From Shewanella glacialimarina (lineage in GTDB: Bacteria > Pseudomonadota > Gammaproteobacteria > Enterobacterales > Shewanellaceae), in contig NZ_CP041216.1 in the NCBI RefSeq assembly GCF_020511155.1, positions 1,612,001 through 1,676,000 on the forward strand: DNA of 64,000 nucleotides, written 5' to 3'. The notes below the pieces were generated by a model. That model was not told where the DNA came from. It saw only the letters and a list, made by a program, of their open reading frames with translations, and did no database searches. Positions 1 to 64,000 of this stretch are shown here, one piece after another (positions within the stretch are counted from its first letter, which is position 1; every line of letters begins with the position of its first letter). The translations under genes and the position numbers were made by a program.

Positions 1-2
1 CT

Positions 3-314
3 GCGGCCTCTATTTATGTGATGAATCTCGAGCAACCTACCTATGACGCTAACACTCAACCTATGCTAAGCCACATTAATGTTGGCACAGGTATTGACTG
101 TACTATTCGTGAGTTGGTTGAAACGGTTGCGCAGGTAGTAGGGTATAGCGGCAATATTGAGTTTGATGCGACTAAACCGGACGGCGCACCGCGTAAGTTG
201 ATGGATGTGTCGCGCCTAGCATCACTTGGTTGGACCGCCAGTATTGAGTTAGAGCAAGGCTTACAAACAACCTATGCCTGGTTTTTAGCTAATCAACACA
301 GCTTTAGAAAGTAG
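3..314 (+). CDS. fcl: GDP-L-fucose synthase, C-terminal part (cut by window edge)
   Basis: Only the last ~103 codons are present; the reading frame is open to the left edge ([11 protein letters not shown]...), so the GTG and ATG codons near position 18 are internal. The residues [18 protein letters not shown], followed by [15 protein letters not shown] and a final helix, are typical of the C-terminal substrate-binding part of GDP-L-fucose synthase (WcaG/Fcl). This NADPH-dependent epimerase/reductase converts GDP-4-keto-6-deoxymannose to GDP-fucose in the cytosol. The catalytic Ser-Tyr-Lys part lies outside the window. The next gene starts 8 bp after the stop and acts on the same nucleotide-sugar pool, which supports the call. 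Confidence 0.88.
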
Positions 315-322
315 GCCTGACT

Positions 323-817
323 ATGTTGCTTGATCAAGACACGTTTTCAACGGTTATCAAAAGCGCACCTTTGGTGTCTATTGATTTAGTGGTGATAAAT
401 GGTGCAGGGCAAGCATTATTGGGGCAACGTTTAAATCGCCCTGCTAAAGGTAGTTGGTTTGTACCCGGTGGCAGAGTATTAAAGGATGAGTCTTTAAGTG
501 CAGCCTTTAAGCGGTTAACACTGGATGAGTTAGGGTGTGAGTTTGATATTTCGCAAGCATCACTTATAGGGCCTTTTGATCATTTTTATAACGACAATGT
601 GTTTGGTAAAGAGTTTACAACACACTACGTTGCCCTAGGTTATGTGCTGCAACTTGATAGTGAATTAACGTTATTACCTTTAAATATTCAACATGGACAA
701 TATCAATGGTTTGATATTTCAACGCTATTGATTGATACCGCTGTGCACCTTCATACCCAATGGTATTTTGAGTCACAGCAGGTTGAGAATTTAATAAAGG
801 CTTTAGTAAAGGATTAA
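323..817 (+). CDS. gmm: GDP-mannose mannosyl hydrolase (Nudix family)
   Basis: 164 residues, the usual length for Gmm/WcaH. It carries the altered Nudix box of this subfamily around residues 48-71 ([18 protein letters not shown] followed by DELG), and a typical [13 protein letters not shown] stretch. Family members hydrolyse GDP-mannose to GDP and mannose, unlike ordinary Nudix enzymes that cleave the diphosphate, and are thought to tune the GDP-mannose/GDP-fucose pool. It lies between the GDP-fucose synthase and GDP-mannose pyrophosphorylase genes with gaps of a few bases, so it is probably in the same transcript. The ATG at 323 follows the upstream stop by 8 bp. Confidence 0.9.
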
Positions 818-819
818 GC

Positions 820-2283
820 ATGATTTTACCTGTAATTATGGCGGGCGGTTCTGGGTCACGTTTGTGGCCTTTATCGCGTCAACAATTCCCTAAGCAGTTT
901 CTTACCTTATTTGGTCATGATTCTATGCTGCAAAATACGGCAAACCGTTTGCAGGGTGTTGAGCATGCACCTGCAATGGTGATTTGTAATGAAGCCCATC
1001 GTTTTGCAGTAGCTGAACAGTTTAGAGTGAATAATATTGCTAATAGCGGGATTATTTTAGAGCCAGTTGGGCGTAATACCGCGCCCGCCATTGCGCTAGC
1101 CGCATTAACTGCCCTTAGCCGTGGTGATGACCCATTATTATTGGTGTTGGCAGCAGATCATGTGATAAAAGATGAAGCGGCGTTTTGTCGCTCAGTGGCA
1201 CAGGCGACAGATTTAGCCTTGCAAAATAAGTTAGTCACCTTTGGCATAGTGCCAACGGCACCAGAAACAGGCTATGGCTACATAAAGCGCGGTCAGGCGC
1301 TAGCCGTCTCTAGCGCTGATGCTGATTCACAAAGTGCTGATATTGGCTTTGAGGTTGCTGAATTTGTTGAAAAGCCACAATTAGCTACGGCTAAGCAGTA
1401 TGTTGAGTCGGGTCAGTATTATTGGAATAGTGGCATGTTTTTGTTTAAAGCCAGTCGCTATATTGAAGAATTAGCCCGTTTTAGCCCTGATATTTTAGCG
1501 GCATGCGAAAACGCCCTTAAACAAACCCATTATGACGCTGATTTTATTCGTATTGATCAGACTATTTTTGAAACCTGTCCAGATGATTCTATCGATTATG
1601 CTGTGATGGAAAAAACCGATCAGGCCGTGGTAGTGCCTATGGATTGTGGTTGGAGTGATGTGGGCAGTTGGTCTGCGTTATGGGAAGTGTCTGACAAAGA
1701 TGAATACGGTAACGCCTGCCGTGGTGATGTGATTAACATTAATACCCGTAATAGTCTGGTGCATGCAACAGACAAACTGGTGACCACCATTGGTTTAGAT
1801 GATGTGGTAATTGTTGAAACCAAAGACGCCATTTTGGTGGCAAAGCAATCTGAAGTGCAGCAAGTTAAACAGATAGTTGAGCAATTAAAAGACGAAAACC
1901 GCAGTGAATGGCAACATCATCGTGAAGTGTATCGCCCATGGGGTAAATACGACTCGATTGATAACGGCGGTCGTTTTCAGGTTAAGCGTATTACGGTTAA
2001 GCCTGGGGCAAAATTATCAGTGCAAATGCATCATCATCGCGCCGAGCATTGGATTGTGGTTTCAGGTACCGCCAAAGTGACTAACGGTGACAAAGAGATT
2101 TTATTGACTGAAAATCAATCGACCTACATTCCTGTTGGTGTGATCCATGCGCTAGAAAATCCAGGCAAACTGCCGCTAGAGCTTATTGAGGTTCAGTCTG
2201 GGTCATATTTAGGCGAAGACGATATTGTTAGGTTTGAAGACAGATACGGGCGTATTGATATTAAGGAGCCTGGCTCATGTTAA
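820..2283 (+). CDS. manC: Mannose-1-phosphate guanylyltransferase / mannose-6-phosphate isomerase
   Basis: 487 residues, matching the bifunctional ManC/CpsB family. The N-terminal nucleotidyltransferase domain opens with [12 protein letters not shown] (residues ~9-20) and contains the FVEKP motif. The C-terminal cupin (about residues 370-480) shows the metal-binding cluster MHHHRAEHW near residue 403 and [17 protein letters not shown] before it. It makes GDP-mannose from mannose-1-P and GTP and interconverts Fru-6-P and Man-6-P, feeding the fucose and mannose branch of the polysaccharide locus. It starts 2 bp after gmm and its last codons overlap the manB start by 7 bp, indicating translational coupling. 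Confidence 0.95.
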
Positions 2284-3728
2284 TCAGCCATAACGTTGTT
2301 GCTAACAGCGGCATAGCATTTGGTACCAGTGGTGCCAGAGGCTTAGTAGAAGACTTTAGTGCTGATGTTTGTGCGGCGTTTACTGTGTCGTTTCTTGAGA
2401 CTATGCGATTTTCATTTAGTTTTAATACGGTTGCAATAGCAATTGATAATCGCCCTAGTAGTGTTTTTATGGCTAAGGCCTGTGCTACGGCAGCGCAACA
2501 ACTGGGTATACAGGTCATTTATTATGGCGTAGTGCCAACCCCTGCTTTGGCTGTTAAAGCCATGGCGTTAGCTATTCCAGCCATTATGGTGACGGGGAGT
2601 CATATCCCTTTTGACCGTAATGGACTTAAGTTTTATCGCCCAGACGGTGAAATTAGCAAAGCCGATGAATCATCAATAGTAAACGGTCAGTTTGCTTATG
2701 AGCCATTACAAACGTTAGTTGAACTTATTGAGGACGACTCAGCGGCTTACGCTTATGTTGCCCGTTACAGGAGTTTATTCGACACAAAGTGGCTTACCGG
2801 TAAGCGCATTGGTATTTATCAGCATTCGAGTGCGGGTCGTGATTTATATCCTGGTTTATTTGAACAATTAGGTGCTGAGGTTGTATTAATTGGCCGTAGC
2901 GATACCTTTGTTCCTATCGATACTGAAGCTGTCAGTGAAGCTGATTGTCAAAAAGCGATTGAGTGGACTGCGCAGTACCAGCTAGATGCGTTGTTTTCAA
3001 CCGATGGCGATGGTGATCGGCCAATGCTTGCAGATGAACACGGTCAATGGTTACGTGGCGACATATTAGGCTTGTTATGTGCCCAGGCTTTAGCGATTAA
3101 GGCTTTGGTAATACCGGTAAGCTGTAATACCGCTGTTGAGTTGTCGCAATCATTTGATTTTGTGATGCGCACTAAAATTGGCTCACCCTATGTGATTGCT
3201 GGTTTTTCATCTCTGAATCAAGTTTATGATACCTATGCCGGTTTTGAGGCAAATGGGGGGTTTTTATTAGGCTCTGACGTTAGCTTTAATCAGCAACACT
3301 TAGCCGCATTGCCAACTCGTGATGCCATATTGCCAGTACTTATGGCGCTGTTTAGTGCCAGAAATAGCACAGTTTCATCTTTAATTTTAAATTTACCTAA
3401 ACGTTTTACTCACAGCGATAGGTTAACCGACTTTGCTGTAGCCAAAAGCCAGCAGATTATTAAATTTGGAACGAGTTTTCCTAAGAAGTTGTTGAACCAA
3501 CTTGGGCTGCTTGGCAATGATAGCGTTAAATTAAACGCGATAGATGGACTTAGATTTACCTTAGAAAATGGCAATGTTGTGCATTTAAGACCTTCAGGTA
3601 ATGCACCTGAATTTCGTTGTTATGTTGAAAGTCATAGTGCAAAACAGGCTAAACAGTGTGTAGACGCAGTATTGTCACGTCTATCCGTTATTAATATAGA
3701 TAATTTATTGGGTGAATTAAATGGATAG
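2277..3728 (+). CDS. manB: Phosphomannomutase
   Basis: 483 residues of the alpha-D-phosphohexomutase superfamily. Seen motifs: [14 protein letters not shown] near the N-terminus, the active-site phosphoserine loop [15 protein letters not shown] (Ser at about residue 108), the metal-binding loop [11 protein letters not shown] (about residue 242), and the phosphate-binding [15 protein letters not shown] near the C-terminus. The catalytic loop reads TGSHIP rather than the commoner TASHNP, a variant found in the shorter divergent ManB enzymes of O-antigen clusters. It supplies mannose-1-P to the preceding ManC. The gene overlaps manC at its start and the sugar transferase gene at its end. Confidence 0.92.
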
Positions 3729-5121
3729 ACCATCCCAGTTACAGTTCTCTCGCACTAATTCTAGTTTTATACTTAGAATGATTGATATGACCATTATTGT
3801 GTGTTCACTACTGTTGATTATGCAGGGTTATAAGGTGGCATTTAATAAAGATTATTTATTGGTGCTGGCAGGGGTATTACTGTTATTTAGTTATATTAGT
3901 GAATCATTTAGCTTATATCGCTCGTGGCGTTTAGGTAAGTTTTCTAATATGTGCCGAGTGTTGGTTGCGGTTATTGTTATTTGTTTTTTACTCACATTTA
4001 CCACATTATTTTTATTTAAATATACCGAGCTATATTCGCGGGTGGTAATGACGGGCTGGTTTATATTATCGGTAGTATCATTAGTTGCCTGGCGCATGGT
4101 AGTGCGTGAAGTAAAGCGTGTGCGCCGCATACGGGGCTACAGTGTTCAAAAAGTCGCGATTATTGGCTTAACCGACACGGGCATGAACCTGTATGAAGAG
4201 ATTTGGAAACATGATGAGCTTGGCTTTGATTGCGTCGGCTTTTTTGATGACAGAGACCCTAGCCGGATTGAAAAGCACGAGCCTAAGTTGATTGAGGGCA
4301 ATATTAATCTTGCCATTGAATTAGCTAAAAGTGGCGACATTCAAAAATTATATATTTGCTTACCTTTATTAGCTGAGCAGCGCATTGCTGACATTATTGA
4401 GCAATTGGGTAATACCACGGTAGATGTGCTGATTACCCCTGACTTTTTAATGAAAAACCTGATGCATGCGCGTATTGGTAGTGTGGGTGATGTTGATACC
4501 ATAAGTGTGTTTGAGTCACCGGTAAATGGCATGAAGCGTTTTTATAAGCGCAGTTTTGATGTGGCATTCAGCTTTTTCGCCATTATTGCCATATCGCCTG
4601 TGTTATTAGCTGTGTCTATTGCTGTGTATATCACCTCACCAGGGCCGGTGTTATTTAAGCAAGACAGATACGGCCTTGATGGTCGTAAAATTAAAGTGTG
4701 GAAGTTTAGGTCGATGACGGTAACTGAAAATGCTGGCATTGTTACCCAGGCCAGTAAAGGGGACGCGCGGGTAACTAAAGTGGGCGCGTTTATTCGCCGC
4801 ACCTCATTAGATGAGTTACCGCAGTTTTTTAATGTGTTATTGGGTGATATGTCGGTGGTTGGCCCAAGGCCCCATGCGGTATCGCACAATGAACAATATC
4901 GTAAGTTGGTAAGCTATTATATGCTGCGCCATAAGGTGCTACCGGGCATTACCGGCTGGGCGCAAGTGAACGGTTGGCGCGGTGAAACCGACACATTAGA
5001 TAAGATGGAAATGCGCATTGAATATGACCTAGCCTACATTCGTAACTGGACCCTGTGGTGGGATGTAAGAATTGTGTTTATGACCTTATTTAAAGGCTTT
5101 GTTGGCAAGAACGTGTATTAA
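3721..5121 (+). CDS. Undecaprenyl-phosphate hexose-1-phosphate transferase (WcaJ/VpsL type)
   Basis: 466 residues, the length of long polyprenyl-phosphate hexose-1-P transferases. The N-terminal third has about four hydrophobic segments, a middle CoA-binding-like Rossmann domain begins near VAIIGLTDTGMNLYEE, and the catalytic bacterial sugar transferase domain starts near residue 275 (KRSFDVAFSFFAIIAISPV) with SPGPVLFKQDRYG, KFRSM, RRTSLDELPQFFNVL and GPRPHAV. It attaches the first sugar phosphate to the inner-membrane lipid carrier, starting repeat-unit assembly. Glucose-1-P is the usual donor of WcaJ/VpsL members, but the sequence cannot decide between glucose and galactose. It overlaps manB by 8 bp, so the nucleotide-sugar genes and initiation step are coupled. 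Confidence 0.92.
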   Translation: MDRPSQLQFSRTNSSFILRMIDMTIIVCSLLLIMQGYKVAFNKDYLLVLAGVLLLFSYISESFSLYRSWRLGKFSNMCRVLVAVIVICFLLTFTTLFLFKYTELYSRVVMTGWFILSVVSLVAWRMVVREVKRVRRIRGYSVQKVAIIGLTDTGMNLYEEIWKHDELGFDCVGFFDDRDPSRIEKHEPKLIEGNINLAIELAKSGDIQKLYICLPLLAEQRIADIIEQLGNTTVDVLITPDFLMKNLMHARIGSVGDVDTISVFESPVNGMKRFYKRSFDVAFSFFAIIAISPVLLAVSIAVYITSPGPVLFKQDRYGLDGRKIKVWKFRSMTVTENAGIVTQASKGDARVTKVGAFIRRTSLDELPQFFNVLLGDMSVVGPRPHAVSHNEQYRKLVSYYMLRHKVLPGITGWAQVNGWRGETDTLDKMEMRIEYDLAYIRNWTLWWDVRIVFMTLFKGFVGKNVY

Positions 5122-5564
5122 AAGATTTAACCTTGTAAGTGAAGTTTGCTCAACCCTGAGATTAACCTTTGGCTTATTGATAACGGGCGTATAGACCTGA
5201 TAATAACCTTAAGCCAATGTCATCAGTGACTCGATGACTGTTTATAAATAGATAGAGTGTTAGCAAAGGTGCAGTGAAGTTAACAGCTAACTTTTTAACA
5301 CTGACTTATTAGCATTGGCTCAATTGATAGTTTGGTCATAGCTAATCAACAAGTTGTTAACAAAGTCGTTAGGTAAGTTGTTAACTAAATTGTCAAGTAG
5401 TAAGAAGGTATGATTTTTTGGGTTATGAGGCATTAAGTCCTTATAATTCAATTGGCATGCCGCTAAAAATTGATTAAAAGATTGATAGTTTAAAATGAAA
5501 CCGATAGGCTGTCGTGAAAATTTCACTTCACCTGTTTTACATGCTTTTTATAAGGATATACAAG
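5122..5564. other. Intergenic region with an 11-bp direct repeat
   Basis: About 440 bp with no convincing gene, separating the sugar-transferase gene from the export genes. The sequence AAGTTGTTAAC occurs twice, at 5351-5361 and 5375-5385, 24 bp apart start to start and containing the palindrome GTTAAC. A related GTTAACAGCTAAC lies near 5278-5290. This could be an operator for a second promoter in the locus. No recognisable terminator or RNA structure was found. Confidence 0.4.
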
Positions 5565-6767
5565 ATGAACGGCCCATTTAAATACAGTTATTGTTGTGCA
5601 GCGTTGCTCAGCGTGTTTGCTTTGTCGCCAGCTTTTGCTGCAGATGAACAGCCTGGCGTGATTCAAACGTCTTCTGGCATTGATTTAATTCCGTATCTTA
5701 ATACTGGTTTTAAATATGATGACAACATTGCCAGCACTAAAACCTTTAAAACAGACAGCTGGATTTTAGGTATTACCCCTGGTTTGCAAGGTCAATTATT
5801 GGATGGCAATAATGAATACACCTTCCAAACCAATATTGATTACGGTAACTTTTTAGACAGTTCTGACGATAACTTCTTAGATTTTAATCTAGGTGGTGCA
5901 GCAGATGTTGAACTAAACCAGTCAAATAAGTTTAACGTTAATGCAAACTATGATGCTGGCCATGAAGAACGTGGTAGCGGATTATTTGAAGGTAATGGTG
6001 ATTTACAAAATGAACCTGCTACTTTTGACAGTTACAATGTAGGTGGTTTTTACGAGTACGGCGCACAAACAACCCCTGCGCGCGTGCAAGTGAATGCCAA
6101 TTACTACGACAAAGAATTTACTAACTTTGAAGCCATTACTGTCTACCGTAATTATTCTGACACTGAGTATGGTGCCAGCTTTTATTACGACAGTGGCGCA
6201 TCGGTTAGCTGGGTTTTTGATGCTAGCGTAGTGAACACTGATTACCAGATTGCTGACTTAAGTGGCGACCGTGACAGTACTAGTACCTTCTACCGTGTGG
6301 GTGTGGACTGGGAAGCAACCGCTGCTACCGCAGGTTCTATCCGTATTGGTAACCAGGAAAAAGACTTTGATAATTCAAGCCGTGATGACTTTAGTGGTTT
6401 ATCGTGGGACGCCAGTGTGACATGGTCGCCATTAACGTATTCTGCATTGACATTCAATACCGGTAACAGCGCTAAAGACCCTAATGGTGCGGGTAACTAT
6501 ATTGAGTCAACCACCTATGGCGTAAGCTGGGACCACGGTTGGAATGACTTTGTATCAACTAACGTAAGCTATAACCAAACCGATGATGACTATAACGGCG
6601 TTGACCGTCAAGATGAGCTAAAAGTGTTCTCACTTTCAGCATCTTACGTGACCACTCGTTGGTTAACACTTGTAGCGGGTGTTGATGTGACCGATAGCTG
6701 GTCTAGCGATGAAAACTTTGGGTTTGATCGTAACGTTTATTATATCAATGCTCAGATGACATTATAG
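5565..6767 (+). CDS. Outer-membrane beta-barrel protein of the exopolysaccharide locus (VpsM-like)
   Basis: 400 residues from the ATG at 5565, chosen because TAAGGA precedes it by about 8 bp and a clean signal peptide follows (AALLSVFALSPAFAA, cleavage after AFA-A); an upstream in-frame ATG at 5514 lacks these. The mature part is rich in alternating aromatic/polar beta strands with many Asp, Asn and Tyr, repeated turns and a C-terminus ending in INAQMTL, consistent with a barrel of the BBP2 / VpsM type. Known homologues lie between a VpsL-type transferase and a VpsN-type export protein, exactly as here, and are presumed to take part in polymer passage across the outer membrane. Exact function is inferred from position. 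Confidence 0.75.
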   Translation: MNGPFKYSYCCAALLSVFALSPAFAADEQPGVIQTSSGIDLIPYLNTGFKYDDNIASTKTFKTDSWILGITPGLQGQLLDGNNEYTFQTNIDYGNFLDSSDDNFLDFNLGGAADVELNQSNKFNVNANYDAGHEERGSGLFEGNGDLQNEPATFDSYNVGGFYEYGAQTTPARVQVNANYYDKEFTNFEAITVYRNYSDTEYGASFYYDSGASVSWVFDASVVNTDYQIADLSGDRDSTSTFYRVGVDWEATAATAGSIRIGNQEKDFDNSSRDDFSGLSWDASVTWSPLTYSALTFNTGNSAKDPNGAGNYIESTTYGVSWDHGWNDFVSTNVSYNQTDDDYNGVDRQDELKVFSLSASYVTTRWLTLVAGVDVTDSWSSDENFGFDRNVYYINAQMTL

Positions 6768-6775
6768 GTTTTAAG

Positions 6776-7309
6776 ATGAAGTGGTTTTTTATTCCGTGTT
6801 TGTTTGCCTTGCTTGTACTGCTAAGCCCGATAACGTCTGCGGAAGCAATTGATGACAGTTATCGCTTAGGTGCAGGTGACACCATTGTGATTAAAGTGTT
6901 TGGTGAAGATGACCTGACACTTGAAACGCAAATCACCAATAGTGGCAAGGTAAATTACCCTTTTTTAGGTACTCTTTCGATTAAAGGCTTGTCGATAAAG
7001 CAAGTTGAAGAATTGGTATATAAAGGTTTAAAAGGGGATTATTTGGTTGAGCCTAATGTGTTTGTTGGCATTGTGCTATATCGACCATTTTATATTCACG
7101 GTGAAGTTAAAAAACCTGGTGGCTATCCCTACCAGCCAGGCATGACAGTCAATCAGGCTGTCGCCCTGGCAGGGGGGCTTACCGAACGTGCCTCGCAGGA
7201 GAAAATTTTTATCTCACGCGAAGGGACAAAGTCAGAATCAGTGAACGGTACTATTAATAGTCAAATTAGCGCTGGCGATACTATTACTATTGAACAGAGA
7301 TTTTTTTAA
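6776..7309 (+). CDS. Short polysaccharide export protein (Wza/VpsN family)
   Basis: 177 residues. An N-terminal signal peptide (FFIPCLFALLVLLSPITSAEA) precedes the polysaccharide-export domain (YRLGAGDTIVIKVFGEDDL... FLGTLSIKGLS) and one SLBB domain (FYIHGEVKKPGGYPYQPGM). It is about half the length of Wza and lacks both a lipobox and the C-terminal outer-membrane helix, so it probably forms only a periplasmic collar and relies on the adjacent beta-barrel protein for the outer-membrane pore. It starts 8 bp after that gene and its stop overlaps the kinase start by one base (TAATG). Confidence 0.88.
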   Translation: MKWFFIPCLFALLVLLSPITSAEAIDDSYRLGAGDTIVIKVFGEDDLTLETQITNSGKVNYPFLGTLSIKGLSIKQVEELVYKGLKGDYLVEPNVFVGIVLYRPFYIHGEVKKPGGYPYQPGMTVNQAVALAGGLTERASQEKIFISREGTKSESVNGTINSQISAGDTITIEQRFF

Positions 7310-9540
7310 TGACGTCGCAAGCCCATTTGTTAATAAACGAGCCGAACACTGCTGAGCAAACCAGCGAGCAGGTGATTGATTTACGCAAGCTGATTAAGCC
7401 GGTATTGCAGTCAAAGTGGCGTATTTTATCGTTCGCGATGTTAATTACCGCATTAACCACCTTTGTGGTGTTTAGCTTACAACCTATTTTTAGCTCGACC
7501 GCCACCTTACTGATTGAGTCAGAGCAGGCGCGGGCGATTAAAATTGAGCAAGTTTATGGTATGAATTCTGGCCAACAGGAATACTATTTAACTCAGTTTG
7601 AAATTATTAAGTCGCGCTCTATTGCTGAGCGAGTATTTAACCAATTAGATTTAATTAATCACCCTAGTTTTGAAGCTAAGCCTTCAGCCTTGTCACAGGT
7701 AAAGTCGCAGGTGATATCCTGGTTAGATTTTTTACCGATGGACCTCAGCGAGGCTGAAGTTGATGATACGGCTAAAAAGCAAAAGTTAGTTGATGATTTT
7801 ATGGCAGACATTAGCGTGTCGCCTGTGCGTAAAACCCAGTTAGTGAACATTAGCTATAACAGCCCTGATGCTAAATTAGCCGCGGCTGTGGCCAATGCCA
7901 TAGGCGATGCTTACATTGTTAGCCAGTTAGAGGCTAAGTCAGGTATGACCCAAAAAGCCAACGTATGGCTGGGTGGGCGTTTAGAAGACTTACGCATTAA
8001 GTTAGATGTGTCTGAGCAAAAGCTTGAATTTTTTAAAACCCAAAACGGCCTGGTTGACGTTGAAGGCGTAACCGCGTTAGACGCTAAAGAGCTTGAGCGT
8101 TTAAGCGACGAAATTACCGTTGCCAGATCAACCAAAGCACAAGCAGAAAGCTTTTTAGCGGTAGTAAGACAATATGGTAAGTCAGACATTGGTCGCCTAG
8201 AAAGCTTGCCTGAAGTGACCTCGCACATGTCGGTGCAAAACGTTAAAAAAGACGTGATTTTAGTTGAGCGTAAAGTGTCTGAGCTATCACAGGTTTACGG
8301 CCCTAAGCACCCTAAAATGATTGGTGCCAATGCCGAGCTAGCCACAGTGCAGCAAAACCTACGCACTCAAATTGGCCGATTAGTGCAGGGCATTGAAGAT
8401 GAAGCACAATCAGCTACCCAAAAACTAAAAGCCCTAGAAGCGCAATTTAGTCAGTCTAAAGGCTCGTTCCAAAACTTAAGTTCAGTGGACACTGACTACC
8501 GTAGACTGGTACGTGAAGTTGCCACTAACCGTCAGCTATTTGAAAGCTTTTTGTCACGCCAAAAAGAAACCGAAGTGACCGGTGACTTTGACTCGCCAGT
8601 GGCACGCTTTACCGATTACGCTGTGATGGCGTTAAAGCCGATAAAACCGAAGAAAAAACTTATTGTAATATTAGCCTTTGTGGCCAGTTTAGGCCTAGGT
8701 ATTGTATTGGTATTAGTGTTTGATTCGATGAATGACACCATTAAGTCTACCGCTGAGGTTGAGCAAATACTGGGGCAGCGTGCATTAGGTTATTTACCTA
8801 AAGCCGGCAAAAAAGAGACCTTTGATCAAATTAACTTTGCCTTTTTTGACCCCGAAAAACGTCTGCATGCTGAAAGTGTGCGATCGATTCGTACTTCAAT
8901 GTCATTGCTGGCCATTGGTGAGCCCTTGTCGGTGATTGAGGTGACGTCTTCGTTTCCTAACGAAGGTAAAACCACAGTGTCGATGAATATCGCATTTGCC
9001 TATTCAGCCATGGAAAAAGTGCTTATTATTGACGCCGATATGCGTAAACCGAATATGGGTATGCGTTTTGGTTTGCCTACGTTTCAGCATGGTTTGGCCA
9101 ATTACCTTACCGGTACTGATGCACTAAGCCATTGTATTGTTGAAAACATCAAACCCAATGTTGATTTAATGCCAGCTGGGGCAATACCGTTAAACCCGCT
9201 AGAGCTGTTATCTTCGCCTAAGTTTGCTGAGTTGTTGGCCGAGTTAAAAGGCCAGTACAGCAAAATTATTATTGATACGCCTCCGGTGCATGCGGTAAGT
9301 GATGCTTTAGTGATGTCGTCACATGGTGATGCCGTGGTGGTCGTTGTTAAGGCAAATCATACTCGCACAGAAGCGATTAAACTGACACTAGCTAAGTTAA
9401 CCCAGGCCCGCGCTAAGGTGTTTGGGGTGGTATTAAACCAATTTAATACTGATGAAGCGCGCCAGTATTATGGTCAATATGGTTACTATGAAGCCTATGG
9501 TCATGATGCTAACGCTAAAACTAATGGAAAGTCTGCATAG
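7309..9540 (+). CDS. Polysaccharide co-polymerase with tyrosine autokinase domain (Wzc/VpsO)
   Basis: 743 residues. Order: cytosolic N-terminus, first membrane helix (about residues 41-58), a long periplasmic coiled-coil Wzz-type domain including the GNVR-like region, second helix (about 445-465, IVILAFVASLGLGIVLVLVF), then the BY-kinase. Walker A is PNEGKTTVS near residue 551, Walker A' is VLIIDADMRKPN, Walker B is KIIIDTPPV. A Tyr-rich tail (ARQYYGQYGYYEAYGH) ends the protein and is the expected autophosphorylation site. Such proteins control chain length and export through cycles of oligomer phosphorylation. The gene overlaps both neighbours by one base, and the next gene encodes the likely cognate phosphatase. 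Confidence 0.94.
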   Translation: MTSQAHLLINEPNTAEQTSEQVIDLRKLIKPVLQSKWRILSFAMLITALTTFVVFSLQPIFSSTATLLIESEQARAIKIEQVYGMNSGQQEYYLTQFEIIKSRSIAERVFNQLDLINHPSFEAKPSALSQVKSQVISWLDFLPMDLSEAEVDDTAKKQKLVDDFMADISVSPVRKTQLVNISYNSPDAKLAAAVANAIGDAYIVSQLEAKSGMTQKANVWLGGRLEDLRIKLDVSEQKLEFFKTQNGLVDVEGVTALDAKELERLSDEITVARSTKAQAESFLAVVRQYGKSDIGRLESLPEVTSHMSVQNVKKDVILVERKVSELSQVYGPKHPKMIGANAELATVQQNLRTQIGRLVQGIEDEAQSATQKLKALEAQFSQSKGSFQNLSSVDTDYRRLVREVATNRQLFESFLSRQKETEVTGDFDSPVARFTDYAVMALKPIKPKKKLIVILAFVASLGLGIVLVLVFDSMNDTIKSTAEVEQILGQRALGYLPKAGKKETFDQINFAFFDPEKRLHAESVRSIRTSMSLLAIGEPLSVIEVTSSFPNEGKTTVSMNIAFAYSAMEKVLIIDADMRKPNMGMRFGLPTFQHGLANYLTGTDALSHCIVENIKPNVDLMPAGAIPLNPLELLSSPKFAELLAELKGQYSKIIIDTPPVHAVSDALVMSSHGDAVVVVVKANHTRTEAIKLTLAKLTQARAKVFGVVLNQFNTDEARQYYGQYGYYEAYGHDANAKTNGKSA

Positions 9541-10268
9541 TGTTTGATTTACATTGCCATATTTTACCTGGCATAGATGATGGGGCTAATTCGATTGACG
9601 AGGCCCTGGCATTACTTGAATTAGCCGAACAGCAAGGTATTACCCATATGGTGGCCACGCCACATATTCATTTGGGGGTGTTTGATAATAATATCAGCAC
9701 AATTACTGCAGCATTTGAGTTATTGCAGCAAGAGTATGCACTAAGCGGCGGTAAGCTAAACATTCGTGCCGCAGCTGAAGTGCGTATTTGCCCTGAGATT
9801 ATGTTTTTTATTGAACGGCAACAATTGCCTTTTATTGGCAAGTTTGCCGATAAAGATGTGCTATTACTTGAGTTGCCTAGCAGCCACATTACCCCTGGCA
9901 CAGATAAGTTAATCGGCTGGCTGTTGTCTAAAAATGTTTTACCTATGATTGCTCACCCTGAGCGAAACCGCGAGCTACAAGCCCACCCTGAACGGATTGA
10001 GTTATTTGCCAGGTTAGGCTGTTTATTTCAATTAACCGGGGCTTCGTTACTGGGCGATATGAGCGACGCGGCTAAAACCCTGGCTGAGAAATGGATTATA
10101 GAAAAGCGCTACACCATAGTGGCGTCTGATTGTCATAGTGTGAACAGGCGTCCGCCAAAGCTTGCCCAGGCATGGCAAAGAGTGTGTGAGTTAACAGATA
10201 AACAGTACGCTGATGATGTTACCCGCAATACGCCTGCGTTAATTTCTGCTTGTTTATTTAATGATTAA
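9540..10268 (+). CDS. PHP-domain protein-tyrosine phosphatase (CpsB/YwqE type)
   Basis: 242 residues starting with GTG inside the overlapping TAGTG. The metal-binding PHP signature FDLHCHILPGIDDGA is at the very N-terminus, followed by TPHIH, an AEVRI segment, IAHPERNR and VASDCHSVNRRPP, which together supply the His/Asp/Glu ligands of the Mn-dependent CpsB/YwqE tyrosine phosphatases. These enzymes dephosphorylate BY-kinases. Gram-negative exopolysaccharide clusters usually carry an unrelated low-molecular-weight phosphatase (Wzb); here the type best known from Firmicutes lies directly behind the kinase, with which it is translationally coupled. Confidence 0.9.
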   Translation: MFDLHCHILPGIDDGANSIDEALALLELAEQQGITHMVATPHIHLGVFDNNISTITAAFELLQQEYALSGGKLNIRAAAEVRICPEIMFFIERQQLPFIGKFADKDVLLLELPSSHITPGTDKLIGWLLSKNVLPMIAHPERNRELQAHPERIELFARLGCLFQLTGASLLGDMSDAAKTLAEKWIIEKRYTIVASDCHSVNRRPPKLAQAWQRVCELTDKQYADDVTRNTPALISACLFND

Positions 10269-10274
10269 TATTGT

Positions 10275-10979
10275 ATGTCGATAAAGCGTTATTCCCGCCA
10301 GTTTTTTTTACTATTGCTTTTGCTAGGCTTAGTCAGTTTATTGCCTTTGGTGTTTAACCAGGGCGTATCGAGTGCTTACCATTTTAAATCTAATTTTTAC
10401 CTTACTGCCTGGCAAGGTAAAACGGCTATTGATGAAACCCAATACCGTGATGCCTTAGCGGCCGCAACCAAAGCTTATGATTTAAATGATACTAGCCCGC
10501 ATTATGCTATTACTTTGGCTAAAGTAATGGAGTGGGGCATTTATTCAGGTTTTGACGCGTTTACAAACGACGAGTTTAACCACTTATTTAACCAGGCCAT
10601 TAAGCTGCGCCATAACTGGCCTGCGGCATATAGCGATTACGCGTTTAATTTGGCATTTTACCAGGCTAGACCCGATTTAGCCTTTAAGCAGCTGCGCCTT
10701 GGGCTAGATTATGGCGCTTTTGCCCCTGAGGTTGTGCAACAGTTACTAATGGTTGGTTTTGCCAATTGGGACAGTATCACTATAGAAGATAAGTATTTAG
10801 TGTTTGAAACCCTAAAAACTGCCGCCGGAATGGGTTATGACACCCGTCGTCATCTTGCTAGTGTTATGGGGTTGTTCCAGAAACAGTCTGTAGTGTGCAG
10901 CTATTTTAACCACCTGACAGAACCGCTAGCAGAAAACACTGCTAACTGGATAGAAAATACCTTGTGTAAAAAACGTTAG
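10275..10979 (+). CDS. VpsP-like polysaccharide biosynthesis protein
   Basis: 234 residues with one N-terminal membrane anchor (FFLLLLLLGLVSLLPLVFNQGV) and a mainly helical remainder with TPR-like spacing of Ala, Tyr and Leu (e.g. YRDALAAATKAYDLNDTSPHYAITLAKVMEWG). Its place directly after the kinase/phosphatase pair matches that of vpsP after vpsO in Vibrio. The molecular role of VpsP is not known; an inner-membrane, periplasm-facing scaffold is plausible. It starts 6 bp after the phosphatase gene and is the last gene before the repeat array. Confidence 0.65.
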   Translation: MSIKRYSRQFFLLLLLLGLVSLLPLVFNQGVSSAYHFKSNFYLTAWQGKTAIDETQYRDALAAATKAYDLNDTSPHYAITLAKVMEWGIYSGFDAFTNDEFNHLFNQAIKLRHNWPAAYSDYAFNLAFYQARPDLAFKQLRLGLDYGAFAPEVVQQLLMVGFANWDSITIEDKYLVFETLKTAAGMGYDTRRHLASVMGLFQKQSVVCSYFNHLTEPLAENTANWIENTLCKKR

Positions 10980-11024
10980 TGTGACGAGCAGCGAATCATC
11001 TGTCCCGTCACCTGTCGTCATCTC

Positions 11025-11703
11025 GGTAATGCTTCTGGGCCGGGATCTATGACGTCACCCGGGTATGTTTCTACTACGTCATCCGGGTAAGTTTCTACTA
11101 CGTCATCCCGGTAATGCTTCTGGGCCGGGATCTAAATCCTTTAGCCGCAGTTCAGGCGCTTAAAGCCAAAAATGGATCCCCGATAAAAGCATTCGAGGAT
11201 GACGGCAAAATAAGCATAGCAAACTGGCTTTTTTATTATAGCCTTGTGCATGTTACTGGTGTGGGATCTATGACGTCACTCGGGTATGTTTCTACTACGT
11301 CATCCCGGTATGTTTCTACTACGTCATCCGGGTAAGTTTCTACTACGTCATCCCGGTAATGCTTCTGGGCCGGGATCTAAATCCTTTAGCCGCAGTTCAG
11401 GCGCTTAAAGCCAAGAATGGATCCCCGATAAAAGCATTCGAGGATGACGGCAAAATAAGCATAGCAAACTGGCTTTTTTATTATAGCCTTGTGCATGTTA
11501 CTGGTGTGGGATCTACTACGTCATCCGGGTATGTTTCTACTACGTCATCCGGGTAAGTTTCTACTACGTCATCCCGGTAATGCTTCTGGGCCGGGATCTA
11601 AATCCTTTAGCCGCAGTTCAGGCGCTTAAAGCCAGGAATGGATCCCCGATAAAAGCATTCGAGGATGACGGCAAAATAAGCATAGCAAACTGGCTTTTTT
11701 ATT
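11025..11703. repeat. Tandem array of REP-like (BIME-type) units upstream of the ligase gene
   Basis: Units begin with GGTAATGCTTCTGGGCCGGG at 11025, 11110, 11355 and 11576. Two units are complete (11110-11354, 245 bp; 11355-11575, 221 bp), the first is short and the last (11576-11703) runs into the native sequence before the ligase gene. Each complete unit holds a forward REP-like hairpin (GTCATCCCGG...CCGGGATCT), a spacer with TTTAGCCGCAGTTCAGGCGC, a second REP-like element in opposite orientation (GGATCCCCGAT...GAGGATGAC), a short stretch resembling the start of the ligase gene, and two or three 24-bp sub-repeats. The 24-bp length difference between units equals one sub-repeat. Short ORFs read through the array are treated as chance products. 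Confidence 0.9.
11047..11118. repeat. 24-bp sub-repeats (TACTACGTCATCCSGGTAWG-type)
   Basis: Three near-identical 24-bp repeats, with the consensus TAYKACGTCAYCCGGGTAWG followed by TTTC. The same block recurs at about 11269-11364 (four copies including the last, REP-fused one) and 11513-11585 (three). Each contains CGTCATCCCGG, the left arm of the REP-like hairpin, so the sub-repeats look like amplified REP half-sites. Confidence 0.8.
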
Positions 11704-11731
11704 CGTTCAGCAAGAGGTTATTTAACGTTTT

Positions 11732-13078
11732 ATGAAACCATCTTTATATGGCAGTTCTTTTTTTATTATTGCCCTGTGCATTTTACTGGTGTGGGTGCCT
11801 ATTCCACTTGCCAGTAATCGTATTTGGGCCTGGTCTATTATTGAGTTTTACATTATTAGTTTGTCGTGTTTGCATTTGGTATTTTGTGTTGTGCGCAGCC
11901 AACCTTTATTTACCCAGAATTGGCAGAAGTATGCTTTGTTGCCGATAGGCTTATTATTGCTGTTTACTTTTTTACAATGGACTGGATTGGTGACGGGTAT
12001 TGATACCGTTGATGGGTTTCAAACTTTTCAGCAGTTAATTAAAACCTTATGTTTTGGCTTATTTGTCTACCTTTTAGCAGTGCATTGCCAGTCAGCCAGG
12101 CTACTGCGTTGGGTGTGTGTTGCTATTATTGTGTCTGGCTGTATTCAAGCGTTTTACGGCAGTGTATTGAATTTACTGGATTTACCAAAGTCGCCAATAT
12201 TTGGTATTAGTGATGGTGACAGGGCAAGGGGATCATTTGTCTATCAAAACCATTTTGCTAACTTTTTAGCCTTGTCGATTACCATTGCCTTTGGTTGGTT
12301 AATATCTGAGTTAAAAACAACCCGTTCAGGCCAATTTGATTTTAGAACCTTTATGTTAGGGGTATTTGAAACCCTGATAAGCAGTAAGATTATTTTACGG
12401 CTGGCGATTGTGATTATGATTATTGGCTTGATTTTAAGCCGCTCGCGTATGGGTAACGCTGGATTTTTTACCGCGTTAATTACAGTAGCCTTACTGGCCC
12501 TGGTTATTTATCGTAATCCGCCAAAAATGTTAAAGCCGCTGGTGATCAGCATTTTTATTTTAGATTTGATTATTGTTGGGTCTATATTTGGGGTCGAAAA
12601 GGTTAAGCAGCGTATTGAAGATACCTCATTTGCGGCAGAAACCCGTGATGATGTGGTGCGAGACAGTATTCCTATTATTGAACAAAATTGGTTAACCGGT
12701 AACGGCGCTGGCAGTTTTTACACTGTTTTTCCGCAGTATCAAACCGTGCCTTATTCCGGTTTTTATGACCATGCCCATAATGACTATATTCAATTTGCAG
12801 TAGAATATGGGGTTGTCATTACAGCGTCACTTGGGTTGTGGATAATTTATTGTTTGTGGTTAGCTTGCCGAACCATGTATTTACGTAATAATAAACTGTA
12901 CAAGGGCATTGCATTTGGTTGTGCGATGGCAATTGTGCATATGTTGATTCATTGTACGGTTGATTTTAATTTGCAGTCTCCGGCAAACACTTTGCTGTTT
13001 TTAACTATATTAACCCTGTGTTGGTTGGTGCGTTATTTACCCACTGAACAGGGTTCCAGGCTGCAAAAAGCGCCATAA
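11732..13078 (+). CDS. O-antigen ligase / Wzy-type polymerase family membrane protein
   Basis: 448 residues with 10-12 hydrophobic segments and the large periplasmic loop near the C-terminus typical of the O-antigen ligase/Wzy family, including RSRMGNAGF, ENWLTGNGAGSFYTVF-like residues (EQNWLTGNGAGSFYTV) and the conserved HAHNDYIQFAVEYG. Such proteins polymerise or transfer lipid-linked glycans at the periplasmic face of the inner membrane. In this locus it most probably polymerises the exopolysaccharide, although ligase activity cannot be excluded. The ATG at 11732 has AAGAGG about 15 bp upstream, rather far, so start strength is uncertain. It is separated from the vps-like genes by the REP array, which may affect its expression. 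Its codons for FFIIALC-LLVW are echoed in the array. Confidence 0.85.
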   Translation: MKPSLYGSSFFIIALCILLVWVPIPLASNRIWAWSIIEFYIISLSCLHLVFCVVRSQPLFTQNWQKYALLPIGLLLLFTFLQWTGLVTGIDTVDGFQTFQQLIKTLCFGLFVYLLAVHCQSARLLRWVCVAIIVSGCIQAFYGSVLNLLDLPKSPIFGISDGDRARGSFVYQNHFANFLALSITIAFGWLISELKTTRSGQFDFRTFMLGVFETLISSKIILRLAIVIMIIGLILSRSRMGNAGFFTALITVALLALVIYRNPPKMLKPLVISIFILDLIIVGSIFGVEKVKQRIEDTSFAAETRDDVVRDSIPIIEQNWLTGNGAGSFYTVFPQYQTVPYSGFYDHAHNDYIQFAVEYGVVITASLGLWIIYCLWLACRTMYLRNNKLYKGIAFGCAMAIVHMLIHCTVDFNLQSPANTLLFLTILTLCWLVRYLPTEQGSRLQKAP

Positions 13079-13195
13079 GCGCCAGATATACCATACTCGT
13101 TTTAGGCCTGGGTTAAGTTGCCTGGGTCAAATTATGTAAGCTGTTATAAATTATCAATTTTGTTTCATTTAGCGTTACGCTATATAAGGATATCT

Positions 13196-14086
13196 ATGAA
13201 AGTTGTTATTCCCGTTGCAGGGCTAGGTACACGGATGCTGCCAGCGACTAAGGCTATTCCAAAAGAAATGCTGCCATTGGTGGATAAACCACTTATTCAG
13301 TATATTGTTGATGAATGTGTCAGCGCTGGGGTGAAAGAAATTGTATTGGTCACCCATGCCAGTAAAAACGCGATTGAAAACCATTTTGATAAATCCTACG
13401 AGCTTGAATCAACCCTGGAAAAACGGGTTAAGCGTCAGCTGTTGCATGAAGTGCAGTCAATTTGCCCTAAAAATGTGACTATTATGCATGTACGTCAAGG
13501 TGAAGCGAAAGGGCTAGGGCATGCCATTTTGTGTGCTAAGCCGTGTATTGGTGATAACCCGTTTGCGGTAGTGTTACCGGATGTTATTTTAGATTCTTAT
13601 TCAGCTGACCAACGTACCGAAAACCTAGCGTCTATGCTAATTCGTTACCGCGAAACACTCGCCAGCCAAATTATGGTTGCGCCAGTGCCTGAAAATCAGG
13701 TTGATAAATACGGTATTGCCGATTGCGGTGGCCAGAGTATTAATCCTGGTGATTCCGCTAAGATTTTTAAAATGGTTGAAAAGCCTGAACTTGGCACTGC
13801 ACCGTCAAATTTAGCTGTTGTTGGCCGTTATGTGTTGTCTGAAAAAATTTGGGATTTATTGGCCAAAACACCACCCGGTGCAGGCGATGAAATTCAACTT
13901 ACCGATGCCATTGATATGCTAATTGCCACTGAAAGGGTTGAAGCATTCAATATGACAGGCAAGTCACATGACTGTGGCGATAAACTGGGCTACATGAAAG
14001 CGTTTGTTGAGTACGGTATACGCGACCCTAAACTGGGCGGCGAATTTAAAAAAGAGCTTGCTGGTTTATTAGAAGAATACCGCTAA
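13196..14086 (+). CDS. galU: UTP-glucose-1-phosphate uridylyltransferase
   Basis: 296 residues from the ATG at 13196, which has AAGGA 5 bp upstream and begins with the family sequence [20 protein letters not shown]; a longer in-frame reading from 13118 adds unrelated residues. Seen motifs include [35 protein letters not shown] and the C-terminal [15 protein letters not shown], all typical of bacterial GalU. It makes UDP-glucose for exopolysaccharide, LPS core and osmoprotective glucans. It closes the polysaccharide locus and is followed by a strong terminator. Confidence 0.96.
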
Positions 14087-14115
14087 CACTGCTGATATTT
14101 AAGTCAAGACCCTAG

Positions 14116-14150
14116 GCTAATGCATCTGCAAAGGATGCATTGGCTTTTTT
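14116..14150 (+). terminator. Rho-independent terminator of galU
   Basis: The arms GCTAATGCATCT (14116-14127) and GGATGCATTGGC (14133-14144) pair with a short loop and are followed by TTTTTT. It lies 30 bp after the galU stop. The remainder of the gap to 14430 shows no further gene; it must hold the porin promoter. Confidence 0.88.
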
Positions 14151-14430
14151 GTAGGTTTACATTAAATGCGTTCATTTCTAGGCTTGTTTTGTTTCCTTCC
14201 TTTTTTCCTTTCTTGTTAGTCGAATTACTCGCGTCATTAAGACTTGTGCTTAAGTAAAAGTAACTTGTTTTCATCAGTGCAACTGATTTACCCACAAATG
14301 GTACGGCCACATATCACTGGCAGTGAGTTTTCAATGCTCTACTTTTGTCTTATAGACCTATTGCTAATGTTTCGTTTTTGTTAATTGAGACATATTGCAT
14401 AGGATTAAAACAATAATTTGGAGAGCATGG

Positions 14431-15585
14431 ATGAAACATTTAACACTCGCTACATTGATTTCTGGGGCAATGTTAGCAATGACAGGTACGGCGCAAGCTA
14501 ATACCGATATGACTTTTGGTGGCTATATTAAAGCCGATGTTATGTTTAGTGATTATGGTAATGGTGCACCTGAGTCGGGTAACTTGTCGCGCCAATTTTA
14601 TGTGCCAGGTACTATTTATGGTAAAGAAGGCAGTGGCGAACAGGTTGTAGACTTTCAAGCCCGTGAAACTCGCTTTAATTTTAAAACTGTTACCGATATG
14701 GAAGGCGGTCATTCGTTAACTGGGTTTATTGAATTAGATTTTATGACCCATACCGACGGTAACGAGCGCGTATCAAACAGCTATTCACCGCGTATACGCC
14801 ATGCATTTGTTACCTATGATAACTGGACTATTGGTCAAACCTGGACCACATTTCAAAACCCTGGTGCATTACCCGATAATTTAGATTTTGTGGGTGCAGC
14901 TGATGGTACGCCGTTTGTGCGTCAATCATTGATTAAATACACCAACGGTAGTTTTCAGTTTGCATTAGAAAACCCTGAAACCACTTTAACCCCAAATGGT
15001 GGTGGCGGTCGCATTACTAGCGGTAGTGGCGTGATTCCTGATGTGGTTGCACGTTACAACTTTACCTCAGAAGGTGGCTCTGCGTACTCACTAGCGGGTA
15101 TTGTGCGTCAATTAAACATTGAAGAGACACAGGGCGGCACTCAGCTTGATGCCAGCGAAATGGGTTATGGTGTGAGCTTTGCGGGTGTTATTCCGGTGGG
15201 TAAAGATGATTTTAAATTCACTGCAACCTATGGTGAAGGTTTAGGCCGTTACATGGCATTAAACTATGCTAACGCGGGTGTATTGGATGCCAATGGCGAC
15301 ATTGAGACCATTACCTCTTATGGTGGTTTTGCAGCCTATCGTCACTGGTGGAATGATCAATGGCGCACTAGCGTGACATTGTCAGGATTTTCTGCAGACA
15401 ATAACGCTACGTTAACGGGTGGCGGCGTAAACAAAGAAGCTTACTCAAGCTACATTAACTTACTGTATTCACCGTCTAAGCCTGTGACCTTTGGTGTTGA
15501 GTTTATGCGAGCATTGAACGAGAGAGAAAACGGCACAGATGGCGATTTAAATCGCATTATGTTCTCGGCTAAATACGTACTTTAA
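14431..15585 (+). CDS. DcaP-like outer-membrane porin
   Basis: 384 residues from the ATG at 14431, preceded by GGAGAG at 5-bp spacing and followed by a signal peptide (LATLISGAMLAMTGTAQA-N). The mature sequence starts with MTFGGYIKADVMFSDYG and continues with VVDFQARETRFNF and GQTWTTFQNPGALPDNLDF, which are characteristic of DcaP family trimeric porins, and ends in an aromatic-rich strand closing with KYVL. DcaP proteins take up negatively charged small molecules such as dicarboxylates. The N-terminal coiled-coil extension of the Acinetobacter protein is missing, so substrate choice is open. A bidirectional terminator separates it from the convergent glutaredoxin gene. Confidence 0.85.
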   Translation: MKHLTLATLISGAMLAMTGTAQANTDMTFGGYIKADVMFSDYGNGAPESGNLSRQFYVPGTIYGKEGSGEQVVDFQARETRFNFKTVTDMEGGHSLTGFIELDFMTHTDGNERVSNSYSPRIRHAFVTYDNWTIGQTWTTFQNPGALPDNLDFVGAADGTPFVRQSLIKYTNGSFQFALENPETTLTPNGGGGRITSGSGVIPDVVARYNFTSEGGSAYSLAGIVRQLNIEETQGGTQLDASEMGYGVSFAGVIPVGKDDFKFTATYGEGLGRYMALNYANAGVLDANGDIETITSYGGFAAYRHWWNDQWRTSVTLSGFSADNNATLTGGGVNKEAYSSYINLLYSPSKPVTFGVEFMRALNERENGTDGDLNRIMFSAKYVL

Positions 15586-15624
15586 GTGATTTTAGCTCGA
15601 GTTAATCACTTAGATTACCGATAA

Positions 15625-15657
15625 AAAAAGGGCCATAACATTGTTATGGCCCTTTTT
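15625..15657. terminator. Bidirectional terminator between porin and grxA
   Basis: GGGCCATAAC (15630-15639) pairs perfectly with GTTATGGCCC (15643-15652). An A-run precedes and a T-run follows, so it can end transcripts from both convergent genes. Confidence 0.9.
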
Positions 15658-15689
15658 CTTATTTTGTAAAAAGCTTTATAAACAAAAGC

Positions 15690-15950
15690 TTAGTCTAGTA
15701 GACCATGTTGGCGAACATATTGATCATATTCGGTATAGCCACCGATTGGGGCTTCATCAACAAATACCTGTGGTACTGTTTCTACTGTTTTACCAACACT
15801 TTTTGATAAGTCAGCTTTAGAAATACCTTCAGCGTGAATATCTACATATTTAAATTTAAAATCTTCACGATGTGCGGCTAATTTTTCAGATAACTCAACA
15901 GCACGAACACAATACGGACAGCCTGGACGGCCAAAAATAACAACAAACAT
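15690..15950 (-). CDS. grxA: Glutaredoxin 1
   Basis: 86 residues, equal in length to E. coli Grx1. Starts at MFVVIFGRPGCPYCVRA; the CPYC dithiol active site is at residues 11-14, followed by YVDIHAEGISKADL, the cis-Pro motif TVPQVFVDEAPIGGY. The start at 15950 is preceded by AGGAG about 5-6 bp upstream; 17 further upstream codons are poorly related to the family. It reduces ribonucleotide reductase and other disulfides with glutathione in the cytosol. Confidence 0.95.
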   Translation of the reverse strand: MFVVIFGRPGCPYCVRAVELSEKLAAHREDFKFKYVDIHAEGISKADLSKSVGKTVETVPQVFVDEAPIGGYTEYDQYVRQHGLLD

Positions 15951-16056
15951 AGTAACTCCTACTTGGCTAGATGGTGTGTTTATAGTACAACTTTTTTGCA
16001 AATGATAACGTGATTAAATGAATTTAGCTTAACCCAAATAAATACCCCGAATAAAG

Positions 16057-17868
16057 CTAACTGAAATCTGTTTTATGTTTACCTTGATAGTCAAAAAATA
16101 GATCAATTAATTTCCAGTGATGTTTTTGTTTTTTTAGTAATAATAAGTCGGGTTTTCTAAAGCGGCTCTGGTCACTCAGTACCTGTTCTGCTTTGTCATA
16201 TCGCGGATGTAACATACCAGGCGTTCGGGTGTGGCTAAGCACAAATACCGCGTAAAAGGCTTTTCTTTGTGCTGGGGTATCAAACTTAAAGCTTTGCTTA
16301 AAGTCATTGCCTTCAATATCTATGTAGCGCACCAGCAAACCCTGTTCATTTTGGGTGATGAGCATTTCCTGGCATTTGAATAAGTGGTGATGTTGCGACT
16401 GTAATACTTGTTTTAAGCGCTTATCAGGGTCGATGAGTGTTGAGTTACAGGTTTGGCAAATGCGCGCGGCGATATCGTTTTCTGCGCCGCAGTCTGGGCA
16501 GACTTTAGAGCGGAAGCGAAAGTCGCATTGTTGTTCGGTATTGGCTGTTTTAGCTTTTACCGCCGCGGTATTAGCAGCAACAAGTCCCTGACATCGGCGG
16601 CCAAAATGTTCGATGATGTCACCGTCATTATCGACTAATCCCCAAAATGTATTGGCAAATTGGCACACAGGGCAGTGCACTTGTACCGGCACTGACTTGC
16701 TGTTGGGTTTGGCCTGGCCAACTTCAGGATAATATAAGTCAAAACCATTGGCGGCGTAGTCAATCACCAAACAATCGGTTTTACCCGGCGCTAAACGCAG
16801 CCCACGCCCCACCATTTGTTGAAATAAGCTTACCGATGCCGTAGGCCTTAAAATAGCAATTAAGTCGACATGGGGCGCGTCAAAGCCCGTGGTGAGTACG
16901 GCCACATTGACAATGTATTTAATCTGCTGCGCTTTAAAGGCATCGATAATGGTGTCGCGTTCATTATGGGGCGTGGCGGCGGTGATTAATGCCGCTTTGG
17001 TTGGCGTGGCGGCATTGTCGATAAGCTTGTTTAATAAGCCAATAATTTCCTGTGCGTGACGTACGGTTGCGGCAAAAATAATTACCCCTTTACGAACATT
17101 TGCCAGTTGGACTATTTGTTTGACTATCGCTGTTGTGGCACGGCCTTGATGATTCAGTAAAGATTCGACTTCCTGCTGATTAAACTCGCCGCTTTCTGTC
17201 GGTTCAAGTTGACTAAAATCGTACTGGGCACTGAGGCCATCAAATAACTTAGGCGCAGTTAAAAAGCCTTGCTTGATAAGCGGGCGCATGGGTAATTCAA
17301 AAATACATTTATCGAACACTGCAGTGTCAGTATTGCCAATTTTACCGTGGTAATGGTGATGATATATCCAGCCAATGCCCAGACGATAAGGAGTTGCAGT
17401 GAGTCCTAAGATTTTAATGGCTGGATTTTGCTTTTTTAGGTGCTGTAGAATTTGCTGATATTGGCTGGTTTTTTCATTACTGACGCGATGGCATTCATCA
17501 ATAATCACCAGCGAAAAAGGCTGGTTGAATCTATCTAATGCCCGCGCTGCTGACTGTACGCTGGCGACGACGGTTTTGCCGTTAGCTTTTTTCTGGTTTA
17601 ATCCGGCAGAGTAAATATTGGCAGCCTGGGTGAGTAAGCCGACTTTTTCAGCATTTTGCGCAACTAACTCTTTTACATGGGTGAGCACTAATACATTGCC
17701 GTTGGCAATGCGTGCCAGTTCAGCAATTACAATGCTTTTACCTGCACCCGTTGGCAAAGCCAATACGGCAGATTGTTGGCTGCTGCGAAAGTGCTTGATG
17801 GCGGCGTTAACCGAATCCTGTTGGTAATCGCGCAGTTGCAAAGTAGGTGTGTCAGTAGAAGCTTTCAA
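16057..17868 (-). CDS. radD: RadD-type (YejH) superfamily 2 helicase
   Basis: 603 residues, close to E. coli RadD (586). N-terminal Q-like LRDYQQDSVNAA, Walker A PTGAGKS (residues 39-45), DECH box (124-127), GLTATPYRLG, then helicase C with VLTTGFDAP and QMVGRGLRLAPGK. A C-terminal zinc-binding part shows VHCPVCQFAN and a second cluster VCPDCGAENDIAARICQTC. RadD takes part in repair of double-strand breaks and in processing of recombination intermediates together with RecA and SSB. It appears monocistronic. Confidence 0.9.
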   Translation of the reverse strand: MKASTDTPTLQLRDYQQDSVNAAIKHFRSSQQSAVLALPTGAGKSIVIAELARIANGNVLVLTHVKELVAQNAEKVGLLTQAANIYSAGLNQKKANGKTVVASVQSAARALDRFNQPFSLVIIDECHRVSNEKTSQYQQILQHLKKQNPAIKILGLTATPYRLGIGWIYHHHYHGKIGNTDTAVFDKCIFELPMRPLIKQGFLTAPKLFDGLSAQYDFSQLEPTESGEFNQQEVESLLNHQGRATTAIVKQIVQLANVRKGVIIFAATVRHAQEIIGLLNKLIDNAATPTKAALITAATPHNERDTIIDAFKAQQIKYIVNVAVLTTGFDAPHVDLIAILRPTASVSLFQQMVGRGLRLAPGKTDCLVIDYAANGFDLYYPEVGQAKPNSKSVPVQVHCPVCQFANTFWGLVDNDGDIIEHFGRRCQGLVAANTAAVKAKTANTEQQCDFRFRSKVCPDCGAENDIAARICQTCNSTLIDPDKRLKQVLQSQHHHLFKCQEMLITQNEQGLLVRYIDIEGNDFKQSFKFDTPAQRKAFYAVFVLSHTRTPGMLHPRYDKAEQVLSDQSRFRKPDLLLLKKQKHHWKLIDLFFDYQGKHKTDFS

Positions 17869-17918
17869 ATATTCGATTCAACATACATTGGGTTAGCTAT
17901 GGTTGGATAATATCATGG

Positions 17919-18770
17919 TTATAGGGCTAGGTTAGCTTTAACTGCTTCAACAAAAGTTCGAGAAACCGGCACTTCAAGGTGATTGGTTAACAACAATGAC
18001 ATTTTTCTATTTTCTTTATTGACCGACACCACGGCCTGATTGGCTACCCACCAGGATCTATGTGTTTGCAGCCCAGGAAACCCTTCTAGCTGCATTAAGG
18101 CATCTTTTAAGCGCATTAACAGCATATGTTGGCCTTTATCTGTGTGTACTTTTAAATAGTGATCATCCATTTCTAAACACAGCAATTGTCCACGCTTTTC
18201 TAATGGTAATAAGCCCATAAACTGTTCAATTTGAATGGTATCTATATCACGACTTTGTTGATGCTGTTCAATGACCTTTTGCGATTGCTCAATGACGTGT
18301 TTTGATTGTTCAAGTTGCTGTTTTTGATGATTAACATGATTTTGTAACATGCTGACAAAGGTAATAATGCTGCCAATAACCAGGGTGTTAGGCAGCGCGA
18401 GTAGAAAATTATCAGCTAATTGTAATGTGTGGTCAAAAAACAGCCAGCCAATAAAAGGCACAATTAGGCTCATTATTAGGCTGGCTAATAGTGATGATAT
18501 TGCTACCCGTTGCCAGAGCGTAGTGATGCTTTTTGCTAAGTATTTATGGCCTAAATTGATCAGTGGCATATAAATTAAATAGCCACAAATACAGGTAAAC
18601 ACCCAGTAACTCATCGACAATAATAGGGTGAATTGATCCATGCCGAAGGGGCGCATAAAGCCAATAAATAATCCAATAAACACCACAATAAGCAGTTGGC
18701 GCAGTAATTTGTTTTTAGTGGGTTCAGATTTTAGTTGTTGATTATTTAGGGGTATTTCACGATTCGTCAA
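17919..18770 (-). CDS. Membrane-bound LytTR-family transcription regulator
   Basis: 283 residues: four hydrophobic segments (about residues 25-42, 52-72, 88-110, 124-142), a Gln/His/Lys-rich coiled coil (about 145-175), and a C-terminal LytTR DNA-binding domain (about 185-283) with LEMDDHYLKVHTDKGQHMLLMRLKDAL-like features (LCLEMDDHYLKVHTDKGQ), THRSWWVANQAV and VPVSRTFVEAVK. This layout fits membrane-anchored LytTR regulators that sense a membrane-associated signal directly instead of through a receiver domain. It is divergent from the DUF2141/carotenoid oxygenase genes, its most likely targets besides itself; the intergenic region holds a direct repeat with 21-bp spacing of the sort LytTR proteins bind. 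Confidence 0.85.
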   Translation of the reverse strand: MTNREIPLNNQQLKSEPTKNKLLRQLLIVVFIGLFIGFMRPFGMDQFTLLLSMSYWVFTCICGYLIYMPLINLGHKYLAKSITTLWQRVAISSLLASLIMSLIVPFIGWLFFDHTLQLADNFLLALPNTLVIGSIITFVSMLQNHVNHQKQQLEQSKHVIEQSQKVIEQHQQSRDIDTIQIEQFMGLLPLEKRGQLLCLEMDDHYLKVHTDKGQHMLLMRLKDALMQLEGFPGLQTHRSWWVANQAVVSVNKENRKMSLLLTNHLEVPVSRTFVEAVKANLAL

Positions 18771-18793
18771 AGGTACACATTCCTTTTTAGTTA

Positions 18794-18825
18794 CATTTTA
18801 CGAAGTTTTTGGGTCACTTTACGAA
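18794..18825. promoter_or_regulatory. Candidate LytTR operator (two direct repeats, 21-bp period)
   Basis: CATTTTACGAA at 18794-18804 and CACTTTACGAA at 18815-18825 differ at one base and lie 21 bp apart, two helical turns. LytTR proteins typically bind pairs of short direct repeats with this phasing. The site lies between the LytTR gene and the divergent DUF2141 gene. Binding is inferred. Confidence 0.5.
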
Positions 18826-18959
18826 AAGCGACTTTAATTTTTTATCGCTCCATTCTATCGTCTTTTCAACACGAAGCAATGGCGAGATTGGCTCGGCTTA
18901 TGTCGATGCGAACTGCCAATTAAGATAACCCCTTTATCACAGACGATAGGAACATAAAA

Positions 18960-19478
18960 ATGACTAGATTAACGACTAAACTGACTGGCACATTGACACA
19001 TAATGCCGCGACTCAATTCACTCAGACTAACAGTAGCAATATGAGTAAATCATCGTTATTAGCCGTTTCATTGCTGTTTGCATCAATGTGGGTTAATTCA
19101 TCCACTTTTGCCGCGGATATTAAGCTTGAGATTACAGGGGTCAATGCCCAGCAAAGTAAGATTTATGTGCAGCTGTTTAATGGTGAAGATAATTACTTAA
19201 ATGGCAATGCGCTAACAGCGACTTACATTCAGGCTAAAGCGGGGCTTAATTTTGTGTCTTTTACCGATGTTCCCGCAGGTGAGTATGCGGTGCGCTTTTT
19301 TCAGGACGAGAATAATAACGGCACGTTAGACACCAATTTATTTGGTTTGCCGTCTGAAGGGTATGGTTTTTCTAACAATGCTAAACCTAATTATGGTCCG
19401 GTTGCTTATAAGGACGCTGCTTTCACGGTCACTGAAGACGCATCAACCCAGATTAACCACACACAAATTATTTATTAA
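18960..19478 (+). CDS. DUF2141 secreted protein
   Basis: 172 residues. The mature part (ADIKLEITGVNAQQSKIYVQL ... VPAGEYAVRFFQDENNNGTLD ... GLPSEGYGFSNNAKPNYGP) is a clear DUF2141 domain, a small beta-sandwich of unknown function found in periplasmic or secreted proteins. The hydrophobic signal core starts only at residue 32 (LLAVSLLFASMWVNSSTFAA). The ATG at 18960 has a good AGGAA 7 bp upstream; an internal ATG at 19041 would give a normal signal peptide but lacks a good RBS, so the true start is uncertain. It is followed after 67 bp by a carotenoid oxygenase, probably in one transcript. Confidence 0.82.
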   Translation: MTRLTTKLTGTLTHNAATQFTQTNSSNMSKSSLLAVSLLFASMWVNSSTFAADIKLEITGVNAQQSKIYVQLFNGEDNYLNGNALTATYIQAKAGLNFVSFTDVPAGEYAVRFFQDENNNGTLDTNLFGLPSEGYGFSNNAKPNYGPVAYKDAAFTVTEDASTQINHTQIIY

Positions 19479-19487
19479 GCCACTCAT

Positions 19488-19547
19488 TTGGGAGATGGCA
19501 ATTCTAGAGATGGCAATTTTAAAGGTGACTATTTTGGAGATGAGCAT
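19488..19547 (+). repeat. Four 15-bp tandem repeats that supply the RBS of the carotenoid oxygenase
   Basis: The sequence between the DUF2141 stop and the next start is a degenerate 15-bp tandem repeat: GGGAGATGGCAATTC, TAGAGATGGCAATTT, TAAAGGTGACTATTT, TGGAGATGAGC-. Each copy has a purine-rich SD-like stretch and an ATG or GTG in the same frame. The last copy places GGAGA 5 bp before the chosen start at 19546. Confidence 0.7.
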
Positions 19548-21060
19548 GCAACGCAGACAGTTTTTAAAAGGCATGGGAATAATAGGCGCATCAAGCATGC
19601 TGCCCGGTGCAGTGAATGCGTTGGCATCTTCTGCTCCTACTGTGGTTAATATTAAGCAGCAATTTAATCAGGCGCTGGCACAGCACCCTGAGTTAATTGG
19701 TTTTGCCAATGTTGACGCTAACTTTGAGCCACAACCGCTGACGATTGAAGGGCGTATTCCTGCCGATTTACAAGGTGTTTTTTATCGTAACGGCCCTGGC
19801 AAATATGAACGTGGCGATATTCGTTATCTACATGCTTTTGAAGGCGATGGTATGTTGCAGCGTTTTGAGATTAGCGACCAAAAAATAGTCCACCGTGGCC
19901 AATTTATTAACACGCCTAAGTTTGCTAAAGAGCAACAGGCGCAGCAGTTTGTTTATTCAGGCCCTGATACTAAAATTGCCCATGCTTTGCCTGTGACCAG
20001 CGCTGATACGGTTAATACCGCTAATACTAATATTATTGCGGTGGGAGATGATCTTTGGGCGCTGTGGGAGGCGGGATCTCCTACCCAAATTGACCGGGAT
20101 ACCATGCAGTTTACTCAACAGGTTAATTTAGGCGCAGGGTCTAAATATGACAACAGTTTACAAGGACTGCCTTTTTCAGCGCACCCTAAAGTTGACCCTA
20201 ATGGGGATATTTGGAATTTTGGTTTGCATCCATCAGGTCAGGTGGTGATTTATCAATTAGCGGCTAATGGCAAAGTTAAAAATGTGGGTCTAATTGATAG
20301 CCAATACCGTGGCGGTATGTTGCATGACTTTTTGATTACAGACAAAAGTGTGTTGATCATTTTACCGTCATTGTTTGTTGATAAGGCGATTGAAGGCAAT
20401 TTTGCCCGTACTCAATATAATAGCGATATTCCAATGAGTGTATTGGTGATAAATAAGCAGTCTCTTAAGGTGACTAAACGCTTTGAATTACCCGCAGGTT
20501 TTGCGTTTCATTATGGTAATGCGTGGGAAGAAGCCAATGGCACCATTCATTTTGACGCCAGTTTGTATCCTAATGTTGATGTGCTGCATAAGTTGGCGAA
20601 TGTGATGCAAGGTAAGATGTCGCAGGCAAGTGTCAAGGCGCAAACAGCCTTGTTTAGTTTATATATTGATGGCACTTATGACATGCAAACTGTAGGTGAT
20701 AGCAGTGAGTTTCCGCGGGTATGCGACCATCTAGTGGGGCTTAAAAATCAGTATTTGTATCACTTATCAGCTAAATCTAGCAGCTTATGGAGCGATACCT
20801 TATCGTCTTTGCATATTGATACCGGTGCTACGCAGCATTATCATTTTGGTGATGATTATTTAGTAGAAGAGCATGTTAGTGTTTGCCCTAAAGGCGTTGA
20901 GGGCAGCGGCTACTTAATGGGTACTGCATTGCACGTGCCGACAAAACGCACTTGCTTGAATATTTTTGCGGCTAATGACTTAGCAGCAGGGCCATTAGCC
21001 AGAGCCTGGTTACCTTACCATTTACCGCTTGGGTTTCACGGTAATTTTATGGCGAGTTAG
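19546..21060 (+). CDS. Carotenoid oxygenase (retinal pigment epithelium 65 family), Tat-exported
   Basis: 504 residues from the ATG at 19546 (GGAGA 5 bp upstream). The N-terminus MQRRQFLKGMGIIGASSMLPGAVNA is a twin-arginine signal. The body shows the family features FYRNGPGKYERGD, AFEGDGML and four metal-binding histidines in their usual contexts: SAHPKVDP, MLHDFLIT, FHYGNAWEE and the terminal GFHGNF. These non-haem iron enzymes cleave double bonds of carotenoids, stilbenes or lignin-derived compounds; the substrate cannot be told from sequence. Periplasmic export through Tat is unusual for carotenoid cleavage and suggests an exogenous substrate. It is linked to a DUF2141 gene and a LytTR regulator. 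Confidence 0.9.
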   Translation: MQRRQFLKGMGIIGASSMLPGAVNALASSAPTVVNIKQQFNQALAQHPELIGFANVDANFEPQPLTIEGRIPADLQGVFYRNGPGKYERGDIRYLHAFEGDGMLQRFEISDQKIVHRGQFINTPKFAKEQQAQQFVYSGPDTKIAHALPVTSADTVNTANTNIIAVGDDLWALWEAGSPTQIDRDTMQFTQQVNLGAGSKYDNSLQGLPFSAHPKVDPNGDIWNFGLHPSGQVVIYQLAANGKVKNVGLIDSQYRGGMLHDFLITDKSVLIILPSLFVDKAIEGNFARTQYNSDIPMSVLVINKQSLKVTKRFELPAGFAFHYGNAWEEANGTIHFDASLYPNVDVLHKLANVMQGKMSQASVKAQTALFSLYIDGTYDMQTVGDSSEFPRVCDHLVGLKNQYLYHLSAKSSSLWSDTLSSLHIDTGATQHYHFGDDYLVEEHVSVCPKGVEGSGYLMGTALHVPTKRTCLNIFAANDLAAGPLARAWLPYHLPLGFHGNFMAS

Positions 21061-21129
21061 TGGCCATTTAAACAGTATTGGCAGTAAGATTAACACTTAG
21101 GTGCTTAACTGTTCCTCTTCGCTAAAAGC

Positions 21130-21166
21130 AGAGCAAAAAAAGCCCCTCGTTAAGAGGGGCGAAAAA
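21130..21166. terminator. Terminator between carotenoid oxygenase and acs
   Basis: GCCCCTC (21142-21148) pairs with GAGGGGC (21154-21160), flanked by AAAAAAA on the left and GAAAAAG on the right. Read on the minus strand the hairpin is followed by a T-run, so it best serves acs; it may also act on the convergent gene. The rest of 21061-21284 holds nothing recognisable. Confidence 0.8.
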
Positions 21167-21284
21167 GAGAAACTGGTTAGAATTCTCTTGGGTGGATGGA
21201 AATCAAGTAATGGAAATAAGCATTTGGGTATTAAATGAGTAAAAGAGTTGAGCAGTAGGGTTAACTGATCAACTCATGTTATTT

Positions 21285-23237
21285 TTACTCGGTTTTGTTC
21301 AAACGAGATTCTATCAAGGTGTCAATCACTGCTGGATCTGCCAGTGTTGAAGCGTCACCTAGGTTAGTCACTTCGTTAGCGGCAATCTTACGTAAGAAAC
21401 GACGCATGATTTTGCCTGAGCGGGTTTTAGGTAAACCGGTTGCCCACTGAATTAAATCAGGTGTGGCTAAGGCGCCGATTTCTTTACGAACCCACTGACG
21501 TAACTCTTGACGCAACTCTTCTGTAGGTTCAACGTCGCGGGTTAAAGTAACGTAGGCATAAATACCTTGTCCTTTAATATCATGCGGATAACCTACAACA
21601 GCTGCCTCTGCGACCAGTTCATGTGCCACAAGTGCACTTTCAACTTCTGCGGTACCTAGGCGGTGACCAGATACGTTAATCACGTCATCCACTCGGCCAG
21701 TTATCCAGTAGTAACCGTCTTCATCACGGCGGGCACCGTCTCCGGTAAAGTACATACCGCGGAAGGTTTTAAAGTACGTTAATGCAAAACGGTCGTGGTC
21801 GCCAAAAATGGTGCGCATTTGTCCCGGCCATGAGTCAAGAATAACTAAGTTACCTTCAGCTGCACCTTCAACAATTTCACCCATGTTATCAACCAATGCT
21901 GGTTGAACACCAAAGAATGGTCGCGTTGCAGAACCTGGTTTAGTATCCGTTGCGCCTGGTAATGGGCTGATCAAAATACCACCGGTTTCGGTTTGCCACC
22001 AGGTGTCGACAATTGGACATTGCTCATTACCAATGACTTCGTGGTACCAGCGCCATGCTTCAGGGTTAATGGGTTCGCCGACCGAGCCCATAATGCGCAG
22101 TGAATCACCTTTGTAATCACTGAACTGTTCTTTACCTTCAGCCATTAATGCGCGGATTAATGTTGGCGCGGTATAAAGAATGTTCACTTTATGACGGTCA
22201 ATCATTTCACCTATGCGTGAAGGTGTTGGCGCATTTGGGACCCCTTCATGAATTAACACGGTTGCACCGTTGGCTAATGGGCCATAAACCATGTAAGAGT
22301 GTCCGGTGATCCAACCTACGTCGGCGGTACACCAGTAAACTTCACCTGGTTTATAATCAAATACGTATTCGTGGGTCATTGATGCGTAAACCATGTAACC
22401 GCCTGTGGTGTGCAACACACCTTTAGGGTTACCGGTTGAGCCTGAGGTATACAGCAGAAATAATGGGTCTTCTGCACCCATTTCTTCATATGGGCAATGC
22501 TCAGATGCCACTTCCATTAATGAGTGCCACCACACATCGCGGCCTTCTACCCAATCAATGTTGCCGCCAGTACGTTTAAGTACAATGACTTTTTCGACGC
22601 AATCAACATCAGGATTAGCTATTGCTTCATCAACGCTGCGCTTAAGCGGAATTTTACGTCCACCGCGAACACCTTCATCAGAGGTAATAACGACTTTAGA
22701 TTTGCCGTCAATCACACGTGATGCGATTGAGTCTGGTGAGAAGCCGCCAAAAACAACAGAATGAATTGCACCAATACGAGCACAGGCAAGCATAGCTACC
22801 GCAGCTTCTGGCACCATAGGCATATAAATAGTGACGACATCGCCTTTAACGACGCCTTGGCCTTTAAGGGCGTTAGCAAACTTACAGACATCGGCATGCA
22901 GTTCTGCGTAGGTGATTTTACGCTGTTCGTTAGCGTCATCGCCTTCCCAAATAATGGCAACAGTGTCGCCATTTTTTTCAAGGTGGCGGTCCAAACAGTT
23001 GGCTGAAGCATTTAGTGTGCCGTCATAAAACCAATTGATTGATAAGTTATGGTCATCAAACGAGGTTTGTTTTATCTTAGTGTAAGGCTTGATCCAGTCA
23101 ATGCGTTTACCGTGTTCTCTCCAAAAACCTTCTGGATTAACAATAGATTCCTGGTACATTTTTTTGTATTGATCGTTATTGACCAGTGCATTTTCAGCGA
23201 TAGCGCTAGGCACTTTGTAAAGAGACTGCGAGCTCAT
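21285..23237 (-). CDS. acs: Acetyl-CoA synthetase
   Basis: 650 residues, full length for Acs. The AMP-binding core shows [19 protein letters not shown], the linker region [56 protein letters not shown], and the C-terminal [10 protein letters not shown] with the conserved lysine that is acetylated to switch the enzyme off. It activates acetate to acetyl-CoA through acetyl-AMP, the scavenging route at low acetate. It is divergent from a CrbS-like sensor kinase gene, the known regulator of acs in Vibrio. The ATG at 23237 is preceded by GGGAAG (minus strand). Confidence 0.97.
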
Positions 23238-23301
23238 AGGGGCTTCCCTTTCTATAAATGGCGTGGTTAAAGTATCATCTGCAACAGGCTTGCAACACTA
23301 T

Positions 23302-23315
23302 TAGACCTTGGTCTA
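23302..23315. promoter_or_regulatory. Palindrome in the acs / sensor-kinase intergenic region
   Basis: TAGACC-TT-GGTCTA, a perfect 6-bp inverted repeat, lies 65 bp upstream of the acs start. Its position suits an activator site for acs, for instance that of a CrbR-type LuxR-family response regulator, but no consensus is confirmed here. Confidence 0.35.
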
Positions 23316-23503
23316 GTTTGAGAAAGCCCTTATTATTTAACCTGTTGCACGTGCTAAACTGAGGTTCAATTGTACATATATGCCGCGAATTTAATAGGGC
23401 GGCATAATATTGATTGTTTAATCGACAAATATTGCAGGCTTTGAAAAAATAACCAGATAATAATAAGAATGATATCGAATGACTCATTCAATAATTCAAG
23501 GTA

Positions 23504-26500
23504 ATGAATCGCGTTATGAATTTAACCCTTTTTGTGGCAATTATTGCCGTATGTTATGTGTCGCTATTATTCACTTTAGCGTGGGGCGCAGAGCGTTGGT
23601 ATGGCAAAATTAGCCAAAAAGTTCAGTTATGGATTTATGGCTTAAGTCTGGGGGTATATTGTTCGTCGTGGAGTTTTTTGGGCACGGTAGGGCAGTCGGC
23701 TAATGACCTTTGGTCGTTCTTGCCTATTTTTGTTGGCCCGATCATCATTTTTACTTTTGGCTTTGGTTTATTGCGCAAAATGGTGGTGGTGTCTAAAGCG
23801 CAAAATATCACCTCAGTAGCTGACTTTATTGCCGCCCGCTATGGTAAGTCACAGCTATTAGCTGCGTTAGTCACATTGATTGCCTTATTTGGCATCATGC
23901 CTTATATCGCGCTGCAGCTTAAGGCTATGGTGTTTTCGCTTAACTTATTTCAACCTGAAAATTCGCCGCTTAATCCCCAGGGCGTACCATTACTGATCAC
24001 CTTTATTCTGGCGGTGTTTGCCATTCTTTTTGGTACCCGAAAACTGGATGCTACTGAACATAACCCCGGCATGATGGTGGCCATTGCGTTTGAATCTCTG
24101 GTCAAGTTAACGGCTTTTATGCTGGTGGGCGTTGTGATTAGCTTTGGCTATTTTGATGGTTTTGGTGATATTTGGCGCCAAGCTAGTGAACGCGATTTGA
24201 TTGAGTTTGGTGAGTTACGAGTTGGGGCGTTATTGCCGGAATTGATTGTTGGTATGGCGGCATTTTTGTGTATGCCAAGGCAATTTCATGTGATGGTGGT
24301 GGAGTGCGGTGGCGAGTCGGTGCTTAAGAAAGCCCGTTGGATTTTTCCGGTTTATTTAGCCTTATTTGGTATTTTTGTCGCGCCGTTAGCATTGGCGGGG
24401 AAAATTCTACTGGGTGACAGTGTTGCTGCTGACACTTATGTGATTAATCTGCCGTTGGCATTAGAGCAGCCCATTATTGCTGTTATTGCATTACTAGGCA
24501 CTTTATCAGCCGCCACAGGAATGGTGATTGTAGCTGTGGTGACCATTAGCATTATGATTAGCAATGAGTGGTTAGTGCCGATTATGTTGCGTACCGGCCA
24601 GATAAGAAAAAAGAACTTTAGCCAGTTTTCACAGTTGTTACTGAATGCCAGACGTTTAGCCATAGTGCTCATTTTAGGGTTTGGTTATATCAGCTATTTA
24701 ACCCTGGCTGATAGTGACTCGCTGTCGCATTTAGGCATGCTGTCTTTTGGCGCTTTTGCACAACTTGCCCCGGCATTAATTGGTGGCTTGTACTGGAAAT
24801 ACGGTAACCGTAGTGGGGTATTTTTAGGTTTGGGTGTGGGCTTTAGTTTATGGTGTTACATTTTGTTTTTTAGCACCAATGATGTTAGTGCGTTATCGCA
24901 CTTTGGTGCTAATCAAGGTGTTTTAGAGTCGATTAAACCTAATGTTAGCGATACCCTCATTGCACTTTTAGCCAATATTATTTGTTATGTATTGGGCTCG
25001 TTATGGTTTAGAACTGGGGTTGCGGAGCGTATTCAAGCCAGTAATTTTGTTAAACCGTGGCATTTAAAACAAAATGACAATAAGCGCCAAGGCCCTATTG
25101 CACAACAAGACTTATTAATTCTTGCGAGTCGTTTTGTTAGCCCCACACGGGCATATGAAAGTTTTAGTCGATTTTCCCCCGATGCCGTTAAAAGTGATAG
25201 CTGGCATAAAGCCGCACCCGATGAGCTTATTGCCCACACAGAACACATGTTAGCGGGCATATTGGGGGCATCTAGTGCTAAGTTAGTGATGGACTCTGTC
25301 ATGCAAGGGCGGGATCTTGCCTTGGATGAAGTATTCAGCTTAGTGGATGAGGCATCATCTAAAATTATGCTTAGCCAGGATATGCTACGTGGTGCGATTG
25401 AGCATGCCTATGAGGGCATGAGTGTGGTGGATAAAGACCTTAACTTAATGGCATGGAATTATAAGTATTCTGAGCTTTATCAGTATCCTGACGGTTTTTT
25501 AAAACAAGGCATGCCAATCAGTGAAGTGGTGCGATTTAATGCCGCCAGAGGTTTTTGTGGTACGGGTGATATTGAACAGCAAGTGAATGTGCGGGTACAG
25601 CATATGCGTAACGGTACACAGCATATTTCTGAGCGCGAAAGAAAGGACGGTAAAGTCATCAAAATTCAAGGTAACCCTATGCCTGACGGTGGTTTTGTGA
25701 TGACGTTTACCGATATTACCCAATATCGTTTACAGGAAAAAGCCTTAAAAGAAGCCAATGAAACCCTTGAGGAGCGGGTTAAATCTCGTACCTATGAGTT
25801 GGCTATGCTTAATAGCGAATTACTGGAAGCTAAAGCCCTGGAAGAGCTGGCTAACGCGTCTAAAACGCGATTTTTAGCCGCCGTGGGGCATGATCTTATG
25901 CAGCCTTTGAATGCTGCCAGATTATTTACAGCGTCATTAGCGCAATACCCTAATTTAGATTTAGAGGCACAAACTACGCTTACCCATGTAAACAGCTCAT
26001 TGAAAACTGCCGGCGAGTTATTGACTGATTTATTAGATATTTCCAAGCTGGATTCTGGCAATGTAGAGGTTAATCGCCGTGACTTTGCTATTGGAGAATT
26101 GCTTAATGCCCTGGCGATAGAGTTTGATGCGATGGCGCAAGACAGTCAGATTAATTTTAATATGGTGCGTTCAACATTAACGGTTAACTCAGACCCTGCG
26201 CTGTTAAGACGTATTTTGCAAAACTTTTTGACTAATGCCTATCGCTACGCCCGTGGCGGTAGAGTGTTAATGGGTTGTCGCCGACAAGGTCAGTATATCG
26301 AGATTCAAGTATTTGATACTGGCTGCGGCATTGCTAAAGACGATATACAAGAAATTTTCCGCGAGTTTAAACGCCTTAACCATCCAAGTAGTCGCAACAT
26401 TAGCGGATTAGGCTTGGGATTGGCGATTGCGGATAGGATCAGTAAAGTGCTGGGGCATGAAATTAATGTCGCCTCTACACTGGGTGAAGGTTCTATGTTT

Positions 26501-26947
26501 TCTATCAAAGTACCGCTAGGACAAACCGTGCACCAGGTTGAAACCAAACCAACCGCAAGTTTATTACAACCTCTGGCTGGGGTGAAAGTATTGTGTATTG
26601 ATAATGAAGAAGCCATTTTAGCGGGATTAGAATCATTATTAACCCGATGGCAGTGTGAAGTGGTGTGCGCCAAAGATTTAGCCGATGCACGGATTAAGTT
26701 AGGCCTAAAAGGCATAGCGCCAGATATTGTGTTAGCGGATTATCACCTTGATGATGATCAAAATGGTGTGGATGCGATGGATGGTATTCGTGCCCGATAT
26801 GGGGAACATTTACCGGGTATTTTGATTACAGCCAACACCAACAAACAGTTAGTAGAGGATGTTGAGAGGCGCGGCTATCATTATATGGCGAAAATGATTA
26901 AACCTGCGGCGTTAAGGGCACTTATTTCAAGTTTAGTTAAGCAATGA
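23504..26947 (+). CDS. CrbS-like hybrid sensor histidine kinase with sodium/solute symporter domain
   Basis: 1147 residues. The N-terminal ~500 residues form a sodium:solute symporter (SLC5) domain with about 13 membrane helices (e.g. SLGVYCSSWSFLGTVG, ATEHNPGMMVAIAFESL). A STAC-like linker and PAS domain (about 625-740, EHAYEGMSVVDKDLNLMAWN) follow, then a coiled coil, the H box AAVGHDLMQPLNAA (His near 796), N box NFLTNAYRYARGG, G boxes FDTGCGIAKDD and SGLGLGLAIADRIS, and a C-terminal receiver domain with phospho-acceptor Asp near 1079 (VLADYHLDDD). In Vibrio, CrbS with response regulator CrbR activates acs; the divergent placement next to acs here supports the same role. No CrbR gene is in the window. 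Confidence 0.9.
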   Translation: MNRVMNLTLFVAIIAVCYVSLLFTLAWGAERWYGKISQKVQLWIYGLSLGVYCSSWSFLGTVGQSANDLWSFLPIFVGPIIIFTFGFGLLRKMVVVSKAQNITSVADFIAARYGKSQLLAALVTLIALFGIMPYIALQLKAMVFSLNLFQPENSPLNPQGVPLLITFILAVFAILFGTRKLDATEHNPGMMVAIAFESLVKLTAFMLVGVVISFGYFDGFGDIWRQASERDLIEFGELRVGALLPELIVGMAAFLCMPRQFHVMVVECGGESVLKKARWIFPVYLALFGIFVAPLALAGKILLGDSVAADTYVINLPLALEQPIIAVIALLGTLSAATGMVIVAVVTISIMISNEWLVPIMLRTGQIRKKNFSQFSQLLLNARRLAIVLILGFGYISYLTLADSDSLSHLGMLSFGAFAQLAPALIGGLYWKYGNRSGVFLGLGVGFSLWCYILFFSTNDVSALSHFGANQGVLESIKPNVSDTLIALLANIICYVLGSLWFRTGVAERIQASNFVKPWHLKQNDNKRQGPIAQQDLLILASRFVSPTRAYESFSRFSPDAVKSDSWHKAAPDELIAHTEHMLAGILGASSAKLVMDSVMQGRDLALDEVFSLVDEASSKIMLSQDMLRGAIEHAYEGMSVVDKDLNLMAWNYKYSELYQYPDGFLKQGMPISEVVRFNAARGFCGTGDIEQQVNVRVQHMRNGTQHISERERKDGKVIKIQGNPMPDGGFVMTFTDITQYRLQEKALKEANETLEERVKSRTYELAMLNSELLEAKALEELANASKTRFLAAVGHDLMQPLNAARLFTASLAQYPNLDLEAQTTLTHVNSSLKTAGELLTDLLDISKLDSGNVEVNRRDFAIGELLNALAIEFDAMAQDSQINFNMVRSTLTVNSDPALLRRILQNFLTNAYRYARGGRVLMGCRRQGQYIEIQVFDTGCGIAKDDIQEIFREFKRLNHPSSRNISGLGLGLAIADRISKVLGHEINVASTLGEGSMFSIKVPLGQTVHQVETKPTASLLQPLAGVKVLCIDNEEAILAGLESLLTRWQCEVVCAKDLADARIKLGLKGIAPDIVLADYHLDDDQNGVDAMDGIRARYGEHLPGILITANTNKQLVEDVERRGYHYMAKMIKPAALRALISSLVKQ

Positions 26948-26979
26948 TTTAGTTACGGAATGCTTTTTTAAGGAAAACT

Positions 26980-27582
26980 ATGTTAACTGTGTATGGCGAC
27001 ATTAAATCTGGCAATTGTTACAAAGTTAAATTAGTGCTGGCAATATTAGCCATTGGGCATCGCTGGCATGAGATGGATATTTTACAAGGTGATACCCAGG
27101 ATGATTGGTATCTTGCAAAACACCCATCTGGCAAAATTCCATTAATTGAAACCGATGATGGCAAACTATTATCAGAATCGAATGCCATTATAGGGTATTT
27201 AGCTGAGGGTTCAGGATTGATCCCTGACGATCCATTTGCCAAAGCGCAAATGTACCAATGGATGTTTTTCGAGCAATACAGCCATGAACCTTATATTGCA
27301 GTAGCCCGTTTTATTCAGTTTTATTTAGGTATGCCAGACGACCGACTTGATGAATATAAAGCGATGCATAAAAAAGGCTATAAAGCGCTAGATTTAATGG
27401 AGCACACTCTGAAAAATTCATCATTTTTAGTGGGCGAGCAATTTACCTTAGCCGATATCGCCCTGTTTGCTTATACCCATGTCGCCCATCAAGGCGGATT
27501 TGATTTAAGCCATTACCCTGCTATTAAGCAATGGCTTGCGAATGTTGAGCAACAAATTGGATTTGTGGGAATGATGGATTAG
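26980..27582 (+). CDS. Glutathione S-transferase family protein
   Basis: 200 residues with a thioredoxin-like N-terminal domain (MLTVYGDIKSGNCYKVKLVL, KHPSGKIPLIETDDGKLLSESNAII containing the GSH-binding Pro and the ESxAI motif) and an all-helical C-terminal domain (FLVGEQFTLADIALFAYTHVA with the N-capping TLADI). The substrate is unknown. The gene lies 32 bp after the sensor kinase with AAGGAAA upstream of the ATG, so it may be in that transcript. Confidence 0.9.
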   Translation: MLTVYGDIKSGNCYKVKLVLAILAIGHRWHEMDILQGDTQDDWYLAKHPSGKIPLIETDDGKLLSESNAIIGYLAEGSGLIPDDPFAKAQMYQWMFFEQYSHEPYIAVARFIQFYLGMPDDRLDEYKAMHKKGYKALDLMEHTLKNSSFLVGEQFTLADIALFAYTHVAHQGGFDLSHYPAIKQWLANVEQQIGFVGMMD

Positions 27583-27605
27583 TTTGAACTATCCAATAAT
27601 TTCAT

Positions 27606-27740
27606 CATCTGGCCAGCTCGTCAGCTCACCATCACGTCAGCTCACCATCTCGCCAGCTCGTCAGCTCATTAGCTCATTAGCTCATTAGCTCGTCAGCTCA
27701 TTAGCTCGCCACCTCAACAGCTCACCATCACGTCATCCCC
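27606..27740. repeat. Degenerate octamer satellite (TAGCTCAT-type) leading into a REP-like hairpin
   Basis: From about 27662 the sequence reads in 8-bp steps: CAGCTCAT, TAGCTCAT, TAGCTCAT, TAGCTCGT, CAGCTCAT, TAGCTCGC, CACCTCAA, CAGCTCAC, CATCACGT, CATCCCCG, the last two being the left arm of the REP-like element. The upstream 27613-27661 stretch is a more degenerate version. Several ORFs across it are low-complexity and not credible. Confidence 0.8.
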
Positions 27741-27810
27741 GAGATCTTTAATCGGGGATCTCGCTTTATAAGCCGTTTAAATAATAGGGCATTCACTATA
27801 GAACTTAGCT
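27723..27810. repeat. REP-like direct repeat, copy 1
   Basis: An 88-bp segment starting CACCATCACGTCATCCCC, with hairpin arms CCCCG and CGGGG around AGATCTTTAAT and a conserved tail GCCGTTTAAATAATAG...TTCACTATAGAAC. It is repeated almost exactly at 27976-28064. Hairpin sequences of the form GTCATCCC-n-GGGGATCTCG are common extragenic palindromes in proteobacteria. Confidence 0.85.
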
Positions 27811-27933
27811 ATCAGAACTACTGCGACACGCAGCAAGTTTGCCCCTGAAAGTAGGCTATGCCATTCATATCATAGATGGTCACCGCCGCGCTCACACCTG
27901 ATACTCGTTTAACTTCGATTAGCCCTTAATAGT

Positions 27934-27990
27934 TTCATCACTTCATCACTTCATCATTTGGTCATCTCACCATCTCACCATCACGTCATC
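27934..27990. repeat. Second octamer tract (CATCACTT-type) leading into REP copy 2
   Basis: CATCACTT, CATCACTT, CATCATTT, then TCATCTCA, CCATCTCA, CCATCACG, TCATCCCC: again steps of 8 bp that merge into the REP-like arm. It shares the period but not the exact octamer of the first tract. Confidence 0.7.
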
Positions 27991-28064
27991 CCCGGGATCT
28001 TTAATCGGGGATCTCGCTTTTGTAAGCCGTTTAAATAATAGTGCATTCACTATAGAACTCAGCT
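27976..28064. repeat. REP-like direct repeat, copy 2
   Basis: An 89-bp near-copy of 27723-27810, differing at a handful of positions. The remaining sequence 28065-28379 before the next gene carries no further repeat; it should hold the promoter of the amidohydrolase gene. Confidence 0.85.
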
Positions 28065-28379
28065 GCTAGTAAAGCTTCGACAAGCAGCACTTAACCGAAA
28101 AAGTGTCTCATCTGCAGCATACTTACTTCTGTGGAGCTATCGTGCTTTTAGAAATAACATGCAAAAACATATAAAGACTCTCTGGTTGCGAATTCTTGTG
28201 AAACAAAGAGTGCTACCTGACGATTTTAAAATCGTTGAAATTATAAGGACACTTGTAAAATCAATTGCTGGTAATCTAGCTTAAAAACATTGCCAGAATT
28301 CAATACCAATACGTTGCATTACGCATTGATGCTGTCTACTCTTCGTACTTTAAAAATAATAATAGAAAAAGGTATCTCT

Positions 28380-30458
28380 ATGCAGATTAAAATACCGTCA
28401 AAAATCTTCCAATCAATGATGTATAGCGTGCTGCTTATAACTATGGCCGGCTGTTCTCAGCAGTATGCTTCAGTCGAAAAAGCCGCTGTTGTTCAGCCGG
28501 CGCAAGAAAAGTTTAAAGTCATATTTGGTGGTACTGATGTTGGTGGCATGACAGTTAATCGTGATGGTCAAAACATCGACATTGATTTTTCATTCAGTAA
28601 TAACGGTCGCGGTGCCAGTTCACAAGAGGTGTTACAGCTGTCTGATAAAGGTTTACCCATTGATTGGCAAATTAGTGGTAAAACGGTTTTCGGCAATGAA
28701 GTGAATGAGCAGTTTAGCCTTAAAGGTAATAGGGTGAACTGGCAGAGTTCATCTGAAAGTGGCAGTGCTGAGTTTAACCCTGATGCGTTATTCATTGCGC
28801 AAAACGCTAGTCCTTATGCGCTTTACATCTACGCCAAAGCCTTGCTTGGGCAACCGACATTGTCATTATCGGCATTGCCTGCTGGCGAGCTGACGATTAG
28901 TCAGGTTAGTAAAGTTGTGCTTACCGATGCGAATAACGCTAAGGTGAATGCGACGATTTATGCCGTTAAAGGAATTAATCTTGACCCAAGTTATATTGCC
29001 CTTGATGACAATCAGCTAATGCTTGGATATTTGTCGCCACGTGTGGTGATTATTCGTGAGGGATTAGAAGCACAAAGTAAGGTGTTAAGTGATTTAGCGG
29101 CTAACTTGAATGCTAGCCGATTTGAAATAATTGCCCAGAAAGCGATTCATCAATATGACAAGCCGATACGGATTAACAACGTTAGAATATTTGACCCTGT
29201 AAGCCTGCAGCTGACTGCGGCTAAATCTGTTTTGCTTGAAAACGATAAAATTAAGGCTATTGAAGCCATGGTTGATTCGGCAAAAGAGGGCGAAGTACTC
29301 ATTGAGGGTAACGGTGGTACATTAATTCCTGGTTTGTATGAAATGCACGGCCACATGAGTGATAACGATGCCTTACTGAATGTATTGGCAGGCGTCACCT
29401 CTGTTAGAGATATGGGTAATGAAATTGACATTCTCGACCCATTAATCGACAAAATTGAAACTAATCAAATTATTGGCCCACGCATTACCAAAAGTGGTTT
29501 TATTGAGGGTAAAAGCGAGTTTTCCGCGGCGACCGGTGAGATAGCATCTACTGAGCAAGAAGCGGTTGACCTTGTGAATATGTACGGTGAAAAAGGCGGT
29601 TATTTTCAAATAAAAGTATACAGCTCGATTAATGGTGAGTGGGTACCTGCTATGGCTAAAGCCGCTAAAAAGCATGGTATGCGCATAACTGGGCATATTC
29701 CTGCTTTCTCAAACGCTGATGAAATGATTGCTGCAGGGTATGACGAAATTACCCATATCAACCAGGCAATGCTGAGTTGGGTGCTTGATAAAGATGAAGA
29801 TACGCGCACGCTTTATCGCATTACTGGCATGAAACGTTTTGTCGATTTAGACCTCAATAGCGACAAAGTACAACATACCTTAAATACTATGGTGGCAAAA
29901 AATATTGCGGTTGATCCCACCATCGTTATTCATGAATTAGGTTTAACGGCTAGAAACGGTGAAACCCGTATTGGCGTTAAAGATTATATCGACCATATGC
30001 CGATTGGCGAGCAAAGAAGCGCGAAAGTGGCCTTATTAAATGTAGCCGATGAACAAGAGGATAAAGATTATCGCCTAGCGTTTGATAAAGTGATTGAAAC
30101 ACTGGCATTGATGCACAAAAAAGGCATTTTACTGGTTCCGGGTACCGACTTAGGTGGCGCTTTTGAACTGCATCGTGAGTTAGAGTTATTCAAAAAAATA
30201 GGTATGACTAATGCTGAAGTATTGCGCCGGGCTTCTTATGATATGGCGAATTATTTAGGCTATGGCGAGCAGCTTGGCAGTATTGAAGTGGGTAAGTATG
30301 CTGACTTTTTCTTAGTGCCTGGTGATCCTATTGCAGATCTTCGTGCCATTAAGACGGTGGCTATGGTGTCAAAAGGCGGGGTTATTTATTTTCCGAGTGA
30401 AGTTTACCCTGAATTTGGCATAAAGCCTTTTACCGCAATTCCGACCGTTGTTGAATAA
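28380..30458 (+). CDS. Amidohydrolase-family lipoprotein
   Basis: 692 residues from the ATG at 28380, chosen because AAAGG lies 7 bp upstream and a lipoprotein signal follows (YSVLLITMAGC-S; lipobox TMAGC). The first ~270 residues are an uncharacterised beta-rich part; the rest is a metal-dependent amidohydrolase with the metal pair EMHGHMSD, a candidate carbamylated lysine in YFQIKVYSS, ITGHIPAFSNADEM, ITHIN and the final metal Asp in VPGTDLGG. It ends with the typical GSIEVGKYADFFLVPGDP. Substrate unknown; imidazolonepropionase-like or prolidase-like hydrolases are the nearest types. An outer-membrane anchored, periplasm-facing location is expected. Confidence 0.87.
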   Translation: MQIKIPSKIFQSMMYSVLLITMAGCSQQYASVEKAAVVQPAQEKFKVIFGGTDVGGMTVNRDGQNIDIDFSFSNNGRGASSQEVLQLSDKGLPIDWQISGKTVFGNEVNEQFSLKGNRVNWQSSSESGSAEFNPDALFIAQNASPYALYIYAKALLGQPTLSLSALPAGELTISQVSKVVLTDANNAKVNATIYAVKGINLDPSYIALDDNQLMLGYLSPRVVIIREGLEAQSKVLSDLAANLNASRFEIIAQKAIHQYDKPIRINNVRIFDPVSLQLTAAKSVLLENDKIKAIEAMVDSAKEGEVLIEGNGGTLIPGLYEMHGHMSDNDALLNVLAGVTSVRDMGNEIDILDPLIDKIETNQIIGPRITKSGFIEGKSEFSAATGEIASTEQEAVDLVNMYGEKGGYFQIKVYSSINGEWVPAMAKAAKKHGMRITGHIPAFSNADEMIAAGYDEITHINQAMLSWVLDKDEDTRTLYRITGMKRFVDLDLNSDKVQHTLNTMVAKNIAVDPTIVIHELGLTARNGETRIGVKDYIDHMPIGEQRSAKVALLNVADEQEDKDYRLAFDKVIETLALMHKKGILLVPGTDLGGAFELHRELELFKKIGMTNAEVLRRASYDMANYLGYGEQLGSIEVGKYADFFLVPGDPIADLRAIKTVAMVSKGGVIYFPSEVYPEFGIKPFTAIPTVVE

Positions 30459-30535
30459 CTAACTTGAGTGTGTTTGCTAAATAATGTGAACACCCTTTAA
30501 CGATAAAAAGCCTGTCGGCTCACATAGAGTTTTTA

Positions 30536-31492
30536 ATGATCATTCAACCACATGTTTATTTTATACCGTTAAATAATCAGCTTAGTCGAATTCAGTTTGA
30601 ACAGGGATTGGCATTAAGCTGGTTAACTGAGGATGAAATAAACAAGGTGCATCGTTATAAAGCTGAGCAGGCTCAACATAATGCATTACAGGTTCGGTTA
30701 GCATTGCGGGCGGTTTTATCCATGCACAGTGATGTGCTTCCACATCAATGGTTATTTGAATATGGTGATAAAGGTAAGCCAAGTTTATCTGCTGAGCTAT
30801 TTGAGCAAACGGGGTTACATTTTAACTTAAGCCACAGTGGTGACTGGTTAATGATTGGAGTGTTGCTCTGTGCTGAAGCTAGCTCTGGTATTAGCTCTGG
30901 TGATAGTGAACGTCGCCATTATGGTGTGTTCAAGGCGATATTATTTGGTCTTGATATTGAACGTGTGCGTGCCAGTACCCATATTCAGCCTATTTTGAAT
31001 CATTACTTTACTGACAATGAAGTGGCTGATTTAGTCGCCTTACCTGATGCGCTACAACGGCAACGTTTTTTTGATTTATGGACCTTAAAAGAAGCCTTTA
31101 TTAAAGCGACGGGTAAGGGATTAGCACAATCATTAAGCTCATTTTCGTTTTCATTTAATGATAACAAGGTGTTTCAAGCAGACTGTTTTTCTGTATCTAA
31201 AAATGCGCCTGCTGTTGCGTTTGAATCTGCTGTTGTCAAGGCCGCTGAGCGCGCGCCATCACCGATATTATGCCGCCATGATGACGTGCATTTTACTGCT
31301 CCGGTTACCGATAACTCACAATGGACTTGCCGCTTTGGGCGCTTGACTGACAGCTATCGATTCAGTTTTTGTATCGGGACGGATGCTGTATTGAGTGGCA
31401 GTAATGAAAATGGTAGTGATGATTTAGCGGGTGGTGTAAAAATCACTGAGCCAATAATGGTATTAACATCATTGGCTCAGTTGTTGTCTTAA
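30536..31492 (+). CDS. 4'-phosphopantetheinyl transferase (Sfp type)
   Basis: 318 residues, longer than Sfp (~225) because of insertions around residues 115-130 and a C-terminal addition. Core motifs: KPSLSAE..GLHFNLSHSGDWLM, the Mg-binding GLDIERVR, and FFDLWTLKEAFIKATGKGL. It transfers phosphopantetheine from CoA to carrier proteins. Shewanella species making EPA need such an enzyme (PfaE) for polyunsaturated fatty-acid synthase; whether this is that enzyme or serves another carrier cannot be decided, as no carrier-protein gene is nearby. A 10-11-bp inverted repeat lies in the last codons. Confidence 0.88.
   Translation: MIIQPHVYFIPLNNQLSRIQFEQGLALSWLTEDEINKVHRYKAEQAQHNALQVRLALRAVLSMHSDVLPHQWLFEYGDKGKPSLSAELFEQTGLHFNLSHSGDWLMIGVLLCAEASSGISSGDSERRHYGVFKAILFGLDIERVRASTHIQPILNHYFTDNEVADLVALPDALQRQRFFDLWTLKEAFIKATGKGLAQSLSSFSFSFNDNKVFQADCFSVSKNAPAVAFESAVVKAAERAPSPILCRHDDVHFTAPVTDNSQWTCRFGRLTDSYRFSFCIGTDAVLSGSNENGSDDLAGGVKITEPIMVLTSLAQLLS
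31445..31481. terminator. Hairpin inside the 3' end of the phosphopantetheinyl transferase gene
   Basis: CTGAGCCAAT (31446-31455) pairs with ATTGGCTCAG (31471-31480) within the last codons. On the minus strand it is followed by TGATTTTT, so it may end transcription of the convergent S10 peptidase gene. On the plus strand the following sequence is only weakly U-rich. Confidence 0.5.
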
Positions 31493-31548
31493 TTATTGTG
31501 AACAACGATTGTGATCAAATACTGTTGTGATCAACTGTTGTCAACAGC

Positions 31549-33126
31549 TTAGTACTTAGCCGCTTGGTCTGGTTTTGGTAAACTAGAGAGAATAAATTCG
31601 CGTAAATCTTGATTAGATTGCTTTAAATCCTCATAACGTAAATACATCATATGGCCACTTCGATATCCTTTAAACGACAGTCTGTTTTTCATCAAGCCGC
31701 TGCGGTCTAACTGCCACATGGTGTACTTGGCATCAAAATAATTGGTTGCGCCATCATAATAACCTGATTGGATCATGACATTTAGGTAGGGGTTTTGTGC
31801 CATCGCTAAACGCAAGTCCTCACCAGAATGATCATTACTTCTATCCCACGGATGAACCGGGCCAAACATGTTGTATTTTATATCCGTTTTGTAATTTAAT
31901 TCAGTGCGAAGATAATCATTAATTGCTGGGGTAAAGCTGTGCAACCATGAAGTAAGCTCTGCGTTGTAATCTGGGCGTGCGCCGACTGTTTTTTCATCAA
32001 TACCTAAGTAGCGCGAGTCTAATCGTCCAACCGTTTGTTGACGTTCACGCAGTAAGGTTTTCCAAAAGTAGTCGGTGTCGATATCTAGATTACTTTGCAA
32101 TACTTCAGTCACACTTAAGCCTGAATAATGCGCCACTTGCTTAGCAATACGTTGTTTTTCTTCATCATCAATAAAGCTTCCCTTGGCTAATGCTGGCAAG
32201 TACTGGTTAATGGTAAAGTTTTCAACCTCGGCAAGTAGCGGGGTTAAATCCTGCTGCTGTAGATCTTCTGCTAATACCTTATGATACCAGGCGGTTGCGG
32301 CAAAATAGGGCAGGCGATTAGCGGTTTTTACCGGCCCATTACGTTCTATACCTATGTCGGTAGGTGACACTAGGATGACGCCATTAGGATACATCCATTG
32401 GTTTTTTTGTAACTCTAGTGCTAATCCCGATACTCTTGTGGTGCCATAGCTTTCACCGATTAAATACTTAGGTGAGCGCCAACGCTCGTTTCGTGACACA
32501 AAGGTAGTGATCCATTCTGCTAAATAACTCACATCAGCATTGACACCGAAAAACATTTTCTGTTGCTCATCTTTAGAAGGCATTTTGCCTTCTGCATCGG
32601 GCAGGACACGTGAGTAACCGGTATTAACCGGGTTAACGAATACAATATCGGCCACATCTAAAATAGAGTAATCATTACTTTTTACCCCATATGGCTGTAA
32701 TGGGTAGCCTTCATTATCAACATTGAGTACGCGCGGCCCTGTGTAGGCAACATGCATCCACACCGATGCTGAACCTGGACCGCCGTTAAAAGAGATAACC
32801 AGAGGGCGGCTACTATTATCTTTAATATCAGTGCGTTGGTAATAAGTATAAAATAGAGTGGCGGTAGGGTTACCTTGTTCGTCCCAAACGGGTTGCGTGC
32901 CGGTAGTCGCGCTATAGGCTATTTTTTTATCTAATATAGTCGTTTTGTGCTCAGTGATAACTGTCTGATCGATTGGTATTTGACGTTTTACCCTGTCAGC
33001 TGTGTTACTGCTGTTATTAGTACTGCTATTACTCGTACTATTGTCGGCTGCATAACTGGCTGAGGTGGATAAACTTAATTGCATGCAAAATAGTACAGTA
33101 CAGGATGTGACCAGAAGTTTGCGCAT
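31549..33126 (-). CDS. S10-family serine carboxypeptidase-like protein
   Basis: 525 residues with a signal peptide (SCTVLFCMQLSLSTSASYAA) and a low-complexity Ser/Asn linker. The alpha/beta-hydrolase fold shows the oxyanion motif ISFNGGPGSASVWMH, the nucleophile GESYGTTRVSG, the Asp in IQSGYYDGATNYFDAKY and the His in YRSGHMMYLR, the order of the S10 triad. Members remove C-terminal amino acids from peptides at acid to neutral pH; a periplasmic or secreted location is expected. It appears to be a single-gene unit. Confidence 0.88.
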   Translation of the reverse strand: MRKLLVTSCTVLFCMQLSLSTSASYAADNSTSNSSTNNSSNTADRVKRQIPIDQTVITEHKTTILDKKIAYSATTGTQPVWDEQGNPTATLFYTYYQRTDIKDNSSRPLVISFNGGPGSASVWMHVAYTGPRVLNVDNEGYPLQPYGVKSNDYSILDVADIVFVNPVNTGYSRVLPDAEGKMPSKDEQQKMFFGVNADVSYLAEWITTFVSRNERWRSPKYLIGESYGTTRVSGLALELQKNQWMYPNGVILVSPTDIGIERNGPVKTANRLPYFAATAWYHKVLAEDLQQQDLTPLLAEVENFTINQYLPALAKGSFIDDEEKQRIAKQVAHYSGLSVTEVLQSNLDIDTDYFWKTLLRERQQTVGRLDSRYLGIDEKTVGARPDYNAELTSWLHSFTPAINDYLRTELNYKTDIKYNMFGPVHPWDRSNDHSGEDLRLAMAQNPYLNVMIQSGYYDGATNYFDAKYTMWQLDRSGLMKNRLSFKGYRSGHMMYLRYEDLKQSNQDLREFILSSLPKPDQAAKY

Positions 33127-33226
33127 GGTAAAGTCTCATTTTTTGTTAGGATTTAACTGCAGATTAACATGTAACTCGACAAACAGAGTTCAGTCAGCAT
33201 TACCAATTTGTAACACTTTGTATAAC

Positions 33227-33264
33227 AAAAAGCCGCCATCAATATAAATTGATGGCGGCTTTTT
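33227..33264. terminator. Strong hairpin terminator after the alkylsulfatase gene
   Basis: AAAAGCCGCCATCAAT pairs with ATTGATGGCGGCTTTT around a short AT loop. The A and T runs make it usable from both sides; the minus-strand alkylsulfatase ends 32 bp before it. Confidence 0.92.
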
Positions 33265-33295
33265 ATTCGCTGCTGTGCTTATTTAGCTGATGTCG

Positions 33296-35296
33296 TTATT
33301 TAGCTAAAGGCACTATTTCAAATTGTTCGTCAAATTGAACCAAGGTTGATGCAATTTTGCCAAAGGCAGTTTGATCACCGGTTAACTTGGCTTGCTTAGT
33401 TTCAAGTAATGACTTTAAGTTTGTTTGCCCAAGTAAAATTTTAGTCACATCATGCTGGTTGATGGTTAATGTGGCGCTAGCCGTTTTCAGTGTGTCTACT
33501 TTCACGTTACTTAAGTTGCCGTTACTTAATTCAACATACAACTTATTGTCTGATTGCACGTCAGGGTTAACCACATTTAGGCTAACAAATCCGACTTCAG
33601 CCGCTTTTATGCTGTCGACTTTTACCGCTAAAAAGTCAAATAAGGTCGACATATCCATTTCACTTAATACATCCGCAGATGCCGATTTTGGTGCGCCGGG
33701 TTTAATACCCACCCGCAGCTCTTGGGCGCCTGTTAAGTATATATTTCTCCACCCAGCGCCCTCGGCTTGATAGCCTAATTGCTCATAAGTGTCTGCTAAC
33801 ATGTCTCTAGCCACTTTGTGGGTAGGCTCTGCAACCACGACCTTATTTAATACTGTGGCGACAAAACGATACTCACCCTGGCTGAAATCTTCTTTAGCAT
33901 TGGCTATGATGTTATCAACTCCGCCCATATAGCGCACAAATTGAGTGGCTTCTGATTGTGTGGGTAATGGATTTAGGTTGGCTGGATTCATGTCAAAGTA
34001 GCCTAAATACATGTTGTATACCGCTTTGGCATTATGGCTGTAGGTGCCGTGATATCCGTTGGTATACCAAACATCTTTTACGTTTTGCGGTATGGTGTCC
34101 ATAATCGCATCACCAATATCCTGTATCACTACGCCCTGGTTGGCTAAACGTAAAGATTGGTTGTGCACCAAGCCATAGTTGTCACGTTGCATACGTAGGT
34201 AATCATTCACTTCAGTGTTACCCCAAACCGGTGCTGAGTGAGAAGCAAAAGCCACTTGCACATCTTCACCAAATGCATTGATCATTTCATTAATGTCTTT
34301 TGACCATTTTAATGCGTCCCTGACTTTAGCGCCTCGAAGCGTGTACACATTATGCATGCCGTCATAGGTTAGCTCTGCGGTCCATAGGGCTTTCATTGAT
34401 GGAATATAGGTGACCATCTCACTTGCACCTTCTGTACCTGATGCGTCCATAAACACCATTTCAATACCGTCGATTGTTAAGGTTTCCCATTTACCTTTTT
34501 GATTTAGCTCATAATCAGGTTTAACGTAGGTGACTTCACCTTTTGACAAGCCTTTGGCTAATGCAGCATCAACAATACCGTGAGCGTGCTTACCTAATGT
34601 TGCACCATATTGATAAGCGGCGCGACGACTCATTGCATTACCCGCCAAGACGTTTTCATCGACAATTTCAGTGGTGATGTTGTGCGATCCATATACCTTC
34701 ACATCTGGAAACATCTGTTGTACGCCTCTTGCCCCGCCAAAATGGTCGGCATGGCTGTGCGAGTAAAGCATGGCAACAACGGGTAGATCATTGCCTTCAG
34801 GTAGGTTGGCTAAGGCAAATTTTAACGACTGGCTGGCAGCTTCTTTTGTCAGCAACACATCATATAAAATCCAGCCGGTTTTACCGCGAATAAGGGTTAA
34901 ATTAGATAAGTCAGTCCCTCTCACTTGATAAATACCATCAGTGACCTTGTACAAACCATCTGACACCATATTAAGCTGAGCTTGACGGTATAAAGATGGG
35001 TTAACTGAGTCTGGGTATTGTTCACTTATAAAGCTAAATTCCGCCCGCAGAATGGCTTCTGTTTCTTTATCGAGTTTAGTGATGAGTTGATGATTAAAGC
35101 GCTTAAACGCGGTTTTATCTTCAAATTTCAATGTGCTTGCAACCGCTTTATTTGCGTCAATTGTCGCCTGGGTTGCTGGCTTACCTTGATAATCAACACT
35201 GATATGGTCGTGCTCATGTTGAGCTGCAAACGCATTAAGTGCGAAGGTGTTGATGATAACAAAAGCGATAGTCGTTTTTTTCATTTTCATTCTCAC
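33296..35296 (-). CDS. Alkyl/aryl-sulfatase of the metallo-beta-lactamase fold (SdsA/BDS1 type)
   Basis: 666 residues with a signal peptide (IAFVIINTFALNAFA). The MBL core has VAMLYSHSHADHFGGARGVQ, the second metal ligands in the VFMDASGTEGASEM and FASHSAPVWG segments, the dimerisation helices after it, and a C-terminal SCP2-like domain (SEMDMSTLFDFLAVKVDS onward) that binds the alkyl chain. The family hydrolyses linear primary alkyl sulfates such as dodecyl sulfate. The start may be at 35296 or a few codons in (MKKTTIAF). A divergent LysR-type gene 153 bp away is the likely regulator. Confidence 0.92.
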   Translation of the reverse strand: MRMKMKKTTIAFVIINTFALNAFAAQHEHDHISVDYQGKPATQATIDANKAVASTLKFEDKTAFKRFNHQLITKLDKETEAILRAEFSFISEQYPDSVNPSLYRQAQLNMVSDGLYKVTDGIYQVRGTDLSNLTLIRGKTGWILYDVLLTKEAASQSLKFALANLPEGNDLPVVAMLYSHSHADHFGGARGVQQMFPDVKVYGSHNITTEIVDENVLAGNAMSRRAAYQYGATLGKHAHGIVDAALAKGLSKGEVTYVKPDYELNQKGKWETLTIDGIEMVFMDASGTEGASEMVTYIPSMKALWTAELTYDGMHNVYTLRGAKVRDALKWSKDINEMINAFGEDVQVAFASHSAPVWGNTEVNDYLRMQRDNYGLVHNQSLRLANQGVVIQDIGDAIMDTIPQNVKDVWYTNGYHGTYSHNAKAVYNMYLGYFDMNPANLNPLPTQSEATQFVRYMGGVDNIIANAKEDFSQGEYRFVATVLNKVVVAEPTHKVARDMLADTYEQLGYQAEGAGWRNIYLTGAQELRVGIKPGAPKSASADVLSEMDMSTLFDFLAVKVDSIKAAEVGFVSLNVVNPDVQSDNKLYVELSNGNLSNVKVDTLKTASATLTINQHDVTKILLGQTNLKSLLETKQAKLTGDQTAFGKIASTLVQFDEQFEIVPLAK

Positions 35297-35390
35297 TGTA
35301 TTGTAATGTTAAAATAAGCTGTTGTTTAAACTTGATGTACTTATAGTAACCAGCTAAATGCAAAAGATAACTATAGCTAACAATTGGTAA

Positions 35391-35411
35391 TACATTTATT
35401 GTATAAATGTA
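35391..35411. promoter_or_regulatory. Inverted repeat between alkylsulfatase and LysR genes
   Basis: TACATTTA and TAAATGTA, perfect 8-bp arms with a TTGTA spacer, lie 38 bp upstream of the LysR-type start. It contains a T-N11-A core as expected of LysR operators and is placed for autoregulation and control of the divergent sulfatase. Binding is inferred. Confidence 0.5.
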
Positions 35412-35449
35412 ATCGGGGTGAGAGAACGATAGGGTTTAAGGTGGAATGA

Positions 35450-36397
35450 GTGAAAGTCAAGCAAACGCGGGTATCTGAAAATATTGATATATTTAGTCAG
35501 TTAGATCTCAATTTAATTAGAGTTTTTTGCACTGTGTGTGAATTGAATTCTATAACCCTTGCCGCCGAGAAGCTTGACTTAACCCAGTCATCGGTAAGTA
35601 ATGCCTTAATACGGCTTAAAAAAACCTTAGGATGTGAATTGTTTATTCGAGTCGGCAGGGGTATTTCACCTACATCAACCGGCTATTTTTTGTATGAAAG
35701 CCTGTCGCCTTTAATGACGCAGTTAGCGCAAACCCTTCAGTCGGTTCAAGATTTTGACCCTAAGTTATCTACTCGGGTATTTCAGGTTTATGCTAACGAG
35801 GTGTTAATCGATTTGCTGCAACCTGTCATTTATCAGGCTTTGCTAGACACTAATATTGAGATTATTTTTCGTGAAGCGCCATTAAGTGAAGATCAATTAT
35901 ATGAAGACTTATCACATAATAAAGTCGATTTAGCGTTAGATATTGCTTTGCCGTATTACCGCAATGTGAAGCATAAGCTAATCGCACAAGAGAGCTTGGC
36001 TTGTATTGTTAGACAAGATCACCCTGAGTTTTTAGACAGTATATCGTTTGAGCAATTTTTTAATGCTAAACATGTATTGTATAAAATGCGCCGTGAAAAC
36101 CAGACAGTAATAGAGTTTTCTTCAATTGAGAAAATGCCTATGCGTAATGTCTATTCTGAGCAGTCTTCACTGTTGAGTATGATGTCGATGGTCAGTAAAT
36201 CTGATGCGATTGGTATTTCTTCGCAAACTTATGCGAAAAGTTACGCTAAGTTATTTAATTTACGAATATTACCGCTGCCGTTTGACACTAAGCCAATCAA
36301 TATATATAGCATTTGGCCGACTCGTTACCATAAAGATAAAGCCAGTCAGTGGTTAAGGGAGTTAATCAGCGTGAGTATGGCGGAATCATTTGGTTAA
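35450..36397 (+). CDS. LysR-type transcription regulator
   Basis: 315 residues. The N-terminal winged HTH is clear (LDLNLIRVFCTVCELNSIT... AEKLDLTQSSVSNALIRLKKTLG, with FIRVGRGISPTSTG), followed by the two-lobed effector domain (VFQVYANEVLIDLLQPVIY ... IFREAPLSEDQLYEDLSHNKVDLALDI). It starts with GTG at 35450 behind AAGGTGGA. An overlapping ATG four bases earlier is in another frame and stops at once. Divergence from the alkylsulfatase suggests that enzyme as a target; the inducer is unknown. Confidence 0.88.
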   Translation: MKVKQTRVSENIDIFSQLDLNLIRVFCTVCELNSITLAAEKLDLTQSSVSNALIRLKKTLGCELFIRVGRGISPTSTGYFLYESLSPLMTQLAQTLQSVQDFDPKLSTRVFQVYANEVLIDLLQPVIYQALLDTNIEIIFREAPLSEDQLYEDLSHNKVDLALDIALPYYRNVKHKLIAQESLACIVRQDHPEFLDSISFEQFFNAKHVLYKMRRENQTVIEFSSIEKMPMRNVYSEQSSLLSMMSMVSKSDAIGISSQTYAKSYAKLFNLRILPLPFDTKPINIYSIWPTRYHKDKASQWLRELISVSMAESFG

Positions 36398-36442
36398 TGG
36401 CTTATATCGCCACTAACCAATTATTGCCATTAACCGATTTTT
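36392..36442 (+). terminator. Possible terminator overlapping the LysR-gene stop
   Basis: GGTTAATGGC (36392-36401), containing the stop codon, pairs with GCCATTAACC (36426-36435), then GATTTTT. The 24-nt loop is long, so strength is uncertain. Confidence 0.45.
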
Positions 36443-36567
36443 CAATGCTTAAGACATTTGTGAATCTTTCAGGCAGTGCTTGTAGCGGTTTTCTACTGCG
36501 TTATTGTCTGTATTAAACGGCTACAAACTGCTGCAAAATTCATCTTGAAAGGTTAATAGCGCCTAGC

Positions 36568-37425
36568 TTACTGTCTTGCTAAACGATTTGATTCCGGTGG
36601 ATTTTCAAAATCACTGCGATACGGGTTAATGTCTAGACCGCCTCGTCGTGTATAGCGTGCATAAACAGTTAATTTTGAACAGCCGCAATAGCGTTTTAAA
36701 TCAACAAAAATCCGCTCGATACATTGCTCATGGAACTCATTATGCTGACGGAAAGATATCAAATAGCGTAACAGCTTTTCACGGTCTATTTTTGGCCCTT
36801 GATAACGGATCATCACGCTACCCCAATCTGGCTGAGACGTAATTAAGCAATTAGACTTCAGCAGGTTAGAGTTTAGGGTTTCAGCAACGTTTTTTTCTTC
36901 AGAGCCACTGCCCAACAACAAGTCAGAGTTAAAGTCATAATTGTCGACTTCAATGTCCAGATCATCAATACAGGTACCTGGCAGTTCAACGATTCGTTCT
37001 AGATTAAAGTGTTTAGGCTCAATCACTTTAACAACCACATCACCCTGGGCGCAGTTTGCTAAGTCTTTTTGTAATATTTGCTCAACGGTGGAAACACTGT
37101 CGAATTTTGTCTGATTAAAGCTGTTTAAGTACAACTTAAATGACTTTGATTCGATTAAATTAACACTGTTTATATCAAGGCTGACTTCAGCGATGGCAAC
37201 CATTGGCTTACCTTTGCTGTTTAGCCAAGATAATTCATAAGCTGTCCAGATATCTGTGCCATGAAAGGGTAAATCATTGCTTAAATCAATAGCATTTCGG
37301 TTCAGTTTACGCGGGACCCCTTGCAGCAGTGATACATCGTACTCAGCTTGATACTCGGTTGTTTGGCCTAAAGTTAGGCCTTTGAGTGCTTCTGCATCAC
37401 TATAAGGATCGTGATTGTGTGTCAT
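36568..37425 (-). CDS. queF: NADPH-dependent 7-cyano-7-deazaguanine reductase
   Basis: 285 residues, the long (YqcD-type) QueF made of two tunnelling-fold halves. The substrate/NADPH motif [17 protein letters not shown] and the catalytic cysteine in [13 protein letters not shown] are both present. It reduces preQ0 to preQ1 in queuosine biosynthesis for tRNA. It is divergent from syd, as in Shewanella genomes. No preQ1 riboswitch was recognised upstream. Confidence 0.95.
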
Positions 37426-37479
37426 CTAATCGGTTTCCATGTCAAAATATCGCTTTATTATAAACTACGAGAAGCACTA

Positions 37480-38130
37480 GTGTCTTGTTCAACCGCACTT
37501 GAAAATTTTATAAATAAGTATCTGCTCGCATATCAAGATGCACTGTCGGAATTACCGCGATATTACCCTATGGGTGAAGACTCTGCTTGTATTCAAGGTC
37601 AGTTCGAGCAAAACAGTGATCATGCAGTATATTTTAAACCTTTTAAACGTAAAACATCAGCAGACTTTAGTAATGTTGAGCATGCGTTAGAACTATCACT
37701 GCATGATGATATTAATCAATATTATGGTCAATTCTATAGCGCACCATTAATGTTTACCTCTTCCTGGGGCGAAGGGGAGTTACTGCAGACGTGGAATCAA
37801 CAAGATTTTGAATATCTGCAGCAAAACATGATTGGCCATTTAATGATGAAAAAAAAGCTTAAACAAGAGCCAACCTGGTTTATTGGGGTGTTAGGCGATG
37901 GCGATCAAATGCTAACGGTTGATAATGAATCCGGTGGTGTTTGGATTGAAATACCTGGTGATAGGCCTAAACAAAGGTTAGCTGATTCATTGAGTGCTTT
38001 TATTGATCAACTTTCGCCAAGAATTACTCCGCCAATTAAACCCGATACCACGGAAGATACCGAGTGGCAGCATCCGGGTATTTGGCAACGTATTAAATTG
38101 ATGTGGCAATATCTGTTACGTAAAAAATAA
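37480..38130 (+). CDS. syd: SecY-interacting protein Syd
   Basis: 216 residues from a GTG at 37480. The Syd family sequence begins here (SCSTALENFINKYL), while upstream in-frame codons to 37411 overlap the divergent queF start and look unrelated. Family features: ELPRYYPMGEDSACIQG, YYGQFYSAPLMF, LLQTWNQQDFEYLQQNMIGHLMMKKKLKQ, PTWFIGVL. Syd is a peripheral membrane protein that binds SecY and is thought to check proper SecY-SecE assembly. Confidence 0.93.
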   Translation: MSCSTALENFINKYLLAYQDALSELPRYYPMGEDSACIQGQFEQNSDHAVYFKPFKRKTSADFSNVEHALELSLHDDINQYYGQFYSAPLMFTSSWGEGELLQTWNQQDFEYLQQNMIGHLMMKKKLKQEPTWFIGVLGDGDQMLTVDNESGGVWIEIPGDRPKQRLADSLSAFIDQLSPRITPPIKPDTTEDTEWQHPGIWQRIKLMWQYLLRKK

Positions 38131-38135
38131 ACAAT

Positions 38136-38909
38136 TTATTGATGATCCCATGACAGGTTTGAGATGATGCGGCAGTTTTCACAGCGGAAGTGAAACATAT
38201 CTAATAACGGCTCATCTAGTTTCCAATCAGCACTGTTACACTTAGGGCAAGTTCGGTTTTGCTCTGCGAGTAAGCTTTCACCACCGACTCGATACAAATA
38301 GTAGTAGGTTGGAATTTGGGTCAGGTATTCTATTCTGCCGCATAAATCACGGCCTCGCCTGAACAGGTCGCTAGTGACTGTGCTTATTTCTTCAAGTGCA
38401 GCAAATTCTGCTTTGGTTGCGGCAGCCATTTGTAACTCATCACATGCTTGCCATTCGCTTTGCCATTTTATGATGCGCTTATGATCACCATTAAAGGTAG
38501 CGGGGATCTGATAAAGCGGAATTGGCAGTAAGTTATCTCCGCTTCTTAATGGTGAACACATATGTACATAACTGGTGTAAAGCAGCTGCCAACTAGCCGG
38601 TTCAGTGTTACTGACCTCTGAATTAATGTCCTGACCAATAAACTTTTCCCTTGGTGCAAGCAATTTAGCTTCAGTTAATCCATTTATCGCTGATTTGACC
38701 CAGGGGCTGTTATGGCGTTTTGCTAAGCTGGTTTTTTCTGGCAGCATCAAACGCGCTTTAAATTCACCATCGTTAAACGCCACTGCAAATTCTCTGCCCA
38801 GTATTTGGCCGTTGGCACGTAGTGCTTCTAAATAATGATTAATGGCTTTTTCTGCACTGGAGATAGTGGTATCTGCAAAAGGTTCAAAGCGTAATTCAAT
38901 AACAAACAT
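38136..38909 (-). CDS. DUF2310 zinc-ribbon protein
   Basis: 257 residues matching the DUF2310 family (Zn-ribbon-containing, possibly nucleic-acid-binding). A C-terminal zinc ribbon is visible as CPKCNSADWKL and, 20 residues on, FHFRCENCRIISNL. The N-terminal part is unassigned. The function is not known. It overlaps the upstream 120-residue gene by one base, so the two are co-translated and presumably work together. Confidence 0.8.
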   Translation of the reverse strand: MFVIELRFEPFADTTISSAEKAINHYLEALRANGQILGREFAVAFNDGEFKARLMLPEKTSLAKRHNSPWVKSAINGLTEAKLLAPREKFIGQDINSEVSNTEPASWQLLYTSYVHMCSPLRSGDNLLPIPLYQIPATFNGDHKRIIKWQSEWQACDELQMAAATKAEFAALEEISTVTSDLFRRGRDLCGRIEYLTQIPTYYYLYRVGGESLLAEQNRTCPKCNSADWKLDEPLLDMFHFRCENCRIISNLSWDHQ

Positions 38910-39271
38910 TATGGTGCCTTTTGTGCTAAAGGTTGTTCAGCCTTTTGTTCCGCTTGCTGGTCGAGTTGTTGCTCAAGTTGTGTGATACGCGACATTAGTT
39001 GATTAATTTGTTGCTGCATCTTGTGTTGCTGTTCTGCCACTTCGGTCAAGCTGATGTTGTTTTGCAGTTTATTTTCTGATTCTTCCGTCGGCACAAAATC
39101 AGCAATACCTTGCCATTCAGATTTAGGTATTGCTTTAAATTGCTGAAGCCCTTGAACAATTAATGGCATAGGTACTTTGCCCACTCGGCCTTTAATTAAG
39201 GCAACGCTGGGAGTATGTCCATTGATGGCGATGGCTTTAGCAGCCGCGATAACGTGTTCAATTGGACTCAT
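38909..39271 (-). CDS. Unknown protein with HTH-like N-terminus and coiled-coil tail
   Basis: 120 residues, not recognised with confidence. Residues 1-45 (IEHVIAAAKAIAINGHTPSVALIKGR...MPLIVQGLQQF) resemble winged-HTH domains of the KfrA N-terminal type, where a helical region reads genome sites. Residues 75-115 are a Gln/Glu-rich coiled coil with heptad leucines and methionines (MQQQINQLMSRITQLEQQLD). It could be a small DNA-binding or nucleoid-type partner of the DUF2310 zinc-ribbon protein encoded in the same transcript. Confidence 0.6.
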   Translation of the reverse strand: MSPIEHVIAAAKAIAINGHTPSVALIKGRVGKVPMPLIVQGLQQFKAIPKSEWQGIADFVPTEESENKLQNNISLTEVAEQQHKMQQQINQLMSRITQLEQQLDQQAEQKAEQPLAQKAP

Positions 39272-39450
39272 AAGTGGTGAAAATCCTTGTTTTTTAGTAG
39301 TGAGAAATACTACTTTATTATTATTACACTATTAATTTATATAAAATCAATAGCATACGTTTTGGCATGAAAATAGCATTAAGGAATGTTAATTGAACTG
39401 TAAGTGTTAACTTATTCAATAGCTATTTATTCTAACAAAAAGGAAATAAC

Positions 39451-39825
39451 ATGAAATCAAAATTAATGGGCGCAGCGCTAATTACCGCAATATCTTTAGG
39501 CTTAAGTGGCTGTGTATTAAATGTGGGTGATCATGAGTCTGGAAAAAGTCACGACTATTGGGAAGTACAACAAGAAAAAAACCGCGATAGTCTAACAAAA
39601 CTGTCGTTAGGAATGACCTTAGATCAAGTGCAAGTGATTATGGGCACCTCAGACTTTAGTGAGGCATTTGTGAACCAGGCAGATAAAGAACAGGTTAAAG
39701 TATTATTTTATCGTACCCAGTGGGCGAAAGGCGATGGTAAAACAACCAAAGATGAATGCACACCTATTGTATTTAAAAATAGCGAGTTAGTAGGCTGGGG
39801 CGATACAGCCTACAAACAAATTTAA
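39451..39825 (+). CDS. DUF3192 small lipoprotein
   Basis: 124 residues with a lipoprotein signal (ALITAISLGLSGC-V). The mature part fits DUF3192: NRDSLTKLSLGMTLDQVQVIMGTSDFSEAF, LFYRTQW and a final VFKNSELVGWGDTAY. The LGMT..QV..IMG pattern is that of the SmpA/OmlA-like (BamE) fold, a small envelope domain. AAAGGAAA precedes the ATG. Function unknown; a Shewanella and Vibrio type envelope lipoprotein. Confidence 0.85.
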   Translation: MKSKLMGAALITAISLGLSGCVLNVGDHESGKSHDYWEVQQEKNRDSLTKLSLGMTLDQVQVIMGTSDFSEAFVNQADKEQVKVLFYRTQWAKGDGKTTKDECTPIVFKNSELVGWGDTAYKQI

Positions 39826-39851
39826 GTTTCATCTAGCCTAACCGCTAATGT

Positions 39852-40094
39852 CTAGCTAGTACGAGTCGATCTTAGCATAACGTCCAATTGGTCTATCACC
39901 TCTGACCATTGGGCGTCTTGATTTAGTGCTTCTTTGAAGAAGGTTTTTTGGGCCAAATTCCAAAATGGTGCATCAATCAATAATGTGTGGTCATCTATTT
40001 GATGACTAGCAATAAATGCCGCCACTTCATTTTCCCCATAAGCTAAGCCTAGTTGCATAAATAAATGATTCAAATCTGTTTTAGTGGTATCCAT
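39852..40094 (-). CDS. DUF2789 protein
   Basis: 80 residues from MDTTKTDLNHLFMQLGL; the start at 40094 has AGGAG about 6 bp upstream, whereas a 19-codon longer reading lacks family similarity. The fold is helical with LIDAPFWNLAQKTFFKEAL. Matches small DUF2789 proteins of marine gammaproteobacteria. No function known. Confidence 0.8.
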   Translation of the reverse strand: MDTTKTDLNHLFMQLGLAYGENEVAAFIASHQIDDHTLLIDAPFWNLAQKTFFKEALNQDAQWSEVIDQLDVMLRSTRTS

Positions 40095-40248
40095 TTTAGC
40101 TCCTCTGGTTTTAACCAGTATTACTGCCGTAGCCGCTAATTGCAAACCCACTGTGGTTATAATTTATTATCCAGCTTTAATTGGTGATTGTTTCAAACTT
40201 GTTAACTTGCTAAGTTAATGTTGAACGTAAAATAGTCAAGGAACAATA

Positions 40249-40875
40249 ATGGATAACAAAACCTTGGAACAATTTAAAGCAGTGTATCTAACGGCTGAAG
40301 ACTTGCGTGTAGCAGCCTCTATTATTTATAACGCGTATCACGATGACCCATTCTTTTTAAAGGTATTTGGCAACCAAGATAATAGTATGTATGAACAAAA
40401 GTTACGTGCAGCTATTCGTGAAGAATTAAATGAGCTTTGGCAGCAAGAACAACCTTTAATTGGCTGGTTTGATGGTGAGCGACTCATTGGGGTGGCTTGT
40501 GTTATTACCCAGCAAATTCCGATTGGTCAATCACGCTACTGGCATTGGCGTTTGAAAATGGTGTTAGGCACTGGTTGGAAGTCTACTCAGGGATTAATGG
40601 AAAAAGAAACCTGTTTATTAACACACTTACCCTCTGATAAATGCGGAATATTGCAGTTTATTGCATTAGCACCTACTCAGCAGCGCAAAGGTAACGGTGC
40701 CAAGTTAATTCAAGCAGTATTGAGTTGGTGTGATGAACAACCCCAACTTGATGGCATTGGCGTATTTGTTAACAATCCAGTTCATAATAAGGTGTTTAGT
40801 CACCAGGGATTTAAAAGCATAGCCAGTGTAACGATTGGTGAGGTTGAAGGTGAAATCTTATTTTATGCAAAATGA
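40249..40875 (+). CDS. GNAT-family acetyltransferase
   Basis: 208 residues. The acetyl-CoA binding motif A is visible as LQFIALAPTQQRKGNGAKLIQAVL, with the preceding beta strand and a C-terminal KVFSHQGFKSIASV typical of GNAT folds. Substrate unknown. The next gene starts 10 bp downstream, so the two are likely co-transcribed. Confidence 0.87.
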   Translation: MDNKTLEQFKAVYLTAEDLRVAASIIYNAYHDDPFFLKVFGNQDNSMYEQKLRAAIREELNELWQQEQPLIGWFDGERLIGVACVITQQIPIGQSRYWHWRLKMVLGTGWKSTQGLMEKETCLLTHLPSDKCGILQFIALAPTQQRKGNGAKLIQAVLSWCDEQPQLDGIGVFVNNPVHNKVFSHQGFKSIASVTIGEVEGEILFYAK

Positions 40876-40885
40876 ATGGTAAGCG

Positions 40886-41209
40886 ATGATGAGTAAACAA
40901 TATAAAACGTTTAAAGAGTTTTACCCATTCTATTTATCTCAGCACCAAGACTTAGTATGTAGGCGACTGCATTACCTTGGCAGCACCATTATTATTGTTT
41001 GGCTAATCAATACTTTTATTAACCAGCAATGGTGGCAATTAGTTTGGTTGCCGGTGATTGGTTATGGTTTTGCTTGGATTGGACACTTTATGTTTGAGAA
41101 GAATCGTCCAGCTACTTTCACTTACCCTCTATATAGCTTACTTGGAGATTGGGTAATGTACGGGCAAATGTTAAAAAGAGTGTTATCAAAGTTGATTGCT
41201 AAGCTTTAA
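40886..41209 (+). CDS. Mpo1-like (DUF962) membrane protein
   Basis: 107 residues with two to three membrane helices. The conserved histidines of DUF962/Mpo1 are present: SQHQDLVCRRLHYLG near residue 18 and IGHFMFEKNRPATF near residue 64. The yeast homologue is an iron-dependent dioxygenase that alpha-oxidises 2-hydroxy fatty acids; a bacterial function is unproven. Follows the GNAT gene closely. Confidence 0.85.
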   Translation: MMSKQYKTFKEFYPFYLSQHQDLVCRRLHYLGSTIIIVWLINTFINQQWWQLVWLPVIGYGFAWIGHFMFEKNRPATFTYPLYSLLGDWVMYGQMLKRVLSKLIAKL

Positions 41210-41222
41210 GTGCCCAGTATTT

Positions 41223-41240
41223 TGTAAGCCTTATCCTACA
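41223..41240. promoter_or_regulatory. GacA/UvrY-type upstream activating site of the first CsrB gene
   Basis: TGTAAGCCTTATCCTACA fits the GacA/UvrY consensus TGTAAG-N6-CTTACA with one mismatch. A second overlapping inverted repeat CCTACA-GTTG-TGTAGG (41235-41250) adjoins it. It lies about 175 bp before the probable transcription start, matching the distance at the second gene. Confidence 0.72.
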
Positions 41241-41305
41241 GTTGTGTAGGTGTTATTAGGTTTTGCTGTAGTACAAAATCAATCATTAATATTTATTTAA
41301 ATATA

Positions 41306-41318
41306 TATCAATACCTTA
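41306..41318 (+). promoter_or_regulatory. Candidate IHF site in the first CsrB promoter
   Basis: TATCAATACCTTA matches WATCAANNNNTTR at every specified base, in an AT-rich stretch between the UvrY-type site and the core promoter. DNA bending by IHF would bring the distant activator to the polymerase. Confidence 0.5.
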
Positions 41319-41404
41319 CGATTTACCTTTGTTTTTTGTTGGGGATATCTTTTTAGTTGTGTTGGTGCGATGTGTTTTAATGCAGGCCGTTCGATATACA
41401 ATAG

Positions 41405-41808
41405 TTACATCAAGTGAATGAGGTCACTAGGTTTGCTCAGGAAGAGCAATAATATGACCTCACCATTTTGAATTTCAGGGATGAAACAAGGACACGCTCA
41501 AGGATTATGGGCATGAGCTCGGTAAATGGATAGCCGAAACAAGGATGAGTGGAAGCGTAAGCTAACACAAGGAATCAAGGATAGGATTGCAGGATGCACA
41601 GGGACGATTCAACGGATTTGAATTTTCAGCCATGGATGACTGAACAATGGATTGAACTCAACTTACATTAGTAAAGGAATGTTGAGATAAAAGGAACAGG
41701 GAGCCGCTAGGATAGCGAATCGCAAGGATGGAGCAGGGAGCACAAATTTAGCAGGATGGCTAACGACAGTGTTAAATGGGCACAACCTTTTTAGGTTGTG
41801 CCTTTTTA
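41405..41808 (+). ncRNA. csrB1: CsrB-family sRNA, copy 1 (CsrA-sequestering)
   Basis: About 400 nt without a gene but with about 23 GGA triplets, mostly as AAGGA, CAGGATG, AGGGA or ATGGAT at spacings of 10-20 nt, the hallmark of CsrB RNAs, where GGA in hairpin loops binds CsrA. It ends with a terminator (GGCACAACCT / AGGTTGTGCC, then TTTTT). A TATACA box at 41395-41400 with a poor -35 puts the start near 41406, as expected for an activator-dependent promoter. It shares blocks such as AAGGACACGCTCA and TGCAGGGAGCA-like segments (GAGCAGGGAGCA) with copy 2. It should titrate CsrA and so affect carbon storage, motility and biofilm. The name is descriptive. Confidence 0.9.
41779..41807 (+). terminator. 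Terminator of CsrB copy 1
   Basis: GGCACAACCT (41779-41788) and AGGTTGTGCC (41793-41802) form a perfect stem with a four-T loop, followed by TTTTT. Confidence 0.95.
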
Positions 41809-41853
41809 TTGGCTGTAAGTCATTTCCCTAAGCTATTGTTGATGGCTTAACTC

Positions 41854-41889
41854 TACAGTCTTTGTGAGATATATCTCACAAAGACTGTA
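41854..41889. promoter_or_regulatory. 36-bp perfect palindrome containing a GacA/UvrY-type site of the second CsrB gene
   Basis: The core TGTGAG-ATATAT-CTCACA (41863-41880) matches the UvrY/GacA box form TGTGAGAGATCTCTTACA known from enteric csrB. Perfect symmetry extends outwards through TACAGTCTT and AAGACTGTA. With weak pairing it continues to GGCTTA/TAAGCC. The centre lies about 180 bp before the probable start of copy 2. No T-run follows, so it is not a terminator. Confidence 0.75.
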
Positions 41890-42049
41890 AGCCTAATAGG
41901 TTATTAATAATAACAGACCACTTACATTTATAACCTTTTCAATTGATATTAAAGGTTTTTTTGTTTTATGTGTTTTGTAGTCTTGTTTGTTTTTTTGTTG
42001 CGGATATGTTTAAGCCTATTATGGTTTAAGGGTTTCCACTATTATTACT

Positions 42050-42461
42050 GCAGCTAAGGAAAGCGCGACATTGGAAATGTGATTAGGCAGGATGCTTATA
42101 CAATGGATGTGTTGTTATGGAAGACAACGAAGCTGTAATAAAGGATAAAAAACTCGTTTTATGGATAAGGCGAGATAAGTGTCTAGGATTGACACTTAAC
42201 ATAGTAAAACCCATCAGGATGATGTGGATAAATAAAATGAATTTCAAGGATGATTCAAGGACACGCTCAGGATGGAGCAGGCTCGGTCAAAGGATAATCG
42301 AGTAAGAAGGACAGTACGTAAGTACAAGGATTTTCAAGGATAGAACACGGATAGGTGCAGGAGCAGCATATACGCATGGATGGTGCAGGGAGCAACCAAA
42401 ATAGCGGGATAGCTTAACAAGAGATCAGAAGGCCGTGACTTTATGTCGCGGCCTTTCTTTC
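42050..42461 (+). ncRNA. csrB2: CsrB-family sRNA, copy 2 (CsrA-sequestering)
   Basis: About 410 nt with about 23 GGA motifs (AAGGAT, CAGGATG, TGGATA, CAGGGAG) and a closing terminator (AAGGCCGTGAC / GTCGCGGCCTT then TCTTTCT). A TATTAT box at 42040-42045 places the start near 42052. Its middle and 3' parts align with copy 1 (AAGGACACGCTCAGGATGGA, GGTGCAGGGAGCAACC), indicating tandem duplication followed by divergence. A 62-codon ORF at 42117-42305 inside it consists of repeated GGAT-coded residues and is not taken as a gene. Confidence 0.9.
42429..42461 (+). terminator. Terminator of CsrB copy 2
   Basis: AAGGCCGTGAC (42429-42439) pairs with GTCGCGGCCTT (42445-42455) with one U-G pair; the T-rich TCTTTCT follows. 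Confidence 0.92.
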
Positions 42462-42514
42462 TGTGCAGATTAAAGCCTGCTACTAATGTAATCGGCATAG
42501 CCCACTAAAGCTGT

Positions 42515-42790
42515 CTAGGTGTTGACCTGTGCTTTTAAGTGATTTGATACTTTAAAGCTCGGCTGATTAAAGCCTGCAATTTCTATCTTTTCACCTGTTT
42601 GGGGATTACGCCCATTTTTAGGTAGATAAAACCGTAATTCAAATGTCCCAAACTGCGGAATATACACCTTTTCCCCTTCACAGAGTGCCTGGTGAATTGT
42701 TGCGAGAATATGTTCCAATTGAGTTTTGCACTGTGTTTGTGGAATATCGAGTTGCTGTGACATTTTACAAATTAACTGTTTTTTATTCAT
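42515..42790 (-). CDS. HU/IHF-family DNA-binding protein
   Basis: 91 residues: MNKKQLICKMSQQLDIPQTQ..., then EGEKVYIPQFGTFELRFYLPKNGRNPQTGEKIEIAGF and a final helix. The DNA-intercalating arm GRNPQTGEKI is intact (Pro present), so it should bend DNA. It differs from standard HU/IHF in having LRFYLPKN where most have VRERAAR, so it is a divergent extra paralogue. Convergent with csrB copy 2. Confidence 0.85.
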   Translation of the reverse strand: MNKKQLICKMSQQLDIPQTQCKTQLEHILATIHQALCEGEKVYIPQFGTFELRFYLPKNGRNPQTGEKIEIAGFNQPSFKVSNHLKAQVNT

Positions 42791-43177
42791 AGAGAAAGCG
42801 TATTTAATTGAGTGATTGGCATCGTTAGAGCTTTATAGCAATTATATAGCTTGAGTCCCAATTAACTCTTGTTTATTTAACTTATGCGGTTAATTTTAAA
42901 ACGTTTTTTAACAAATTATTATCTTGCCTGTTATAATTGTTAACTAACAGCCTATTGAATAATAGACTGCATTATACTGCTTTAGGGCAGTGAGCTTGAT
43001 TGCTGTTTTGCAGTATATTGAAGCAAATAAGGCTGCACACTGAAGCATACAAGATTTAAATTTAATTAACCTTGTTGGTTTGTCTGTGTGTGTGTTAACA
43101 TTCGCGCGCTTTATTTTGAGTCGTCGTTGGTCGAGAACGGTGACGTCCTTTATTTTAATTATTAAGTGAGTATTAAC
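42791..43177. other. Intergenic region upstream of rplY
   Basis: About 390 bp of AT-rich sequence with no ORF or repeat found. It must hold the promoter of the HU-like gene (left) and of rplY (right, before about 43120); no site could be fixed with confidence. Confidence 0.3.
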
Positions 43178-43462
43178 ATGTCTTACACTATTAACGCCGA
43201 AATCCGCACTGAAGTCGGGAAAGGTTCGAGCCGCCGCCTACGTCACGCTGATATGGTACCTGCTGTAATTTATGGTCCTGGTAAAGAGCCTATTTCAATT
43301 AAGTTCTTACACAAAGACATCATCAACATTCAAGAAAACAAAGATTTCTATGATGGTTTAACTATCGCCGTTGACGGTAAAGAAATCAAAGTTGTTCCAA
43401 AAGCAATGCAACGTCATGCTTTTAGACACCTTATCGAACATGTTGACTTCATATTTGCTTAA
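43178..43462 (+). CDS. rplY: 50S ribosomal protein L25
   Basis: 94 residues, the short enteric-type L25 without a CTC extension. It starts [29 protein letters not shown] lies 7-8 bp before the ATG at 43178, and an in-frame ATT-type extension to 43166 is not needed. Binds 5S rRNA. Single gene with its own terminator. Confidence 0.96.
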
Positions 43463-43475
43463 TCGCATCTATGTG

Positions 43476-43502
43476 AAAAAAGCGCCTTAAGGCGCTTTTT
43501 TT
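43476..43502. terminator. Terminator of rplY (bidirectional)
   Basis: AAAAAGCGCC / GGCGCTTTTT with a TTAA loop, followed by further T. Also suitably placed, on the other strand, for the convergent tamB transcript. Confidence 0.93.
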
Positions 43503-43606
43503 GTGCTTGAAATTTACTTTTTACTCAGCAAGGCAAACTAGTCTTATACCAATATCACTCAAGGGACCAATATCACTTCAAGGCATATTGATGTAGAAAT
43601 AGTTTA

Positions 43607-46600
43607 CTAATCAAAATCGTAGTTATAATAAATATCTAATGATTGGCTAATCGTCCCAGATACTGTTTCAAGGTAAAGCTGTGATAATAGGTAATATCTT
43701 ACTGTCATTTCATAGCCTGGGTTAAATACGCCAATACCATATTTAATCATTAAATCTTCACCAATGAATCCACTGATAGCCATTCTGCCATCATCATTTG
43801 CATCTAATTGTACATTAGAAAAACCAAACTTTTCTATAACGCCTCTGGCTGTTGATCCAATGTTGTTGATAGCACCACCATCCACTTGTGAGCCTAGGCT
43901 TAACGCTGCCCCCATCATTAATGAGTTACTTTGTTGATCATTAGTACTGCTAAATCCTTTGCCCGTTAAGATGTAAGAAAGAACCTCTGCTTGCTCTTTT
44001 GCTGGATTGGAGAAGACTGTAACCGTTGGACGCATAGGCGTGCCAGTTACTCGCACTCCTGCGGTTAAGTCCTCTTCTTTGATTTCTTTAATCGCTTCAA
44101 TATTTAAGTTGGGAACCTCAATTGGCCCAACAAACTGCACTTCACCGGCATTAATTTTAAGGGTTTGGCCCATAAATTTGTAGTTACCATTGGTGACTCT
44201 AATATCACCAAATAATAATGGTGGCTTAAATGCCTGTTGCTGAAGTCTGAGACTACCGGCTAATTTTCCGGTTAATCCCATACCATCAATGGATAATTCA
44301 TTACCAACATTGATATTGATGTCGGCCAAAATGGCATAGGGGCTAGTTTTCACCTCTAATTCAGATATTGAGTCATTAAATATCACATCATTTGATACGG
44401 CGACTCCGCCCTCGGAAAGCTGCATTATTTTAATTTGACCAGAAGGAATATCTAATGCGCCTTTAACTGAAACTTGCTGCATATCAAATTGAATATTAAG
44501 GTTTGGCGATACATTTAAAATAGCGATGGGCGGCTGAATAACCGCAAGATTATCCCCTTTAAAGCTTATGTCTCCGGACACTTGTCCATTAGGCCAATAG
44601 AGCGAACCATTAACTAAGGCTTGTCCATCACCAATATGAAGTTGACCATCCAATGTTGCCTGTTGACCATTAAGTTGCAAGCCAAGGTATATTTTTTCCA
44701 GCAAGGTTGGGTTAGATGAAAGCGCAAAAGCGCCTTCTGCTAGTTTTATGTTGCCTGTCAATTCAGGGGTGTCTAAACTGCCAGCTAATGCAATTCGGCT
44801 AGATAAGTCACCTTGAAGTGTTTGAATTCTTGGGAAAAACTCTCCAAAGGGTTCAAGGTTGAGTGAATTTATGTGAATAAATCCATCTAAACTTTTATCT
44901 GGGGTCACATTGACATTGATTTCAGCTTGTAAGCTGGCGATGCCCTCTGAATCAGCACTGATTGTGGTACGTAATTGCTTCTCATCTAAATTAGCTGTGA
45001 GCAATAGCTGTTGATAATCAATGCTGACGATGTTGTTAGTATTACGAATTAACTTAATATTACCCGGTAAAAGGGTGAAATTGATCGATGCTGTCGGCTT
45101 ATGTTTAGGTTGCCAATTAATTTGACTGGTTAATGCAGCATTACCGTTCCAATCAATATTTTTTGACATTATTGGAGCAAAAAGTTGACCTGGATTACCA
45201 CTGAAGTTTATCTCAGCCTGGCCTGTAGGCCCGAGGGTGACATTGTTGGTGAGGCAAAATTTATTACTGGGATGGCTGATACAAAAAGCCCCTATGTTGC
45301 CTCTATTTTTTAGTTGATCCCATGCTAATGAAAGAGGCGCATCTAATTGCCAGCTCCCCAGTATATTGTCAATATTCAACTGGTTAAGTTGGGCGCTAAT
45401 CGTTTCTTTTTTAAGATCAGTTTGGCTGATTAATTCACTTTTAATGCTGGTATCACCGCTGGTGTTCATTGAACTTGTTTGTTGGCTTTCATCGCCCTTG
45501 CTGTCGAGTTGTAAACTAGTGAGTTTATAACCCTTATAATAAATATTCTGACTGCTTAGTGATAACGAATACTGATGCTTGTCAAATGGCAGATAATGCG
45601 CTTTTAAGCTCAGATTATCTAATTTTGCTCCCAGATAGCTTGTGCTTTGCATTTCGGCGCTGAGATCGACATTAGGATGACTATTTTCACCAGTGACATT
45701 CACTTTGGCATGCAAATTACCTCTAGCACCCGCTAGCCATTGGCTTAGATCGGGGACGTTCAGCTCTAGGTTGATATCCCACATTTCATCAACTCGACCA
45801 TTAACAAATAAGTCAGCACCTAAAGCTGTAGCATGCAGGTTGTTAGCATTAACGGTAAAGTCTTGATCAACGATAACTTGTCCTTCGAGCGTCAAAGGGT
45901 AGCCATTCATGCGTCCTTGTAAGCTAGCGTCATCGATACCTATGTTCCATTTATTATTAGCAATGTTGCCATGGGTGGTGAACTGACCGCTAATTTTACT
46001 GCGCATTGGCAAATGTTGATTTAACCATTGGATATGCTGTAGCCGAAGATCTTGCATGTTGACATTAACTTGCCACGAGATGTTGTCCGCTAAGTTTATA
46101 TCGCCAGCAATATTAAATTTACCTGCCTCGGAAACAATATCAAGGTTATTGAATGTTAGGGTTTGTTGCTGGTAAGCGAATGTGGAATCTAAGCTCAGTT
46201 CTGGTTGGTAAGGGCTGTTAAAGCTCCCTGATAATTGTCCTTTAATGGTGTCGATTGACCCTTTAGCATTCAGGGTTTTGATATCAGCAGTGTATAACTC
46301 ATTTTCTAACGGCCAGATGAGTTTGCTGTTGGTTAATTCCACATTAAATGGCACTGAAGGGCGAGTTAAATCAATCACACCTTGTAAATTGATTTGAGTA
46401 TTGCCAGCGACTTTTAACTCAATGCCTAAGTTACTTAGGTCATCTGTCATTTCAAGGTTTAGCGTTTGATCATGTAAATGCGGTATTTCAGTAATATTAC
46501 TTATTTGAGCTTTGACTTTGATATCCATCGGATAATGGTCAACTAAATGAATATCACCGATTAAATCAATATTGCCATAGGTATGATTGACAAGCAGCTG

Positions 46601-47563
46601 GCTGATACTGACGTTGTAGCCAATATAATTACCCGAAAGATTAATGAGCTCGAATACGTCTTTTCTATCACCTAGCTGTAGCATGCTATCAACTGAGGTT
46701 AATTGTTTTACAAATAATCGAAACGGAAGATAAACCGCAGGTAATTGGGCTAACGGCCATTGTTTGTTGGCATCAGTTGCTACTTGAACATCATTTATTC
46801 CGTCACTTTGCGGAATAATCACTTCTAGCCCAACGCTGCTTAGGTGCTCGACCTTTAAGCCTGTTTCATTCCAAATTGCCTGAGCCTTGAGTCGCGCCGC
46901 ATTATAATGCATGTCGTTTACAGTGATATTCACGTTGGTTAATTCAGCATGATTGAGGCTAATGTCAAATGGCAGTTGCAATAATGCATGTTCATCTAAT
47001 GAAGCATCATCAGCACTGGCATTTTCATTTACTGTAGCGGCATTGCTAAACTGGTCAGTTTGAATATTGACCTTAACAGTAGATGCTTTTAGGTTATTGA
47101 CGCAAAGCTGCTTGTTGATAAAACAGCGTGGTAACCAGTCCAGAGTCAGGCCTTCAATTTCAACACTCATTCCGTCCATCGACCAAGATGCATAGTGTAA
47201 CTTTAGATCACTATTAATGGCGCCTGATTGATAATCTAAGGTTAAATTAGGCACTAACTGGCTGGCGACAAGAATGCCAATTTTACTGCCAAAGGAGGTG
47301 CCAAGCACTAATGCAGTAACAACAAGTAGAACAAGTGGAATATAAATTAATAATCGGGTGTAGAACTTAAAAGTTCGCCATAGCTGTTTAAGTAGACCTA
47401 TGGCTACAGAATCTTTTGGCTTTATGTTTTCAGCTCTGTTTTGTTCTACACCATTTTGAGATGTGGCACTGTCTGAAACGGCATTCTCGCCTTGTTGCTC
47501 AGGCATTAGTGGGTTGGCTGTGCTATTGGCAGCGTTCGATGTGTTGTTATCAGACGTATTCAT
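43607..47563 (-). CDS. tamB: Translocation and assembly module subunit TamB
   Basis: 1318 residues, the usual size. One N-terminal membrane helix (about residues 68-90, LLIYIPLVLLVVTALVLGTSFG) after a charged cytosolic tail, then a very long beta-helical AsmA-like groove and the C-terminal DUF490 domain (GVAVSNDVIFND..., GEVQFVGPIEVPNLNIEAI, VRVTGTPMRPTVTVFSNPAKEQAEVLSYILTG), ending YNYDFD. TamB bridges inner and outer membranes, and is linked to outer-membrane protein insertion and to phospholipid transport. Its start overlaps the tamA stop by one base. Confidence 0.95.
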   Translation of the reverse strand: MNTSDNNTSNAANSTANPLMPEQQGENAVSDSATSQNGVEQNRAENIKPKDSVAIGLLKQLWRTFKFYTRLLIYIPLVLLVVTALVLGTSFGSKIGILVASQLVPNLTLDYQSGAINSDLKLHYASWSMDGMSVEIEGLTLDWLPRCFINKQLCVNNLKASTVKVNIQTDQFSNAATVNENASADDASLDEHALLQLPFDISLNHAELTNVNITVNDMHYNAARLKAQAIWNETGLKVEHLSSVGLEVIIPQSDGINDVQVATDANKQWPLAQLPAVYLPFRLFVKQLTSVDSMLQLGDRKDVFELINLSGNYIGYNVSISQLLVNHTYGNIDLIGDIHLVDHYPMDIKVKAQISNITEIPHLHDQTLNLEMTDDLSNLGIELKVAGNTQINLQGVIDLTRPSVPFNVELTNSKLIWPLENELYTADIKTLNAKGSIDTIKGQLSGSFNSPYQPELSLDSTFAYQQQTLTFNNLDIVSEAGKFNIAGDINLADNISWQVNVNMQDLRLQHIQWLNQHLPMRSKISGQFTTHGNIANNKWNIGIDDASLQGRMNGYPLTLEGQVIVDQDFTVNANNLHATALGADLFVNGRVDEMWDINLELNVPDLSQWLAGARGNLHAKVNVTGENSHPNVDLSAEMQSTSYLGAKLDNLSLKAHYLPFDKHQYSLSLSSQNIYYKGYKLTSLQLDSKGDESQQTSSMNTSGDTSIKSELISQTDLKKETISAQLNQLNIDNILGSWQLDAPLSLAWDQLKNRGNIGAFCISHPSNKFCLTNNVTLGPTGQAEINFSGNPGQLFAPIMSKNIDWNGNAALTSQINWQPKHKPTASINFTLLPGNIKLIRNTNNIVSIDYQQLLLTANLDEKQLRTTISADSEGIASLQAEINVNVTPDKSLDGFIHINSLNLEPFGEFFPRIQTLQGDLSSRIALAGSLDTPELTGNIKLAEGAFALSSNPTLLEKIYLGLQLNGQQATLDGQLHIGDGQALVNGSLYWPNGQVSGDISFKGDNLAVIQPPIAILNVSPNLNIQFDMQQVSVKGALDIPSGQIKIMQLSEGGVAVSNDVIFNDSISELEVKTSPYAILADININVGNELSIDGMGLTGKLAGSLRLQQQAFKPPLLFGDIRVTNGNYKFMGQTLKINAGEVQFVGPIEVPNLNIEAIKEIKEEDLTAGVRVTGTPMRPTVTVFSNPAKEQAEVLSYILTGKGFSSTNDQQSNSLMMGAALSLGSQVDGGAINNIGSTARGVIEKFGFSNVQLDANDDGRMAISGFIGEDLMIKYGIGVFNPGYEMTVRYYLLSQLYLETVSGTISQSLDIYYNYDFD

Positions 47564-49410
47564 TATAACTCAGTCCCCATGGTTAAATGGAAACGGAACG
47601 AGCGATCAACGGTTTCAGTTTCTTTTAAGCCAAAACCAAGATCGAACTTAATTGGGCCGATAGGGGAAATCCAATGAACACCACCACCGACCGAGACCAC
47701 TGATTCAAACTGGTCTGTGTCAAATGCATTACCGCCATCAATAAATGTCGCTAGACGCCACGTTGGGGTTAAATAATACTGATACTCAAGACTGCCGACG
47801 AGTAGGTAACGACCACCCACAACCTGCCGTGAGATACCACCTTCGGTATTAGTATAATCAATATATGGGCCTAACTCTTGATATCGATAGCCACGTATCG
47901 ATTGATCACCACCGGCAAAATACCTCAGTGAAGGCGATATGAAGGGAATATCTTCTTTATCTGCGATATTAGCGCCTATGTCTAACCGGGCGACAAATCG
48001 ATGTTTGTCATAAAAGGTATCTATCCATTTCAGTTTTGCCTGCAAACGCGCTAATTGAATGGCCGAGCCTAAATTTGGATCGGCATACTCAACACTGTAG
48101 GTTTGGCGAAAACCAGATTTAGGGTCGAGGGTGTTATCGCCACGGACAGTATTTGACATAGTTAAACCAAATAAATAAAAATTTGGCATATAGTCTGTAT
48201 CTAACTGATTATAAAACTCCTTAATGGCTTCAAAAGAGTAACCCAATAACCAGTTGTCTTCGGTGCGACGTTGTCTAATAAAGCCTATTTGATATTTTTC
48301 GGACTCTAATTGGCCAGTATTGACGAACTTTCTATCATCGGCACTGTATTCCTGGGTGACGCCATATTTGTCGCGTAATAACCCAACTCTGATTTTTAGC
48401 TGGTCATCTAATGGATGTGTAAGAGGAATTGTATAGGTCGTTAACAGTTTAGGTCTGTCAGGTGCCCATTCAGCAGTGGTTTCTTGCTTATGACCAAAGC
48501 GGTTAACCTGCGGTGTCCGCAAGGTGAGCCGAATACGAGGCTCAACCCCGTTATCACTACTATTACCAATATCTACACCCGCGCCTATTTCTAGCGAATG
48601 ACTTGCACGTGGGGTAAGTTCAACAAGCACGGGGACATTACCGTCTTTTATTTGGTCAATTTGTGGCAACACTTTAATATTGCTGAAGTAACCTGTATCA
48701 ATTAGATTTCGGTTTAAGGTACCTAAGTCAGACGTGGCGTAAGGGGTATCAAGTTTAAACGGCACCAGTGCTTGTACTATGTTGTCGTTAAGAGTATGGC
48801 CTTCAAATGTTACGTCCCCTAAATGGTAACGTTGTCCAGATTGGAAATGAAGATTGATTTGGGCGGTATTATTATCTCGATTGATGACAATTTCAGAACG
48901 GGTAATTTTACCATCGAAATAACCGCGGGCTAACGCTAAAGTGACCAGTTGCGATTTTATGTCTTCGTACACACCGTGATGTAGCTTATCTCCAGGTTTA
49001 ATGGTTAGCCCATCAAGCCAACGCATAAAAGTACGATCCTCTAACATTTCATCATCAAAGCCGATATCAATCCACTGAAGGATTACTGGTTCTCCTGGCT
49101 CAACCTTAATGTTGAGTTGCCAGGGGCCGGTTTCAGTTTCAACCACACTGACTTCAATTTTAGCACGATAAAAGCCCATGGATTCTAAGGCCTCGGTGGT
49201 ATTGTCTTCTACACCGAATAAATATGCCCGACGTTGTATTTCATTTTGAGGGGCTTGCCCCAAGTGGGAGATAATATTTTTCTTCAGTGGGCTTTTAACG
49301 CCCGAAATTGAAACTGTTAACCAATCATCTGCCGCCATGATGCTGTTGCTGCAAAATACAGCAAATGTAATGATGAGAAAAAGGCTAAATTTTAGATATT
49401 TAATTAACAA
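47563..49410 (-). CDS. tamA: Translocation and assembly module subunit TamA (Omp85 family)
   Basis: 615 residues: signal peptide (FSLFLIITFAVFCSNSIMAA), three POTRA domains (about residues 30-265), then a 16-strand Omp85 barrel with the conserved loop motif RYFAGGDQSIRGYRYQELGP and the final strands IGPIKFDLGFGLKE ... RFHLTMGTEL. It forms the outer-membrane half of the TAM complex with TamB. The start at 49410 is 109 bp from the divergent isoaspartyl peptidase. Confidence 0.95.
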   Translation of the reverse strand: MLIKYLKFSLFLIITFAVFCSNSIMAADDWLTVSISGVKSPLKKNIISHLGQAPQNEIQRRAYLFGVEDNTTEALESMGFYRAKIEVSVVETETGPWQLNIKVEPGEPVILQWIDIGFDDEMLEDRTFMRWLDGLTIKPGDKLHHGVYEDIKSQLVTLALARGYFDGKITRSEIVINRDNNTAQINLHFQSGQRYHLGDVTFEGHTLNDNIVQALVPFKLDTPYATSDLGTLNRNLIDTGYFSNIKVLPQIDQIKDGNVPVLVELTPRASHSLEIGAGVDIGNSSDNGVEPRIRLTLRTPQVNRFGHKQETTAEWAPDRPKLLTTYTIPLTHPLDDQLKIRVGLLRDKYGVTQEYSADDRKFVNTGQLESEKYQIGFIRQRRTEDNWLLGYSFEAIKEFYNQLDTDYMPNFYLFGLTMSNTVRGDNTLDPKSGFRQTYSVEYADPNLGSAIQLARLQAKLKWIDTFYDKHRFVARLDIGANIADKEDIPFISPSLRYFAGGDQSIRGYRYQELGPYIDYTNTEGGISRQVVGGRYLLVGSLEYQYYLTPTWRLATFIDGGNAFDTDQFESVVSVGGGVHWISPIGPIKFDLGFGLKETETVDRSFRFHLTMGTEL

Positions 49411-49519
49411 TATTAAGGTACTTACCGATTTAGGCGCATATTATGTATATTGTCGCTAGAAAGCGTTAAAGTCGCAAGGCAAACTATGGGTAGAATTAAT
49501 CCTAAAGGAAAGAAATATA

Positions 49520-50572
49520 ATGAAAAATAAACTTTTTAACCGTTTAAGTGTGGGGATGAGCTTAATGCCATTATTAATTGGCTTAAGTTTTAATCTACAG
49601 GCAGATGATAATAAACCCTTTGCAATAGCGATTCATGGCGGTGCAGGGACCATTAATGAAGCCGATTTAAGCGAAGTACAACAGCAAGCCTATCGTGATA
49701 AATTACAACAGGCTATTGATGCAGGTCATCAAATTTTGACTCAAGGTGGCGACAGTCTGGATGCTGTTCAAGCAGCAATTAACGTATTAGAGGACAGCCC
49801 GTTATTTAACGCTGGTGTTGGAGCGGTATATACCTTTGATGGCAAACATGAGTTAGACGCGTCTGTAATGGATGGGCGAAATATGGCAGCGGGCGCAGTT
49901 GCTGGCGTTAGCCACATTAAAAACCCAATTAACTTAGCGCGGGCAGTGATGGAAAAATCTCCCCATGTGATGTTATATGGCCAAGGTGCAGAAGAGTTTG
50001 CCATATCACAGGGAATGGACTTTGTGCCAAATCAACATTTTGATACCCCGCATAGATATAATCAATTACTTGATGCAAAGAAGAAAATAATGGAATCAGA
50101 ATTGCTGGACAATGATTATCAAGCGTCGGTTAATAAATTAGACGACAACTATAAGTTTGGTACCGTTGGTGCAGTTGCCTTAGATAAACAGGGTAATTTA
50201 GCCGCAGGAACATCAACGGGTGGTATGACGGCAAAAAGGTTTGGTCGCATAGGTGATGCCCCAGTCATTGGCGCGGGTAATTATGCTGAAAATGGCACTT
50301 GTGCTATTTCTGCGACAGGACATGGTGAATTTTTTATTCGTTATAATGTGGCTGCCGATATTTGTGCGCGGGTTAAATATCAGCAAAAATCAATTATACA
50401 AGCAGCGGATGAAGTGATTAACCAAAGACTAGTAGAAGCCGGCGGGACTGGTGGTGTGATAGCCATTGATGCTAAAGGTAATATCGCAACACCGTTTAAC
50501 ACCTCGGGTATGTACCGTGCAACTAAAGTGGGTAATGAGCCTGCTAATATTATGATTTGGAGAGATAAATAA
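49520..50572 (+). CDS. Isoaspartyl peptidase / L-asparaginase, exported
   Basis: 350 residues of the plant-type (Ntn-hydrolase) asparaginase family. A signal peptide (SLMPLLIGLSFNLQA) precedes IAIHGGAGTINEADL; the autocleavage/nucleophile Thr lies in KFGTVGAVALD, followed by STGGMTAKRFGRIGDAPVIGAGNYA and the substrate-binding ATGHGEFFIRY. The precursor self-cleaves before that Thr. It releases amino acids from isoaspartyl peptides and asparagine. E. coli IaaA is cytoplasmic; here a periplasmic form is predicted. AAAGGAAAG lies before the ATG. Confidence 0.92.
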   Translation: MKNKLFNRLSVGMSLMPLLIGLSFNLQADDNKPFAIAIHGGAGTINEADLSEVQQQAYRDKLQQAIDAGHQILTQGGDSLDAVQAAINVLEDSPLFNAGVGAVYTFDGKHELDASVMDGRNMAAGAVAGVSHIKNPINLARAVMEKSPHVMLYGQGAEEFAISQGMDFVPNQHFDTPHRYNQLLDAKKKIMESELLDNDYQASVNKLDDNYKFGTVGAVALDKQGNLAAGTSTGGMTAKRFGRIGDAPVIGAGNYAENGTCAISATGHGEFFIRYNVAADICARVKYQQKSIIQAADEVINQRLVEAGGTGGVIAIDAKGNIATPFNTSGMYRATKVGNEPANIMIWRDK

Positions 50573-50788
50573 GCATAGGTTCTGAGAGGTTTTCATGTGT
50601 GAATGAGTTTTTACTTTGAAAACCAATCAATCGATTATGTCGATTAAAATGATTAGATTTATTTTAATGCTCTTTAATAATTTTTGACTAAACTTAAGTA
50701 TGAAGTTGAGCCTTGTGTGCCAAGTTTATCTATTGTCAGCTTAGGTTGGGATCTAACAGGCAGTCAAACATCATTATGGGGATATTAA

Positions 50789-51205
50789 ATGGATTCAATT
50801 AAAATTATCGATTATATGGACAAGCGTCCTGTGTTGCTTAAAGCAGATATGTCAATTGCGGTTGCTGTTGAAAAGTTAATTACCAGTAACAAACCCGGCG
50901 CACCAGTAGTGGGTGAATCTGGCGAGTTAGTGGGTTTTTTATCTCAACAAGACTGCCTTGCCGTCATGTTAAAAAGCAGTTATCACTGCGATTTAACTAG
51001 TATGGTAACAGATTGCATGAAAACCGATGTACTGAGTGTCGGCCCACAGGACAGTATGTTGCATTTAGCTGAACAAATGACAGGCGCTAAACCCAAAATT
51101 TATCCTGTGGTAGAAGATGGCAAAGTGATAGGTGCGATAACTCGTCAAGATGTACTAAAAGCGATGAACATCTACATGCAACAATGTTATTTAGCGCCAG
51201 CCTAG
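50789..51205 (+). CDS. CBS-domain-pair protein
   Basis: 138 residues made almost wholly of two CBS domains (DMSIAVAVEKLITSNKPGAPVVGESGELVGFLSQQDCL and SVGPQDSMLHLAEQMTG...IYPVVEDGKVIGAITRQDVLKAM). Such stand-alone pairs bind adenine nucleotides and regulate partner proteins; no partner is evident. It lies alone between the isoaspartyl peptidase and hrpA genes. Confidence 0.88.
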   Translation: MDSIKIIDYMDKRPVLLKADMSIAVAVEKLITSNKPGAPVVGESGELVGFLSQQDCLAVMLKSSYHCDLTSMVTDCMKTDVLSVGPQDSMLHLAEQMTGAKPKIYPVVEDGKVIGAITRQDVLKAMNIYMQQCYLAPA

Positions 51206-51333
51206 GGTTAAATTACTTTTAAAGTCATATATGCTTAAAAAGGCACCAAACTAACGCGCGAAAACATACCAATGTGTCAGCTTCCTTGCTAGGATCGATA
51301 TTTTCGATTTCGATGCTAGCTAAGGAAACAAAT

Positions 51334-54300
51334 TTGAACGCGGATCTTAAGCCACTCTCCAAAGCATTTTTACAGCGTTGTGTGCAAACTGACGCGGCCT
51401 ACATTCGTCGTCGTTTGTTTCGGCTCAATAAACAAACATCGTCAGATCCTACAAATGCTGCTGCCAGAGAAAAAGCGATTGCAGAATTAGAAGCTAGAGC
51501 TATTGCATCGGTTGAAAAAGTACAGCTGCGTCTGCAAAATCGGCCTAAAATAAACTATCCTGACGACTTACCCATTTCGCAAAAACGTGACGAAATTGCC
51601 AGTGCAATAGCGACTAATCAAGTGGTGATTGTTGCAGGTGAAACTGGCTCGGGTAAAACCACCCAGTTGCCTAAAATTTGCCTTGATCTTGGTTTAGGTT
51701 GTCGTGGCATTATTGGCCACACCCAACCACGTCGTTTGGCTGCCCGCAGCGTTGCCAGCCGTATAGCGGATGAATTGAATAGTCCACTTGGTGATGTTGT
51801 TGGTTTTAAGGTGCGTTTTGCTGATGCCATCAGCGAGAACAGTTATGTGAAGTTAATGACCGACGGTATTTTATTGGCAGAATTAACCTCAGATAAATAC
51901 CTAAATCAATATGACGCGATTATTATTGATGAAGCGCATGAGCGCAGTTTGAATATCGATTTTATTTTAGGTTACTTGAAGCAAGTCCTTAAAAAACGTC
52001 CTGAACTAAAAGTCATTATTACTTCAGCGACCATTGATGTTGAACGTTTTTCTCAGCATTTTGATAATGCTCCCGTTATCCAAGTATCAGGCCGTACTTA
52101 TCCTGTTGACACCCGTTATCGTCCATTAGTGCAAGACAATGATCCCGATAGGGATGTGACTGATGGCATTTTTGCCGCAGTAGATGAGCTGATTGCTGAA
52201 GGCCCAGGCGATATTCTGATATTTATGAATGGTGAGCGGGAAATTCGCGACACCACAGATATGCTGCGTAAACAAAATTATCGTGATACCGAAATTTTGC
52301 CGTTATACGCGCGTCTTTCTTATGGTGAGCAGTCTAAAATATTTAAAAGCCACATAGGCCGCCGCATTGTATTAGCGACTAACGTGGCAGAAACCTCATT
52401 AACTGTGCCCGGTATTCGTTATGTTATCGACCCCGGTACGGCGCGAATGAGTCGTTATAGTTATCGCACCAAAGTGCAGCGCTTACCGATTGAGCCTATT
52501 TCTCAAGCCAGTGCCAATCAACGTCAAGGACGTTGTGGTCGTGTTGGCCCTGGTATTTGTATTCGTCTGTATGACGAAACTGATTTTATTCAACGTCCTG
52601 AATTTACCGATCCAGAAATTCTGCGCACTAATTTAGCCTCGGTTATTTTACAAATGCTGGCCATAGGTTTAGGTGATATAGCTGGGTTCCCGTTTATTCA
52701 GCCACCAGAGCAAAAGCATATTCGCGATGGTTTTTTATTGCTAGAAGAGCTGCAAGCGGTTAAAAAGCAAAAAGGCGATTTAGTGTTAACCCCGCTTGGG
52801 CGAAACTTAGCTAAAATTCCGCTAGATCCACGATTAGCCCGCATGGTGTTTGAAGCTAATCAACAGGGCTGCTTACATGAGACATTAGTAATAACCGCAG
52901 GATTATCGATTCAAGATCCCCGTGAGCGTCCCATTGATAAAAAACAAGCCGCTAACGAGTACCATAATCGCTTTGCCGATAAAGACTCTGATTTTAGTAG
53001 CTGGATTAAATTATGGGATCACATCAAGGATCAGAAACGCGAACTATCCGCTAGCCAATTTAGAAAACAGTGCCGTGATGAATACTTAGCCTATTTGCGG
53101 GTACGTGAGTGGCAAGACTTATACACTCAACTCAAACAAGCGGTTCATGAATTAAAATGGCGCTTAAATGATACTCCGGCTAGCTATGATAATTTGCATA
53201 AAGCTTTGCTGGCAGGGCTGTTAAGTCATATTGGTTTTAAAGATGTTAATAATGAATATCTAGGTGCCCGCAACCGTAAGTTTTTCGTGTTTCCGGGCTC
53301 TCCTCTGGCTAAAAAAGGTCCTAAGTGGATTATGGCGGCTGAATTAACGGAAACATCACGTTTGTTTGCCCGTTGCTGTGCCAAAATACAACCCGAATGG
53401 TTAGAGCCACTTGCAGGTCATTTGATAAAAATCAACCATGTAGAGCCGCATTTTGAAGCCAAAGCTGGCAGCGTCGTCGCACTAGAGAATCAAGTGCTTT
53501 ATGGCTTAACTATCGTCAATCGACGTCGTGTGCAGTATGGTCCTATCGATGCTATTGAAGCCCGTGAGATATTTATTCGCAGCGCGCTAGCAGAAGGGCA
53601 GTTGCAAACCAAAGAAGCCTTCTTTATCAATAATCAAAAACTGCTAGATGACATCGAAAGCCTGGAACATAAATCTCGGCGCCGGGATATATTAGTGGAT
53701 GAAGATGTGCTGGTGGACTTTTATGAGCCACGAATACCTGAAGGTATTTATAATGCGCCGCTATTTTTCAAGTGGTGGAAGCAAGCACGCATTGCACAGC
53801 CACAATTATTAGACTTTAACGCTGATTTATTAATGCAGCGAAGTGTTGAGCACATTTCAGCGTTAGATTTTCCTGAGGTTTGGCATAAAGGCAATTTAGC
53901 CCTGAAAGTCAGTTATCATTTTGAACCTGCGAATGCCGATGATGGTGTATCAGTTCACATACCTGTGGCGTTATTAAATCAAATAGATGAGCAAGATTTT
54001 GATTGGTTAGTGGCAGGGCTTCGTGAAGAAAAAGTGATTGGCTTAATTAGGTCTTTGCCTAAAACATTACGGCGTAATTTTGTGCCCGCACCTGATTATG
54101 CTAGGGCATGTGTGCAAGCCATGACGCCCTTTGAGCTGCCTTTAATCGACAGCTTATGCAAGCAATTACTGCGCATGAGCGGTACACGCATTACGGTTGA
54201 TGATTTTGATTTTAACCAATTAACAGCCCATTTATTAATTAACTTTAAAATTGAAGATGATAAAGGCGAATTAATTGCTCAAGGCCGGCAAATCGAGCCG

Positions 54301-55224
54301 TTAAAAGAGCAACTACAGGGTGTGGTGTCTAAAGCTATTCGCCAGGTGGCTGATAAAGGCATTGAACAAGACAGTTTAACTAGCTGGTCATTTGGCCATT
54401 TGCCGGAGCAATATCAGCAGCGCAAAGGGAATTATGAGGTTAAAGCATTTCCTGCGTTAATTGATAATAAAACTGACGTGTCGATTAAACTTTTTGATGA
54501 TGAGTTAGAGGCGGCCAAGCAGCATAGATTAGGCATTAGGCGGTTATTGTTGATCAATATTCCTTCACCGGTAAAGCATTTGCAAAAATCGCTGCCTAAT
54601 AAAGCTAAGCTGGCAATGTACTTTAATCCATTTGGCCAGGTACAATTTCTGATAGACGATATTATTCAGGCATCTGTGCAGCAATTACTGGAAGAAAAAA
54701 ATCTAGATGTGCGTAACGAACAACAATTTGAACAGGCTAAAGATTGGGTCAGGCAAGAATTAAACAGCACCGCTGAAAAAATTGCCTTAAAAGTCGAAAA
54801 AGTACTGACAATTTATCAAAAAATTAAGAAACGCCTAAAGGGTAAAATCAGTTTAGATATTGCCTTTGCAATGAGTGATATTCAAACACAGCTTGATAAA
54901 TTGGTATACAGGGGTTTTGTGCAAGAATGTGGTTGGGATAAGTTGACCGATGTAGCACGTTACTTATCCGCTATTGAAACTCGATTAGATAAGTTACCTG
55001 TTGACCCTAGCAGAGACCGAATACACATGCACAGCATCAGTAAGGTAGAAGGGCTGCTGGCAGCGCAATTAGCGAAAGTCCCGCGACTGCAAGCAGTACC
55101 TGAAGCGTTACATGAAGCACGCTGGATGATTGAAGAATACCGGGTGTCGTGTTTTGCTCAAGTACTTGGCACAGCGTATCCAATTTCTGAAAAACGAATT
55201 TTAAATCACATCAGCCAGGTTTAA
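51334..55224 (+). CDS. hrpA: ATP-dependent RNA helicase HrpA
   Basis: 1296 residues from a TTG at 51334, chosen because TAAGGA stands 7 bp before it and the length then matches E. coli HrpA (1300). In-frame alternatives are ATG 51313 and GTG 51274, without a good RBS. DEAH-family core: VAGETGSGKTTQLPK near residue 98, DEAHERSLNID, ITSATID, LATNVAETSLTVPGI, QRQGRCGRVGPG, followed by the winged-helix/ratchet, OB-like and long C-terminal HrpA-specific (DUF3418) regions. HrpA acts on mRNA processing and on ribosome collision rescue in E. coli. Followed by a terminator. Confidence 0.94.
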   Translation: MNADLKPLSKAFLQRCVQTDAAYIRRRLFRLNKQTSSDPTNAAAREKAIAELEARAIASVEKVQLRLQNRPKINYPDDLPISQKRDEIASAIATNQVVIVAGETGSGKTTQLPKICLDLGLGCRGIIGHTQPRRLAARSVASRIADELNSPLGDVVGFKVRFADAISENSYVKLMTDGILLAELTSDKYLNQYDAIIIDEAHERSLNIDFILGYLKQVLKKRPELKVIITSATIDVERFSQHFDNAPVIQVSGRTYPVDTRYRPLVQDNDPDRDVTDGIFAAVDELIAEGPGDILIFMNGEREIRDTTDMLRKQNYRDTEILPLYARLSYGEQSKIFKSHIGRRIVLATNVAETSLTVPGIRYVIDPGTARMSRYSYRTKVQRLPIEPISQASANQRQGRCGRVGPGICIRLYDETDFIQRPEFTDPEILRTNLASVILQMLAIGLGDIAGFPFIQPPEQKHIRDGFLLLEELQAVKKQKGDLVLTPLGRNLAKIPLDPRLARMVFEANQQGCLHETLVITAGLSIQDPRERPIDKKQAANEYHNRFADKDSDFSSWIKLWDHIKDQKRELSASQFRKQCRDEYLAYLRVREWQDLYTQLKQAVHELKWRLNDTPASYDNLHKALLAGLLSHIGFKDVNNEYLGARNRKFFVFPGSPLAKKGPKWIMAAELTETSRLFARCCAKIQPEWLEPLAGHLIKINHVEPHFEAKAGSVVALENQVLYGLTIVNRRRVQYGPIDAIEAREIFIRSALAEGQLQTKEAFFINNQKLLDDIESLEHKSRRRDILVDEDVLVDFYEPRIPEGIYNAPLFFKWWKQARIAQPQLLDFNADLLMQRSVEHISALDFPEVWHKGNLALKVSYHFEPANADDGVSVHIPVALLNQIDEQDFDWLVAGLREEKVIGLIRSLPKTLRRNFVPAPDYARACVQAMTPFELPLIDSLCKQLLRMSGTRITVDDFDFNQLTAHLLINFKIEDDKGELIAQGRQIEPLKEQLQGVVSKAIRQVADKGIEQDSLTSWSFGHLPEQYQQRKGNYEVKAFPALIDNKTDVSIKLFDDELEAAKQHRLGIRRLLLINIPSPVKHLQKSLPNKAKLAMYFNPFGQVQFLIDDIIQASVQQLLEEKNLDVRNEQQFEQAKDWVRQELNSTAEKIALKVEKVLTIYQKIKKRLKGKISLDIAFAMSDIQTQLDKLVYRGFVQECGWDKLTDVARYLSAIETRLDKLPVDPSRDRIHMHSISKVEGLLAAQLAKVPRLQAVPEALHEARWMIEEYRVSCFAQVLGTAYPISEKRILNHISQV

Positions 55225-55260
55225 GGCGTGTTTTAATTCAATAGAATCTACACAGATAAA

Positions 55261-55296
55261 AACCTCAATTTATTGTATAAGTTGAGGTTTTTTTAT
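55261..55296 (+). terminator. Terminator of hrpA
   Basis: AACCTCAA (55261-55268) pairs with TTGAGGTT (55282-55289), extended by some AT pairs, followed by TTTTTT. Confidence 0.9.
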
Positions 55297-55327
55297 GGGG
55301 ATAACTGTAAACGATTGAAACTAATAT

Positions 55328-55552
55328 TTACCGTAGTAAACGTTCTGACATCAAGCTTTGACCATAATGTTCAATAACTTCACCAACAGAATGTTGATCG
55401 AGTTGGCGCAAGGTTGAAATTTCATTAATCAGCAGATCTTGGACATCAACAGGAATACTCATATGTTCCATAAACATATGCATACCCAGATTATCACTTT
55501 GTCTAAAGAGAGCCACTAACTGGCTTGCTTCATATTCAACAAGTGCATTCAT
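55328..55552 (-). CDS. Small acidic protein of unknown function
   Basis: 74 residues, not recognised. It is mainly helical, without signal peptide or cysteines, and rich in Met and Leu (GMHMFMEHMSIPVDVQDLL, STLRQLDQHSVGEVIEHYG). AGGGAAT lies 5 bp or so before the ATG on the minus strand. Convergent with hrpA and separated from it by a terminator. Codon use looks normal, so I take it as real; no function is proposed. Confidence 0.6.
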   Translation of the reverse strand: MNALVEYEASQLVALFRQSDNLGMHMFMEHMSIPVDVQDLLINEISTLRQLDQHSVGEVIEHYGQSLMSERLLR

Positions 55553-55920
55553 GTTTATTCCCTACAAACAGGTTGGGGTAATTAAAATATAGTTTAAAAC
55601 AACGCGGTTTGTTATAACCATTAATTGTAACAGTTTCTAAATATCAGGTTTTAGGATATAAAAAGTGATTTTTGAGGTGAAAGTTTTTCATTATTTTGGC
55701 TGTTATATGGATTGTGCCACTATAAAAACATTCTATTCTGAAAGTTTTTGGTAAGTTTGTGGGTGTTAGACTAGTAATCATTAGCCCTAGGTTGATATAC
55801 TCGCCAGCAGAAGAACGTGATTGGTACTCTTCTCTGTTACTAGGTAAATGTTACTGACAAGATAGCCTAAAAATAAACATGCCTAGACCCTAAACGACCT
55901 AAGAAATGATTGGAGTTATT
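55553..55920. other. Leader region of the micro-ORF unit
   Basis: About 370 bp without a clear gene. It holds TTGATATACTC near 55792-55802, a possible promoter part, and an inverted repeat AGAAGA...TCTTCT around 55809-55835 that could fold in the leader of the following micro-ORFs. These are weak signals. Confidence 0.3.
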
Positions 55921-56001
55921 ATGGAAGTTCATGAATACGAAAACGCTTACTATCAAGTAAAAGACGACGTGTTAGAGTCTCTGCCTTCTGATGAAGAGTA
56001 G
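55921..56001 (+). CDS. Candidate 26-residue acidic micro-protein
   Basis: Begins MEVHEYENAYYQVKDD and ends SLPSDEE; nine or more acidic residues. The ATG is preceded by TTGGAG at 7-bp spacing, and the codons are ordinary for this genome. It is followed by another micro-ORF and a strong terminator, so this forms a compact unit. Not recognised; it could be a regulatory small protein or leader peptide, or part of an sRNA. Confidence 0.45.
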   Translation: MEVHEYENAYYQVKDDVLESLPSDEE

Positions 56002-56018
56002 AGTTTGAACGAGGAATA

Positions 56019-56075
56019 ATGGCCTATAGATTTAGGTTTACACTCCAAGCGACAATGCAAAAAACATTAAAATAG
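56019..56075 (+). CDS. Candidate 18-residue basic micro-protein
   Basis: MAYRFRFTLQATMQKTLK, preceded by GAGGA at 4-5 bp. It starts 17 bp after the acidic micro-ORF and its stop lies inside the left arm of the terminator. Strongly basic, in contrast to the ORF before it. Unrecognised; expression must be shown. Confidence 0.38.
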   Translation: MAYRFRFTLQATMQKTLK

Positions 56076-56097
56076 CAGCCTAGGCTGCTATTTTTTT
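56072..56097 (+). terminator. Terminator of the micro-ORF unit
   Basis: ATAGCAGCC and GGCTGCTAT form a perfect palindromic stem with a minimal TA centre, followed by seven T. No larger plus-strand gene precedes it, so it belongs to the micro-ORF transcript. Confidence 0.88.
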
Positions 56098-56238
56098 GTT
56101 GTATTTTTTGGAGAGTAATCTAAAGGTTAACTGACCTTATCTGGCAAGTTTTTTGTAGGTAGTGATTAGTATGTTGTCGTTCATAATGATTGAACACGGA
56201 TTAAGCGTACTTCGAACAACAATAATAAACTCAGGTTA

Positions 56239-56676
56239 TTAGCCACTAATACGGCCTTTTTCTGGTAATACTTCTACAATAATCCACTTTTTACCTTTCT
56301 TCTTTAAATGCAGTGTTCTGTCGTCTACCCAAGGTCTACCGCCTTTAAGTCCTTCCATTTTGACAATAATAGTCACTTCATCAGTAAACTTACGAAAAAA
56401 ATCGATATCGATTTCATCAATGCTCATATTGACTTCGGTCATTGATAATCCCATCACATGACGCTGTACTGATGAGGCAATGTGGTAGTGTTCTAATACT
56501 TCACGTAACTCAGGTGTTACGTAGGGTAACGCTTTACTTATGTCCCTTTCGTTATAGATAGCTTCTAAAAAACTTAATGTGACACTTTCTGGTGTTTGTG
56601 GGGCTTCGCCTTTTTCAATGACTTTTTCACAGCCTAATAAGGCTATCAAGCTAAAAATAAATACAAATCTAAACAT
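56239..56676 (-). CDS. Small lipoprotein of unknown function (NTF2-like)
   Basis: 145 residues with a lipoprotein signal (FVFIFSLIALLGC-E). The mature part PESVTLSFLEAIYNERDISKAL...VTPELREVLEHYH and the C-terminal beta strands VTIIVKMEGL...DRTLHLKKKGKKWIIVEVLPE suggest a small cone-shaped NTF2/DUF4878-like fold, common among envelope lipoproteins. Shewanella-type conserved hypothetical by impression. A candidate DnaA-box pair lies about 240 bp upstream. Confidence 0.7.
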   Translation of the reverse strand: MFRFVFIFSLIALLGCEKVIEKGEAPQTPESVTLSFLEAIYNERDISKALPYVTPELREVLEHYHIASSVQRHVMGLSMTEVNMSIDEIDIDFFRKFTDEVTIIVKMEGLKGGRPWVDDRTLHLKKKGKKWIIVEVLPEKGRISG

Positions 56677-57110
56677 AAAAATATGCTGTTCCTATAAAGA
56701 CACTCATTAAGGGATGACCCCGTTAGAGTATTAAAATGCCGTTAAAGCCTACAGTTTGTGCAAAACCTAGCCAAATGAATGGGTAATAGTATCTATAATT
56801 AAATTATCACTGGCAAGGTAAGTCTATAAATTGCTATGGTGAATTGGTGTAAACAATGTATTCGCCTTTAATTGCAGTATTTATAACTGCGAGTAAATTT
56901 TTACATCTTAAAGGTTATCCACAGAATCTGTGGACAAGTATGTGAATGGATTAATGATGGCTGATTAAGTCATTGTTTTTTATTAGCTATATTTCGTGGT
57001 TAAAAAGTGCCTTTTACGTATTATTGAAAGATATTAAAAAGCACTGCTTATTAGCAGTGCTTTTTTGTTAGCTTGAATAATAGCTTTGAAGCAATAATAT
57101 TGGTTGTTGG
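56677..57110. other. Intergenic region with an inverted pair of DnaA-box-like 9-mers
   Basis: About 430 bp between the lipoprotein start and the 3' end of pta. TTATCCACA at 56915-56923 is a perfect DnaA box; TGTGGACAA at 56930-56938 is TTGTCCACA on the other strand, forming an inverted pair with a 6-bp gap. The remaining AT-rich sequence shows nothing further except the pta terminator. Confidence 0.5.
57036..57066. terminator. Terminator after pta
   Basis: GCACTGC (57041-57047) pairs with GCAGTGC (57054-57060), flanked by an A-run and a T-run; on the minus strand it ends the ackA-pta transcript about 45 bp after the pta stop. Confidence 0.9.
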
Positions 57111-59267
57111 CTAAGATTTAGCCTTTGCTTCATTTTGTGCGGATTGAATAGCCGTCAATGCGATAGTGTAAACAATATCATCGACTAATGCGCCGCGAGA
57201 TAAGTCATTTACAGGTTTACGCATGCCTTGCAACATTGGTCCAATACTGACTAGATCGGCACTACGCTGAACCGCTTTGTAGGTTGTGTTACCCGTATTC
57301 AAATCTGGGAAAATAAATACTGTGGCTTTACCCGCGACTGGACTATTAGGTGCTTTAGACATGGCGACATTAGGCATAACCGCGGCATCATATTGTAATG
57401 GACCGTCAATGATGAGGTCGGGACGTTTTTCTTTGGCAATACGAGTTGCTTCACGTACTTTATCCACATCTGATCCCGTACCTGAAGTACCTGTTGAATA
57501 ACTTATCATAGCGACACGAGGTTCAATACCAAATGCAGCAGCAGATTCTGCAGATTGAATTGCAATGTCTGCCAACTGTTCAGGGTTGGGATCTGGATTA
57601 ATGGCACAGTCGCCGTATACGAGCACCTGGTCTGGCATCAACATAAAGAATATCGAAGAGACTAAGCTTGAGCCTGGCGCTGTTTTGATCAGCTGCAATG
57701 GAGGGCGAATCGTATTCGCTGTGGTATTGATTGCACCAGATACAATGCCGTCAACTTCATTTTCAGCCAACATCATAGTACCGAGTACCATGTTATCTTC
57801 TAGCTGCTCTCTGGCTACGACTTCCGTTAAGCCTTTATGGCGACGAAGGTTTAGCATAGGTTCGACGTATTTCTCACGTGCGGTTTCAGGGTCGATAATT
57901 TCAACTCCTTCACCTAGCACCACATCTTGAACCGAAGCAATACGAAGAATCTCTTCTCTATTGCCTAACAATACACAACGGGCAATACCACGTTCAGCGC
58001 AAATAGCCGCAGCTTTAATGGTGCGTGGCTCTTCGCCTTCAGGTAGCACAATTTTCTTGCGCGCAGCACGAGCTAATTCGGTTAGTTTGTAACGGAAAGC
58101 GGGCGGTGATAAGCGATGTTCGCGAGTTGAATCCTGAGTGACACTTTCGATCCAGCTTTGATCGATATGGCTGGCGACATATTCTTGTACTTTCTCAACT
58201 CGAACCGCATCGTCTACAGGTACTTCATGATCAAAACGTTGAATGTTGAGTGAGGTTTGCCAGGTGTTACTGTCAATTAAGAATACCGGTAAACCTGTTT
58301 CGAATGCCTGTTCGCATAATTTCATAATTTCAGGTTCAGGCTCATAGCCACCGGTCAGCAGTAATGCACCAATTTTGACACCATTCATTGCCGCTAAACA
58401 GGCCGAGACGATAACATCAGATCGATCACCAGAGGTGACCAATAATGAGTTAGTCTTAATATGGGTTACCATATTAGGAATTGAACGAGCACAAAAAGTG
58501 ACACGACGCATGCGTCGAATATGCATTTCACCCGCATTGATTATTCTGGCATTTAAATGTTTTGCTAAATCTGATGCACGAGGCGAAATCAAATCTAAAT
58601 TAAATGGTACGCTGCCAAGAATGCGCAGTGGGCTTTTTCCTGGTAGCTGAAACATGCCTGCGGTATCACCGACTTTAACGTTGTTATGATCAAATACTTC
58701 AGACAAGTCTGGACGAGCACGACCTTCATTATCGGTAGGAGCGCCAATTTTGTTAATAATAGAACCAATTACGCGTTTATTTTTAGCCCCACCCCATGAG
58801 TTATAAGCAATTTCTAAGCGGTTCATTAAGCCATTAGGGGTGTCATTACCTGGTGTTGCAATGAAAATAACATCAGCATCAAGTGCTTTGGCTATTTCAT
58901 AGTTAATATCATCGGCAAATGGGTGGCTGCGGGTAGGCACTAACCCTTCTACTACAATAATTTCAGTATTGGCGGCACACTCTGATGCCCGTGCAATAAT
59001 TTGCTCCATTAGCACATCTGTTTGTTCAGAGCGGATTAACGCTTCAGCGTGCTCCATACCAAATGGCTCTAACGGATTAACGGTGGGCGATTTGCTTAAA
59101 ATGGTGGTAGAGCGCTCAGGGCCTTTATCGCCAGAGCGTATTTGTGCAATTGGCTTGAAAAATTGTACTTTTACGCCCTTACGTTCAAGCGCGCGCACCA
59201 TACCTAAACTGAGTGATGTTAAGCCCACGCCGATACCGATCGGAACGAGCATAATATTTCGAGACAT
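57111..59267 (-). CDS. pta: Phosphate acetyltransferase
   Basis: 718 residues, the long three-domain type: N-terminal P-loop-like domain ([22 protein letters not shown]), central DRTGG domain (about residues 215-330), C-terminal catalytic PTA_PTB domain from about 385 ([29 protein letters not shown] ... [16 protein letters not shown]). It interconverts acetyl-CoA and acetyl phosphate, downstream of PflB and upstream of AckA. It follows ackA by 90 bp, with no strong terminator between, so they form one unit. Confidence 0.96.
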
Positions 59268-59357
59268 ATAAACCTCAATAAAATTTTAATGACTAAAGCC
59301 AAACCTCTAAAGCTGAGTTTGCTTAGTTTTTGTTAGGTGTGCTTATTTTAACCGAGT

Positions 59358-60575
59358 CTATTTAGCTGAGATTAATTTAACCGCATCTTCAGCAATAACC
59401 CACTCTTCATTAGTTGGAATAACCATAGCCACAGGGCTATTATCAGCGGTAATAATACCGTCGTGGCCGAAACGAGCAGCTTTGTTTTTAGTATCATCGA
59501 CTTTGAAGTTAAATATAGCTAATAAATCTAATACCTTTGCACGAATTAAGTCAGAGTTTTCACCAATACCACCAGTGAAAATTATCGCATCTAATCGTCC
59601 TAGTGGCACTGTATATGATGCAATATACTTGGCTAAACGATAGCAGAAAATCTCTAGTGCTAATGTCGCGCCTTTGTGGCCATCTTGATAGCCTTCTTCA
59701 ATGCCACGACAATCATTAGTCAGTTCTGAAATCCCCAGTAGTCCACTTTGCTTATTTAACAGGTTGTTGACTTCAGTTAGGGTGTATCCGAGTTGATTGA
59801 CTAAATGAAAAATAATCGATGGGTCTAAGTCGCCACAACGTGTGCCCATCACTAGACCTTCAAGTGGGGTTAACCCCATTGAAGTATCAACACTTTTACC
59901 GCCTTTAATCGCAGTAACCGATGCGCCATTGCCCAAGTGTGCGACGATAACATTGGTATCGGCAATGTCTTTGTTTAATACTTTTGCCGCTTCACGGCTG
60001 ACATAAAAATGACTGGTACCGTGCATGCCATAGCGACGAATGCCATGCTCGCGATACAATTTATATGGAAGAGCATAAATATAGGCTTTTTCAGGCATTG
60101 ACTGGTGAAATGCGGTATCAAATACTGCTACTTGAGGCAGTGTTGGAAATGATGCCATTGCTGCACGAATACCAATTAAGTGAGCCGGGTTATGAAGCGG
60201 AGCAAGTGATGCGCAGTTTTCAATACCCTGAATGACATCAGGAGTGATAATCACTGAGCGGGTGAATTTCTCGCCACCATGAACAATACGATGACCAATG
60301 GCTTTGATCTGTGCGGCTAATTCTGGATGGCCCGCTAGAATAGTTTTAACAATATATTCAACGGCTTCACGATGTGCGGTAAATGCGCCTAACTTTGCTT
60401 CGTTTTTGCCGCCTTGAGCTTTCCATTTAATGCGCGAGTCCTCAAGGCCAAAGCATTCTGCTAAACCTGAAATGTGCTCTTCACCCGATTGGGCGCCAAT
60501 AACGGCAAATTTTAGCGATGAACTGCCGCAGTTTAAAACTAATACTAAATCATCTGACTCTAGGTTATCTGACAT
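59358..60575 (-). CDS. ackA: Acetate kinase
   Basis: 405 residues. Opens with the ASKHA phosphate motif [16 protein letters not shown]; further motifs [60 protein letters not shown] and FTGGIGENS. Makes ATP and acetate from acetyl phosphate in fermentation. Divergent from yfbV, as in Shewanella and E. coli surroundings. Confidence 0.97.
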
Positions 60576-60747
60576 AATTAGACCTTACTAAGCTTAATCA
60601 AAAATTTTAAAGAGTGCGCCGCATAATCGATGTTAGGCAGTGCATTGGTATCGTGTGTTAGCCAACATCATTTTGGCTGTTTATTTGGGACAAACTTACT
60701 CAATATGCTATTGTTTAAGTATGTTCCACCATGTTAGGTAATTCTCT

Positions 60748-61191
60748 TTGGTACTCAATGTTGTCACGCTAATTCGCGACGGTAAAAAATACATGTCCAC
60801 TTGGCCCATGGTGCGCCAGTTAGGCTTTTATTTTCCTGAATATCGTGTCGTTAAAGCGACTCAAACTGCCTTTTGGGCAATGCCAGTTATTGCCTTATTT
60901 GTTGCATCTAGCCAAATTTATGTTTTAGGTTGGGGTCATTTCCCCCAAACTTTGGCGATGACCCTGTTTATTATTAGTTTACCTATTCAAGGCTTGCTCT
61001 GGCTTGGTTGGCGTTCACGTCATCCATTGCCATTAAGTTTGTTTGATTGGAGCAATCAGCTTAGTCAAAAACTCAACCAAATGGGCGTTAATTGCCAACC
61101 ACTAGGTGCCAAAGCGTGTTACTTAGATTTTGCTAGCTTACTTAATATTGCCTTTAACCGATTGGATAAGCATTATTGGGATGAGCTATAA
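60748..61191 (+). CDS. yfbV: YfbV (DUF412) terminus-macrodomain insulation protein
   Basis: 147 residues with two membrane helices (about 45-63 and 70-90, including LFIISLPIQGLLWLGWRSRHPLP) and conserved LIRDGKKYMSTWPM and ALLNIAFNRLD-like ends. The conserved LxRxGxxY..TWPM block lies before the first ATG (60793), so translation probably starts at the TTG at 60748, with TTAGG about 10 bp upstream. In E. coli YfbV limits interactions between the Ter macrodomain and flanking DNA. Beside ackA in many enterics too. Confidence 0.9.
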   Translation: MVLNVVTLIRDGKKYMSTWPMVRQLGFYFPEYRVVKATQTAFWAMPVIALFVASSQIYVLGWGHFPQTLAMTLFIISLPIQGLLWLGWRSRHPLPLSLFDWSNQLSQKLNQMGVNCQPLGAKACYLDFASLLNIAFNRLDKHYWDEL

Positions 61192-61229
61192 GTTACATGT
61201 GCTAACATTACCTAACTGTAAGCATCGGA

Positions 61230-61967
61230 TTAAAAAATAGCTTCAATACCACGGTCAGTGAATACTTGTTTAATGGATAACATGGTTTGTTCACTTGGCG
61301 GTGATAAATTAGCAAGAGGCGATGCTTCGCCATAGGCTTGCCATTTATGCTCACCTAGCTGGTGAAACGGCAATAATTCTACTTTTTCCACATTGGTCAT
61401 GGGCTTGATAAATTCAGCAAGCTTAATTGCCGATTCAATATCATCGGTAAAACCATTGACCACCACATAGCGTATCCAGGTTTTTTGCCCTCGAGTTGCC
61501 AGGTACTGAGCAAATTGCAATGTGCGTTGATTGCTGACTTTTGTGAGCAAAATATGAGTTGGGTCGTCCATTTGTTTAATATCGAGTAACACTAAATCAG
61601 TACTATCAAGTAACTCATCGATAACAGGATCGTATTTTCGGACAAAGCCATTGGTATCAAGACAAGTATGAATAGCTTGGTCTTTACAGGCTTTGAAAAG
61701 CTCAGCGACAAATTCGGCCTGTAAAATGGCTTCACCACCACTTGCAGTAACTCCGCCGCCACTGGCTTCTAAAAAGGGGCGATAGGTGATAATTTGCGAC
61801 ATCAACTCACCAACAGTGACTTCTTTACCGGCCTCTAAGTCCCAGGTATCACGGTTATGGCAGTATTGGCAGCGCATTAAGCAGCCTTGCATAAAAGCAA
61901 TGTAGCGAATACCAGGACCATCAACGGTACCAAATGATTCGATGGAGTGGATGCGTCCCTTTGCCAT
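61230..61967 (-). CDS. pflA: Pyruvate formate-lyase activating enzyme
   Basis: 245 residues; the radical-SAM cluster motif is in [15 protein letters not shown] (CxxxCxxC), with [11 protein letters not shown] before it and the SAM-binding [14 protein letters not shown] after. It installs the glycyl radical on PflB anaerobically. It lies 87 bp after pflB; a hairpin with a T-run lies between, so pflA may be expressed at lower level. AAAGGGTG lies before the ATG (minus strand). Confidence 0.96.
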
Positions 61968-62008
61968 ATAACACCCTTTATAAATGAGAGTAATAAACCA
62001 ATATTCAA

Positions 62009-62040
62009 TAAAAAAGCTGCATCGAATATTCGATACAGCT
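62009..62040 (-). terminator. Hairpin between pflB and pflA (attenuator or partial terminator)
   Basis: AGCTG (62015-62019) pairs with CAGCT (62036-62040) around an ATCGAATATTCGAT palindrome, with one mismatch. On the minus strand a T-run follows, immediately after the pflB stop. Confidence 0.7.
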
Positions 62041-62054
62041 AATTTTAGCAGAGT

Positions 62055-64000
62055 TTATAAACCTTTAGTGAAGGTTCTGGTGATAACGTCTTGCTGCTGC
62101 TCTGTGGTAAGAGCATTAAAACGCACAGCGTAGCCAGACACTCGAATGGTGAGTTGTGGATACTTGTCTGGATTAATAATCGCATCTTCAAGCATTTCAC
62201 GGTTCATCACGTTAACGTTCAAATGTTGACCACCTTGTTGATGATCATTGTGCATGAAGTAACCATCCATCAATGCAGCAAGGTTATTGCGACGCGTACT
62301 ATCTTCTTTACCTAGCGCATTGGGCACAATAGAGAAGGTATAAGAAATACCGTCTTGTGCGTGCTCAAAGGGTAGCTTGCCCACAGAGGTTAATGATGCA
62401 ATAGCGCCATTTTCATCACGACCATGCATTGGGTTGGCACCTGGCGCAAAAGGCGCACCAGAGCGGCGGCCATCTGGCGTGTTACCGGTTTTCTTACCAT
62501 AAACCACGTTAGAGGTAATGGTTAAGATTGATTGAGTAGGTATCGCATTGCGATACATTTTTTTATCGCGAATTTTCGCCATAAAACGCTCAACTAAGTC
62601 ACAGGCGATATCATCTACACGTGAGTCATTATTACCAAACTTCGGATAATCACCTTCAATATCAAAATCAACGGCAATACCACTCTCATCACGAATAGGT
62701 TTTACTTTGGCATATTTAATCGCTGAAAGTGAGTCAGCTGCAATCGATAAACCGGCAATACCACAGGCCATAGTACGACGAACATCACGGTCGTGTAATG
62801 CCATTAACGCAGCTTCATAAGAATACTTATCGTGCATAAAGTGAATACTATTAAGTGCTGTGACATATTGGGTCGCTAACCAATCCATTTGCGAATCTAA
62901 ACGCGTCATCACATCATCAAAATCTAGCACTGTGTCAGTAATTGCTGCGGTTTTTGGGGCAATTTGTTTTTTAAGCTTTTCGTCAACGCCACCATTAATA
63001 GCGTAAAGCATGGTTTTGGCTAAGTTAGCGCGAGCACCGAAAAACTGCATATGTTTGCCGACAATCATAGGGCTAACACAACAGGCAATCGCATAATCGT
63101 CCGATTGGAAGTCTGGGCGCATTAGGTCGTCATTTTCATACTGAATTGAGCTGGTATCGATAGTGACTTTTGCGCAATAACTTTTAAAGCCCTGTGGCAA
63201 TTTTGTTGACCACAATACGGTGATATTTGGCTCAGGGCTTGGGCCCATATTGTATAGGGTATGTAAGAAACGGAAACTTGATTTAGTCACTAAAGTACGA
63301 CCGTCTACACCCATACCTGCAATAGATTCTGTTGCCCAAATAGGGTCGCCAGAGAATAGTTCATCGTATTCAGGGGTGCGTAAAAAACGAACCATACGCA
63401 GTTTCATCACAAAATGGTCAACCATTTCCTGAGCCTGTTGTTCAGTAATGATGCCATTTTTAATATCACGTTCAATAAAGATATCTAGAAATGATGAGGT
63501 ACGCCCTAAAGACATTGCCGCGCCATTTTGGCTTTTAACTGCCGCTAAATAACCAAAATAGGTCCACTGAATAGCTTCTTTCGCTGACGTGGCGGGTACT
63601 GAAATATCACAGCCATATTTAGCGGCCATCACTTTCATTTGCGTTAATGCACGGTATTGTTCAGATATTTCTTCGCGAAGCTGGATAACGTTATTGAGAT
63701 CGTCACCCGCTTCCATTTGAGCCTGTAAAGAGGTGAACTGGGCAAGCTTGTCTTGCATTAAATAGTCGATACCGTATAAGGCAATACGACGGTAATCACC
63801 AATAATTCGACCACGGCCATAAGCATCAGGTAAGCCAGTTAATATCCCCGATTTACGACAAGCCATAATTTCAGGGGTGTAAACATCAAATACACCCTGA
63901 TTGTGGGTTTTACGTAGCTCAGAATAAATGTAGTTAATATCACTGTCTAATTCGCGGTCGTAAGCTTTACACGAGCCTTCAACCATACGAATGCCACCAT
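62055..64000 (-). CDS. pflB: Formate C-acetyltransferase (pyruvate formate-lyase), N-terminus outside window
   Basis: About 648 of the usual ~760 residues are present. The frame runs to the window edge as [17 protein letters not shown], so an apparent Met start at 63986 is internal; about 110 residues are missing. The catalytic Cys pair is in [19 protein letters not shown] and the C-terminal glycyl-radical site in [11 protein letters not shown] (RVSGYAVRF). It cleaves pyruvate with CoA to acetyl-CoA and formate under anaerobiosis; acetyl-CoA then goes through Pta-AckA, encoded alongside. Confidence 0.97.

What the first reader, a model, noticed from the sequence alone, without database searches (positions are those of the whole stretch)
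55921..56097. Unannotated micro-ORF pair (acidic 26 aa, basic 18 aa) with own RBSs and terminator
Two consecutive very short ORFs each have a good Shine-Dalgarno sequence, are 17 bp apart, show opposite charge, and end in a strong terminator not needed by any larger gene. A ~370-bp gene-free leader with a possible hairpin precedes them. This could be an undescribed small-protein pair, a toxin/antidote-like unit, or a dual-function sRNA.
Basis: partly seen in the sequence, partly recalled or inferred. Interest (0 to 1): 0.62.

Follow-up and report, generated by a model that had tools for sequence, protein, structure and literature searches.

The report
Conserved hidden small-protein gene in Shewanella
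The first of the two tiny reading frames is a real gene, found in nearly every Shewanella species looked at, that makes a very small acidic protein and appears to have its own elaborate on/off controls; the second frame is almost certainly a chance reading frame, and what the small protein does is unknown.

Summary
ORF1 (55921-56001, 26 aa) is a real gene. Its family is in 126 of 129 genomes of the genus, in Ferrimonas and Parashewanella by name, in a genus of another family and, more weakly but beside the same neighbour gene, in a third family. dN/dS is 0.066 in frame and above 1 in shifted frames. ORF2 is not conserved: of 13 clade members, only the window's genome and its nearest relative have it. 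So this is not a pair or toxin/antidote unit. It is a monocistronic gene with an extended -10 promoter, two nearly locus-specific upstream sites (TGAAAGNCTTTCA; CTGAAAGTTTTNNGTAA) spaced mostly in helical-turn steps, a leader hairpin supported by covariation, and a terminator that looks bidirectional. No library searched (Pfam, NCBIfam, PHROGs, PADLOC, Rfam, PDB) gave a convincing match. Best mechanism: an acidic helical protein that binds a partner protein, switched by a dedicated regulator and tuned by the leader RNA. The gene is well supported; partner, regulator and signal are unknown. A dual-function RNA is not excluded.

The parts
55678..55690 (.). Site A, palindrome TGAAAGNCTTTCA (window copy TGAAAGTTTTTCA, one change)
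   Evidence: With up to 2 mismatches in 87 of 104 distinct upstream regions. Exact form at the ORF1 locus in 43 of 60 genus genomes; 32 further exact copies elsewhere, 29 of them inside open frames (counted by hand against the ORF1 places).
55738..55754 (+). Site B, CTGAAAGTTTTNNGTAA
   Evidence: Exact pattern in 35 of 60 genus genomes, once each, always at this locus; the reversed control pattern has 2 copies in the 60.
55793..55801 (+). Extended -10 element TG-A-TATACT; start of transcription predicted near 55808 (not measured)
   Evidence: Distance from site A to -10 is 115-119 bp in 59 of 64 promoters with all three elements.
55842..55884 (+). Leader RNA hairpin (AGGU-AA-AUGUU ... AACAU-GCCU)
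   Evidence: 10 pairs over 22 chosen sequences: 88.6% paired, 7 pairs with double changes, 0 of 500 shuffles as high; over 49 distinct model matches 86.4% paired; model R1 hits window 55841-55923, E 1.9e-11.
55887..55892 (+). ACCYTA element between hairpin and ribosome-binding site
   Evidence: Within 75 nt upstream of ATG in 61 of 89 Shewanella-type, 5 of 5 family-f15 and 1 of 10 Ferrimonas-type leaders.
55912..55915 (+). Shine-Dalgarno GGAG of ORF1
   Evidence: Last three letters invariant and the first at least 90% in alignment A3; GGAG invariant in A4.
55921..56001 (+). ORF1, conserved small acidic protein MEVHEYENAYYQVKDDVLESLPSDEE
   Evidence: 126 of 129 genus genomes; dN/dS 0.066; AlphaFold2 on the 32-aa L019 homologue: one helix, residues 3-20, mean pLDDT 73.8, pTM 0.34.
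56019..56075 (+). ORF2, not a conserved gene (3' UTR of ORF1)
   Evidence: Start codon and frame only in the window's own genome and G034 among 13 sequences of the window clade.
56069..56100 (+). Intrinsic terminator, works on paper in both directions
   Evidence: Found on both strands. A terminator-like hairpin was found by script after ORF1 in 32 of 36 printed relatives, and by eye in the other four.

Best explanation
ORF1 is a monocistronic gene for a small, soluble, strongly acidic protein of 26-32 residues (36 in the most distant relative), probably one helix carrying the YYQ motif, followed by a disordered acidic tail. It is transcribed from an extended -10 promoter that is switched by a dedicated DNA-binding protein sitting at site A (about -124) and site B (about -40 to -62) on the same face of the DNA, probably by cooperative binding. 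The mRNA has a structured leader (hairpin plus single-stranded ACCYUA) that tunes translation or stability, and ends at a terminator probably shared with the convergent gene. The protein most likely works by docking its helix on a larger partner protein and changing its activity. Shown: coding constraint, conservation, covarying hairpin, nearly locus-specific sites and their spacing. Inferred: promoter use, cooperative regulator, regulation by the leader, partner binding. Unknown: partner, regulator, signal.
For: Conservation: 126 of 129 genus genomes; Shewanella, Parashewanella and Ferrimonas by name; family f15; a 36-aa relative beside the same methyltransferase gene in family f2. Coding: dN/dS 0.066 against 1.37 and 1.93 in shifted frames. 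Fixed neighbourhood: the lipoprotein gene is found by tblastn in 61 of 68 named loci and pta in 56 of 68, some of which are cut short. Site B only at this locus, site A mostly so among intergenic places. Spacings fall at 60-61, 70-71, 81-83 bp (A to B) and 34-35, 46-48, 57-58 bp (B to -10) in the 64 of 104 upstream regions with all three elements. On a quick tree of 50 Pta rows the A-B class needs at least 8 changes (one odd row included); strongly supported branches force 5 for the commonest class. Leader covariation; model R1 at the ORF1 start in 56 of 59 named Shewanella and Parashewanella loci, E at most 0.01. A terminator close behind ORF1 in Shewanella, Ferrimonas-type and f15 loci. Predicted single helix.
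Against: No expression, start-site or proteomic data were seen for this locus. The partner is a guess: the hydrophobic moment of the helix is only weakly above shuffles (share of shuffles as high 0.08 for the window, 0.04 for L019, 0.61 for the f2 relative), and the AlphaFold model has low pTM. Spacing exceptions among regions with A and B but no -10 found by my pattern: 72 bp in L026, 107 bp in L122 and L123, and L057 and L139 could not be placed. Sites A and B were not found in the Ferrimonas-type and f15 regions, and the hairpin model finds nothing convincing in 18 loci of Ferrimonas, f15 and f2 (best L079, E 0.022), so that regulation looks like a Shewanella and Parashewanella feature. In G034 an insertion splits A and B from the gene while the frame stays intact, so the control can be lost in at least one genome. 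3 of 129 genus genomes lack a match; in one of them, G087, the place is rearranged.
Confidence: 0.72

Rival explanations
1. Dual-function RNA: besides encoding ORF1, the transcript (about 290 nt predicted in the window) base-pairs with other mRNAs, for example through the conserved single-stranded ACCYUA stretch.
For: Short predicted transcript with its own promoter, structured leader and strong terminator; conserved C-rich stretch outside the hairpin, similar in layout to VcdRP (PMC8672173, passages seen).
Against: The 3' UTR before the terminator differs between clades and is as short as 15 nt in a Ferrimonas locus; no Rfam sRNA family reaches its cut-off; the conserved stretch lies just before the ribosome-binding site, so a cis role suffices. 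No target search was done.
Confidence: 0.17
2. The leader is a ligand-sensing riboswitch (or thermometer) and ORF1 is its only regulated gene.
For: Hairpin with nearly invariant central pairs, an unpaired A-rich bulge and covarying pairs around it; at this locus in 54 of 60 genomes, and 8 further listed rows elsewhere are weak (E 0.001 to 0.08, sorted by coordinates).
Against: Loop length varies from 6 to 77 nt in the leaders measured, little room for a binding core; never found before another gene below E 0.001; no Rfam riboswitch match. This could be true together with the best explanation.
Confidence: 0.12
3. Two-gene toxin/antidote or small-protein pair.
For: Two frames with ribosome-binding sites and opposite charge in the window.
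Against: ORF2 exists only in the window genome and its nearest relative among 13 clade members; no PADLOC match to ORF1; ORF1 has no match in the plasmid and phage collections (72,556 and 50,697 records).
Confidence: 0.02
4. ORF1 is a leader peptide (attenuator) for a downstream gene.
For: Short frame followed by a terminator; ggt follows on the same strand in L078, L143, L148 and L081, and a MerR-like gene in L121.
Against: In the window, L084 and L107 the next gene is convergent, yet the peptide is conserved; the conserved residues are mixed, with no run of one amino acid.
Confidence: 0.03

Closest known systems
VcdRP / VcdP of Vibrio cholerae (PMC8672173, passages)
   Same: Small protein of similar size (29 aa) from a short transcript with its own promoter and terminator; promoter controlled by a transcription factor.
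   Different: Different locus (between vc2278 and vc2279, against beside pta here); VcdRP is a 306-nt Hfq-bound RNA whose base-pairing part lies 3' of the frame, where this one shows little conservation.
SgrS/SgrT and SR1/SR1P (named in passages of PMC8672173 and in search listings; details recalled)
   Same: Short frame plus conserved RNA element in one transcript.
   Different: Here the protein is the widest-conserved part and the RNA element is an upstream leader hairpin, not a seed shown to pair.
Glutamine-riboswitch 'downstream-peptide' genes of cyanobacteria (recalled, not searched in print)
   Same: Structured leader upstream of a very small metabolic-regulator gene.
   Different: No Rfam match here; unrelated lineage.
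MetR operators (TGAAN5TTCA; PMC13393422, passages)
   Same: Site A fits this MetR consensus by letters.
   Different: Site A is far stricter (12 fixed positions of 13) and nearly locus-specific; the consensus that paper gives for S. oneidensis is TGAGNNNNNTTCA.

Membership tests
Type II toxin-antitoxin pair | Two adjacent conserved protein genes | tested here: not met
   ORF2 not conserved
Type II toxin-antitoxin pair | Toxicity of one product relieved by the other | not testable with these tools
   Needs the bench
Dual-function RNA | Conserved coding frame | tested here: met
   Purifying selection in frame; translation itself not measured
Dual-function RNA | Conserved base-pairing region acting in trans | tested here: inconclusive
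   ACCYTA element conserved but next to the ribosome-binding site; no target search done
Dual-function RNA | Binding to Hfq or ProQ | not testable with these tools
   No interaction data
Riboswitch | Covarying structured leader | tested here: met
Riboswitch | Match to a known class | tested here: not met
   No match at gathering score in the window; nothing near cut-off at relaxed threshold in the window region or in 6 relatives
Riboswitch | Ligand-dependent change | not testable with these tools
   Needs probing
MetR regulon | Operator TGAAN5TTCA | tested here: inconclusive
   Exact site A fits by letters; the MR-1 consensus differs; other MetR targets were not compared
Any Pfam / NCBIfam / PHROGs / PADLOC protein family | Profile match to ORF1 | tested here: not met
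   no match for the window peptide; best E 0.12 for a 32-aa relative, far below cut-off

The most novel reading that the evidence does not exclude
A genus-wide, previously undescribed peptide switch: a dedicated regulator with essentially one target in the genome reads a signal at two helically phased sites, a new class of leader RNA adds a second input, and the 26-32 residue product docks on and controls a core protein of Shewanella and Ferrimonas, both known for metal respiration (recalled).
Probability: 0.25. Interest if true: 0.78.

Novelty: new member of a known kind. Interest (0 to 1): 0.5.

Why it matters
A gene kept by nearly every species of a model genus for electron transfer, with two layers of apparent control, matches no family in the libraries searched. 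If it is a regulator of a core protein, deleting about 80 bases would expose a control step that has been invisible to annotation by family and probably to transposon screens, because the target is so small (inference). The helically phased, nearly locus-specific sites would also be a clean case of a regulator with one target.

Tried and rejected
ORF2 as a gene: rejected. Mobile-element or phage origin: no match to ORF1 on plasmids or phages. Known RNA family: none in Rfam at gathering score in the window; relaxed matches were far below cut-off. Solved structure relative: one chance hit to a designed helix, E 0.33. VcdP as an orthologue: different locus, no sequence to compare. Synonymous constraint as proof of an RNA function inside the frame: the identical-codon share is 0.62 in ORF1 against 0.42-0.46 in four neighbouring genes, but ORF1 is rich in two-codon amino acids, so I do not count it. 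Finding the regulator by its other sites: the 32 further exact copies of site A in 60 genomes were fetched (31, one as L158); 29 lie in open frames of 80 codons or more, where a few genes recur because their codons do; the 3 intergenic ones share no neighbour. ORF1-like frames after the methyltransferase in 20 regions of other families: none by my filter. A CTCC in the 3' UTR that could pair with the ribosome-binding site is present in all 13 of L001-L009, L062, L064, L084, L094, but in only 2 of the other 23 sequences printed; left open. Print searches for the gene: the peptide string, the site A strings, Shewanella small proteins and small RNAs, ribosome profiling. None of the listings showed this gene; most subscription papers are not held. 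I could not check how RefSeq annotates the frame.

Full report
Observation. The sequence holds what was described: two short frames at 55921-56001 and 56019-56075 with ribosome-binding sites, 17 bp apart, ending in a terminator whose stem is 56069-56094. The charges are as stated (pI 4.05 and 11.1).

ORF1 is a gene. A DNA search in 60 genomes of the genus gave 49 with a match, many centred on the start of ORF1, a few only on the terminator. A profile of 12 peptides found it in 126 of 129 genus genomes and in 26 of 295 order genomes, in three genera. A scan of named genomes gave 68 loci: Shewanella, Parashewanella and Ferrimonas, plus one record labelled Marinobacter. A second order search with alignment A5 (which held one mistyped row) listed 56 of 394 genomes at E up to 0.3. 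Most hits outside the window's own family and f15 are weak, but 10 in genus g3 of family f2 agree with each other, and the three fetched are a 36-aa frame (MDYNENDLSYYQLQDE...) beside the same methyltransferase gene; one of the three stretches also holds pta on the other side. A class-wide search found only the window's own genome among 369. Over 71 distinct sequences, dN/dS is 0.066 in frame and 1.37 and 1.93 in the two shifted frames; entropy by codon position is 0.42, 0.20, 1.12. Y10, Y11 and Q12 are invariant in the widest alignment, 20 rows. Of 68 named loci, tblastn finds the lipoprotein gene in 61, pta in 56, ackA in 48 and the 74-aa p74 on the other side in 34 (some loci are cut short).

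ORF2 is not. Its ATG and frame occur only in the window genome and G034 among the 13 window-clade sequences printed; other members have no such peptide. In three Ferrimonas-type loci the terminator follows the ORF1 stop after 15-17 nt.

Promoter. Aligning upstream regions showed a palindrome, TGAAAGNCTTTCA (site A), a second block, CTGAAAGTTTTNNGTAA (site B), and an extended -10. Of 104 distinct upstream regions, 87 have A (two mismatches allowed), 85 B (three allowed), 64 all three. In those 64, A-B distances are 60-61 (5), 70-71 (24) and 81-83 (35) bp; B to -10 distances 34-35 (39), 46-48 (19) and 57-58 (6); A to -10 distances 115-119 in 59, 106 in 4, 127 in 1. These are steps of about one helical turn with nothing in between. 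The other 40 regions were left out of these counts; among them A-B is 72 in L026 and 107 in L122 and L123, and L057 and L139 could not be placed, which does not fit as neatly. On a quick tree of 50 Pta rows the A-B class needs at least 8 changes, one odd row included, and the B to -10 class 3, so the steps were taken several times. The exact A pattern has 75 copies in 60 genomes, 43 of them at this locus; of the other 32, 29 fall in open frames. The window's own copy has one change. The B pattern has 35 copies in 60 genomes, all here; the reversed control has 2. This is what a dedicated regulator would leave; which protein it is, is not known. MetR sites (TGAAN5TTCA; PMC13393422, passages) fit A by letters, and I do not claim MetR.

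Leader RNA. Between the predicted start and the frame lies a hairpin, GGC-AAA-AUGUC...GACAU-GCC. On 22 chosen sequences, 88.6% of cells pair, 7 of 10 pairs show changes on both sides, and none of 500 shuffles reaches any of the five measures; slid structures fall to 21-52% paired. RNAalifold predicts 9 of the 10 pairs unprompted. A model of it (R1) matches at the ORF1 start in 56 of 59 named Shewanella and Parashewanella loci. On the 49 distinct matches 86.4% of cells pair and the covariation score is 0.301 (shuffled 0.161, 0 of 500 as high); the number of pairs with double changes, 7, is reached by 13 of 500 shuffles, and the innermost pair fails in 33 of 49. Both alignments lean towards the structure by choice or by fitting. 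In 60 whole genomes R1 gives a match in 56; by coordinates 54 are at this locus, three of them weak (E 0.03 to 0.1), and 8 listed rows lie elsewhere, with E of 0.001 to 0.08. In 18 loci of Ferrimonas, f15 and f2 it finds nothing convincing (L079 at the right place, E 0.022; L147 elsewhere, E 0.32). Loop length varies from 6 to 77 nt in the seven leaders measured, which speaks for RNA structure, not a DNA palindrome. A single-stranded ACCYTA follows in 61 of 89 Shewanella-type leaders and is present in 5 of 5 of family f15, where it sits just after a promoter-like TACAAT.

Mechanism. The product is predicted as one helix, residues 3-20, with a loose acidic tail (mean pLDDT 73.8, pTM 0.34, 20 sequences). 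No library searched knows it. A soluble single helix with a fixed YYQ motif and acidic tail most plausibly docks on a partner protein; this is inference. The hydrophobic moment supports it only weakly. Against a trans-acting RNA stands the variable and sometimes very short 3' UTR; for it, the conserved unpaired ACCYTA.

Known systems. VcdRP of V. cholerae (PMC8672173, passages) is the nearest in layout but lies at another locus and carries its pairing region 3' of the frame. Passages of PMC4239095 and PMC3223726 on Shewanella regulons name no such gene or motif in what I saw. Searches of the held papers by peptide string, site strings and topic listed nothing on this gene; one search's one hit was an unrelated human-DNA paper.

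Verdict. New family of a known kind (small regulatory protein, inferred).

Noticed in passing
55328-55552 (-): A 74-aa protein with no family match, divergent from ORF1 and found beside it in 34 of 68 named loci by tblastn, Ferrimonas included. By eye, a similar 65-aa protein lies beside the methyltransferase gene in family f12 (L210), where no ORF1 was seen.
   Followed up: partly
L252 (G034), about positions 380-1570: An insertion of about 1.2 kb, with transposase-like frames on the minus strand (IS3-like by recall, not searched), sits at the -10 region in the window's nearest relative, separating sites A and B from an intact ORF1 that keeps a -10.
   Followed up: partly
L147: A record titled Marinobacter nauticus DP3N21-5 carries the Ferrimonas-type locus, with an ORF1 one residue from L148 (Ferrimonas balearica, similar strain code); probably a mislabelled record.
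   Followed up: no
51274-55224: hrpA lies upstream, within the 5 kb examined, only in L084-L099, L101 and L102 and the window; in loci inspected elsewhere the neighbours are a permease-like and a methyltransferase gene, so the window clade is rearranged on this side.
   Followed up: partly
56042-56047: CTCCAA in the 3' UTR could pair with the ORF1 ribosome-binding site TTGGAG; a CTCC is present in 13 of 13 of L001-L009, L062, L064, L084, L094.
   Followed up: partly
L215, between the methyltransferase gene and ggt: In family f20 the place is taken by an 84-aa protein on the other strand that by eye has a membrane helix and a coiled coil.
   Followed up: no
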